Origin: Clostridia bacterium
Lineage (GTDB): Bacteria > Bacillota > Clostridia > Christensenellales > CAG-314
NCBI GenBank assembly: GCA_017409765.1
Contig: JAFQSA010000017.1
Coordinates: forward strand, 1 to 39,639
Direction of reading: 5' to 3'
DNA length: 39,639 nucleotides
In this document: piece by piece, positions 1 through 39,639 of the stretch
Numbering within the stretch: the first letter of the stretch is position 1
Layout: each line of letters begins with the position of its first letter
Position numbers and translations under genes: made by a program
Notes under the pieces: model-generated
Database searches by the model: none
The model's input: only the letters and a program-made list of their open reading frames with translations
What the model was told of the DNA's origin: nothing

Positions 1-2
1 CA

Positions 3-36
3 ACAAAAAAAGACTACCCGCAGTTGGGTAGTCTTT
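3..36 (-). terminator. Rho-independent terminator of rpsF-ssb-rpsR
   Basis: Read on the minus strand, AGACTACCC and GGGTAGTCT (11-19 and 26-34) form a 9-bp stem with a 6-nt loop, followed by a run of seven T. It lies 24 bases beyond the rpsR stop codon. Confidence 0.9.
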
Positions 37-59
37 TGATTTTGCTTTGTGTGCAGTGA

Positions 60-302
60 TTAGTCAGCAACGTATGGAATCAAAGCCATTTGACGTGCAC
101 GTTTAACTGCTACTGCAAGTTCACGTTGGTGACGAGCGCAAACGCCTGTCATACGACGTGGAAGAATTTTTCCACTTTCTGTGAGGTACTTGCGAAGTTT
201 AGCTACGTCTTTGTAATCAATGCTTTCAGCCTTATCTACGCAGAAGTTGCAAACCTTACGGCGAGCAGGTCTTCTCATAGGCTTTTTGAATTCTCTTTCC
301 AT
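60..302 (-). CDS. rpsR: 30S ribosomal protein S18
   Basis: S18 is a small basic protein of the 30S platform that binds as a pair with S6. The 80-residue product has the family signature: KVCNFC near residues 16-21, [13 protein letters not shown] at 28-40 and the basic [17 protein letters not shown] stretch at 46-62. Length is normal for the family. The ATG at 302 is preceded on the minus strand by AAGGAG (311-316). It is the last gene of rpsF-ssb-rpsR, 19 bases after ssb, and a terminator follows directly. The rplI and dnaB genes that often come next in Bacillota are not here. Confidence 0.97.
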
Positions 303-321
303 TATCTTATCTCCTTATGTC

Positions 322-726
322 TTAGAAGGGCATGTCGTCATCGCCATTGTCTACTTCGGTAAGTTGGTCAATAGATTTTTTGGCGGGAGCTGCCACGGGT
401 GCTTGTCCGGTTGTGTTAGGACGGGACAAAAACTCAACTTGGTCTGCGCGAATATCGAATGTTTGGCGTTTTACACCGTCACGTTCGTAGCTACCTGTTT
501 GGATGGAGCCGGAAACAGCAACTTGGCTACCTTTTACAAGGTACTTGCCACAGTTTTGAGCAGTAGCATTCCATGCAACAATGTTGATGAAATCTGCTTG
601 AGTTTCGCCATCGCGAGAGTAGGTGCGGTTTACAGCAATGCTAAAACGGCAAAGGGTTGTGCCAGAATCAAGTGTTTGAGTTTGTGGGTCTTGAGTGAGT
701 CTACCAATCAAAAATACTTTGTTCAT
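322..726 (-). CDS. ssb: Single-stranded DNA-binding protein
   Basis: SSB coats single-stranded DNA at forks and repair sites and recruits partner proteins through its acidic tail. The 134-residue product has an N-terminal OB-fold (MNKVFLIGRLTQDP at the start, DFINIVAWNATAQNCGKYL around 45-63, and the strand VAVSGSIQTGSY). A short Gln/Pro/Ala linker follows, then the diagnostic tip DDDMPF. The linker is shorter than in E. coli SSB. A GGGAGG ribosome site precedes the ATG at 726. It sits between rpsF (18-base gap) and rpsR (19-base gap) and is surely cotranscribed with them. Confidence 0.97.
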   Translation of the reverse strand: MNKVFLIGRLTQDPQTQTLDSGTTLCRFSIAVNRTYSRDGETQADFINIVAWNATAQNCGKYLVKGSQVAVSGSIQTGSYERDGVKRQTFDIRADQVEFLSRPNTTGQAPVAAPAKKSIDQLTEVDNGDDDMPF

Positions 727-744
727 AGTTAACCTCCCTTTGTA

Positions 745-1026
745 CTACTTTCTTACAGTAACAAAACGCATAACGCTGTCGGTGATACGCATAACACGTT
801 CAAGTTCAGCGGGAAGTGTTGCTGGAGCGGTGAAGTTTACAAGAACATAGTAACCTTCTGTCTTGTAGTTGATGGCATAAGCAAGTTTGCGTGTGCCCCA
901 CTTGTCAACAGAATCAACTGTACCGCCGTTATCTGTAATGATTGCCGAAAACTTTGCGATTACCGCCTCTTTAGCTTCGTCGGACAATTCGTTGCTGATA
1001 ATGTACAACAATTCGTAATTGTTCAT
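745..1026 (-). CDS. rpsF: 30S ribosomal protein S6
   Basis: S6 is the partner of S18 on the 30S platform. The 93-residue product begins MNNYELLYII, typical of S6, and has DKWGTRKLAYAINYKTEGYYVL around 41-62 and the conserved MRITDSVMRF near the C-terminus. It lacks the acidic tail of the E. coli form, as is usual in Bacillota. The ATG at 1026 follows AAGGAGG (minus strand, about 1037-1043). As first gene of rpsF-ssb-rpsR it is read from the promoter at 1105-1133. A hairpin in the leader may carry autoregulation by S6:S18. Confidence 0.97.
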   Translation of the reverse strand: MNNYELLYIISNELSDEAKEAVIAKFSAIITDNGGTVDSVDKWGTRKLAYAINYKTEGYYVLVNFTAPATLPAELERVMRITDSVMRFVTVRK

Positions 1027-1056
1027 AATTTTTTTACCTCCTTATGGTCTAATGTG

Positions 1057-1098
1057 GCAACAAATAGGATTTCGTTGCAAGGTGCTCGAACTTCGAGC
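1057..1098 (-). promoter_or_regulatory. Structured leader of the rpsF operon
   Basis: Between promoter and ribosome site the minus-strand RNA can form a hairpin with arms GCAAC (1078-1074) and GTTGC (1061-1057), extended by A-U pairs. Just upstream is the palindrome GCTCGAA-C-TTCGAGC (1084-1098) at the predicted transcript start. An S6:S18-binding leader is known for rpsF operons in many bacteria. I cannot show that this one carries that motif. Confidence 0.45.
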
Positions 1099-1104
1099 GA
1101 TACT

Positions 1105-1133
1105 ATTATATATTACTTTGTCAAAAATTGCAA
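1105..1133 (-). promoter_or_regulatory. Promoter of rpsF-ssb-rpsR
   Basis: On the minus strand, TTGCAA (1133-1128), a 17-bp spacer and a perfect TATAAT (1110-1105). The predicted start is near 1098, giving a leader of about 70 nt. Confidence 0.8.
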
Positions 1134-1216
1134 GTGTTTTTGATAAATAAAATACACCACTTGTTTTGACGGATTTTTGCTACAAAAATGCGCATTTTGC
1201 ACCCTACTCAAAACAA

Positions 1217-1245
1217 TTTACATATTTTTGGTTTTGTTGTATAAT
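1217..1245 (+). promoter_or_regulatory. Promoter of rsmA
   Basis: TTTACA (1217-1222), a 17-bp spacer and TATAAT (1240-1245), 29 bases before the rsmA ATG. Confidence 0.8.
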
Positions 1246-1274
1246 TACTGCATTATTTACTTTTGGGGTAAGAT

Positions 1275-2108
1275 ATGGAAATAAAACACATCCTACAACA
1301 AAATAATTTTAGGTTCAACAAGCAATTTGGACAAAACTTCCTAACGGACGACAATCTGCTTAGCAACATCGCAATTGATGCCGGTGTGGACGGTGGCACA
1401 GTTTTGGAAATTGGCGCTGGCGCAGGCACGCTGACAAAGGCCCTTTCCAAGGTGGCGGACAAGGTTGTTTCCTTCGAGGTGGACCGCAATTTGGAAAAAA
1501 TCCTTGCTGTTACACTTGCCGATTGCCGAAACGTCAAAATTGTGATGGGGGACGTGATGAAGTACAAAATGGCGGATATCGAGGCACTTTGCGGTGGAAG
1601 TTACCGCTTGGTGGCAAACATCCCCTACTACATCACAACACCTTTGCTAATGCGCTTTGTGGAGGAAGGCCAAAACGTGACCTCTATCACGCTGACCATC
1701 CAAAAGGAAGTTGCCGAGCGACTTGCATCCAAGCCGGCCACCAAGGACTACGGCGCAATCACAGTTAGTGTGCAAGCGGTGGCGGACGTTACCATCACGC
1801 GCATTTTGCCACGCGAGTTGTTTTACCCCGCGCCAAACGTGGACTCCGCCGTTGTGCGCATCGACCTAAAAAAGGACAAATTCGACATCGACGACCACAA
1901 CTTTTTCCGCAAGGTGGTAAAAATTAGTTTTGCCATGCGCAGAAAAACCCTTGTAAACAACCTGATGGTGGGATTCAAACTGGACAGAGCAACCGCAGAG
2001 GAAATCCTTGCCGAGTGCAACCTACAACCAAACTGCCGTGGCGAAGAACTTGCCGTGGAAAAGTTTGTACAGCTGTACAACGTTTTGAAGAACAAAAACA
2101 TCAAATAG
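1275..2108 (+). CDS. rsmA: 16S rRNA (adenine(1518)-N6/adenine(1519)-N6)-dimethyltransferase
   Basis: RsmA (KsgA) uses S-adenosylmethionine to dimethylate the two adjacent adenines in the 3' hairpin of 16S rRNA during 30S maturation. The 277-residue product has the family start motif NKQFGQNFL (15-23), the SAM-binding motif EIGAGAGT (45-52), and the catalytic ANIPYYITTPLL segment near 115-126. The C-terminal helical domain is complete, and length is normal. The ribosome site is a weak GGGG at 1265-1268. It leads a plus-strand run with an unknown gene, tilS and hpt. Confidence 0.95.
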   Translation: MEIKHILQQNNFRFNKQFGQNFLTDDNLLSNIAIDAGVDGGTVLEIGAGAGTLTKALSKVADKVVSFEVDRNLEKILAVTLADCRNVKIVMGDVMKYKMADIEALCGGSYRLVANIPYYITTPLLMRFVEEGQNVTSITLTIQKEVAERLASKPATKDYGAITVSVQAVADVTITRILPRELFYPAPNVDSAVVRIDLKKDKFDIDDHNFFRKVVKISFAMRRKTLVNNLMVGFKLDRATAEEILAECNLQPNCRGEELAVEKFVQLYNVLKNKNIK

Positions 2109-2171
2109 AACATCCAATAACGCAAAAAACACAACACGTGTCGCAGAAAATGCAATCATTAGGTAACCGCT

Positions 2172-2603
2172 ATGACCATTTACCAAAAGAGGGAAAACAA
2201 AATATCCATTGCAAAAACAACTGATGGGTCTGTGCAACAAACGCTATTGCAAGAAGCAAGCAACTACCAATTGGTAGCGGTTGTGCGCGTTAGTTGGGAA
2301 AGATTAGATGACGATCGCACAGGTAGTCATTTCGACATCCACCACTTCCCACTGCAAGACACAGACAACTGCCCTGTTGACTTTGCTATCGTTGTGGAAA
2401 ACCACCACTTTGCTGGTATTGTGCTAAAACACAACTCCGCCGATAGTTGGCCGTCCACACTTGGCAAAAGAACCCTTGGCAACTGTTGCACCTTGCTTAC
2501 TGATGGCACAGTTATTGGCAACAACGAGATTGTGGAAACGTACGACACACCCAACGACCAAGACATAGTGAAAACAACCTATAGTTTGAAAAAAATTAAC
2601 TAA
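2172..2603 (+). CDS. Hypothetical protein between rsmA and tilS
   Basis: I do not recognise this 143-residue product. It has no predicted signal peptide or membrane segment. The N-terminal third is hydrophilic. The middle is rich in His and Asp (SHFDIHHFPLQDTDN, then VENHHFAGIVL), followed by a Cys pair (NCC) and an acidic stretch with ETYDTPNDQD. The ATG at 2172 is preceded by a weak AGG eight bases upstream. Support for it being real: same strand as its neighbours, a 63-base gap after rsmA and 60 before tilS, no better frame on either strand, and a protein-like composition. Function is unknown. A chance open frame is still possible. Confidence 0.55.
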   Translation: MTIYQKRENKISIAKTTDGSVQQTLLQEASNYQLVAVVRVSWERLDDDRTGSHFDIHHFPLQDTDNCPVDFAIVVENHHFAGIVLKHNSADSWPSTLGKRTLGNCCTLLTDGTVIGNNEIVETYDTPNDQDIVKTTYSLKKIN

Positions 2604-2663
2604 GTTGGTACTACCCACCAGTAACAAATATACAAAAAATACCACGAAAGGGATTATCCCAAA

Positions 2664-3923
2664 ATGCTTAAAATTGACGTGACAAAAAAATACGCCTTGG
2701 CTGTTTCCGGCGGGGCTGACTCGATGGTGATGCTACACGCATTTGCCCATCACTTGCCACGCCCAAATTTTTACGTTGTGACCATCAACCACAACATCCG
2801 CGCGGAAGGCAAAGCCGATTGTCAATTTGTTGAAAACTACTGCAAAACTTTGGGTGTTGAGTGCTACACCTTCGACATTGACGTGCCCACCCACGCACGC
2901 GAAAACAAACTTTCGCTGGAAACATCTGCACGGATGCTCCGCTACCAAATTTTTGATAACCTCAAGTGCGACTACGTTTGCACGGCACACCACGAGCGCG
3001 ATCAAGCGGAAACGGTGCTTATGCACATCATCCGTGGAAGTGGGCTTGTTGGCGCGCAAGGCATCCGCGAGTACAACGGACGTTACTTCCGCCCTTTGCT
3101 CAACTGGACAAAGGAGCAAATTGACACCTACGCCAAGGATAACGACATCCCATTTGTTGTGGACCAAACCAACGCCGACGACAAGTACTTGCGCAACTAC
3201 ATCCGCAACAAGGTGTTGCCACTTCTCCATGACGTTTGCCCAACGGTGGAACAAAACATTGCGCGATTTGCACAAAACGTGGCAAGCGACCAACAATTTT
3301 TGGATAGTTTGGCGGACATCAGTTCCGTAACGTTCAACCAAGGCGAGGCAAAAATCCCCTTGGAACTGCTAAAACAACCACAACCTATTGCCTATCGTGT
3401 GCTTAAAAAGGTGTTTGCACAGTTGGGCGTGCACCACGACATCGAAAGCAAGCACTACCAAGCAATTTGCGAGGTGGCAAACAACGTGGGTGGCAAGCAA
3501 ACACATTTGCCATTTGACTACGTTGCTATCAACGACTACACCTGCATTACAATTTGCAAAGCGCAACAAACCAAAGCGCAAAATTGGGAAATCCCATTTG
3601 CTGTGGGCATCACGGAAACACCACTTGGACGGGTGGAAATCACTCCAAACCACACTCCAAACACATTGCACTTCGACATGGACGCCATCCCCAAAACTGC
3701 CGTGTTCCGCACAAGAAGGACAGGCGACTACTTCATCAAGTTTGGCGGTGGCAAAAAAAGCTTGAAGGAATACCTGATCGACAAAAAAATCCCCCAAAGG
3801 GAACGGGACAATTTGATTCTTATTGCTGACAAAAGCAACGTGCTTGCCATTGTTGGCGTGGAAATAAGTGGAAAAATAAAGGCAAAAAAGGGCTCAAAGG
3901 TCTACTACATCAACAAAATCTAA
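2664..3923 (+). CDS. tilS: tRNA(Ile)-lysidine synthase
   Basis: TilS ligates lysine to C34 of the CAU-anticodon tRNA(Ile), using ATP, so that it reads AUA codons and is charged with isoleucine. The 419-residue product has the N-type PP-loop SGGADS at 15-20, the TINHNIRAEG segment near 40-49 and CTAHHERDQAET in the middle. A TilS C-terminal domain ends with FKGG-like motifs (RRTGDYFIKFGGGKKSLKEYL). Length fits the clostridial family. A GAAAGGGA site precedes the ATG. It ends 11 bases before hpt, a pairing conserved across Bacillota; the ftsH gene that often follows is absent here. Confidence 0.95.
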   Translation: MLKIDVTKKYALAVSGGADSMVMLHAFAHHLPRPNFYVVTINHNIRAEGKADCQFVENYCKTLGVECYTFDIDVPTHARENKLSLETSARMLRYQIFDNLKCDYVCTAHHERDQAETVLMHIIRGSGLVGAQGIREYNGRYFRPLLNWTKEQIDTYAKDNDIPFVVDQTNADDKYLRNYIRNKVLPLLHDVCPTVEQNIARFAQNVASDQQFLDSLADISSVTFNQGEAKIPLELLKQPQPIAYRVLKKVFAQLGVHHDIESKHYQAICEVANNVGGKQTHLPFDYVAINDYTCITICKAQQTKAQNWEIPFAVGITETPLGRVEITPNHTPNTLHFDMDAIPKTAVFRTRRTGDYFIKFGGGKKSLKEYLIDKKIPQRERDNLILIADKSNVLAIVGVEISGKIKAKKGSKVYYINKI

Positions 3924-3934
3924 GGAGAGGTACA

Positions 3935-4477
3935 ATGCAAAACAACCATCAAGTAAAAAAAGTGCTAATTACTGAAGAGCAACTTGCAACTCGCATCAAG
4001 GAACTTGCCGACCAAATTTCCAAGGACTACGCTGGCAAAAACCCACTGCTTGTGGGAGTTTTGAAGGGCAGTTGGATTTTCCTTGCTGACCTTGTTCGCG
4101 CAATGGACTTGGACGTGGAAGTGGATTTTATCGCGGCATCCAGTTACTGCGGTGGCACCCAAAGCACCGGCCACGTAATTTTGACAAAAGACCTGACGGC
4201 AAACTGCCAAGACAGACACGTTTTGCTTGTGGAAGACATTGTAGACACCGGCATCACAATCTCCCACTTGAAAAAGATTTTTGCCAATCGCAAAATGGCA
4301 AGTTGCGAAATTGTGACCTTGCTGGACAAACCTGCCCGCCGAGAAGTGGACGTGGAAGTGAAGTACGCAGCATTTACCATCCCAAATGAGTTTATCATTG
4401 GCTACGGCTTGGACTTTGACGAAAAACTCCGCGGACTAAGAGAAATTTGCGTGATGGACACAAGCACAATCAAGTAG
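3935..4477 (+). CDS. hpt: Hypoxanthine phosphoribosyltransferase
   Basis: This purine-salvage enzyme makes IMP (and usually GMP) from hypoxanthine or guanine and PRPP in the cytoplasm. The 180-residue product has the PRPP-binding loop HVLLVEDIVDTGIT (95-108), the upstream LVGVLKGSWIF segment (39-49) and the flexible-loop region SSYCGGTQSTG (69-79). The C-terminal part GYGLDFDEKLRGL is typical. An AAGGAGAGG ribosome site lies just before the ATG. It follows tilS by 11 bases and is probably cotranscribed with it. A strong hairpin terminator follows at 4510-4549. Confidence 0.96.
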   Translation: MQNNHQVKKVLITEEQLATRIKELADQISKDYAGKNPLLVGVLKGSWIFLADLVRAMDLDVEVDFIAASSYCGGTQSTGHVILTKDLTANCQDRHVLLVEDIVDTGITISHLKKIFANRKMASCEIVTLLDKPARREVDVEVKYAAFTIPNEFIIGYGLDFDEKLRGLREICVMDTSTIK

Positions 4478-4509
4478 AAATTGCAAACAACCATTTTGAT
4501 AGATACTAC

Positions 4510-4549
4510 AAATGCACCACAGGGAACAAATCCTTTTGGTGCATTTTTT
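4510..4549 (+). terminator. Terminator after hpt
   Basis: AAATGCACCA (4510-4519) pairs with TGGTGCATTT (4537-4546) and is followed by a T run. Confidence 0.9.
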
Positions 4550-4562
4550 GTGCAAATTGTGC

Positions 4563-4597
4563 AAAAATCGCCGACACGTGGTTGGTTTTTGTAAATT
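4563..4597 (+). repeat. ACGTGG intergenic motif, copy 1
   Basis: AAAAATCGCCGACACGTGG followed by TTGGTTTTTG. It matches four other intergenic sites (13098-13121, 26797-26831, 30990-31021, 35367-35400). Role unknown; see findings. Confidence 0.6.
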
Positions 4598-4649
4598 AAA
4601 AACGCCCTACAATACTGGTAAATAAAGATTTTGCCATTGAACATTGTTT

Positions 4650-4672
4650 GTAGGGGAGGATATCATCCTCCC
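4650..4672 (-). repeat. CTACG-type palindromic element 1
   Basis: GTAG followed by the perfect 8-bp inverted repeat GGGAGGAT/ATCCTCCC with a 3-base loop. Orientation is minus: the CTAC end reads on the minus strand. Confidence 0.7.
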
Positions 4673-4729
4673 GTTAGACCGAACGAATATTTGCATGTGG
4701 GGAGATAATGTTCCCTTGGCAATACAATC

Positions 4730-4754
4730 GGCGGGAGCAAGCCCCCGCCCTACG
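4730..4754 (+). repeat. CTACG-type palindromic element 2
   Basis: GGCGGG and CCCGCC arms around AGCAAGCC, directly followed by CTACG. The same left half recurs at 23122 with an interruption. Confidence 0.7.
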
Positions 4755-4782
4755 TTGTTATATTGTGGTTGTGGTAAAATAC

Positions 4783-4806
4783 GGGAGGGGCAACCCCTCC
4801 CCTACG
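4783..4806 (+). repeat. CTACG-type palindromic element 3
   Basis: GGGAGGGG, loop CAA, CCCCTCCC, then CTACG. The same hairpin occurs at 19364-19386, and inverted at 28981-29003. Confidence 0.75.
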
Positions 4807-4887
4807 GCATGGCAATATCGTGTTTTGAGCAGGTGGGCATAAATGCTATCTTGACACGTTTTTGATTGATAGATTTGCTAAAATTGC

Positions 4888-4915
4888 GGGCGGATATGGA
4901 ATCCGCCCCTACGAT
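4888..4915 (+). repeat. CTACG-type palindromic element 4
   Basis: GGGCGGAT, loop ATGGA, ATCCGCCC, then CTACGAT. It is identical to copies at 7737-7764 and 23088-23115. The similarity with the 23088 copy extends about 25 bases upstream. Confidence 0.8.
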
Positions 4916-4974
4916 ATTAAATTTTTGCAAATTGCACAAGTATGCTTGATTTTGTACTGCAAAAAAATAAGATA

Positions 4975-5005
4975 AAAAACGCCCTGCTGACGTAAGGCGT
5001 TTTTG
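4975..5005. terminator. Terminator-like hairpin
   Basis: AAAAACGCC (4975-4983) pairs with GGCGTTTTT (4996-5004). It closely resembles the hairpins at 5586-5618 and 6164-6202. No gene end lies directly upstream, so it may guard the next promoter from readthrough. Confidence 0.6.
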
Positions 5006-5042
5006 TTTTGTGATAAATTTGTAGTTTTTTTTGTTAAAAGTG

Positions 5043-5071
5043 TTGACGCGGGGGGGGGTAGATGTTATCAT
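5043..5071 (+). promoter_or_regulatory. Promoter with a G9 tract in the spacer
   Basis: TTGACG (5043-5048), a 17-bp spacer and TATCAT (5066-5071). Nine consecutive G (5050-5058) lie inside the spacer. Gain or loss of G by slippage would change the spacing and hence the expression of the gene at 5100. Confidence 0.7.
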
Positions 5072-5099
5072 TTAGACAACAAAACAAAGGAGCAATTTT

Positions 5100-5552
5100 A
5101 TGGAAGGAAAGAAACTCGAAGGGGATATGAAAGGATTCGTTCGCGTAGGTAAAGCAATACTGGAAATCAGTTTGTTTTTAGTAGTGTTCCGTGCGATTTT
5201 TTACATCATTGAAGTAACTGGCATTGCACCAGATTTAGACTTCACAAAAGATGCAGAGTTGGTAAATAGAATTTTTATAGGGGCATGTTTTTTTGCAGTG
5301 ATTGGACTATACATTCTTTTGTACTCCAAAAAATATCACTACACCATTACCGAAACGGAAATTACTGTTGTGTCCCTGTTTGGCACAAAGGTTTTGCCCA
5401 TCGAAAAGGGGCTGACCTACTCGCAAAAGCCAATCAATCCCAGTTGGTATCTAATAACGGTTAATTGCAACAACCAAAAAATCAACATCCGTACCAAAAC
5501 GGAAAAGGAAGTGTTGGAATTTCTTGCTGAATACGGCACGGAAGTGGATTAG
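5100..5552 (+). CDS. Two-helix membrane protein with PH-like C-terminal domain
   Basis: The 150-residue product has a short charged N-terminus, membrane segments at about 18-42 and 56-76, and a cytoplasmic C-terminal part of about 70 residues. That part begins YHYTITETEITVVSLFG, which resembles the strand pattern of bacterial PH-like domains (inferred by eye, not searched). The ATG at 5100 follows AAAGGAGC at a good distance. It is a single-gene unit between a hairpin upstream and a bidirectional terminator downstream, facing the kinase gene. The promoter carries a G9 tract, suggesting on/off or graded phase variation. Its specific role is unknown; a surface or stress-related membrane sensor is only a guess. 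Confidence 0.75.
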   Translation: MEGKKLEGDMKGFVRVGKAILEISLFLVVFRAIFYIIEVTGIAPDLDFTKDAELVNRIFIGACFFAVIGLYILLYSKKYHYTITETEITVVSLFGTKVLPIEKGLTYSQKPINPSWYLITVNCNNQKINIRTKTEKEVLEFLAEYGTEVD

Positions 5553-5585
5553 TAAATTACCAAAAAACACGAATTTTTACAAATT

Positions 5586-5618
5586 AAAAACGCCCTACTG
5601 ATGTAAGGCGCTTTTTTA
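5586..5618. terminator. Bidirectional terminator
   Basis: CGCC-TAC and GTA-GGCG arms (about 5591-5598 and 5602-5610) are flanked by AAAAA and TTTTTT. It lies between the convergent membrane-protein and kinase genes and ends one base before the kinase stop codon. Confidence 0.8.
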
Positions 5619-6149
5619 TTAGTGTTCTTTGACGTAGTTCAAAAACTCTGGTGTTTGCGACCAATACTTGATGCCCCAATTTTCAAAATTCCACTCTGCC
5701 ATGTAGGTGTTACACTCGTAGTCGATGTAGTACAAAATGCCATCCTGCAACACAAAGTTAGTGGGGAAGTAGTCGATGTTGGTGTTGTTTGGGTACAGTT
5801 TTTGGCACATTTGCTCAACCTGTTCAACACACGTTTGAGGTAGGTTGTTTGCAAGCACCATTTGGTACACAGTTGGGCCGTCGATAAACTCCTTGACAAT
5901 TATTTCTTGCTCAACATCGAAGTCCAAAAGTTTGGGGATTGTGATGCCAATTTGCGAAAGCTTTTGGTAGTCGTTTAGTTCGGCTTGCATTTTGTTGCCA
6001 AAGTTATAGTAGCTGCAGGGCTCGTGATGTATCTTTTTGACTACAACCAATTTGCCATCACTCTCCGCCAAATAGGAGTAGCCACCTTTGCCTTTGCCAA
6101 GCAGTTTTGTTAAGTTGTAATTCTTTCCGTTGACTGTTACTTGTTGCAT
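5619..6149 (-). CDS. Small protein-kinase-fold protein
   Basis: The 176-residue product looks like a stripped-down kinase. It has a glycine-rich loop LGKGKGGYSY (17-26), a candidate ATP lysine in VVVKKI (K38 or K39), a catalytic-loop-like NIDYFPTNF (124-132, with D126 and N131 spaced as in HxDxxxxN), and IDYE (142-145), where D143 would replace the Asp of DFG. That puts it near the RIO/Bud32 or lipopolysaccharide-kinase side of the fold. Substrate is unknown. I chose the ATG at 6149, preceded by AAAGGA; an upstream in-frame TTG at 6167 would put that ribosome site inside the gene. It stands alone between two terminators. Confidence 0.8.
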   Translation of the reverse strand: MQQVTVNGKNYNLTKLLGKGKGGYSYLAESDGKLVVVKKIHHEPCSYYNFGNKMQAELNDYQKLSQIGITIPKLLDFDVEQEIIVKEFIDGPTVYQMVLANNLPQTCVEQVEQMCQKLYPNNTNIDYFPTNFVLQDGILYYIDYECNTYMAEWNFENWGIKYWSQTPEFLNYVKEH

Positions 6150-6163
6150 ACTGTTTCCTTTAT

Positions 6164-6202
6164 TCAAAAACGCCCTACTGCATTTGGTAGAGCGTTTTTT
6201 TT
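6164..6202 (-). terminator. Terminator after gltX
   Basis: AAAAACGC (6166-6173) pairs with GCGTTTTT (6192-6199), with an inner CTAC/GTAG pair. Read on the minus strand it lies just beyond the gltX stop. Confidence 0.85.
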
Positions 6203-6215
6203 GTTTTGTGATTTG

Positions 6216-7655
6216 TTATTTGTTGAGCATTGCCATTGCCAAATCAAGACGGCGGAGTGTTTCCTCTTTGCCCAAAAGTTCGGCAACTTCGCTTGCGCCA
6301 CCTGGTGTGGACATGCGACCTGTCAATGCAATACGCGCTGGCCACAAAACTTTGCCGTTTTTGATGCCTTGGGCAGTTGCAAGGTCAACCAATGCTTGGT
6401 ACAAACTTGCGTTGTTCCACTCGCAAACACCTTCGAGTGCTTGCTTTACAAGTGGCAAAATTTCCTTGGCTTGGTCTGCATCCGTCTTTTGCTTTTTGTT
6501 GAAGTAAAGTTCACTATCAAACTCAGCATAGTCCACCAAGAAATCCAACATTTCTGGGATTTGCGCAAACGTTTCGACGCGTGGTTGCAAAAGTTTGCAA
6601 ACAAGGTCGCGGTCGAAATCCTTCAAGTAGCAGTTTTCAATCCAAGGCTTTGCGTAGTCCGCAAAGGCATCGGGTGTCATTTCCTTGATGTAGAGGGAGT
6701 TCAACCAAGTGAGTTTTGCTGGGTCGAAGATGGATGGGCTCTTGTTGATACCGGAGATATCAAACTTTTGTTGGAGTTCCTCGAAACTCATCTTTTCGCT
6801 GTCGTCCTTTGGCGACCAACCAAGAAGTGCAATGTAGTTGATGATTGCATCCTTCAAAAAGCCCTTTTTCAAAAGATCTTCGTAGCTTGCATCGCCATTG
6901 CGCTTACTAAGTTTGTGTTGCGCGTCCTTCATGATGGGTGGCATGTGGATGTAGATTGGTCTTTCCCAACCAAGTGCATCGTACAAAAGGTTGTACTTTG
7001 GTGTGGAGGAAAGGTACTCGATACCGCGCATAACGCAGTTGATACCCATCAAATGGTCGTCGATTACGTTTGCAAAGTTGTAGGTGGGCATACCGTCCGA
7101 CTTGATGAGGATTTGGTCTTCCAATTCGGAGTTTTCGATAGTGATATCGCCATAAACTTCGTCGTGGTAGGTTGTGCTACCCTCCGTTGGCATGTTTTGG
7201 CGGATAACATACTTGTCGCCACGAGCAAGGCGCTCTGCAATTTCGTCCTTAGATAGATGCAAGCAATGCTTGTCGTATCTGCGTGCGCCGTTAACGTCGG
7301 GCAAACTTGCCAAACGCTCTTCAGTGCAGAAGCAGTAGTAAGCGTGACCGCTTTCTACAAGTTTTTGCGCGTAGTATAGGTATTCGTTTTTGCGTTCACT
7401 TTGGATGTATGGACCGTAGTCGCCACCAACGTCTGGGCCTTCGTCATACATGATGCCCGTTTCGCGAAGGGTGCGGTAGATGATTTCTACTGCGCCTTCG
7501 ACATATCTGCCTTGGTCGGTATCTTCGATACGCAAAATAAATTTGCCGTTTTTCTTTTTGGCGTACAAAAATGAGTACAATGCTGTTCTAACTCCGCCAA
7601 TGTGCATGTAGCCAGTTGGACTTGGAGCAAATCTTGTACGAAGTTGTTGTGCCAT
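6216..7655 (-). CDS. gltX: Glutamyl-tRNA synthetase
   Basis: This class I synthetase charges tRNA(Glu), and often tRNA(Gln) in organisms that use the amidotransferase route. The 479-residue product has the HIGH region PSPTGYMHIGG (11-21), the glutamate-binding ILRIEDTDQ (40-48), and the KMSKS equivalent KLSKR at 248-252. The C-terminal anticodon-binding domain is helical. Length is normal. AAGGAG precedes the ATG at 7655. A hairpin terminator follows. The 129-base space upstream, toward radC, contains two palindromic elements and no obvious T-box leader. Confidence 0.97.
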   Translation of the reverse strand: MAQQLRTRFAPSPTGYMHIGGVRTALYSFLYAKKKNGKFILRIEDTDQGRYVEGAVEIIYRTLRETGIMYDEGPDVGGDYGPYIQSERKNEYLYYAQKLVESGHAYYCFCTEERLASLPDVNGARRYDKHCLHLSKDEIAERLARGDKYVIRQNMPTEGSTTYHDEVYGDITIENSELEDQILIKSDGMPTYNFANVIDDHLMGINCVMRGIEYLSSTPKYNLLYDALGWERPIYIHMPPIMKDAQHKLSKRNGDASYEDLLKKGFLKDAIINYIALLGWSPKDDSEKMSFEELQQKFDISGINKSPSIFDPAKLTWLNSLYIKEMTPDAFADYAKPWIENCYLKDFDRDLVCKLLQPRVETFAQIPEMLDFLVDYAEFDSELYFNKKQKTDADQAKEILPLVKQALEGVCEWNNASLYQALVDLATAQGIKNGKVLWPARIALTGRMSTPGGASEVAELLGKEETLRRLDLAMAMLNK

Positions 7656-7696
7656 GTTTATATCTCCTTGAAAGTGTATTGTTTTGTGTAGTTATG

Positions 7697-7720
7697 GGCG
7701 GTGCAATCCGCCACTACGAT
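7697..7720 (+). repeat. CTACG-type palindromic element 5
   Basis: GGCGG, loop TGCAAT, CCGCC, then ACTACGAT. It is a shorter variant, 16 bases from element 6. Confidence 0.65.
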
Positions 7721-7736
7721 TTTTGTTATGATGGAC

Positions 7737-7764
7737 GGGCGGATATGGAATCCGCCCCTACGAT
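7737..7764 (+). repeat. CTACG-type palindromic element 6
   Basis: GGGCGGAT, ATGGA, ATCCGCCC, CTACGAT. The core is identical to the copies at 4888 and 23088, but the flanks differ. Confidence 0.8.
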
Positions 7765-7784
7765 ACTTCGTTTGTGTATGTGGG

Positions 7785-8498
7785 TTATTGCAAAATCAGT
7801 TTGCAGTAGTCAGATTGAATTTGCCTCATTATGCCACTGTCGTACATACTGAAGTAGTCGCGTCCGCCGTTAAAGATGACGTGGTCGAGAATCAAAACGT
7901 CCAAACTGCCCAATGCAAAGAACAAATTGCGAGTAAATTTGATATCCGCTTCGCTTGGGGAAAGTTCGCCATTGGGATGGCAATGAGCAATCACAACGCC
8001 TGTTGCGCCAATTCGTACCGCAGTTGCAACCACCTTTTTGACGTCGATGGTTACGCTTTGGGTGTTGTTGGAGCAAAAGATTTCGTGATGAAGGTAGGTT
8101 GTGGTGTTATCCACGTAGATGATGACAAGTTGCTCCACGTAGCAATTGGAAATGAGCAATTTTGCGTAGTCTATCATGGATTGCACGCTGGTGATCTTTT
8201 TGCGAGAGGCTTGTCCGCGGGTGTAGCGTTGCAACACTTCCTTTAGCATGGAGAGGTTGCAAGCCGTCATTTTGGATACGCCGTCCACCGTCATCAACTG
8301 TTGTGGTGGCGCGTTCAAAATGTTGTAGATACTGCCAAACTGATCCAAAAGATCGTGGGCAATTTTGTTGGTATCTTTGCGCGGAATGTATTGAAACAGC
8401 AGCAATTCCAGCACTTCGTGGTCTTGGAAAGAACCAAGTCCTTCCTTGAGCATACGCTCCCTAAGGCGCTCGCGATGTCCTTCGTTTTGTTGACTCAT
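7785..8498 (-). CDS. radC: RadC-family JAB-domain protein
   Basis: RadC-like proteins combine an N-terminal helix-hairpin-helix region with an MPN/JAB metal-binding domain. Their biochemical role is unsettled despite the DNA-repair name. The 237-residue product has GLGSFQDHEVLELLLF (20-35), a helix-hairpin-helix TVDGVSKMTA (70-79), and the JAMM signature AHCHPNG with H172, H174 and D185 in SPSEAD. The family ending HVIFNGGRDYFSMYDSGIM is present. The frame is open 62 codons upstream, but the ATG at 8498 has AAGGAT at the right distance and gives the normal length. Confidence 0.93.
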   Translation of the reverse strand: MSQQNEGHRERLRERMLKEGLGSFQDHEVLELLLFQYIPRKDTNKIAHDLLDQFGSIYNILNAPPQQLMTVDGVSKMTACNLSMLKEVLQRYTRGQASRKKITSVQSMIDYAKLLISNCYVEQLVIIYVDNTTTYLHHEIFCSNNTQSVTIDVKKVVATAVRIGATGVVIAHCHPNGELSPSEADIKFTRNLFFALGSLDVLILDHVIFNGGRDYFSMYDSGIMRQIQSDYCKLILQ

Positions 8499-8757
8499 AG
8501 TTATCCTTTGCATAAGTAGGTTGGCCAACCTTTGCCCGAAAGCCAAGGTAAGCCACCGATTGTTTTGTTTTGAGCCTATATATAATAGCACATAATTTTG
8601 TTTTTGTGTATAATATACATAAAGATTTTTGCGTAAGTTTGTTGCAAAAAACTGTAAAATTGATATAATATAATACATCAACATTAAAAAATCTTTGGAT
8701 TTTTACAAAATGGCTACAATGCGCATCCTTTTGGGCGGTGTGACTGCGCAAAAAAAC

Positions 8758-8784
8758 GGGATGCCAAGGATGTCATCCCCTACA
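8758..8784 (+). repeat. CTACG-type palindromic element 7 (variant)
   Basis: GGGATG and CATCCC arms with a 10-base loop, followed by CCTAC. The same layout as the other elements, with different arms. Confidence 0.55.
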
Positions 8785-8785
8785 A

Positions 8786-8850
8786 CAAAACACGGATAAT
8801 TGCGCAGAATTGTTCCGCCAAAAAACACACAGAACTTGCGAGAGAACATG
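8786..8850 (+). repeat. 65-bp direct repeat, copy 1
   Basis: It begins CAAAACACGGAT and contains CAGAATTGTTCCGCC and ACACACAG. It is nearly identical to 9060-9124, exactly 274 bases away; differences cluster just after the first 12 bases and near the right end. Confidence 0.85.
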
Positions 8851-9059
8851 GCTCGCGAACAAGGTATGGGTGCTTAGTGTCAACGGTTTGGCGAGAAGAA
8901 TGCAAGCAGGAGGCGTGTTCTAACAAATGGGGGCCCCGCAAATCCTGATTTGTGGGGAAAAGGAGCAACAACGCTAAAAGTGAGCAATGATGTTACTACA
9001 TCGTTGCGAACAATATTGCGTTAGTTGCGACGTACATACTTGGAAAGTCTGTGACCGAG

Positions 9060-9124
9060 CAAAACACGGATGAATGCGCAGAATTGTTCCGCCAAAAAAC
9101 ACACAGGACTTGTGAGAGAGCCAT
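9060..9124 (+). repeat. 65-bp direct repeat, copy 2
   Basis: Second copy of the repeat at 8786-8850. It ends 18 bases before the pepV ATG, so it lies in the pepV leader. Confidence 0.85.
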
Positions 9125-9141
9125 AGAAAAAGGAGAAAAAC

Positions 9142-10473
9142 ATGAACAAAGCAAGAGAATTGTTGCTACAAAACTTTGACCAAATGGTAAGCGTGTTGCA
9201 AAAGACAATTTGCTTCAACACCGAAAAGGGCGAGCCAGCCGAAGGTGCGCCATTTGGTGTGGAAATCAAAAAATGTTTGGACTACGTTTTGCAAGTGTCC
9301 AAAGATATGGGATTTGAAACTGTCAACTGCGATGGCTACGCAGGTCACGTGGACTTTGTTGGCACAAGCAAAAACGTGCTTGGTATCCTTGGTCACTTGG
9401 ACGTTGTGCCCAGCAAGGCGGAAGAGTGGCTCTACCCACCTTATGGTGGCGAAATCCACGACGGAAAACTTTTTGGCCGTGGCACAATGGACGACAAAGG
9501 ACCAATGATTGCATGCTTGTTTGCAACCAAGGCACTAAAAGATGCCGGTTTTGAGCCTGCAAGCACAATTCGCCTCATTTTTGGTTGCGACGAGGAAAGT
9601 GGCATGGAGTGCATGCGTCACTACTTTACAAAAATGCCCTACCCCAACGTTGCATTTAGCCCCGATGGCGACTTCCCTGTTATCAACCGCGAAAAGGGAA
9701 TTTTCCAATTTGCGCTTGATTGTGGCAAACTGCCCGAAGGTGTTACCATCCATGCTGGCGAAAGAGCCAACGTTGTGCCATCACTTTGCACAGTGACAAG
9801 CAAAAAACAACTTCAAGTTGTTGGTAACGTTACGGAAAGTTTTGCTAACGGCGTGTACACCTACACATCCTTGGGTAAGTCCGCACACGGAAGTACCCCA
9901 AACGAAGGCGTAAATGCCATCCACCCACTACTACAAATGCTTGCCAATGCCTACCCGGAAAACGCAACGCTTGCATTTTTGGCAAACAAGTGCTGTGATA
10001 CCTCTGGCACCGCTTGGGGCATCAACCTTTGGGACTGCGAAAGTGGCAACCTTACTTGCAGTTTGGACATCATCCGCACAAGTGAAAATGGCGACATTAT
10101 CATCACTGTGGACATCCGTTTCCCTGTTTCCTACACTTGCGAGCACATGCAAAGTTTGATTGAACAAAACAGCCCAAGCTTCTGCAAATTGCTTGGAGCG
10201 CATGCAAGCGAGCCATTGTTTGTGGCAAGCGATACATACCTTGTAACAACTTTGATGGACGTGTACAACACAGCCATGAACGTGAACGTTAGCCCAATTG
10301 CAATTGGTGGCGGAACGTACTCCAGATGTTTGCCTAACTGCGTTGCATTTGGCCCATTGTTCCCCGATGAAGAACAAACCATCCACATGCCAAACGAGTG
10401 CATCGACTTGGAAAGTTTGAAGAAGATGGCGCTACTTTACTTGGAAGCAATCTACCGCTTGACAAAGGACTAG
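9142..10473 (+). CDS. pepV: M20 family dipeptidase, PepV-like
   Basis: PepV-type enzymes are cytosolic two-zinc dipeptidases that release N-terminal amino acids from dipeptides. The 443-residue product has the M20 ligands in order: GHLDVVP (84-90, H85), GRGTMDDKGP (112-121, D117), the catalytic EE pair in GCDEESGME (148-156), and SPDGDFPV (173-180). A late MPNECI motif matches the last metal ligand region. The lid/dimerisation domain lies in between. Length is normal for PepV. AAAAAGGAG precedes the ATG. It is a single-gene unit with its own terminator, and its leader contains a 65-bp repeat copy. Confidence 0.93.
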   Translation: MNKARELLLQNFDQMVSVLQKTICFNTEKGEPAEGAPFGVEIKKCLDYVLQVSKDMGFETVNCDGYAGHVDFVGTSKNVLGILGHLDVVPSKAEEWLYPPYGGEIHDGKLFGRGTMDDKGPMIACLFATKALKDAGFEPASTIRLIFGCDEESGMECMRHYFTKMPYPNVAFSPDGDFPVINREKGIFQFALDCGKLPEGVTIHAGERANVVPSLCTVTSKKQLQVVGNVTESFANGVYTYTSLGKSAHGSTPNEGVNAIHPLLQMLANAYPENATLAFLANKCCDTSGTAWGINLWDCESGNLTCSLDIIRTSENGDIIITVDIRFPVSYTCEHMQSLIEQNSPSFCKLLGAHASEPLFVASDTYLVTTLMDVYNTAMNVNVSPIAIGGGTYSRCLPNCVAFGPLFPDEEQTIHMPNECIDLESLKKMALLYLEAIYRLTKD

Positions 10474-10513
10474 GATAAATCTGGCTGTTTTAATCTCGAT
10501 ATTTTATAACAAT

Positions 10514-10549
10514 AAGTGCACTACAAACACAATTTGTGGTGCACTTTTT
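10514..10549 (+). terminator. Terminator after pepV
   Basis: AGTGCAC-ACAAA pairs with TTTGT-GTGCACT, followed by TTTTTG. Confidence 0.88.
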
Positions 10550-10582
10550 GTATGTAAGATATATATCTGTAACTAACGCACA

Positions 10583-10616
10583 CAAACAAAAAATGACCGA
10601 CAAACCGTCGGTCATT
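10583..10616 (-). terminator. Terminator overlapping the xre stop codon
   Basis: ATGACCGAC (10593-10601) and GTCGGTCAT (10607-10615) form a perfect 9-bp stem, followed on the minus strand by six T and then GTTTG. Its base overlaps the stop codon. Confidence 0.88.
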
Positions 10617-10803
10617 AGTCTTCTAACTCAAGTATATAGTCAGTAGATACCTTGTAAAATCTTGCAAGCTTGATAAGCATATCGATAGGAAGTTGTCTCC
10701 TACCGTTTTCGTATTGAGAATATGTATTTTGTTTGACACTCAACAGTTCTGCAATGGCTTGTTGAGTCAGCCCACGTTCCTCGCGTAATTCTCTCAATCT
10801 CAT
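10615..10803 (-). CDS. XRE-family repressor (Cro/CI-type HTH)
   Basis: This 62-residue single-domain DNA-binding protein consists almost entirely of a lambda-repressor-type helix-turn-helix: LRELREERGLTQQAIAELL (3-21), then NTYSQYENGRRQLPIDMLIKLARFY, typical of SinR/Xre regulators. It is divergent from the lipoprotein gene at 10922. Two matching inverted repeats lie between them and overlap the lipoprotein promoter, so it likely represses that gene and perhaps itself. Its own extended -10 (TGGTATACT) ends only six bases before the ATG and there is no ribosome site, so the mRNA is probably leaderless. Confidence 0.92.
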   Translation of the reverse strand: MRLRELREERGLTQQAIAELLSVKQNTYSQYENGRRQLPIDMLIKLARFYKVSTDYILELED

Positions 10804-10809
10804 GCAAAA

Positions 10810-10818
10810 AGTATACCA
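10810..10818 (-). promoter_or_regulatory. Extended -10 promoter of xre, leaderless
   Basis: TGGTATACT on the minus strand. The predicted start coincides with the ATG at 10803. No convincing -35 was found. Operator 1 begins one base upstream. Confidence 0.6.
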
Positions 10819-10835
10819 TATCTCTTATTGAGATA
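10819..10835. promoter_or_regulatory. Operator 1 of the xre/lipoprotein switch
   Basis: Perfect inverted repeat TATCTC-TTATT-GAGATA. It lies between the xre -10 and the lipoprotein -35. Its centre is 25 bases from that of operator 2. Confidence 0.7.
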
Positions 10836-10864
10836 TTGACAGTTATCTCATTTTGTGATATTAT
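10836..10864 (+). promoter_or_regulatory. Promoter of the LRR lipoprotein gene
   Basis: TTGACA (10836-10841), a 17-bp spacer and TATTAT (10859-10864). The spacer is almost fully occupied by operator 2, so a bound repressor would block RNA polymerase. Confidence 0.8.
10844..10860. promoter_or_regulatory. Operator 2 of the xre/lipoprotein switch
   Basis: TATCTC-ATTTT-GTGATA, the same 6-5-6 layout as operator 1 with one mismatch in the right half-site. Confidence 0.65.
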
Positions 10865-10921
10865 TGGGATATATTTTCAAAAATATACTACCAATCAACA
10901 ATAATGACGGAGGAACAAATC

Positions 10922-13009
10922 ATGAGCAAAAAGTTTATATTTTTGATTGTGCTCGCTATGGTTGCGATGACGTGCTTGCTTTGCGCTTGCCACGAGCATC
11001 AATTTGGCGAGTGGACCGTTACTCAAAACCCTACTTGCACCCAAGAAGGCACCAAACAAAGGGTGTGTGAGTGTGGCGAAAAGGAAACTCAACCAGTCGC
11101 CCCAACAGGGCACTCGCACACGGCAGAAGTAACTCCACCAAACTGCATCCAAGTAGGCTACACAACATACACTTGCGAATGTGGCGACAGTTACACGGCA
11201 AACACCGTAGACCCAACTGGTCACCAAGCAGTGCTCGATGCCGAAATTCCAGCAACGTGCACAGAGGATGGCCTCTCCGAAGGATCACATTGCTCCACCT
11301 GCGGTCAAGTGCTTGTTGCTCAAACAACAATTCCTGCGCTTGGACACGACGAAACTGTCCATCAAGCACAAAACCCCACCTGCGAAGAGGAAGGATGGAA
11401 AGAGTACGTATCCTGCTCGCGCTGTGACTATACAACCTACGAGTCCGTGCCTGCAACAGGACACACATTTGGCGATTGGACAATTAGCAAAGCACCGACT
11501 TGCGAAGAGGAAGGCGCAGAAGAACGCATTTGTCATTGTGGCGAAAAGGAAACCCAACCAGTCAATCCGACGGGCCACACGTTCGGCGATTGGACAACAC
11601 AAGAGGCCACTTGCACCGAGGATGGTTACACAGAAAGATCTTGTAGTTGTGGTAAAACAGAGAAAATAATCATACCTAACTATGGTGGCCATAGTTGTGA
11701 AATTACTACAATCCAACCCACTTGCACCGAAAAAGGCTACGCTATTTACACTTGTTGGTGTGGTTACAGCGAAACTGTTGATATCGATGCTCTTGGTCAC
11801 GACACAGTTACCAATCCTGCAAAAAATCCAACTTGCGAAGAGGAAGGCTGGAAAGAGTACGCATCTTGCTCGCGCTGTGACTACTCTACGTTTGAGACCA
11901 TCCCTGCGCTTGGACACGACTACGTTGACGATATTTGCACCGTTTGTGGAGATTGCTCCTACTCGGTAGGTTTGCAATACACACCTTCCGCCGACCAAAC
12001 ATACTACATTGTTTCCCTTGGTACTTGCACCGAAACAGACATCGTCATCCCCGAAACTCACGACAATCTGCCAGTAAAGGAAATTGCCGAGGTTGCATTT
12101 GCAAGTTCCAACGTCACAAGCATCACAATTCCAAGTAGTATCAACTACATTGGTTACGAGGCGTTTAGCGGATGCAAACAACTTACCAAAGTTATCATCA
12201 CAGATATCGCTTCTTGGTGCAACATGACTGTTGCGGATGGTACCTATCCACACAAAAATGCAAAGCATTTGTACCTAAACGACCAAGAAATCACCCATCT
12301 TGTTATCCCCGAGGGTGTAACAACTTTGCATAGTCAAGTTTTTGCTTACTGCCAAGGACTAGTTTCTGTTTCCATCCCAAGCACAGTTACAAGCATCGGT
12401 CTTGATGCGGGTGCTGTGGGTATTTACACATTCCAATTTTGTCCAAATCTTGCCGAAATTCACGTTGATGAAAACAACCCCAATTACAAATCCGTTGACG
12501 GCGTTTTATACTCTAAAGATGGCAAAACCCTCATTCAATACCCAATGGGCAAAAGTGGTAGTACCTTCACGCTACCAAGCGATGTAACAAAAATTTACTC
12601 TTACGCATTTTACAGTTGCAATAATTTGCAAACAGTCATCATCCCACAAGATAGCCAATTGACGCTAATCAATAGCCAAGCATTTTGGAAGTGTACCTCA
12701 CTTACAAACATTTCATTGGAAAACTGCACATCACTTACCACCATTGGCAAATCAGCCTTTGAGGATTGTACAAGTTTGACAAGCGTTACAATTCCAGCAA
12801 GTGTTACAAGAATTTTGCCAAACGCATTTTTGGGTTGTACAAATCTGACTACCGCAACATTTGTTGATCCGGAAAACTGGTTGAGAAAGGGCAACTACTT
12901 AGATTTGTCTAATCCAACAGAAAATGCAAAGAAAATGCGTGCCGACGTTTGGTCGTGGCCATCTTGGGTATCATGGTACGATTCGGAATGGACAAAAAAG
13001 GTATCTTGA
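10922..13009 (+). CDS. Lipoprotein with eight Cys-rich repeats and a BspA-type LRR domain
   Basis: The 695-residue product is predicted to be exported and lipidated: the signal MSKKFIFLIVLAMVAMTC runs into the lipobox LCAC. Residues about 24-335 hold eight repeats of 36-40 residues, each roughly H-x(n)-P-x-C-x(4)-G-x(n)-C-x-C, ending in TGH or LGH. Each offers three Cys and one His, a possible metal or disulfide unit. Repeats 4 and 8 are nearly identical in DNA. The rest is LRR_5/BspA-like (VTSITIPSSINYIGYEAFSGC). I chose the ATG at 10922 because GGAGG precedes it; the in-frame ATG at 10904 lies before that site. A role in surface binding is inferred. Confidence 0.9.
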   Translation: MSKKFIFLIVLAMVAMTCLLCACHEHQFGEWTVTQNPTCTQEGTKQRVCECGEKETQPVAPTGHSHTAEVTPPNCIQVGYTTYTCECGDSYTANTVDPTGHQAVLDAEIPATCTEDGLSEGSHCSTCGQVLVAQTTIPALGHDETVHQAQNPTCEEEGWKEYVSCSRCDYTTYESVPATGHTFGDWTISKAPTCEEEGAEERICHCGEKETQPVNPTGHTFGDWTTQEATCTEDGYTERSCSCGKTEKIIIPNYGGHSCEITTIQPTCTEKGYAIYTCWCGYSETVDIDALGHDTVTNPAKNPTCEEEGWKEYASCSRCDYSTFETIPALGHDYVDDICTVCGDCSYSVGLQYTPSADQTYYIVSLGTCTETDIVIPETHDNLPVKEIAEVAFASSNVTSITIPSSINYIGYEAFSGCKQLTKVIITDIASWCNMTVADGTYPHKNAKHLYLNDQEITHLVIPEGVTTLHSQVFAYCQGLVSVSIPSTVTSIGLDAGAVGIYTFQFCPNLAEIHVDENNPNYKSVDGVLYSKDGKTLIQYPMGKSGSTFTLPSDVTKIYSYAFYSCNNLQTVIIPQDSQLTLINSQAFWKCTSLTNISLENCTSLTTIGKSAFEDCTSLTSVTIPASVTRILPNAFLGCTNLTTATFVDPENWLRKGNYLDLSNPTENAKKMRADVWSWPSWVSWYDSEWTKKVS

Positions 13010-13063
13010 TTAAATATACAATTTGTTTTAACTAGTAAACTGTCGGGAATGTTCCCTCTACAC

Positions 13064-13094
13064 AAAAATGCCACTCGTTTTGAGTGGCATTTTT
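13064..13094. terminator. Bidirectional terminator
   Basis: A perfect 13-bp stem AAAAATGCCACTC/GAGTGGCATTTTT with a 5-base loop, between the convergent lipoprotein and GtrA-like genes. Confidence 0.93.
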
Positions 13095-13097
13095 ATT

Positions 13098-13121
13098 TGT
13101 TTTTGGGGATACGTGGTTTAT
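13098..13121 (+). repeat. ACGTGG intergenic motif, copy 2
   Basis: TTTGGGGATACGTGGTTTA then TTTTCG. It matches the 35367-35400 copy over most of its length. Confidence 0.5.
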
Positions 13122-13126
13122 TTTCG

Positions 13127-13618
13127 TTACTCTTGTGTGGGTTGGTCGTCGGTAGGTGTTTCCGTTGTGACGTCCGTTTGGGCGTCTTGTTGCACTTGTT
13201 TTTTAGCGATGTCGTTGGTGTCGATGGAGTTGCGGAAAACAACCAAACTATCAAAGATGTACTCGGTAACGAAGTTGACCACCATGGAAATTGCCAACAC
13301 AAGGTACTCGTCCCATCCAAGGTTTACCAATGCAATTCCACCAAAGATGGACACAGGTGTGAACACAACGTAGTAGCCAAGCACCTTGAGCATGGCAATG
13401 GGCACGTTGTTTGCCGATTTGAAGGTAAACTTACGGTTGAAAGTGAAGTTCCACACCACCGAAAGCGTCAAGGAAATAAAGTAGGACCAGCCATAAGGTT
13501 GGGTTACGTCCTTGATGATTACCTCTTGCAAGAGGGTAAATGATACAATTTGAATAACCCCTGCGGAAATGGAAAACAGCACAAACTTGACTGCGCGCCA
13601 AAACTCTTTTTTGTTCAT
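13127..13618 (-). CDS. GtrA-like membrane protein
   Basis: GtrA family proteins are four-helix membrane proteins thought to help move lipid-linked sugars or related substrates. The 163-residue product has helices at about 9-30, 41-60, 78-97 and 105-125. The family pattern WNFTFNRKFTF lies between the second and third helices. The cytoplasmic tail of about 30 residues is unusually acidic and rich in Thr, Asp and Gln. The frame is open well upstream, but the ATG at 13618 has AAGGAG and starts MNKKEFWRAVKF, as expected. No sugar-transferase gene is adjacent. Confidence 0.85.
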   Translation of the reverse strand: MNKKEFWRAVKFVLFSISAGVIQIVSFTLLQEVIIKDVTQPYGWSYFISLTLSVVWNFTFNRKFTFKSANNVPIAMLKVLGYYVVFTPVSIFGGIALVNLGWDEYLVLAISMVVNFVTEYIFDSLVVFRNSIDTNDIAKKQVQQDAQTDVTTETPTDDQPTQE

Positions 13619-13661
13619 AGTTAACTCCTTTTGTTGTTGATTTAACTCTTCCATTAACATC

Positions 13662-13690
13662 ATTATACCACTAAATTTTTCAAAACACAA
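13662..13690 (-). promoter_or_regulatory. Promoter of the gtrA-like gene
   Basis: On the minus strand, an extended -10 TGGTATAAT (-10 at 13667-13662) with a weak TTGTGT 17 bp upstream. Confidence 0.65.
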
Positions 13691-13830
13691 CACAATATTT
13701 AACAAAAGTGAAATGTTTTGCATAAGATTTGGCGATATTGGTGTCGTTGCAAAGCAATTTGCTGATTGTATCGTCGGTATTTGGGGAATATGTTCCCACA
13801 ACTTTTTTGCATTTCGACAAAATTGCCATC

Positions 13831-13859
13831 TTGACAAAGCGCCCTACAATAGTTATAAT
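13831..13859 (+). promoter_or_regulatory. Consensus promoter of the phosphohexomutase gene
   Basis: TTGACA (13831-13836), exactly 17 bp, TATAAT (13854-13859). It is the only fully consensus promoter I found in the window. Confidence 0.9.
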
Positions 13860-13909
13860 AAAAGATAGTAAAAATATCTTTGCTGTAGAACAGCAACAAG
13901 GGGGACAAA

Positions 13910-15565
13910 ATGGACTTTTTGGCTAAATACGAATTTTGGAAAAAGCATGCAACCGATCCAAGCGTTGTGGAAAGTTTGAAACAAATGGAAGGCAACACCG
14001 AGGAGATCAAAAATGCCTTCTACGGCGAACTTCAATTTGGTACAGCGGGACTTCGCGGTGTTATGACAGCCGGTACCGACAGATTGAACGTTTACACCGT
14101 TTTCCGCGCGACGGAAGGTTTGGCAAGATACATGGTTGCGCACAAACTCACTAGTTGCGCCATCACATACGACAGTCGTCTTAACAGCGAATTGTTTAGC
14201 AAAACCGCTGCGGTAACACTTGCTTGGCACGGCATCAAGGTATACATCACAAAGGAATGTATGCCTACACCATTTTTGTCCTTTATGGTGCGCGACATTG
14301 GTTGCGACATTGGTATCAACATCACAGCAAGCCACAACCCAAGCGAATACAACGGCTACAAAGTTTACGACGAACTTGGTTGCCAACTTGTGGACGAGGC
14401 CTGCATGGAAGTTATTGGTTTCATCAGCAACGTAGACCCATTTGAACGCGAACTTGGTAACTTTGACGACTACCTTGGCAAAACAATCTTCTTTGTGGAT
14501 GACGCAGTTGAAGAGCGCTACAAGGACGTTGTTATCTCCCAAAGTTTGGATATGGTTGACGGCCTCAAAGTGGTTTACACACCACTTAACGGTGCTGGTT
14601 GGCGCGTTGTGCCCGAAGTGCTTAAGCGCGTAGGCCTCAAAGACATGGTAGTTGTAGCGGAACAAGCAACACCAGATGGACACTTCCCAACTTGCAGTTA
14701 CCCCAACCCCGAAAAGAAAGAGGCGCTTGCTTTGGCAGTTAAACTTTTGCAAGAAAGTGGCTCCGACATCGTTATTGCAAACGACCCCGACTGCGACCGC
14801 CTTGGCGTTGTTGTAAACACAGGTAACGGCACTCGTGGACTTAGCGGTAACGAAGTGGGCGTACTCCTTTGCGACTACATCCTTACTCGCCTTGCGGAAG
14901 AAAACAAACTTCCCCAAAACCCCGTTGTTGTAAAAACCATTGTTACAACCATCATGACAAACGCCATCGCAAAGAAATTTGGCGCGGAAGTACGCGACGT
15001 TTTGACAGGTTTCAAACACATTGGTAACGTTATTGCCGAACTGGAAAGACAAGGACATCCCGAAAGATACGTTTTGGGCTTTGAGGAAAGTTGCGGATAC
15101 TTGAAAGGCACCTACGTACGCGACAAGGACGGCGTTGTTGCAAGCATGCTTACAGCACAAATGGCAAGCTACCTCAAAAAGCAAGGCAAAACGTTGCTGG
15201 ACAGACTCAACGAACTTTACCAAGAACACGGCATATTCTTCCAAGACATCGTAAGTTACCGCTTTGAAGGTGTTACCGGTGCGGAAAAGAAAAACCAACT
15301 GCTAACAAATCTTCGCAACAATGTTCCAAGCCACCTTGGCGACAGCCCCGTTACGGCAACTTTGGACTTTTTGACTCAAACACAATTCGATTTGCCAAAG
15401 GCGGACGTATTGAAGTACAACTCCGCAAACGGAAGCCAACTCATTGTGCGCCCAAGTGGTACCGAACCACTCATCAAGTGCTACATCACAGTTATTGGCG
15501 ACGAAGAAAGCACAAAACGTCGCTTTGCGGAAATCAAAGAGTTGACAGACAAATTGTTTGCATAG
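13910..15565 (+). CDS. pgcA: Phosphoglucomutase/phosphomannomutase
   Basis: An alpha-D-phosphohexomutase interconverting hexose 6- and 1-phosphates, feeding glycogen, UDP-glucose or cell-envelope precursors. The 551-residue product has all four domains in order: FGTAGLRG (about 45-52), the phosphoserine loop TASHNP with S141, the magnesium loop DPDCD at 292-296, the sugar-specificity motif GFEESCGY, and the phosphate-binding RPSGTEP near the C-terminus. GEESCG-type sequences suggest PgcA-like phosphoglucomutase, but phosphomannomutase activity cannot be excluded. It is a single-gene unit with its own consensus promoter and terminator. The symbol is assigned by family resemblance. Confidence 0.93.
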   Translation: MDFLAKYEFWKKHATDPSVVESLKQMEGNTEEIKNAFYGELQFGTAGLRGVMTAGTDRLNVYTVFRATEGLARYMVAHKLTSCAITYDSRLNSELFSKTAAVTLAWHGIKVYITKECMPTPFLSFMVRDIGCDIGINITASHNPSEYNGYKVYDELGCQLVDEACMEVIGFISNVDPFERELGNFDDYLGKTIFFVDDAVEERYKDVVISQSLDMVDGLKVVYTPLNGAGWRVVPEVLKRVGLKDMVVVAEQATPDGHFPTCSYPNPEKKEALALAVKLLQESGSDIVIANDPDCDRLGVVVNTGNGTRGLSGNEVGVLLCDYILTRLAEENKLPQNPVVVKTIVTTIMTNAIAKKFGAEVRDVLTGFKHIGNVIAELERQGHPERYVLGFEESCGYLKGTYVRDKDGVVASMLTAQMASYLKKQGKTLLDRLNELYQEHGIFFQDIVSYRFEGVTGAEKKNQLLTNLRNNVPSHLGDSPVTATLDFLTQTQFDLPKADVLKYNSANGSQLIVRPSGTEPLIKCYITVIGDEESTKRRFAEIKELTDKLFA

Positions 15566-15580
15566 TACAAAAACTCCATC

Positions 15581-15609
15581 AAAGGCCACTCGTTTGAGTG
15601 GTCTTTTTT
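15581..15609 (+). terminator. Terminator after the phosphohexomutase gene
   Basis: AGGCCACTC, loop GTTT, GAGTGGTCT, then TTTTT. Confidence 0.88.
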
Positions 15610-15631
15610 GTTTGCACAACTTCCTATTCTA

Positions 15632-15660
15632 TTGACAAAAATCCGCTAAACATTTATTAT
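15632..15660 (+). promoter_or_regulatory. Promoter of tsaD
   Basis: TTGACA (15632-15637), 17 bp, TATTAT (15655-15660), about 60 bases before the ATG. Confidence 0.8.
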
Positions 15661-15721
15661 ATTACTACAATGAGAAGTTTTTGGAGTTGCAAGTTTTTGT
15701 GCTCCAATCAAGGAAAGAAAC

Positions 15722-16756
15722 ATGCAAAACAATCAAAAAGACATACTCATTTTGGGAATTGAATCATCCTGTGACGAAACGGCCGCATCCGTTGTGAAAA
15801 ACGGCAGAGAAATTTTGTCCAATGTGGTGTTTTCCCAAATTGACATACACAAACTCTACGGCGGTGTTGTGCCGGAAATTGCCAGCCGAAACCACATCCA
15901 AGTGGTGGACCAAGTGGTAAAACTTGCCCTTGACGAGGCAAAGGTAACGTTACAGGACATCAGCGCCATTGCCGTTACCTACGGCGCGGGACTTGTTGGC
16001 GCGTTGCTTGTGGGAGTGTCCTTTGCAAAGGGACTTAGTCAAGCAAGCGGATTGCCACTTATTGCCGTAAACCACATCGAAGGTCACATTTGCGCAAACT
16101 ACATCACCTACCCAGATTTACAGCCACCCTACATGTGCTTGCTTACAAGTGGCGGACATACCGCAGTTGTGCGCGTGGAGGACTACGACAAGTACACGGT
16201 GCTTGCATCCACAGTTGACGATGCCGTTGGCGAAGCGTTCGACAAGGTTGCGCGCGTACTAAAACTGCCCTACCCAGGTGGCCCTCACGTGGACAAACTT
16301 GCAAAGGACGGAGCCCCCGTCTACAAATTCCACTCGGTAGTCATTTCCAACGGCAACTTTAGTTACAGCGGACTTAAAACGGCCGTTATCAACACAGTAC
16401 ACAACGCGTTGCAAAAGGGGGAAGAGGTTAACCCTGCAGACATTGCTTGCTCATTCAATCACGTGGCAATTGACGGCTTGATTGACACATTGCGCTTGCA
16501 CACCAAACAAAGCGGACTTGATACCGTTGCCGTTGCTGGTGGCGTTGGCGCAAACAGTTACCTGCGCGAAAGGATGAAGGAATTTGAAAGCGACGGCATC
16601 CGCGTGTGCCTACCTCAACTAAATTTGTGTGGCGACAATGCGGCAATGATTGCATCGCGTGGTTACTTTATGTATCTAAACGGCGAGTTTGGGGATTTGT
16701 CCTTGAATGCCTGCCCTACACTTAAACTCCGTGGCGAAAAACCACAATCGAAATAA
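15722..16756 (+). CDS. tsaD: tRNA N6-adenosine threonylcarbamoyltransferase
   Basis: TsaD transfers the threonylcarbamoyl group to A37 of tRNAs reading ANN codons, together with TsaB and TsaE. The 344-residue product has the start GIESSCDETAASVV (12-25), YGGVVPEIASR (46-56), and the iron-binding HIEGH at 118-122. It also has GGHTAVV and the C-terminal GVGANSYLRERM and CGDNAAMIA motifs. Length is normal. AAGGAAAG precedes the ATG. The next gene starts two bases after its stop, so the P-type ATPase is coupled to it. tsaB and tsaE are not in the window. Confidence 0.97.
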   Translation: MQNNQKDILILGIESSCDETAASVVKNGREILSNVVFSQIDIHKLYGGVVPEIASRNHIQVVDQVVKLALDEAKVTLQDISAIAVTYGAGLVGALLVGVSFAKGLSQASGLPLIAVNHIEGHICANYITYPDLQPPYMCLLTSGGHTAVVRVEDYDKYTVLASTVDDAVGEAFDKVARVLKLPYPGGPHVDKLAKDGAPVYKFHSVVISNGNFSYSGLKTAVINTVHNALQKGEEVNPADIACSFNHVAIDGLIDTLRLHTKQSGLDTVAVAGGVGANSYLRERMKEFESDGIRVCLPQLNLCGDNAAMIASRGYFMYLNGEFGDLSLNACPTLKLRGEKPQSK

Positions 16757-16758
16757 CT

Positions 16759-19251
16759 ATGGAAAACAGAGTCTTACAAAATCAATTGGAAAAACCCGAC
16801 GTAAAAGTCGGCTTGACAAGCGCACAGGTTGATGCGCGCATAAAGGCAAAACAGACCAACAAAGTCAAAAAGGTTGTGGGCAAAAGTTACTTGCAAATTT
16901 TTGTTACCAACATTTGCACGTTTTTCAACCTGTTGGGATTTATCATCTTTTTGCTGATGGCTCTTTGCGGAAGTTGGTCCAACATGATGTTTGTTGTGGT
17001 AATTTTGGCAAACACCGTTGTGGGCATCTTCCAAGAAATCCGCAGTAAAATTGCGGTGGAAAAACTGTCCATTGTTAGTGAGCCCACAGTTGACGCGCTA
17101 CGCGATGGCCAAAAGCAAAACATCAAAACGCAACAAATTGTGTTGGACGACATTTTGATGTACTCAGCAGGCAAGCAAATTTGCACCGATGCCATCATAC
17201 TTGACGGCGAGGTGGAAGTTAACGAATCCATGCTTACCGGCGAAAGCGAACCCATCAAAAAGAAGGCAGGCGACACCCTGTACAGCGGTAGTTTTGTTGT
17301 TTCCGGCAACTGCACATGTCAAGTTACCGCAGTTGGCAAGGATAACTACATCGAGCAACTCTCCGCCAAGGTAAAACTGGCAAAAACTCCCGACTCCAAA
17401 ATTATCAAGGGCATAATGTCCATCATCAAGATTATTGCAATCATAATTTTCCCACTGGGTATTGCAACGTTTTTTACCAGCGCGGAAATTGCAACTCTTG
17501 TTGGTGTGGACAACGTTGTTGGACAATACTTCCAAGGCGTTGCGGAAATCAAAAAGACAGTTAACGATGCCATCGTGAGCGCTGCCGGCAGTATGATTGG
17601 TATGGTGCCAAGCGGTATGGTTTTGCTAACAAGCATGACGCTTGCCGTTGGCGCACTCAAGCTTGTGCACAAAAAGGTGCTTGTACGCGAACTGCCCTGC
17701 ATTGAAATGCTTGCCCGCGTGGACACCTTGTGCTTGGACAAAACTGGCACTATCACCGACGGAAGTATGACGGTGGAGAAACTTGTCCCCGTTGGTACCG
17801 ACGAACAAACGCTAAAACAAATGCTTGCAACTTTGGTGGGTGGCACACAAGACAACAACGCCACCGCAGTTGCAGTAAGCAACTACCTAAAGGACGTTGC
17901 ACCACTTGGCACAAATGCAATTTTGCCATTTAGTTCCGCACGAAAGTTTTCCGCTGTGGAAACACAAAATGGCACAATTGCAATGGGCGCGGCGGAATTC
18001 ATGTTCAAACGCGAAGGCAACGAACAGTTCTTCCAACAAATTGAAACGCACCTTGCCAAGGGCTTGCGCGTGCTTGCAGTAGGCAAAAGTGATAGCCCCA
18101 TCCAAGACAATAACGTTACAAACCTTGTTCCTTGCGGAATTGTTCTGTTGCAGGACACAATCCGTGCCGATGCGCCACAAATCATCAAGTGGTTTGTGGA
18201 AAACGACGTTCAAGTGAAGGTTATCTCTGGCGACAATCCCCTTGCCGTATCGGTAATTGCTCAAAAGGTGGGCGTTGCCGGCGCAGAAAAGTACATTTCC
18301 CTCGAAGGTTTGACGGATGAGCAAGTGTGGGACGTTGCCAACGACTACACCGTGTTTGGACGCGTAACTCCCGAGCAAAAGGCAATACTTGTTAGGGCGA
18401 TGAAGGCGCAAGGCCACACAGTTGCCATGACGGGCGACGGCGTAAACGACATCTTGGCCATGCGCGAAAGCGACTGCGCCATCTCCGTTGGTTGCGGTAC
18501 CGATGCTGCCAAAACGGCATCCAACTTGGTGCTGATGGACAACAAATTTAGTAGCTTGCCAAACGTTGTTGCCGAGGGCCGTCAAGTTGTAAACAACGTA
18601 CAAAACAGTTCTTCCTTGTTCTTGATGAAAACATGCATGACAGTTTGCACAACAATCTTGTTGCTGTTTTTGCCATACAGTTACCCATTTGCGCCACAAA
18701 ACTTGTACGCAGTTGAGTTTTTTGTAAACGGCATACCTGCGTTCTTGCTTGCGTTGAAGCCCAACCACGATCGCATCAAGGGCAGTTTTGTAAAGAATAT
18801 TCTAAAAAACACCCTGCCAAACGGCATTGCGATGTTTGGTGCGGTAGCATTGACGTACATCTTTATGCGCACCATTGGCCTGGACGTTGAGCCAAACGGG
18901 CTAGTTAACTCCGCACAAATAACAACAACGGCAATGATAGCCATGACAAGCATTGGCGTGGCTGGTTTGTGGGTAATCATGTACCCATTCGATTGGCTAG
19001 ACTTTGGCATTGGCATGATAAGCACCATTGGCGTGCCAGCATTTTTGACACTTGTGCCACTTGTGTACAACAGCGTTTTGAAAGATGCAATTGCATTGGA
19101 CCCATCCAAAGCAATGGTTTTGACGGTGCCAATCCCAACAAGCGCGTGGATTTTTATCGCGGTGACAGTTGTGGCAATGACAGCCGTGATGATTTTGGGC
19201 AAAGTTGTTATCAAAAAGTTGGAAAACAAAAAACTACAAATGCAAAACTAA
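16759..19251 (+). CDS. Cation-transporting P-type ATPase (CtpE-like)
   Basis: This 830-residue membrane pump has the full P-type set: actuator motif TGES (160-163), phosphorylation site DKTGT (327-331), and the hinge TGDGVND (558-564). The transmembrane ion motif reads GMVPSGMVLLTS around 281-292, where calcium pumps have PEGL, so the usual Glu is Ser here. That pattern and the ten-helix layout place it near the CtpE-type subgroup, inferred to move calcium or another divalent cation. No N-terminal metal-binding CXXC domain is present, which argues against copper or zinc. It starts two bases after tsaD with no clear ribosome site, implying translational coupling. Confidence 0.9.
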   Translation: MENRVLQNQLEKPDVKVGLTSAQVDARIKAKQTNKVKKVVGKSYLQIFVTNICTFFNLLGFIIFLLMALCGSWSNMMFVVVILANTVVGIFQEIRSKIAVEKLSIVSEPTVDALRDGQKQNIKTQQIVLDDILMYSAGKQICTDAIILDGEVEVNESMLTGESEPIKKKAGDTLYSGSFVVSGNCTCQVTAVGKDNYIEQLSAKVKLAKTPDSKIIKGIMSIIKIIAIIIFPLGIATFFTSAEIATLVGVDNVVGQYFQGVAEIKKTVNDAIVSAAGSMIGMVPSGMVLLTSMTLAVGALKLVHKKVLVRELPCIEMLARVDTLCLDKTGTITDGSMTVEKLVPVGTDEQTLKQMLATLVGGTQDNNATAVAVSNYLKDVAPLGTNAILPFSSARKFSAVETQNGTIAMGAAEFMFKREGNEQFFQQIETHLAKGLRVLAVGKSDSPIQDNNVTNLVPCGIVLLQDTIRADAPQIIKWFVENDVQVKVISGDNPLAVSVIAQKVGVAGAEKYISLEGLTDEQVWDVANDYTVFGRVTPEQKAILVRAMKAQGHTVAMTGDGVNDILAMRESDCAISVGCGTDAAKTASNLVLMDNKFSSLPNVVAEGRQVVNNVQNSSSLFLMKTCMTVCTTILLLFLPYSYPFAPQNLYAVEFFVNGIPAFLLALKPNHDRIKGSFVKNILKNTLPNGIAMFGAVALTYIFMRTIGLDVEPNGLVNSAQITTTAMIAMTSIGVAGLWVIMYPFDWLDFGIGMISTIGVPAFLTLVPLVYNSVLKDAIALDPSKAMVLTVPIPTSAWIFIAVTVVAMTAVMILGKVVIKKLENKKLQMQN

Positions 19252-19254
19252 CAC

Positions 19255-19286
19255 AAAAGGACGGACAAATTGGTCTGTCCTTTTTT
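19255..19286 (+). terminator. Terminator after the P-type ATPase gene
   Basis: GGACGGAC and GTCTGTCC arms (19259-19266, 19273-19280, with G-U pairs), then six T. Confidence 0.87.
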
Positions 19287-19529
19287 GATGGCACAGCCTT
19301 TACACAAGGGAGGCAATCACGCAAATAACTCCAATACAACGGCTTGGTTTTATGGTAATATGCGGGAGGGGCAACCCCTCCCCTACAAAAACCGCAACAC
19401 ACTACCAACAGCGGTTATATTCATCTTACCATACGATGTGATTTTGTTGGTAAAATGGTTATGTTGTCACATCGTAGGGGAGGGCATTTTTGCATATAGT
19501 TAGATATTTACAATATATTGCGCAAATAG
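19287..19529. other. Intergenic region with repeat remnants
   Basis: It contains CCTTTACACAAGGGAGG (19300-19316), a short relic of the large hairpin element at 23242, palindromic element 8, and a truncated CTACG-type element at 19473-19485 (CGTAGGGGAGGGC, no right arm). I see no gene. Confidence 0.6.
19364..19386 (+). repeat. CTACG-type palindromic element 8
   Basis: GGGAGGGG, CAA, CCCCTCCC, CTAC. Identical core to the 4783 copy. Confidence 0.75.
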
Positions 19530-19558
19530 TTGTACAAAAACGGAAAATTTGGTACAAT
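19530..19558 (+). promoter_or_regulatory. Promoter of yqhQ-prmC
   Basis: TTGTAC (19530-19535), 17 bp, TACAAT (19553-19558), with an extended TGG before the -10. Confidence 0.75.
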
Positions 19559-19600
19559 GTAGATAATGACAAGTTTGCGCTTGTTTTTTAGGAGCGAAAT

Positions 19601-21373
19601 ATGAAAACTAAAATTGGCGGTCAAGCCGTTATCGAAGGCGTAATGATGCGTGGCGCAACAAGCATGGCCTTGACAGTTCGTGACGAACTTGGTCAAATGC
19701 GCACCGAAACAACTCGCCTTGCAACAAAAAAACCCTGGTATAAAAAAATTCCATTTTTGCGTGGAATCATAAATCTTGTAACGTCCATGATTGATGGCAC
19801 AAAAATCATTTCCAAATCTGCCGAATTGATGGTCGAGGACGAAATTGAAACCTCCAACGAAAGTATGGGCGGATTGATGGCAATATCCACATTGTTGGGC
19901 GTTGCGCTTGCGCTTGGACTGTTTGTTGTGCTTCCAACGGCCATCACGACGGGCATTTTTGCCTTGTTCCAATTGGACGTGGACAACCTTGATTGGGCAT
20001 GGCTAAAGTCCCTTATCGAAGGCGTTGCAAAGATGGGCGTGCTGGTTGGATACATGGCGCTTGTTTCCCAAATGAAGGAAATCAAACGCGTGTTTATGTA
20101 CCACGGTGCTGAGCACAAAACCATTGCCTGCTACGAGGCGGAAATGGAACTTACTGTGGAAAACGTACAAAAATGCAGTCGTTACCACGACCGTTGTGGC
20201 ACAAGTTTTTTGGTGTTTACCGTTGTACTTTCCGTCATTTTGATGATGGTGTTGGACGTTGTTTGCGCTGCATGTAACGTGACGGTATTTTTGGAAAAGG
20301 AAAACTGGTGGCTACGCGCATTGCTCAAAATTGCAATGCTTCCCCTTACCGCTGGCGTAAGTTACGAAGTGTTGATGCTACTTGCAAACAGTAACTTTGT
20401 GTTGTTCCGCCCCTTGAAGTGGATGGGCAAGCAATTCCAAAAGATCACCACCAAAGAGCCCACCGACGACATGTGCGAAGTGGCAATCAAATCCTTTGTT
20501 GCCGTTTTGGAAATGGATGCCGACCCAACCATTGCCGAAGTAAAATTCCCTGCACCACTAACTGTGGACGAATTCAAGCAAAAGGTTGCCGACTCCGAAT
20601 TGCCAACACTAATTGGCACGGGCGACGTGGATTGGCTTACAACTGCAGTTTTGCACGTAAAGGCAAGCGACCTCACAAAAGACATCAAAATCCCCTACGG
20701 ATGGGTACTTCGTTTGCAAAAGGCGTGCGAAGGCATCAAAAACGGTCAACCTTGGCAACAAGCAATTGGCACGGTGGAGTTCTTTGGACGCAACTTCCAA
20801 ATTGACAAAAACGTGCTTATCCCACGACAAGAAACGGAACTTGTTTGCGAGCAAGCGTTGAAGTACATCGACAAAAAATCCAAAGTGTTGGATTTGTGCT
20901 GTGGTAGTGGCGTTTTGGGTATCACAATTGCGTTGGAAAAATCCGCAAAAGTTACCTTGGGCGACATTAGCAAGGATGCGCTTGCCATTGCAAAGTTGAA
21001 CAACTACAAACTCAAAGCCAAAGCAAAAGTAGTCAAAACAAATATGTTTGAAAAAATCAACGGAAAGTTTGATGTTATCGTTTGCAACCCACCATACATC
21101 GAAAGTGACGTTATCCCAACACTTGACCAAAGCGTACGCGACTACGAACCACATCTTGCGCTTGACGGTGGCAAGGACGGATTGAACTTCTACCGCGATT
21201 TGGCAAGAGAGTCTGCCGACCACTTGAAAAAGGGCGGTATGCTGGTGCTAGAAATTGGCTACAATCAAGGCCCAGCCGTTTGCGATTTGCTCGTTGACAA
21301 GTTTGACGTTGAGTGCCTCAAGGACTACTCCAACAACGACCGCATTGTTATTGCTAAACTCAAAAACCATTAG
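19601..21373 (+). CDS. prmC: Fused YqhQ (DUF1385) and PrmC release-factor methyltransferase
   Basis: The 590-residue open frame joins two proteins normally encoded by neighbouring genes. Residues 1 to about 305 are a DUF1385 membrane protein: IGGQAVIEGVMMRG (5-18), YHGAEHKTIACYE (about 167-179), several helices, and an ITTKEPTDDMCEVAIKS end. Residues about 330-590 are PrmC, which methylates the GGQ glutamine of release factors with SAM: LIPRQETELV (about 406-415), LDLCCGSGVLG, and the catalytic NPPY at 496-499. There is no stop or internal ribosome site at the junction. prfA, encoding its substrate RF1, follows 63 bases downstream. AGGAGCG precedes the ATG. Confidence 0.92.
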   Translation: MKTKIGGQAVIEGVMMRGATSMALTVRDELGQMRTETTRLATKKPWYKKIPFLRGIINLVTSMIDGTKIISKSAELMVEDEIETSNESMGGLMAISTLLGVALALGLFVVLPTAITTGIFALFQLDVDNLDWAWLKSLIEGVAKMGVLVGYMALVSQMKEIKRVFMYHGAEHKTIACYEAEMELTVENVQKCSRYHDRCGTSFLVFTVVLSVILMMVLDVVCAACNVTVFLEKENWWLRALLKIAMLPLTAGVSYEVLMLLANSNFVLFRPLKWMGKQFQKITTKEPTDDMCEVAIKSFVAVLEMDADPTIAEVKFPAPLTVDEFKQKVADSELPTLIGTGDVDWLTTAVLHVKASDLTKDIKIPYGWVLRLQKACEGIKNGQPWQQAIGTVEFFGRNFQIDKNVLIPRQETELVCEQALKYIDKKSKVLDLCCGSGVLGITIALEKSAKVTLGDISKDALAIAKLNNYKLKAKAKVVKTNMFEKINGKFDVIVCNPPYIESDVIPTLDQSVRDYEPHLALDGGKDGLNFYRDLARESADHLKKGGMLVLEIGYNQGPAVCDLLVDKFDVECLKDYSNNDRIVIAKLKNH

Positions 21374-21436
21374 CTTTTTTGTGTAGATACTCATCAAACA
21401 AAATCACACAAATAAGTATAAAGAAGGTAAATTATC

Positions 21437-22507
21437 ATGACACAAAAATTAGACAAAATCGTTGCTCGTTACGAGTTTTTGACGGAAGAAATCTCCAAGC
21501 CAGAGGTTATCGCAAACAACAGCCAATGGAAAAAGTTGGTAAAGGAACACTCCAACTTGCGCCCCATTGTGGAGTGCTACGAACAATACAAAAAGGCCAA
21601 GAGCGAGTTGGAAGCCAACTTGGAACTTGCCGAAATGGAAACAGACAAGGAAATGCTTGCCTTGTTGCATGAGGACATCAACTTCCAAAAAAAGCAAATT
21701 GAGGAACTAAACGACCAACTTAAAGTTTTGCTTTTGCCAAAGGACCCCAACGACGACAAAAACGTTATCATCGAAGTGCGCGCTGGTGCCGGTGGCGAAG
21801 AGGCAGCACTTTTTGCCAACGAAATACGTCGCATGTACTACATGTTTGCCGACAAAAACCGTTGGAAGGTGGAAGAAATCAACATCGACGAAAACGAACT
21901 TGGAGGACTCAAGGAAGGCTCTTTCATGATCGTGGGCGAAGGTGCTTACTCCAAGTTTAAGTTCGAAAGTGGCGTACACCGCGTTCAACGCGTACCCGAT
22001 ACGGAAAGTCAAGGCCGTATCCACACAAGCACCATCACAGTTGCAATTCTCCCGGAAGCACCCGACGTGGACATCGAAATTTTGGACAAGGACTTGAAAA
22101 TTGATACTTATCGCTCAAGTGGCGCTGGTGGCCAACACGTAAACAAGACGGAGTCCGCCATCCGTATCACACACTTGCCAACAGGCATTGTTGTTGCTTG
22201 CCAAGACGAGCGTAGCCAAATCAAAAACCGCGAAAAGGCGTACAACATCCTTAAGTCCAAACTGTACGACTACTACCAAACTCAAGCCGATGCCGAGTAT
22301 GCCGCAGCACGCAAAAGCCAAGTTGGCACAGGCGACCGCAGTGAGCGTATCCGCACCTACAACTTCCCACAAGGACGCGTTACCGACCACCGCATTGGTT
22401 TGACGTTGTACTCCATCGAAAACTTTATGAATGGCGACATTGGCGAAATGGTAGAGGCACTTCGCCTTGCCGACCAAACCGCCAAGTTGCAAAATAGCGA
22501 AGACTAA
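21437..22507 (+). CDS. prfA: Peptide chain release factor 1
   Basis: RF1 reads UAA and UAG stop codons and triggers peptide release. The 356-residue product has the codon-recognition segment HRVQRVPDTESQGRIHTS, where PDT is the RF1-type PxT tripeptide (RF2 has SPF). The GGQ motif is at 231-233 within SSGAGGQHVNKTESA; Q233 is the residue PrmC would methylate. The N-terminal helical domain and C-terminal tail are complete, and length is normal. The ribosome site GAAGG is moderate. It follows the YqhQ-PrmC fusion and ends at a strong terminator. Confidence 0.97.
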   Translation: MTQKLDKIVARYEFLTEEISKPEVIANNSQWKKLVKEHSNLRPIVECYEQYKKAKSELEANLELAEMETDKEMLALLHEDINFQKKQIEELNDQLKVLLLPKDPNDDKNVIIEVRAGAGGEEAALFANEIRRMYYMFADKNRWKVEEINIDENELGGLKEGSFMIVGEGAYSKFKFESGVHRVQRVPDTESQGRIHTSTITVAILPEAPDVDIEILDKDLKIDTYRSSGAGGQHVNKTESAIRITHLPTGIVVACQDERSQIKNREKAYNILKSKLYDYYQTQADAEYAAARKSQVGTGDRSERIRTYNFPQGRVTDHRIGLTLYSIENFMNGDIGEMVEALRLADQTAKLQNSED

Positions 22508-22518
22508 CCAAACAAAAC

Positions 22519-22549
22519 AAAGCACCCGTCATTTGATGGGTGCTTTTTT
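22519..22549 (+). terminator. Terminator after prfA
   Basis: AAGCACCC and GGGTGCTT arms with a short inner stem, then TTTTTTG. Confidence 0.9.
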
Positions 22550-22598
22550 GTTACTGTTGGCCTTGCCCTAACATTGCTGTACAATTACACTACAATAC

Positions 22599-22627
22599 AA
22601 AAGACCACTCAATCGAGTGGCCTTTTT
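22599..22627 (+). terminator. Second hairpin downstream of prfA
   Basis: CCACTC, loop AATC, GAGTGG, flanked by AAAAG and CTTTTT. It may act as a backup terminator. Confidence 0.7.
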
Positions 22628-22642
22628 ACCCAACAAACCTAT

Positions 22643-22682
22643 CACAACAAAAAAGAGAGTAACGCATCCGTTACTCTCTTGT
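22643..22682 (-). terminator. Terminator after rpmE
   Basis: A perfect 12-bp stem AAGAGAGTAACG/CGTTACTCTCTT (22653-22664, 22669-22680) with T-rich tracts on both strands, 14 bases beyond the rpmE stop. Confidence 0.9.
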
Positions 22683-22694
22683 TGTTTTATATCA

Positions 22695-22901
22695 TTATTG
22701 CAAGCCGTACTTTTTCTTGAACTTGTCAACACGTCCGCCTGCATCTACAAGTTTTTGCTTACCTGTAAAGTAGGGGTGACACTTGTTGCAGATTTCAACC
22801 TTGATTGTGTTTGTGTTTTTGGTTGTACCTGTTACAAATGTTGCGCCACAAGCACATACAACAGTCGCTTCATGATAATTTGGATGTATACCTTGTTTCA
22901 T
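22695..22901 (-). CDS. rpmE: 50S ribosomal protein L31, zinc-binding type
   Basis: L31 bridges the two ribosomal subunits. The 68-residue product has the four zinc ligands of the C+ form: C16 and C18 (VVCACGA) and C38 and C41 ([14 protein letters not shown]). It ends KFKKKYGLQ, typical of the family. The GAGGTG ribosome site is close to the ATG at 22901. It is a single-gene unit, convergent with prfA and divergent from rpmH. The perfect palindrome TGGAAC-TTT-GTTCCA (22924-22938) in its leader may be regulatory. Confidence 0.97.
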
Positions 22902-22948
22902 ATCGCACCTCGCCCTTTATATTTGGAACTTTGTTCCACAGCCTTTTT

Positions 22949-22977
22949 ATTCTACTATAACAAAACAAATCCGTCAA
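22949..22977 (-). promoter_or_regulatory. Promoter of rpmE
   Basis: On the minus strand, TTGACG (22977-22972), 17 bp, TAGAAT (22954-22949). Confidence 0.75.
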
Positions 22978-23087
22978 GCGTTTTGTGCAAATTTGCTATT
23001 GCCACATTTTTGGGGACATTTTGCCACGTTTTTGCGGTGGTTGGAAGTGTGTTTGGACATTTTGATTGATGTGTTTGCCGAAATTGC

Positions 23088-23115
23088 GGGCGGATATGGA
23101 ATCCGCCCCTACGAT
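23088..23115 (+). repeat. CTACG-type palindromic element 9
   Basis: GGGCGGAT, ATGGA, ATCCGCCC, CTACGAT. Together with TTTTGATTGAT and AAATTGC upstream it matches the 4861-4915 copy over about 50 bases. Confidence 0.8.
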
Positions 23116-23121
23116 GAAAAC

Positions 23122-23225
23122 GGCGGGAGCAAGCCCTTTCCCCGGTCGCAAGCATAGCATTGCTCCCCGCTTTGGCTACAAACAACTCACTGGGTTGTTT
23201 GCTTTACGCGTCGCGCCCTACATTG
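23122..23225 (+). repeat. Interrupted CTACG-type element
   Basis: It starts GGCGGGAGCAAGCCC, like the 4730 element, and ends CGCCCTACATTG, matching that element's CGCCCTACGTTG. About 75 extra bases in between include a palindrome CAAACAAC/GTTGTTTG. It looks like one element disrupted by another sequence. Confidence 0.6.
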
Positions 23226-23241
23226 TTGATACCTTGATTTG

Positions 23242-23356
23242 AGGCTCCCTTGTGTAAAGGGAGCTGGCACGAAAGTGCCTGAGGGATTGTAAGTTGGTGC
23301 TTTGGACAATCCCCCAGTCGGCAAAACCGACAGCCCCCTTTACACAAGGGGGCCTT
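23242..23356. mobile_element. MITE-like 115-bp inverted-repeat element
   Basis: The left arm (AGGCTCCCTTGTGTAAAGGG at 23242-23261, continuing to AGGGATTGT) and the reverse complement of the right arm (23306-23356, CCCCCTTGTGTAAAGGGGGC) match over about 49 bases. Each arm also folds on itself. It contains no gene. Similar nested hairpins are widespread in clostridial genomes, to my knowledge. A relic lies at 19300-19316. Confidence 0.7.
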
Positions 23357-23510
23357 TTGTGATTTTTCCTCACACATCGTCCCAAAGTGGGAGCCATGTT
23401 GGGAACTTGATTTTCGCATTGTTGCGTGGATATTTTCCTTCATTTTGCTATGGTTGTATATTTATATACAATATTTGTGCAAAACATCCTTGGGAAAAAG
23501 TGCCAAATAC

Positions 23511-23539
23511 TTGACTTTGTGCGTTTGATTTGTTAAAAT
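23511..23539 (+). promoter_or_regulatory. Promoter and long leader of rpmH
   Basis: TTGACT (23511-23516), 17 bp, TAAAAT (23534-23539). The leader would be about 190 nt and contains hairpins GTTGCT-GTG-AGCAAC (23664-23678) and GGCGC-GAAA-GCGCT (23705-23718), the latter just before the ribosome site. Confidence 0.7.
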
Positions 23540-23738
23540 ACCGATGTATGCTATGCTCATCAATATGCGCTTTTTGCGGAGAGATGGTTTTGTTGGCACA
23601 AATTGTGGCAAAATAGAGTTGCAATTGACCTATCCAGCAAACAATCCAAATTGGCAAAATGTGGTTGCTGTGAGCAACGGCTAACCCAAAAACAAGATAA
23701 TTTTGGCGCGAAAGCGCTGGCATAAAGGAGAAAGAAAA

Positions 23739-23873
23739 ATGAAAAGAACTTACCAACCCAAGAAAAGACAAAGAAGCAAAGTACACGGTTTCCGCGCTAG
23801 AATGAAGACAACTGGTGGCAGAAGAGTTCTCGCACGTCGTCGCGCTAAGGGTCGTCACGCACTTTCCGCATAA
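23739..23873 (+). CDS. rpmH: 50S ribosomal protein L34
   Basis: L34 is a very basic 44-residue protein of the large subunit. The sequence starts [19 protein letters not shown] and ends [11 protein letters not shown], matching the family over its full length. AAAGGAG lies eight bases before the ATG. It opens the conserved string rpmH-rnpA-yidD-yidC-jag, with rnpA starting 16 bases after its stop. A long structured leader precedes it. dnaA, its usual upstream neighbour, is missing. Confidence 0.97.
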
Positions 23874-23889
23874 TTAGGGGAAAACAGGC

Positions 23890-24219
23890 TTGAAGTCTAT
23901 CTACAGACTTAAAAAAAACTATCAATACAACTACGTGTACAAACACGCCAAAAGCGTGGGTGACAGGAATTTTTTGATACTTTACTGCACAAGCAATATC
24001 CAAGCATCCAAGGTGGGTTTTTCCGTCAGCAAAAAGTACGGTGGAGCAGTTGAACGCAACCGCATACGCCGTCAAATGAAGGCGGTAATGTCCACACTTA
24101 TGCCACAAGTGAAAAGTGGTTTCAATTTGGTGGTAATTCCACGCAAAAGCGAGCCATATCTCCACAAAGATATTGTTTCGAGTTTGACAAAGCTACTCAA
24201 AAGGGCGGAGCTGATATGA
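23890..24219 (+). CDS. rnpA: Ribonuclease P protein component
   Basis: RnpA assists the RNase P RNA in cutting 5' leaders from precursor tRNAs. The 109-residue product begins with a TTG codon (KSIYRLKKNYQYNYVY), preceded by AGGGG at a suitable distance. The RNR signature region is present as AVERNRIRRQMKA (about 53-65), with the expected VGFSVSKKYG before it. Length is normal. It overlaps yidD by four bases (ATGA), indicating coupled translation. The RNase P RNA gene was not seen in the window. Confidence 0.95.
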   Translation: MKSIYRLKKNYQYNYVYKHAKSVGDRNFLILYCTSNIQASKVGFSVSKKYGGAVERNRIRRQMKAVMSTLMPQVKSGFNLVVIPRKSEPYLHKDIVSSLTKLLKRAELI

Positions 24220-24461
24220 AATACATCGCCATCGCACTACTAAAGTTGTACAAGGCGACCATTTCCAAGTGGAAGGGGCGCAAAACTTGTATCTACACAC
24301 CAAGTTGCTCGGTATACTCCATGGAGGCCTACCGCGAGTTTGGGTTTTTGCGAGGCAGTTGGCTTACGCTAAAGCGCATTTGTCGTTGCGCGCCATGGAA
24401 AAGGGGCGGATTTGATCCCATCCCAACAAACTTGCGTGGCAATGCCAAGTGGCACGTGTAA
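24216..24461 (+). CDS. yidD: Membrane protein insertion efficiency factor YidD
   Basis: YidD is a small peripheral membrane protein that helps YidC insert proteins. The 81-residue product has the family core LLKLYKATISKW (8-19), CIYTPSCSVYSMEAYREFG with its conserved Cys residues, and RICRCAPWKRGGFDPIP. Its ATG overlaps the rnpA stop in an ATGA arrangement. The yidC ATG follows 66 bases after its stop. Length and gene order are standard for Bacillota. Confidence 0.96.
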   Translation: MKYIAIALLKLYKATISKWKGRKTCIYTPSCSVYSMEAYREFGFLRGSWLTLKRICRCAPWKRGGFDPIPTNLRGNAKWHV

Positions 24462-24527
24462 AAAATTTCCGCAACCATTGCAATTTGCGTTTTTATGCAG
24501 GTTGATTGATTGTTTTTAGGAGAAAAA

Positions 24528-25868
24528 ATGAAAAGAAAACTTAATTCGATACTCAACGTTGTTCTACTCGTTGTGGTTTGTCTTGCAGTTTTTTCCGGTT
24601 GCACTACCAAAAAGGTAGACCCATGGGAAGTTGAAAGCAGTTTGAACTGGGTAGGCCACATTGTAAAGGCCATGCACGGTTGGATTGGCTCCTACGGCTG
24701 GACAGTTGTTGTGTTTACCGTATTTTTGAAGTTGTTGATGCTCCCATTGGATATCTGGCAACGTTACAGCGGTAAAAAGATGTCCGCAAAGATGGCCATC
24801 ATGCAACCATACATTGCAGAAATCGACAAACGCTACGGTCCAGACTCCCAAAAGGGCGCAGAAGAAAAGCAAAAGCTCTTCAAAAAGCACGGCTACAACA
24901 TGGGCTCTAGTTGTTTGCCAATGATTGTTACAATGGCTGTGTTCATGACAATGTTCAGCGGTTTGCGCAGTTACTCCACATACAGTACTGTTCAAACTTT
25001 CAACGCGCTAAGTCAAACATACTACCAAACCTACGCCGAAAAAATTGTAAACATCACACCATCAACTGATGCAGAACAAAAGGCGCACGATTTGTTTGTT
25101 GCAAGCTACACCGCTAACGGTGGAAAACTTGTAGACGGCAAGTACGTTGCAGACTTCACCAAGGAAGAATACTCTCGAATCAGCCAAAGCATCAAAGCAG
25201 TGCAAGATGCAATGGACAGTTTGAAGTCTTCTGCTGTGGCAACAGACAAAACTCTTGGTAACGACCTTGACCAATTGCTTGCAAAGCACGGTGTATCCGC
25301 ACGCGAGGCCGTTCAAACCAAGTACTCCGAAGCGGAAGAAGGCTGGCTTTGGATCCAAAACGTGGCTCAACCAGACACGTGGGAATCCATCATGCCAAAG
25401 TACGACAGCGGTTCCAACAGTTTTACAGCCCTGATTGACATGTCCAACTACGGTGGTGACGGCAAAGTTTTGTACAACACCATCCGCGAGGCGGTTCTTT
25501 CTACTGGCGACCGTGGCGAAAAGGGTAACTGGAACGGACTTATGATTTTGCCAATCTTGTCTATTGGTCTGTCCTTCCTTTCCATGTTTATTGCCCAAGC
25601 AATGGAAAGAAAAAAGACCGATACAAGCAAACAAACGTCCGTGGACACTCAACAACAAAAGTCCAACAAAATCACCATGTTGATGATGCCTTTGATGATG
25701 GCTTACTTCGGCTTTATCTACACAGGCGCGTTCAGTATCTACATGGTATGCAACTACTTGATTAGTATCATTTCCACCGTGGCTTTGAAAGTTCCTGTGG
25801 AAAAGATGGTGGAACGAAACCTTGCTAAACACCCCGTTGACAACGGCAAAGCAAGTTATATGAGGTAA
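24528..25868 (+). CDS. yidC: Membrane insertase YidC/SpoIIIJ with an enlarged outer loop
   Basis: YidC inserts and folds membrane proteins, alone or with SecYEG. The 446-residue product is a predicted lipoprotein (VFSGC, C25). The insertase core is TM1 GWTVVVFTVFLKLLMLPL (57-74, K68 where an Arg is usual), a cytoplasmic hairpin, TM2 near 128-148, TM3 near 337-360, and the last two helices after 383. About 185 residues separate TM2 and TM3, much more than in SpoIIIJ-type proteins of roughly 260 residues; this loop should face outward. TAGGAG supports the ATG at 24528; an in-frame TTG lies upstream. Confidence 0.95.
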   Translation: MKRKLNSILNVVLLVVVCLAVFSGCTTKKVDPWEVESSLNWVGHIVKAMHGWIGSYGWTVVVFTVFLKLLMLPLDIWQRYSGKKMSAKMAIMQPYIAEIDKRYGPDSQKGAEEKQKLFKKHGYNMGSSCLPMIVTMAVFMTMFSGLRSYSTYSTVQTFNALSQTYYQTYAEKIVNITPSTDAEQKAHDLFVASYTANGGKLVDGKYVADFTKEEYSRISQSIKAVQDAMDSLKSSAVATDKTLGNDLDQLLAKHGVSAREAVQTKYSEAEEGWLWIQNVAQPDTWESIMPKYDSGSNSFTALIDMSNYGGDGKVLYNTIREAVLSTGDRGEKGNWNGLMILPILSIGLSFLSMFIAQAMERKKTDTSKQTSVDTQQQKSNKITMLMMPLMMAYFGFIYTGAFSIYMVCNYLISIISTVALKVPVEKMVERNLAKHPVDNGKASYMR

Positions 25869-25870
25869 TT

Positions 25871-26554
25871 ATGAGAACAATTCAAGCATCCGGAAAGACT
25901 CTTGACGGTGCTGTGGAAAATGCCTTGAAAGAACTTGGCCTCGCTCGCGACCAAGTGGAAGTAAAGGTACTTCAGGAAGGGGGATTTTTGCGCAATTTTA
26001 AGGTAGAAGTTTCCCAAATCCTTACCCCAGCACAAAAAATCCAAGAGTTTTTGCAAAATATCATCACAAAGATGGGTGTAGAGGACGGCGTTGTTGAACT
26101 TGGTCAAAGTGACGATGCAATCTTGCTCAACATCAAGTGCGAAAACACCGGTAACGTTATCGGCTACCGTGGCGAAACACTTGACGCATTGCAATACCTT
26201 TGCAGTTTGATGCTCAACGAAAAGTCCAGCGGTTTCAAACGCGTAATTTTGGACTGCGAAGGCTACCGCCAAAAGAGAGAAAAAACTCTCAAAAAGTTGG
26301 CTGGTAACATCGAGCAAAAGGTAAAACGCACAGGCGTTGCAGTTAGCCTTGAGCCAATGAATCCATACGAAAGACGCATCATCCACACGGCACTACAAAA
26401 CAGCAAATACGTTACTACCGAAAGCGAAGGTCAAGGCGTAAACAGACACATTGTTGTTAGCCCCAAAAACCAAAGCAACATCTTGAACGCAATCAATGCA
26501 CCACGCAAAACACTCAATTTTGTGTACCGCAGTGAAAAGAAAAAGCGTAGATAA
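25871..26554 (+). CDS. jag: RNA-binding protein Jag/KhpB
   Basis: Jag (KhpB) binds RNA, often with KhpA, and influences cell elongation and division in Gram-positive bacteria. The 227-residue product has an N-terminal Jag-N domain (1 to about 52), a KH domain with the NVIGYRGETLDAL loop (about 94-106), and a C-terminal R3H domain with NPYERRIIHTAL and VTTESEGQGVNRHIVV. A basic tail RSEKKKRR ends it. It begins two bases after yidC and closes the rpmH string at a strong terminator. Confidence 0.95.
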   Translation: MRTIQASGKTLDGAVENALKELGLARDQVEVKVLQEGGFLRNFKVEVSQILTPAQKIQEFLQNIITKMGVEDGVVELGQSDDAILLNIKCENTGNVIGYRGETLDALQYLCSLMLNEKSSGFKRVILDCEGYRQKREKTLKKLAGNIEQKVKRTGVAVSLEPMNPYERRIIHTALQNSKYVTTESEGQGVNRHIVVSPKNQSNILNAINAPRKTLNFVYRSEKKKRR

Positions 26555-26576
26555 CAATTGCAAAATTGACAAATAG

Positions 26577-26610
26577 AAAAGAACCTTGAGAAACTTCAAG
26601 GTTCTTTTTT
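26577..26610 (+). terminator. Terminator after jag
   Basis: AAGAACCTTGA and TCAAGGTTCTT form an 11-bp stem, followed by a T run. Confidence 0.92.
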
Positions 26611-26728
26611 GTTGCGGATTTATATTAGACGTTTTGTTACTGTTGACTTTTTGGGGGACGTTGCTTTGGGCGATTGTAAGCCTATCAAAGCCCTGCACGA
26701 AAAGAGTTTTACAACACCTAACACAAAA

Positions 26729-26764
26729 CAAAAAGCCTTAACTAACGTCAGGGCTTTTTTTTGT
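26729..26764. terminator. Bidirectional terminator near the inversion boundary
   Basis: AAAAAGCC (26731-26738) and GGCTTTTT (26753-26760) with T-rich flanks on both strands. It serves the minus-strand gene that ends at 26837. Confidence 0.75.
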
Positions 26765-26796
26765 TTAGATTTTTCTCTATTTTGTGCAAAACACGC

Positions 26797-26831
26797 ATTT
26801 TTCGCGGACACGTGGTGGGTTTTTGAAGGGT
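26797..26831 (+). repeat. ACGTGG intergenic motif, copy 3
   Basis: TTTTTCGCGGACACGTGG then TGGGTTTTTG, just downstream (in plus coordinates) of the bidirectional terminator and next to the stop of the 26837 gene. Confidence 0.6.
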
Positions 26832-26836
26832 TACAA

Positions 26837-28087
26837 TCAATCTTGGCTGTACATTTTATTCGCCCACTTGTAGGCCTTTTTGCGAATGTCGTAGTCGGCA
26901 TCGTGTTTTAGTTCTTCCACAAAATCTCGTGAGAGAAGTTTTCTTTTGTACATGCAATCAACAACAAATTCTCTGCTAAATGCCGAGTAACTTTTGTTGT
27001 AGGCAATAAACAAAATTTCATCAGGAAGATGTTTTTTGGTTGTATTCATAAAGTCCGTTGTCCAGTAAACAAGTGGATGATAACATCTAAAGGAGAACTT
27101 TACTTTGTTGTATGCATTGGACAGGACGTATCGCAAACTGCTGTTGTAGTTTGTCATCAGCATGTGTATTGCGTGATCAAGATATTTGTTATTTTCAACG
27201 AGATCCAAGCCAATTTGCAAAACCATTGGCGACTTGATATATCCCAACGTTGCATAGACGTGTTCTTCGATTGCACTACCAAACTTATCCTTTAGTTGCA
27301 AAAGCAATTTAACGTCCAATTGTTTTTGTGTAACAACATCTTGGAAACCGTCTTCCAAAATCTTGCAAACAAGATCCACATCATCGCATTGTTGCAAAAA
27401 GTCAACACATTTTTGAAACTCTTCTTCCGTTGCCCAACTTGCAAAGTGATATGCCATTTCATTTTGTTTTATAATAGACAAAAACTCGTCGAAAGTGTGG
27501 TTTCGCTCAGGACGGGTGTAGACAAATTCTTCTTCCGCAATACTTTGAATTTTTGCATTGTTTTTGTATCTACGCTTGATTGTAGCCACAAACCAACTTA
27601 CGTTGCACAAAGTTATGGGGAGTTTTGAAATATCATCCAAAATTTGGAGAACCTTTTTGATGCCAAACAATTGGCACATTTTTATGCACAAGTAGTCGTA
27701 GCCACCAATATTGTTGGATGTCCATTTTCCTTTGCTGATGAACTGTTGGTAAAAATCCTTTATCGTTTGCTTGGCAACCTTGTCACCATCACAAGCAAAG
27801 CAAGCCAAAAAATCCAGCATTTGCGCCAAAAAAGAGGACTTGTGTAATACACTACTCATCAAGCATTCGGCAACTTTGTCCCTAAAATATTCTTTGTCTG
27901 GCAGTAAGCAAACAAGTTCGTACAGGTAGTCGCCTTTGCTACCCTCGCAAACAAAATCGTCGGCGATATCGTGCAAACAAGCATACAAAAGTTCATCCCT
28001 GTACTGATTTTTGTTGGGGCATTCGCTAATTTGTACATAGGTGTTACCAAGGCCTCGTTTGAGGTCATTTACAAACGACCAGTTCAT
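26837..28087 (-). CDS. Helical-repeat (HEAT-like) protein of unknown function
   Basis: The 416-residue product has no signal peptide or membrane segment. It is made of successive short amphipathic helices, which suggests a HEAT/ARM-like solenoid. The N-terminal part is the most distinctive: SFVNDLKRGLGNTYVQI, YRDELLYACLHDIADDF and a Gly-Asp-Tyr-Leu-Tyr-Glu stretch. I recall similar N-termini in hypothetical proteins of gut Bacillota, with no assigned function. Such solenoids usually bind other proteins. AAGGAG precedes the ATG at 28087. It starts 44 bases after rsmG and may be cotranscribed with it. It is not part of the classical origin cluster. Confidence 0.85.
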   Translation of the reverse strand: MNWSFVNDLKRGLGNTYVQISECPNKNQYRDELLYACLHDIADDFVCEGSKGDYLYELVCLLPDKEYFRDKVAECLMSSVLHKSSFLAQMLDFLACFACDGDKVAKQTIKDFYQQFISKGKWTSNNIGGYDYLCIKMCQLFGIKKVLQILDDISKLPITLCNVSWFVATIKRRYKNNAKIQSIAEEEFVYTRPERNHTFDEFLSIIKQNEMAYHFASWATEEEFQKCVDFLQQCDDVDLVCKILEDGFQDVVTQKQLDVKLLLQLKDKFGSAIEEHVYATLGYIKSPMVLQIGLDLVENNKYLDHAIHMLMTNYNSSLRYVLSNAYNKVKFSFRCYHPLVYWTTDFMNTTKKHLPDEILFIAYNKSYSAFSREFVVDCMYKRKLLSRDFVEELKHDADYDIRKKAYKWANKMYSQD

Positions 28088-28131
28088 TTTGCACTCCTTC
28101 GTTTTGTTGGTTTTTGTTATACTTTTGGCGC

Positions 28132-28809
28132 CTACAAAGGCATTTTGCGGGGTTTATTTTGGCCACGTGGGTAAACGCGTGGGGTGTGGGCAACCTTGCG
28201 GTAGACAAGCAAACAGCGGTTGCTACCGTTGGGCAGGTTGAAAGCAAAGTGTTTTTCCAACTTGAGCCCCAAAACTTTTGCAGCATTTTTGCCTTCGTCC
28301 ACTTCGTCCAAAGTGGTTTTGTAGGCAAGGACAATTCCGCCAAGTTTGACAATTTGCGCTGTGTACTCGAGCAGTATGGGCAATGGCGCAACGGCACGAG
28401 CGGTGGCAACGTCAAACGTTTCCGAGTGGGTTTTGGCAAAGTCCTCCGCGCGAGCATGCTCAAAACGACCGGCAACGCCAATGTGGTCGCAAAGCATGGT
28501 CACAAAGTTGATGCGCTTGGCAAGGCTATCTACCAAGGTGACTTTGATGTCTGGGCGGGCGATTTTCAAAGGCAACGCGGGAAAACCTGCACCGCTACCG
28601 ATATCGCACAACGTTGCGTTTTGTGGGATGGCTACCGAGCCAAGGATACTATCGGCAAAGTGTTTTTCCCAAACTTCCACCCTTTCCGTGATGGCGGTAA
28701 GGTTGTACTTTTCGTTTTCCGTGCGCAAAAAGTCGCAGTAGAAATCTAGTTGCTCCACCATTTTGTCGGTAAGTTGAATATTGGTATTTTCGAAAATAAA
28801 TTGTTTCAT
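28132..28809 (-). CDS. rsmG: 16S rRNA (guanine(527)-N7)-methyltransferase
   Basis: RsmG (GidB) methylates G527 of 16S rRNA with SAM; its loss gives low-level streptomycin resistance in several bacteria. The 225-residue product has the family start (YNLTAI at 35-40), the SAM motif CDIGSGAGFPALPL (68-81), and ATARAVAPLP in the second half. The C-terminus is about 15 residues longer than usual and basic. No ribosome site is visible before the ATG at 28809. It lies downstream of mnmG with a 290-base repeat-bearing gap, whereas they usually nearly touch. Confidence 0.95.
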   Translation of the reverse strand: MKQFIFENTNIQLTDKMVEQLDFYCDFLRTENEKYNLTAITERVEVWEKHFADSILGSVAIPQNATLCDIGSGAGFPALPLKIARPDIKVTLVDSLAKRINFVTMLCDHIGVAGRFEHARAEDFAKTHSETFDVATARAVAPLPILLEYTAQIVKLGGIVLAYKTTLDEVDEGKNAAKVLGLKLEKHFAFNLPNGSNRCLLVYRKVAHTPRVYPRGQNKPRKMPL

Positions 28810-28879
28810 TGGTTTAGTTGATTGATTTCTTAATGGGCTATCGATTTGTAAAATCGTTTGAATATTAGACTATTTCACG

Positions 28880-28895
28880 CGGGGCCCCTACGATG
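28880..28895 (+). repeat. Degenerate CTACG-type element
   Basis: GCGGGGCCCCTACGATG has the right end of the family with arms reduced to GGGG/CCCC. Confidence 0.4.
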
Positions 28896-28980
28896 CGGTA
28901 GCGCAATGGGTATCGCAAATGATAATCACATCGTATGGCTAAATGATATGCAAACACAGTCAACGTTGATTTCAGTTTCT

Positions 28981-29003
28981 GTAGGGGAGGGGTTGCCCCT
29001 CCC
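28981..29003 (-). repeat. CTACG-type palindromic element 10
   Basis: GTAG, GGGAGGGG, TTG, CCCCTCCC: the inverted form of the 4783 and 19364 elements, between mnmG and rsmG. Confidence 0.75.
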
Positions 29004-29067
29004 GAATTGACGCTAATTGCTACTTCAATCCTATGATGTCACAAAAGTGGGGCTTAACACATACAAA

Positions 29068-29090
29068 AGTGACACTTAAAGTGTCAGTTT
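29068..29090 (-). terminator. Possible terminator after mnmG
   Basis: TGACACTT and AAGTGTCA are adjacent complementary halves, followed on the minus strand by CTTTTG. The T tract is short, so termination may be partial. Confidence 0.45.
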
Positions 29091-29099
29091 GTTGCAAAA

Positions 29100-30947
29100 C
29101 TACTGTCCGCGTTGGGCAAGGTAGACAATCAAAATTTGGACGTCTGCAGGGGAAACACCGCTAATTCGGCCCGCTTGACCAAGGTTTGTTGGGCGGATTT
29201 TTTGCAGTTTTTGGCGCGCCTCTAGGCGCAATCCGTCGATGGCAAGGTAGTCGATATCCGCTGGCAATGGTTTGTTTTCCAGCTTGGCCGCTTGGGCAAT
29301 TGCATCCATTTCCTTTTGGATGTAACCGCGATATTTGCACTCAATTTCCACTTCGGCAAGGGCATCAGCATCGATATCTTGGAAATAGCCAAGGGTTTGA
29401 ATATCTTTGATTGTGATGTTTGTACGGCGGAGCATTTCGTCAAGCGTCAATCCAGCGCCAGTAACAGGTTCGTTTTTGCTTTCGAACAATGGGCCGTACA
29501 CCTTCGGCGACACAACAATCTTAAGTTGCTTTTCGCAAAGGGCCATTTGCTCCTTTTTGCGCAGATACTTGGCGTATCTTTCGTCACTTACAAGGCCAAT
29601 TTGACGGCCAATCTCCGTCAATCTTAGGTCAGCATTGTCTTGGCGCAAAACAAGTCGGTGCTCAGCACGGCTCGTCATCATGCGGTAGGGCTCGAAGGTT
29701 TCCTTTGTGGTGATGTCGTCAATCAACACACCGATATAACTGTTATCTCTGCGGAAAGTTACCGGCTCCAAGCCACAGACGTATCTTTGCGCATTGATGC
29801 CTGCCACCAAACCTTGCGCACCGGCCTCTTCGTAGCCACTTGTGCCGTTGATTTGACCGGCAAAGAACAAGCCTTGAATATTTTTGGACATCAAAGTTGC
29901 GTCCAACTCCGTTGCATCGATGCAATCGTACTCAATTGCGTAGGCATCGCGCATGATTTCCACGTCTTCCAAGCCTTCGATGGAGTGGTAAATTTGCAAT
30001 TGCACGCTTGCGGGCATGCTTGTGGATGCGCCTTGAACGTAGAACTCGCAAGTATCTTCCGACTCCGGTTCAAGGAAGATTTGATGACGATCCTTGTCGG
30101 AAAAGCGGACGATTTTGTCCTCAAGACTTGGGCAATAGCGTGGACCGACACCGTTGATACTGCCGTTGTACAATGGCGCAAGGTGTTTGTTGTCCAAAAT
30201 TACTTGCTTAGTTTGTTCCGTAGTGTAAGTAAGGTAGCAACTGCGCTTTGTGGATGGAATGCTATCCGTTAGGTAGGAAAATGGCGTAACGTCACTTTCG
30301 CCCACTTGTTCAATAGTTTTGTTGAGGTCGATGGACGTAAGTCGAACACGCGCAGGCGTTCCCGTTTTGAAACGGCGCACAGTAAAGCCCAAGTCAACCA
30401 AACTTTGTGTCAATAGTTTTGCATTGGCAAAGCCGTTTGGGCCACTTTCGCGGACACATTCGCCCACCAACGTGCGAGAGTTGAGATACACACCGCAACA
30501 CAAAATTACCGCTTTTGCCGTGTATTGTAGGTCTACGGCGGTGGTAACTGTAAAGATACCGTCCGTCACTTCCACCTTGGTTGCTTCCCCTTGACGGAGA
30601 TACAAGTTGGGGGTGCTTTCCACCGTCTTTTTCATGTTGACGTGGTACAAGTTCTTGTCCACTTGGGCGCGTGGAGAGTAGACCGCAGGGCCTTTGCCAC
30701 GGTTTAGCATGCGCATTTGCAAAAGACTTTTGTCGGCATTTAGCGCCATTTCGCCACCGAGCGCATCAATTTCGCGCACGATTTGGCCCTTGGCTGTGCC
30801 ACCAATGCTTGGGTTACACGCAAGATATGCAACTGTATCTAGGTTTGTTGCCAGCATCAAGGTTTTGCATCCAAGACGCGCGCAAGCTAATCCCGCTTCG
30901 CATCCGGCGTGACCTGCGCCAACAACAATTACATCAAAATTTGTCAC
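29100..30947 (-). CDS. mnmG: tRNA uridine-5-carboxymethylaminomethyl modification enzyme MnmG
   Basis: MnmG (GidA), with MnmE, installs the (carboxymethyl)aminomethyl group on wobble U34 of several tRNAs, using FAD, glycine or ammonium and a folate. The 615-residue product has the FAD-binding GAGHAG (10-15), NPSIGGTAKGQIVREIDALGG (45-65), and the C-terminal helical domain that contacts MnmE and tRNA. Length is normal. The start is a GTG at 30947, with AGAGG five to ten bases upstream; no ATG is better placed. It follows mnmE after 140 bases that hold an ACGTGG motif. Confidence 0.96.
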   Translation of the reverse strand: MTNFDVIVVGAGHAGCEAGLACARLGCKTLMLATNLDTVAYLACNPSIGGTAKGQIVREIDALGGEMALNADKSLLQMRMLNRGKGPAVYSPRAQVDKNLYHVNMKKTVESTPNLYLRQGEATKVEVTDGIFTVTTAVDLQYTAKAVILCCGVYLNSRTLVGECVRESGPNGFANAKLLTQSLVDLGFTVRRFKTGTPARVRLTSIDLNKTIEQVGESDVTPFSYLTDSIPSTKRSCYLTYTTEQTKQVILDNKHLAPLYNGSINGVGPRYCPSLEDKIVRFSDKDRHQIFLEPESEDTCEFYVQGASTSMPASVQLQIYHSIEGLEDVEIMRDAYAIEYDCIDATELDATLMSKNIQGLFFAGQINGTSGYEEAGAQGLVAGINAQRYVCGLEPVTFRRDNSYIGVLIDDITTKETFEPYRMMTSRAEHRLVLRQDNADLRLTEIGRQIGLVSDERYAKYLRKKEQMALCEKQLKIVVSPKVYGPLFESKNEPVTGAGLTLDEMLRRTNITIKDIQTLGYFQDIDADALAEVEIECKYRGYIQKEMDAIAQAAKLENKPLPADIDYLAIDGLRLEARQKLQKIRPTNLGQAGRISGVSPADVQILIVYLAQRGQ

Positions 30948-30989
30948 TTTTTACCTCTAAAATTATTTCGATTTTTGCGGAAATATGCT

Positions 30990-31021
30990 CAAAAACGCAC
31001 CACGTGGTCGCGATTTTTGTA
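30990..31021 (-). repeat. ACGTGG intergenic motif, copy 4
   Basis: On the minus strand, CAAAAATCGCGACCACGTGG then TGCGTTTTTG, between mnmE and mnmG. This copy is nearly palindromic (CCACGTGG). Confidence 0.55.
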
Positions 31022-31087
31022 AAATTGACCTAAATTGGCCAAAGCATCTTCCCGAAAAACTCGGCTGTGATTTTTAACTAATATTTG

Positions 31088-32386
31088 TTACTTTCCAAGG
31101 CAAAACTTGGAGTAGATTCGGTCGATGATACTTTCTTGTGCGCTTGTGCCTGTGATTTCGCCAAGAGTCGCCCAAGCATCACGCATTGCACTTGTCACGA
31201 TATCCAACGTTGCGCGTTGAGTTTCCTCCAGCGCCACGTCAATTTGCACTTTTGCTTGTGTCAAGCAGGAAAGGTGTCGTTCGTTTGTGATGAGCAAATC
31301 GGACGTTTGAATTTCCCCCGCATTGAACATATCGTACAGGCGTTGTTTTAGTTCTTCCACATCGCCACTTTTTGCAGAGATGGCAATTTCATTTGCCAAA
31401 AGCTCAGTTTTAGCGCCCAAATCCGCTTTGTTGTACACCTTGATGAGTGGAATTTCCGTTTGAAAAACGCTTTGGTCGTTGGGGTTGTCCACCACGTACA
31501 AAATTACGTCCGCCTTGTCCGCTGCCGCCTTTGCGCGCTTGATACCTTCCGCCTCAATTTCGTTGTCGGTATCGCGAATGCCGGCCGTGTCGATAAAGTT
31601 AAATTTGATATCACGGAAGTATGCACTTTCCGTCAAGACGTCGCGAGTTGTGCCTTCAATGCCGGAAACGATGGCCCTATCGGCACCCAAAAGCGCATTC
31701 AAAAGAGAGGATTTGCCCACATTTGGCGCACCAACGATGGCAACGTCAATGCCGTATTTTGCCACTTTGCCAAGGGCGGACGTTGCAATGATACCCGCCA
31801 AAGTTTTGGAAATTTCACCAAGACCTTGGGCAACTGTTGCCGTTGTAGGCAATTCCAAGTCCTCTTCGGGGTAGTCCAAAGTGGCTTCGCAGGCGGAAAT
31901 CAGGTCAAGCAATTTGTCTTGTAGTTCAATCACGCGCTTGCCTAGTTTGTTTTCCAACAGGTTTGCGCCTGCTTTTGCCGCCGATGCCGTTTCCGCATCA
32001 ATCATTTCGATGATACCCTCGGCATTGGTAAGGTTTTGCTTGCCATTGATAAAGGCGCGCTTGCTAAACTCGCCATTTTGCGCCATAACTGCACCACAAC
32101 GAAGACATTGCTCAATTACCGCTTGAGAAACGGCCGTGCCACCATGGCAATGAAACTCGACAGTATCTTCCCCCGTGTAGGAACGAGGGCCTGCAAAGTA
32201 CACGCACATTGCGTGCTCGTCAAAATGCGCCGTCTTCAAAGTGCCAACGCGCATGTAGTTGGGTTCCGTTGGGAATGGTGCAAAAAATTGTTTTGCAATA
32301 TTGATAGCATTTGGGCCACTCATACGCACAACTGCAATGGCGCTACGACCACGCGCTGTGGAGAGGGCAACGATTGTAGAATTCAT
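31088..32386 (-). CDS. mnmE: tRNA modification GTPase MnmE
   Basis: MnmE is the GTPase partner of MnmG. The 432-residue product has the N-terminal folate-binding domain (STIVALSTARGRSAI), the helical domain, and an inserted G domain with P-loop GAPNVGKS (219-226), switch GTTRD and DTAGIRD. The C-terminal end FCLGK carries the conserved Cys and corresponds to the usual CIGK. I start it at the ATG at 32386, preceded by GAGG; an ATG four codons upstream overlaps that site. It is divergent from parA, the reverse of the usual arrangement. Confidence 0.95.
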   Translation of the reverse strand: MNSTIVALSTARGRSAIAVVRMSGPNAINIAKQFFAPFPTEPNYMRVGTLKTAHFDEHAMCVYFAGPRSYTGEDTVEFHCHGGTAVSQAVIEQCLRCGAVMAQNGEFSKRAFINGKQNLTNAEGIIEMIDAETASAAKAGANLLENKLGKRVIELQDKLLDLISACEATLDYPEEDLELPTTATVAQGLGEISKTLAGIIATSALGKVAKYGIDVAIVGAPNVGKSSLLNALLGADRAIVSGIEGTTRDVLTESAYFRDIKFNFIDTAGIRDTDNEIEAEGIKRAKAAADKADVILYVVDNPNDQSVFQTEIPLIKVYNKADLGAKTELLANEIAISAKSGDVEELKQRLYDMFNAGEIQTSDLLITNERHLSCLTQAKVQIDVALEETQRATLDIVTSAMRDAWATLGEITGTSAQESIIDRIYSKFCLGK

Positions 32387-32404
32387 AAAATACCTCATGA
32401 TAAC

Positions 32405-32433
32405 ATTTTACCACTTTGTCGCAAATTTCTCAA
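32405..32433 (-). promoter_or_regulatory. Promoter of mnmE
   Basis: On the minus strand, TTGAGA (32433-32428), 17 bp, TAAAAT (32410-32405), with TGG before the -10. Confidence 0.75.
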
Positions 32434-32729
32434 CTGTTTAGCAAAAATCCTTGCATATTGATGTGTTTTTGCTATATTTTTGCGAAAAATCCCCCAATTA
32501 TTGCCAATACTTTTGTTTGACAACGCAAAACAACCGACAAATTTTCCCCACACAGCTTGACGTCACCAAAATTTCCACCAAAACAACACCTTTGCCGATA
32601 GGATTTTCAACAAACGTCAGTACAAAAAGTCCATATTACCGCTTTTGTATCCGCCTGCCTTTGCAACGTTCAAATCGCACATAGTCCAAAGCAATATTTT
32701 TACAACAAAAATGCAAAATGCCCTTTAAC
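32434..32729. other. Intergenic stretch between mnmE and parA
   Basis: This part of the 492-base divergent gap shows no gene, no clear repeat and no parS site. Its right part leads into the parA promoter and the TTTGCGCAAA pair. Confidence 0.6.
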
Positions 32730-32775
32730 TTTGCGCAAAAATGTGTTATCATATATTTGTTAAAGTTTGCGCAAA
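32730..32775. promoter_or_regulatory. Paired TTTGCGCAAA palindromes upstream of parA
   Basis: The perfect 10-bp palindrome occurs twice (32730-32739 and 32766-32775), 36 bases centre to centre, 25 bases upstream of the parA -35. They look like operator sites for an unknown regulator. Confidence 0.5.
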
Positions 32776-32799
32776 TACAGTATTTGTTGCGACATTATG

Positions 32800-32828
32800 T
32801 TGAAAAAAATCCAAAACTGTGGTATCAT
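32800..32828 (+). promoter_or_regulatory. Promoter of parA-parB
   Basis: TTGAAA (32800-32805), 17 bp, TATCAT (32823-32828), with TGG before the -10. Confidence 0.75.
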
Positions 32829-32878
32829 TGTTTTGTTGCGGACAAATTTTTGTTTTGTTTAGCAAAAAAGGAGCAATT

Positions 32879-33643
32879 ATGGGTAAAATTATTTGTTTTT
32901 CTAACCAAAAAGGTGGTGTCGGCAAGACAACCACAGCAATCAACCTGGCAGCATTTGTTGCAAAAAAAGGCAGAAAGTCACTCCTTGTAGACTTTGACCC
33001 ACAAGGAAACAGCACAAGCGGTTTTGGCCTTGAGAAAAATCAGTTGGAGTTGACCTGCTACGACTTTTTGATGGGCGATTGTGAGGCAAGCGACGTTATT
33101 CGCCCCACCATGGTGGAAAATTTGAGCATTTTGCCCTGCAACATCGACCTTGCAGCAGCGGAAGTGGACCTTGTTAGCGTGCCTTCTCGCGAAAGTGTTT
33201 TGAAAAATCGCCTTGCGGAAATTCGCAACGACTACGATTTTATCTTTATCGATTGCCCACCAAGTTTGGGACTACTGACTTTGAACGCACTTGTTGCAAG
33301 CGATAGCGTTGTTATCCCCATCCAAAGCGAATTTTTTGCGTTGGAAGGTCTTAGCCAACTGATGAACACCATCAAAATTGTCAAAATGCGCCTCAACTCC
33401 AAATTGGAAATCAACGGCGTTGTTTTGACCATGTACGACTCTCGCACAACAATGTCCAAGCAAGTTACTGCGGAAATCTACAAGTACTTTGGCGCAAAAA
33501 TGTACACCGTACCCATCCCACGCAACATCCGTTTGGTAGAGTCACCCAGTTTTGGCGTGCCAATTTTCCTGCATTCGCCAACATCCAGCGGAGCAAAAGC
33601 ATACGATGCATTGACTGAACAATTTTTACAAAGAGAGGAATAG
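32879..33643 (+). CDS. parA: Chromosome partitioning ATPase ParA/Soj
   Basis: ParA (Soj) is a deviant Walker ATPase that binds DNA nonspecifically and, with ParB, drives origin segregation; in Bacillus it also controls DnaA. The 254-residue product has the deviant Walker A KGGVGKTT (11-18), FDPQGNSTSGFG (about 41-52), and FIDCPPSLGLLTLNA for Walker B. Length is that of the chromosomal, HTH-less type. I start it at the ATG at 32879, which follows AAAGGAG; the frame is open about 20 codons upstream without a ribosome site. parB follows after six bases. Confidence 0.97.
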   Translation: MGKIICFSNQKGGVGKTTTAINLAAFVAKKGRKSLLVDFDPQGNSTSGFGLEKNQLELTCYDFLMGDCEASDVIRPTMVENLSILPCNIDLAAAEVDLVSVPSRESVLKNRLAEIRNDYDFIFIDCPPSLGLLTLNALVASDSVVIPIQSEFFALEGLSQLMNTIKIVKMRLNSKLEINGVVLTMYDSRTTMSKQVTAEIYKYFGAKMYTVPIPRNIRLVESPSFGVPIFLHSPTSSGAKAYDALTEQFLQREE

Positions 33644-33649
33644 AGTACA

Positions 33650-34558
33650 ATGGCAGCAAAACCAACAAACAAAGGACTAGGCAGAGGCTTTGCCTCTTTG
33701 ATGGGAATGAACGACTTTGACGTTGTTCCACAAAATGACGACAACAAAAGCCAAGACGGAGTTGTGATGATCTCCTTGATGGAAATCGACCCCAACTACG
33801 AGCAACCACGTAAAACTTTTGACGAAGATGCGCTTGCAGAACTTGCCGAAAGCATCAAGATGCACGGTGTAATTCAACCAATCGTTGTTACGCCAATTGG
33901 CAAACGCTTTATGATCATTGCCGGCGAACGTCGTTTTAGAGCAAGCAAACTTGCTGGCAAAAAGGACATCCCTGCAATCGTTCGCAACTACACACCACAA
34001 CAAATCAAGGAAATTTCCATCATCGAAAACTTGCAACGCGAGGACCTCTCTCCAATTGAGGCGGCACGCGCAATCAAGACTTTGATGACAGAGTTCAACA
34101 TGACTCAAGAAGTTGCTGCTGACCGCATCGGCAAGAGCCGTTCCGCTGTGGCAAACACATTGAGATTGCTCACTTTGAGTGACGAAGTTATCGAACTTAT
34201 CGAAAAGGGCAGACTTTCCGCTGGTCACGCGCGCACGTTGGTTGTTGTGCCAACTGCCGACCAATACAAGCTTGCGCTGAAGGGTTGTGACAACAAAATG
34301 ACCGTTCGCGAAATGGAAAAGATGGTGCGCGACTATCTCAATCCAAAGCAAAAGCCACAAAAAGTTGTCGAGGAAAGTCGTGAACTGCGCGACCTTGTTG
34401 GTAACATGAAACGCGCGTTTGCAACAAAAGTTTCCGCAATGGGCAACGGCACAAAAGGTCGCATTTACATCGACTACTTTACTGCCGACGACCTTGACCG
34501 CATCTGCCGTCTTGTTGACGAATGGATGAACGAAAAGTTCCGCAAGGACGAAGAATAG
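33650..34558 (+). CDS. parB: Chromosome partitioning protein ParB/Spo0J
   Basis: ParB is a CTP-dependent DNA clamp that loads at parS and recruits SMC. The 302-residue product has the ParA-contact motif LGRGFASLM (10-18), the CTP-binding ERRFRAS motif (93-99), the HTH MTQEVAADRIGKSRSAVANTLRLL (about 143-166) that reads parS, and a C-terminal dimerisation domain. It ends the parA-parB pair. Four matching parS sites lie 1.8-3.3 kb downstream. No noc paralogue is present. Length is standard. Confidence 0.97.
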   Translation: MAAKPTNKGLGRGFASLMGMNDFDVVPQNDDNKSQDGVVMISLMEIDPNYEQPRKTFDEDALAELAESIKMHGVIQPIVVTPIGKRFMIIAGERRFRASKLAGKKDIPAIVRNYTPQQIKEISIIENLQREDLSPIEAARAIKTLMTEFNMTQEVAADRIGKSRSAVANTLRLLTLSDEVIELIEKGRLSAGHARTLVVVPTADQYKLALKGCDNKMTVREMEKMVRDYLNPKQKPQKVVEESRELRDLVGNMKRAFATKVSAMGNGTKGRIYIDYFTADDLDRICRLVDEWMNEKFRKDEE

Positions 34559-34609
34559 ACATTAAACCCCGACTTTTGTATCTGTTAAGGGGTAGTTTGG
34601 AGAATTAAT

Positions 34610-35191
34610 ATGGATATTATTGGATATGTATTTGCTGGCATTGCGCTAATTGCACTGTTTGTTGGGCTAAAAAAGGGCTTTGTAAGCACGCTACTTGGAT
34701 TGCTTTCCGCCGTGGGATCAATTGCAGTAGCAATCATCTTTACACCAAAGGTGTGCGAGATGGAATTTGTAAAAAACGCGATTGAGGACACACCAATTGT
34801 CATCAACGGACAAGAAATGTTCTACCTTAGAACGGTAATTGTATTCTTTGTGCTGTTTGTTGTGTCGTTGATTGTTATTTTGGCAATCAAAGGATTATTC
34901 AAATCACTAATGAAACGCGTCAAAGTGCTCAAATTTGTCGACAGATTACTTGGTGGCGTGTTTAACGTAGTAATTATTTGGGCTGTATTTAGTATTTTGT
35001 TTGCAATCTCCAGCATTGGCACCGATTGGTTGGTGGCAATTGAAGAGCAAATCGCTTCATCTGGACTAGAGATCGCTTTGGTTGAACCGGTTGGCAACGC
35101 TTTGACAACAGTTCACGGTAGCCAAATTTTGCAAACTGTGTTTGGCGCATTCAATCCAATTGGCGAATTGGTAGCAGGATTGTTGTTGTAA
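34610..35191 (+). CDS. CvpA-family membrane protein, copy 1
   Basis: CvpA-like proteins are small multi-helix membrane proteins, some linked to envelope stress or colicin V export; the role in Gram-positive bacteria is unclear. The 193-residue product has helices at about 4-22, 27-46, 75-98 and 115-137. The CvpA start pattern (GLKKGFVSTLLGLLSAV) and FVDRLLGGVFNVVI in the middle are present. GGAG precedes the ATG. It follows parB by 51 bases with no terminator, so it is likely cotranscribed with parAB. A second CvpA-like gene faces it at 38325. Confidence 0.85.
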   Translation: MDIIGYVFAGIALIALFVGLKKGFVSTLLGLLSAVGSIAVAIIFTPKVCEMEFVKNAIEDTPIVINGQEMFYLRTVIVFFVLFVVSLIVILAIKGLFKSLMKRVKVLKFVDRLLGGVFNVVIIWAVFSILFAISSIGTDWLVAIEEQIASSGLEIALVEPVGNALTTVHGSQILQTVFGAFNPIGELVAGLLL

Positions 35192-35291
35192 TATTTGCAC
35201 ATAGCTTCAACAGCTAGGTAAAATTTGGTTGGCTGTATTTATCAAGTAGAATTAGCAAAACCATTTCAACAAAATATTGACAATTTATTTA

Positions 35292-35323
35292 GGCGAGTTG
35301 ACGGATGTTGACTCGTCTTTTTT
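35292..35323 (+). terminator. Terminator of parA-parB-cvpA
   Basis: GGCGAGT (35292-35298) pairs with ACTCGTC (35311-35317, one G-U), followed by TTTTTT. Confidence 0.75.
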
Positions 35324-35366
35324 ATTGGCAATAATGTAAATTTATGCAAAATTTGTGCATAAAATG

Positions 35367-35400
35367 TCGAAAACAAACCACGTATCCGCGATTTTTCAAA
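35367..35400 (-). repeat. ACGTGG intergenic motif, copy 5
   Basis: On the minus strand, GAAAAATCGCGGATACGTGG then TTTGTTTTCG. It lies 12 bases before the DnaA box. Confidence 0.55.
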
Positions 35401-35411
35401 ACTTTATGCAG

Positions 35412-35433
35412 TTATCCACAATATTGTGGACAG
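35412..35433. promoter_or_regulatory. DnaA box with an opposing imperfect box
   Basis: TTATCCACA (35412-35420) is a perfect DnaA box. Four bases later TGTGGACAG (35425-35433) is an inverted 7/9 match. I found no further close matches in the region. Confidence 0.55.
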
Positions 35434-36351
35434 CTTGAGGCGCACATCTTTCGAATGAGATTCACAAAATTATTCCCACAGAAAGACCATCTTTAGTGTA
35501 GCCTATTTGCACTATTTTGCCGGAAATTTACCGCAAAACGGCATAAATTCAGTATTTTACCCCAAATTTACGTCATTTTTGCTATTTCAAGAGGTTTCGT
35601 CTAGAATTTCTAACGTTTTAGCGGTGGTTTGGCGCTAAAATACCTTACTTTGGCAAAAAAATGAGATTTTTCGACTAAAATACGTTAAAGCTGACGTCAC
35701 AAAAGCATCAAAAAAGCTAAAACGGTGTCAAAAGCAGATAAATAGAACTGAATTCTTTAATTTCTCTGTCGATCCGTAGAGATAGCAATCCGTTGTCTGC
35801 AACTTTAATACAAGAATACCCAAGCGGAAAAAGCTGTCATTCTGCTGTAACAAGGCAAGATTTGGACACAAATTTGACCCAAATTATGTCATAAAAACTG
35901 GTTATTTTAGCCGTTTTAACGGAATTTTTCGATAAAATTTGCAAAATTTGATACCCTATCAGCCTAAATTTCGCGTCAGTAGCGATAAATACTGCTATAT
36001 TGTTCATTTTTGAAATGATTTTGCATTTGCAATCAATGTTCGCTTTTATCATGATATCTTGCTTGATTATGCCGACGCAGAAGGCGCTTGTAGTATTAGT
36101 TCTACATGCGTTACAAACAACTTATATAGGTTGCTTTGCTAATATATAGTTTTGACTCATCCATTTGAGCACTTTTTTGCCTATTTGACGTGAATTTTAG
36201 GCGTACACATATTGGTTATAAGGCATTTTGGCGACGAATATTGCAATGAATTATAGCCAAAATGCTATTTTCCACTATTGAATGGCAGTAAGAACGCCCT
36301 TTGATTCTATTTCGTCCCAATGCACGTGCTTTTTTAGGGTAATAGCCGATC

Positions 36352-36367
36352 TGTTTCACGTGGAACA
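36352..36367. promoter_or_regulatory. parS site 1
   Basis: TGTTTCACGTGGAACA: one mismatch from the palindromic parS consensus. Its reverse strand equals a parS variant known from Bacillus. Confidence 0.88.
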
Positions 36368-36476
36368 GGGAAAAAACTATTGACTAGCACACGCAGCCCA
36401 TACATTCGATATACAATGCCGCAACAGACCATCAAATATTGACATACATTTATACTTTTAAGCAATTCAAAACTTG

Positions 36477-36492
36477 CGTTTCACGTGAAACT
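36477..36492. promoter_or_regulatory. parS site 2
   Basis: CGTTTCACGTGAAACT: the 14-bp core GTTTCACGTGAAAC is perfect; only the outermost bases differ. Confidence 0.9.
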
Positions 36493-37416
36493 ACGCCTAT
36501 TTTCCAGCACAAATACAATTCATACATGCATGACGGCGCTAAAACTCATCATTTGCAAGCACAAAAAAGAAATATTTGTACTTTCTGGCATAATCGGGGA
36601 GTAAAAAACGCAATTAAAACAAGGATAGGCATAAATATGACAGCTTGAAAGAAGTAAATCCGCAGATATACTAGTCAAAAAGACTCAAATTGCTACCAAT
36701 TATAAGTAAAGTAACAGAAAAATTAAAAACTTACTGTACAAAAGACCGTTGCAGCACAATCTTTGAGAAAATTTTACCACGTTAGAAGCCACAACATGAC
36801 ACAAGATACCCAAATTGACGTGTCTAGTAGATGCTTTTTTTTCGCAATTCCTCTCCATCAAATCTAATTCGTAGCAATACAGCAGAACGATAGAGTGTAT
36901 GCGACAATAATTTTAAGCCCAAAATACCGCAAAAACATTTTTGCCACACTTTGGCTCAACGGTAGACCGTCAGTACATCAACGTAACATCGCAGACTAGA
37001 AAGAGGTAAAAAATCATTCAAAATGCCTAAAAATATGCGCAGAATTTTTCGAAATTTACTCAATTTTTACCGACAAAATGAAATTTTGGCCTAAAAAATT
37101 CTGTTAGAATGGCTAAAATAACCAGTTTTTGCAGTCATTTTTTAGGCATTTTAGAGCCAATTTTAGAACAATTACGCTTGAATGGGTACACCAACACACA
37201 ATATCGTCAGGTAGACAATCCCATCAACTGAGATTTTGCCGGCACACCAACTAGCAAATCTCCATAAACATTAACGTGCGCAAACTATTATTTTGCTTTT
37301 TTTTCATATTTGTCCGCACCTTTCTGGACCAGCACGCAATATTTAGCAAAGCGCGTTTGCGAAATACACTACAATTTTAGTTACCTGGACAGTTTTAGAC
37401 GATATTACTTGATATT

Positions 37417-37600
37417 TTGGCAATACAACTAGTAAATTTTGGCAAAAACTAGAATATTTAAGCAACATGACGATAAATTTCGGCAATATGACGGTTAATT
37501 TTAGTAATATAACTAAAAATCTATCCAATATTATCGAAAAACTCATCAGTATGGTTAAAACCCTGCCAATATAACGAGAGTTTGACAATATATCAAAATC
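37417..37600. repeat. Degenerate 21-22-bp tandem array A
   Basis: About nine units resembling GGCAATATGACG then GTTAATTTT. Spacing is near 21-22 bp, with strongly diverged units. One frame of the minus strand translates into a 7-residue pattern (VILLKLT, VILPKFI, VMLLKYS), reflecting the 21-bp period, but there is no sign of real coding. Confidence 0.6.
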
Positions 37601-37627
37601 ACGCTGTAAATCGCTAGTCAATATTTT

Positions 37628-37643
37628 TGTTTCACGTGAAACA
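37628..37643. promoter_or_regulatory. parS site 3
   Basis: TGTTTCACGTGAAACA, a perfect 16-bp palindrome, just after array A. Confidence 0.95.
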
Positions 37644-37778
37644 CACTTATATTTTCCCCCAAGAAACTTTTATTATCATATTTTAGCGAATACTAACATT
37701 AAACAACGCTCGAAATCGGGTCGCTTATAGTCGAATATTTTTAACGTTTGCAACCTGGAAACTTAGCCGAATTGCTTT

Positions 37779-37794
37779 TGTTTCACGTGAAACA
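37779..37794. promoter_or_regulatory. parS site 4
   Basis: TGTTTCACGTGAAACA, perfect, 151 bases from site 3. Confidence 0.95.
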
Positions 37795-38056
37795 ACTTTT
37801 CTGCGGAGTAAATTTGCATCAATAATAAGTGTCTTGAGGGAATTTATTTAATGGTCGGTCGCACAAAATTTGACACAAATAGTGCTTTGACGTGCTAAAT
37901 GATAGCGAAATAAAACGTTAGGTCTATTGTGTTAATATCAATAGAAGGTGGCTAGAAAATGTCTAAAATAGGTTAGAAATAGGCTAAAAGACGGCAAATT
38001 TAGGCTAAAACGCCTTAAAAATGGGCCAAATTGGACTAAAAACGAAATATTTGCAG

Positions 38057-38093
38057 TAAAAAAGCCGTATTTTCCATTGAAAACACGGCTAAA
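38057..38093 (-). terminator. Terminator of the second cvpA gene
   Basis: AGCCGT (38063-38068) and ACGGCT (38085-38090), extended by TTTT/AAAA after one mismatch, then six T on the minus strand. It lies about 230 bases beyond the stop codon. Confidence 0.75.
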
Positions 38094-38324
38094 TTTGATA
38101 TTTATTGAATTGTAAATAGATATAAATTTGCGAAAAACTTCTTTGAAAACTTGAGGTTTTTGAAAAAAAATTTCGGCGATATTTCGTAAACAACATTCAA
38201 TTTGCCTGTGAGTTAGGTCAAATCGATATCTAAAACAAACCCAGCAAAACAACGTTAGATAACCTTGCTAAATGGTTTCATTGACAAACAAATTTGGTAA
38301 TTTAACCGAAATTGAGCAAACCAA

Positions 38325-39053
38325 TCAAGCGATAGGGGCAAATAGCGCGTAGTTTACGTTAAACAGTTGACAAATTGCTTGTCCGAGAAGGTTAGAGTGG
38401 TGCACGTAGCAGAAAAACAAGGATCTGTTCGCCATGGAAACAACTTTTGCACCAAGTTCTGGGATAAATTTGGCGCAAATCACAGCAGATGCGGAGTACA
38501 ATACGCCAAAAACAATGATGTAGCCAAGCCCAACGGATAAAATTGCGCCTGCAATCTTGTCGATACTCTTCAAAACGGGCACTTTTGCCACTTTTGTGAG
38601 CAATTTTTTGATAGCAAGCAAGATATACTTGAAGATAAGGTAGATCGCCAGCCACAAAACAAAGGCTACAACAACCAATGCGATGCCAAACCCGAAAAAT
38701 TTACCCAAAGTGTTGAGCCCAAAACGTGTCATAACCTTGAAAATTGGTCCAGCAAGGCCTTTTAGTACGGAAAGTACACCGCCAGTTGCCAAAACGTCAA
38801 CCAATTGCTCTTGTGAAGCAACTTCCGTCGTCATGATGGGCTTTTTGAACCAACTTGTCGCCAAACCTTGCAATCCACCGAAGATTTCGGTATCATTTAT
38901 CAGGCGGAGCAGTTCGATTGTCACAACAACCGATGCCGCTAGCGCCACAATCACGCAAACCGTGGTGCTAATCATCTTTGCAAACCCATTTTTTAGGCCG
39001 ATTGCTAACGTCACAACCAAAAACGCAAGCAATCCGTAGTCTAGTATAGTCAT
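38325..39053 (-). CDS. CvpA-family membrane protein, copy 2
   Basis: The 242-residue product starts MTILDYGLLAFLVVTLAIGLKNGF, closely parallel to copy 1 and typical of CvpA. It has helices at about 4-20, 27-47, 120-148 and 168-192, with a longer outer loop between the second and third (about 50-110). The C-terminal tail of about 40 residues contains CYVHHSN and a hydrophobic end. GAGGAG precedes the ATG at 39053. It points toward copy 1 across the parS region. The two are divergent paralogues by eye. Function is unknown; placement beside parS may be incidental. Confidence 0.82.
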   Translation of the reverse strand: MTILDYGLLAFLVVTLAIGLKNGFAKMISTTVCVIVALAASVVVTIELLRLINDTEIFGGLQGLATSWFKKPIMTTEVASQEQLVDVLATGGVLSVLKGLAGPIFKVMTRFGLNTLGKFFGFGIALVVVAFVLWLAIYLIFKYILLAIKKLLTKVAKVPVLKSIDKIAGAILSVGLGYIIVFGVLYSASAVICAKFIPELGAKVVSMANRSLFFCYVHHSNLLGQAICQLFNVNYALFAPIA

Positions 39054-39074
39054 TTTTCTCCTCTATTTCAATAA

Positions 39075-39087
39075 TGAACAACGTTCA
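39075..39087. promoter_or_regulatory. Palindrome upstream of the second cvpA gene
   Basis: TGAAC-AAC-GTTCA, perfect, 22 bases upstream of the ATG and close to a TATATA stretch that could be a -10. Possibly an operator. Confidence 0.4.
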
Positions 39088-39155
39088 CTTATATACTTTT
39101 ACATAAGCGAATAAACATAAACACCTGTTCACTACCGTCATTATATATAATAATT

Positions 39156-39521
39156 GGCAAGATAATCATTCAAATTGAAGATATATATCATTCAATCAGT
39201 AGAATATATCATTCAAACTGACAAGACGTATCAACTAAATCGACAAAATGTATCAATTAGATCAACACGATGTATCAATTAAATCAACAAGATATATTAC
39301 TAAAATTGCAACGATACATCATTTAGTCAGTAGGATGGCAAGATATATCATTCAAATTGAAGATACACATCATTCAATCAGTAGGATGACAAGAAATATC
39401 CATCAAATTGACAAGACGTATCGTTCAAAGCAACAAGACATATCAATCAAATCAACAAGATACATTATTAAAATTGGCAGGATATATCGTCAAGATTGCA
39501 AGTCGTATCAAAATGATTGGC
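39156..39521. repeat. Degenerate 21-22-bp tandem array B (iteron-like)
   Basis: About 16 head-to-tail units that begin CAAGATATATC and end TTCAAATTGA, with variation at several positions. Two units are lengthened to about 29 bp. The core GATATATC appears as GACGTATC, GATGTATC or GATACATC. A higher-order repeat is visible: 39175-39300 resembles 39351-39480, offset about 176 bases. The frame stays open across much of it, but no ribosome site precedes it, so I do not call a gene. Confidence 0.8.
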
Positions 39522-39639
39522 GAATTTGCACTAACAATTGGTATATCCTGGCAAAAGTAGACCTTTTTGTAAAGGCCACTACAAGGCGCATTGTATCCTC
39601 GCGGTTTGAAACATTACCGTAAAACACAATTTGCCTAGC

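Follow-up and report, generated by a model that had tools for sequence, protein, structure and literature searches.

A gene-free parS block beside parAB as a probable dedicated chromosome centromere in a genus of Clostridia

In most descriptions, bacterial parS sites are short motifs that lie inside genes or between them. Why, then, should four of them lie in a 3-kb tract without genes, directly downstream of parAB? The window, that is, the whole stretch of DNA analyzed here (39,639 nucleotides), is contig C8 of genome G000, a 1.455-Mb genome in 57 contigs. The preliminary description of this DNA offered two readings of the tract at 35192–38324, the chromosomal origin or a dedicated centromere. 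Our analysis favors the second: the exclusive presence of parS in the block, the adjacent parAB genes, an ORF-poor layout conserved in relatives, and predicted terminators suggest a dedicated, origin-proximal chromosome centromere serving as a loading platform for ParABS and SMC, with a probability of roughly 0.88. For comparison, G000 and 24 further species of the same genus (25 genomes) were used. The closest ParB matches in the named collection were from uncultured Clostridia MAGs.

The block stood out in the gene-dense window, as originally proposed: at 3133 bp it was the longest gap, and the second longest was 643 bp. It was AT-rich, with a GC content of 34%, and neither codon usage, Pfam, Rfam, and tRNA searches nor shuffling gave a gene signal. 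Its longest ORF encoded 104 aa, whereas shuffled versions of the block averaged 76 aa, with 105 aa as the 95th percentile, and all ORFs of at least 40 aa scored negative for codon usage. The four longest ORFs had no significant match in Pfam, and Rfam and tRNA searches of the block yielded no convincing match. When its six-frame peptides were compared with those of relatives, no match was found apart from a conserved DNA element described below. Thus, a conserved protein or RNA gene inside the block, which the preliminary description had named as contrary evidence, was looked for and not found. A hidden protein in the block or in the element was rejected because there was no codon signal, nearly all element sequences had stops in every frame, and no peptides were shared. 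No second copy of the block was detected elsewhere in G000. The repeat array mentioned in the preliminary description was present as 20–21-nt units at 37412–37531; the array was, however, weak (TRF score, 61–68) and species-specific, with no conservation in relatives.

The genes upstream of the block encode a chromosomal-type partition system. The parA gene (32879–33643, forward strand) encodes a Soj-type ATPase with the Walker A motif KGGVGKTTT (Pfam AAA_31, E = 8e-70), and the adjacent parB gene (33650–34558, forward strand) encodes a protein with ParB_N and HTH_ParB domains, whose translation contains GERRFR in ParB_N and an N-terminal GLGRG. Both genes are intact as judged by their Pfam domains, parB is the single ParB match in G000, and SMC is also encoded in this genome. 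As the preliminary description had noted, two convergent CvpA-family genes flank the block: cvpA1 (34610–35191, forward strand), encoding a Colicin_V family membrane protein, and cvpA2 (38325–39053, reverse strand), both with PF02674. Their products are distant paralogues with 24% identity over 63 aa. The pairing is incidental: cvpA2 is a frequent right-hand neighbor of the block in the genus, and cvpA1 was detected by tblastn in just two genus relatives. In the relatives, the block is followed by a cvpA gene and, at some distance, by a yyaC-family DUF1256 gene as well as ftsH, and mnmE, mnmG, rsmG, and the DUF1256 gene lie in the origin-side neighborhood; this corresponds to the neighborhood of soj-spo0J in Bacillus subtilis. 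At the contig end, upstream of cvpA2, an imperfect array of 22-nt and 51-nt repeats was observed at 39165–39474, which was not seen in relatives.

The four parS sites lay exactly where they had been placed before, at 36352–36367 (TGTTTCACGTGGAACA, one mismatch), 36477–36492 (CGTTTCACGTGAAACT, two mismatches), 37628–37643, and 37779–37794, the last two being perfect. They span 1.44 kb and are clustered beyond chance; at up to three mismatches, 0.61 sites were expected, and four were reached in 0 of 100 shuffles. No parS with up to two mismatches was found outside the block in the whole of G000, and a backwards control pattern gave 0 matches. The heptamer GTTTCAC occurs seven times in the 39.6-kb window, each time within one of the four parS.

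Both edges of the block carry a strong predicted intrinsic terminator consisting of a 12-bp stem followed by a T-run, one on the parAB-cvpA1 side (35291–35318, forward strand) and one on the cvpA2 side (38063–38090, reverse strand), and both point inwards. Under stricter rules, 11 of 16 blocks had a predicted terminator no more than 250 bp from the left edge (0.55 expected from shuffles), and 7 of 16 had one no more than 300 bp from the right edge (0 expected). Convergent operons normally end in terminators, and what is unusual is the kilobases separating them. Since convergent neighbors carry terminators anyway, the closure of the edges may simply follow from how the genes are arranged; in the outgroup locus L062, the genes flanking the block are co-directional. 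These terminators and the conserved element, both absent from the preliminary description, carry more weight than the CvpA pair.

Twenty named loci of the genus had a readable parS region, which makes 21 species with the window; in L054, L057, and L060, which are outside this set, the contig stops shortly past parB. In the comparison of this interval among related genomes, suggested earlier as a check, all 20 readable relatives had an ORF-poor parS tract downstream of parAB, and the 21 species had 3–6 parS per tract. Measured from the nearest ORF of at least 130 aa on either side, the 18 fully bounded tracts, including that of the window, were 1153–5330 bp long, with a median of 2648 bp; two tracts of the genus were open where the available sequence ends. 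In L068, a 200-aa ORF, possibly spurious, overlapped a parS. In G020, the parS tract was 2271 bp long, and its longest ORF encoded 67 aa. The eight larger gaps in the codon model of that genome all contained ORFs of 275–822 aa, so that among the gaps lacking a long ORF in its 1.03 Mb, none is longer than the parS tract. Outside the genus, the tracts measured 576 bp in L062 and about 1.4–1.6 kb in L063–L065.

While this layout was retained, the sequence of the block was not. In the sister species represented by L040, ParB is 94% identical and parA-parB-cvpA1 align at 80% DNA identity, whereas the block compares at the level of unrelated sequence except for parS and one 77-bp patch. Against the 25 genomes, almost no match was found outside the patch shared with L040. 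Outside parS and the element, the block cannot be aligned with its counterpart in a sister species, and it is therefore not a gene maintained by selection on a protein. The whole genus thus keeps its parS in a dedicated gene-free block whose sequence is replaced almost completely, with parS and one element kept.

This element, of about 100 bp, was traced from over-represented words in parS-masked blocks and occurs in nearly every block. Its core consensus consists of CTGGttaAaAnAGnCgTTcTnACAGAATTTTT, about 13 bp, AAAATTTCCGACC, about 10 bp, and CATTCTG; in the genus only, AATTATGTTATAAAA precedes the core. In the window, the main copy lies at 35881–35979 on the forward strand and is the best match in the genome to model R1 (E = 2.4e-18). 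A second, degenerate copy lies in inverted orientation at 37048–37130 on the reverse strand (E = 6.7e-8 with R1), and the two copies share a 37-nt inverted repeat with 92% complementarity. With a sequence-only model, one strong copy per genome was detected in all 25 genomes of the genus (E values from 1e-11 to 6e-25), and the distance from the element to the nearest parS was 36–747 bp, with a median of 257 bp (18 blocks). A few weaker core copies were also observed between parB and dnaA in G001, G014, and G017; in G017 and G001, extra core-only copies lie near dnaA (L210, 8696; L211, 9293 and 2407).

Among 297 genomes of the order, matches to the element at E ≤ 1e-5 were confined to this family. 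Three other genera, which had not been used for model building, matched the core with E values of 2e-8 to 2e-10, and in all three the match lay 0.06–1.3 kb from the parS cluster. Three further genomes of the family (G189, G201, and G154) had no element match. Measured between ORFs of at least 120 aa, the parS gaps in these element-less genomes were 0.29, 0.58, and 1.46 kb, respectively; in the carriers G070, G270, and G222, they were 1.7 kb, 3.4 kb, and at least 3.9 kb. The longer gaps in the carriers suggest that the element and a long block go together, as far as this small set indicates.

The conserved element within the block is new here. Among the hits of a search of the open literature, no report of it or of gene-free parS blocks was found, which does not prove that none exists. 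With no supported RNA fold and no open frame, the element is probably a protein-binding site that aids the centromere; this is the most economical reading because the element stays tied to parS while its surroundings are replaced. A more tentative proposal, which we hold at a little under even odds, is that the centromere requires the element as a second cis-acting part, bound by a putative protein partner working with ParB or SMC. It is unlikely that the element is instead a small RNA gene or a regulated promoter with no part in the centromere, even though its genus-specific left part, ATGTTATAAAA, looks like an extended -10 promoter element. No such left part was detected in the three other genera, and both the orientation of the element relative to parB and the length of its spacers vary. 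As for a structured RNA, which was rejected, the consensus fold reached only -0.46 kcal/mol with 5 pairs and a covariation term of -0.14, so that neither a fold nor covariation was supported, and an Rfam search of the element gave no match. Stops were present in nearly all element sequences in every frame. A dif/XerCD site was also considered because the element contains TTATGTTATAA. Such a site has two 11-bp arms around 6 bp and lies near the terminus; the element is origin-proximal and has no recognizable second arm, and this candidate was rejected. No convincing dif was found in G020 for comparison.

The possibility that the block is the chromosomal origin itself, with a DnaA box and an unwinding element inside, is very unlikely. 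A perfect DnaA box, reported in the preliminary description, is indeed present at 35412–35420 on the forward strand, and the block is AT-rich and lies in an origin-proximal region. This box is isolated, however: a search for an oriC cluster in the block gave this one perfect box only, and it is not conserved in relatives. The GC skew, which was examined in relatives since G000 is in 57 contigs, also spoke against the origin option, its minimum lying 15–33 kb from parS in two relatives with long contigs. In G020, the minimum was at 836 kb, close to dnaA (832–834 kb), with parS at 851 kb, 15 kb away. In G017, which has this interval in inverted order, the minimum at 46 kb followed dnaA (42–43 kb), 33 kb from parS at 13.4 kb. 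In G023, the flat valley at about 455–487 kb extends to the edge of the block, as would suit the origin option; it spans both dnaA and parS and so does not separate the two. The block is thus origin-proximal in all three relatives. The fourfold-site skew of G020 was left unused because it tracks transcription, not replication.

Pooled over the genus, non-coding GC skew was already above zero in the mnmE-parA interval and stayed so along the entire block (+0.11, +0.09); it changed sign before parA and not inside the block. Its sign was the same, positive, on either side of the element and of parS, which argues against an origin at these sites. The blocks of the window and L040 had slightly negative skew, perhaps through local inversion. 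Where dnaA and parB were on one contig, they were about 8–60 kb apart, mostly 14–29 kb; in G000, they are on different contigs. The dnaA gene of G000 (L008; contig C54, 11143–12507) adjoins glycolysis genes (pgk, tpi, and gpmI-like), and dnaA is near parB in most of the genus. No consensus DnaA-box cluster was found in the dnaA-parA interval of 11 genus genomes, including by de novo word search. The absence of a cluster near dnaA as well leaves some room for an origin in the block, and it suggests that in this genus the boxes at the origin may form an unusual or diverged set.

In a similarly unlikely reading, the block would consist of decayed genes or the remains of a mobile element, and parS would have survived there by chance. 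This would account for the low GC content, the lack of ORFs, and the fast turnover between sister species, but not for the same ORF-poor parS tract in 21 species, the conserved element inside it, the lack of any six-frame gene trace common to relatives, or the absence of the block from the rest of the genome.

How might a dedicated centromere of this type work? In the established picture, ParB forms a CTP clamp that is loaded at parS and then spreads over flanking DNA. In the block, ParB from the adjacent parAB operon would bind the four parS palindromes, close as a CTP clamp, and slide along the flanking DNA; ParA would move the ParB-parS complex, and the complex would load SMC. The clamps would thereby be loaded onto about 2.7 kb of gene-free DNA bracketed by the convergent terminators, and RNA polymerase would presumably enter this ParB nucleation zone only rarely because it is gene-free and closed by terminators. 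Exclusion of transcription may thus benefit the centromere, and the ~100-bp element would be a probable binding site for a further centromere factor. As a counterpoint to the centromere reading, long non-coding tracts can also grow neutrally. The block is a natural setting in which to ask whether ParB loading is disturbed by transcription, and the element offers a concrete candidate site for a further centromere factor; if it binds a protein, that protein would be a new component of the ParABS-SMC system.

Among known systems, Lachnoclostridium phytofermentans (L069) is likewise ORF-poor at this place, with eight parS in a 2.4-kb tract beside parAB that contains no ORF of at least 130 aa. Its tract is on the parA side, whereas that of the window is downstream of parB. 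Several of its eight parS are spaced close to 215 bp (L069, 7040–8511). In Caulobacter crescentus, according to PMC5815017, a 5-kb segment holds the five strongest parS, at a distance of about 8 kb from the origin, and ParB covers about 10 kb flanking the clustered parS. Clustered parS near the origin are thus common to C. crescentus and the window, the distance to the origin being taken here from relatives; a gene-free tract and an extra conserved element are present here and are not described for C. crescentus in the passages of PMC5815017 consulted. The soj-spo0J region of B. subtilis shares with the window the identical 16-bp parS motif and the same par genes. Its parS are dispersed, the four strongest being about 5, 13, and 39 kb apart according to PMC5815017, whereas all parS of the present genome lie in one non-coding block.
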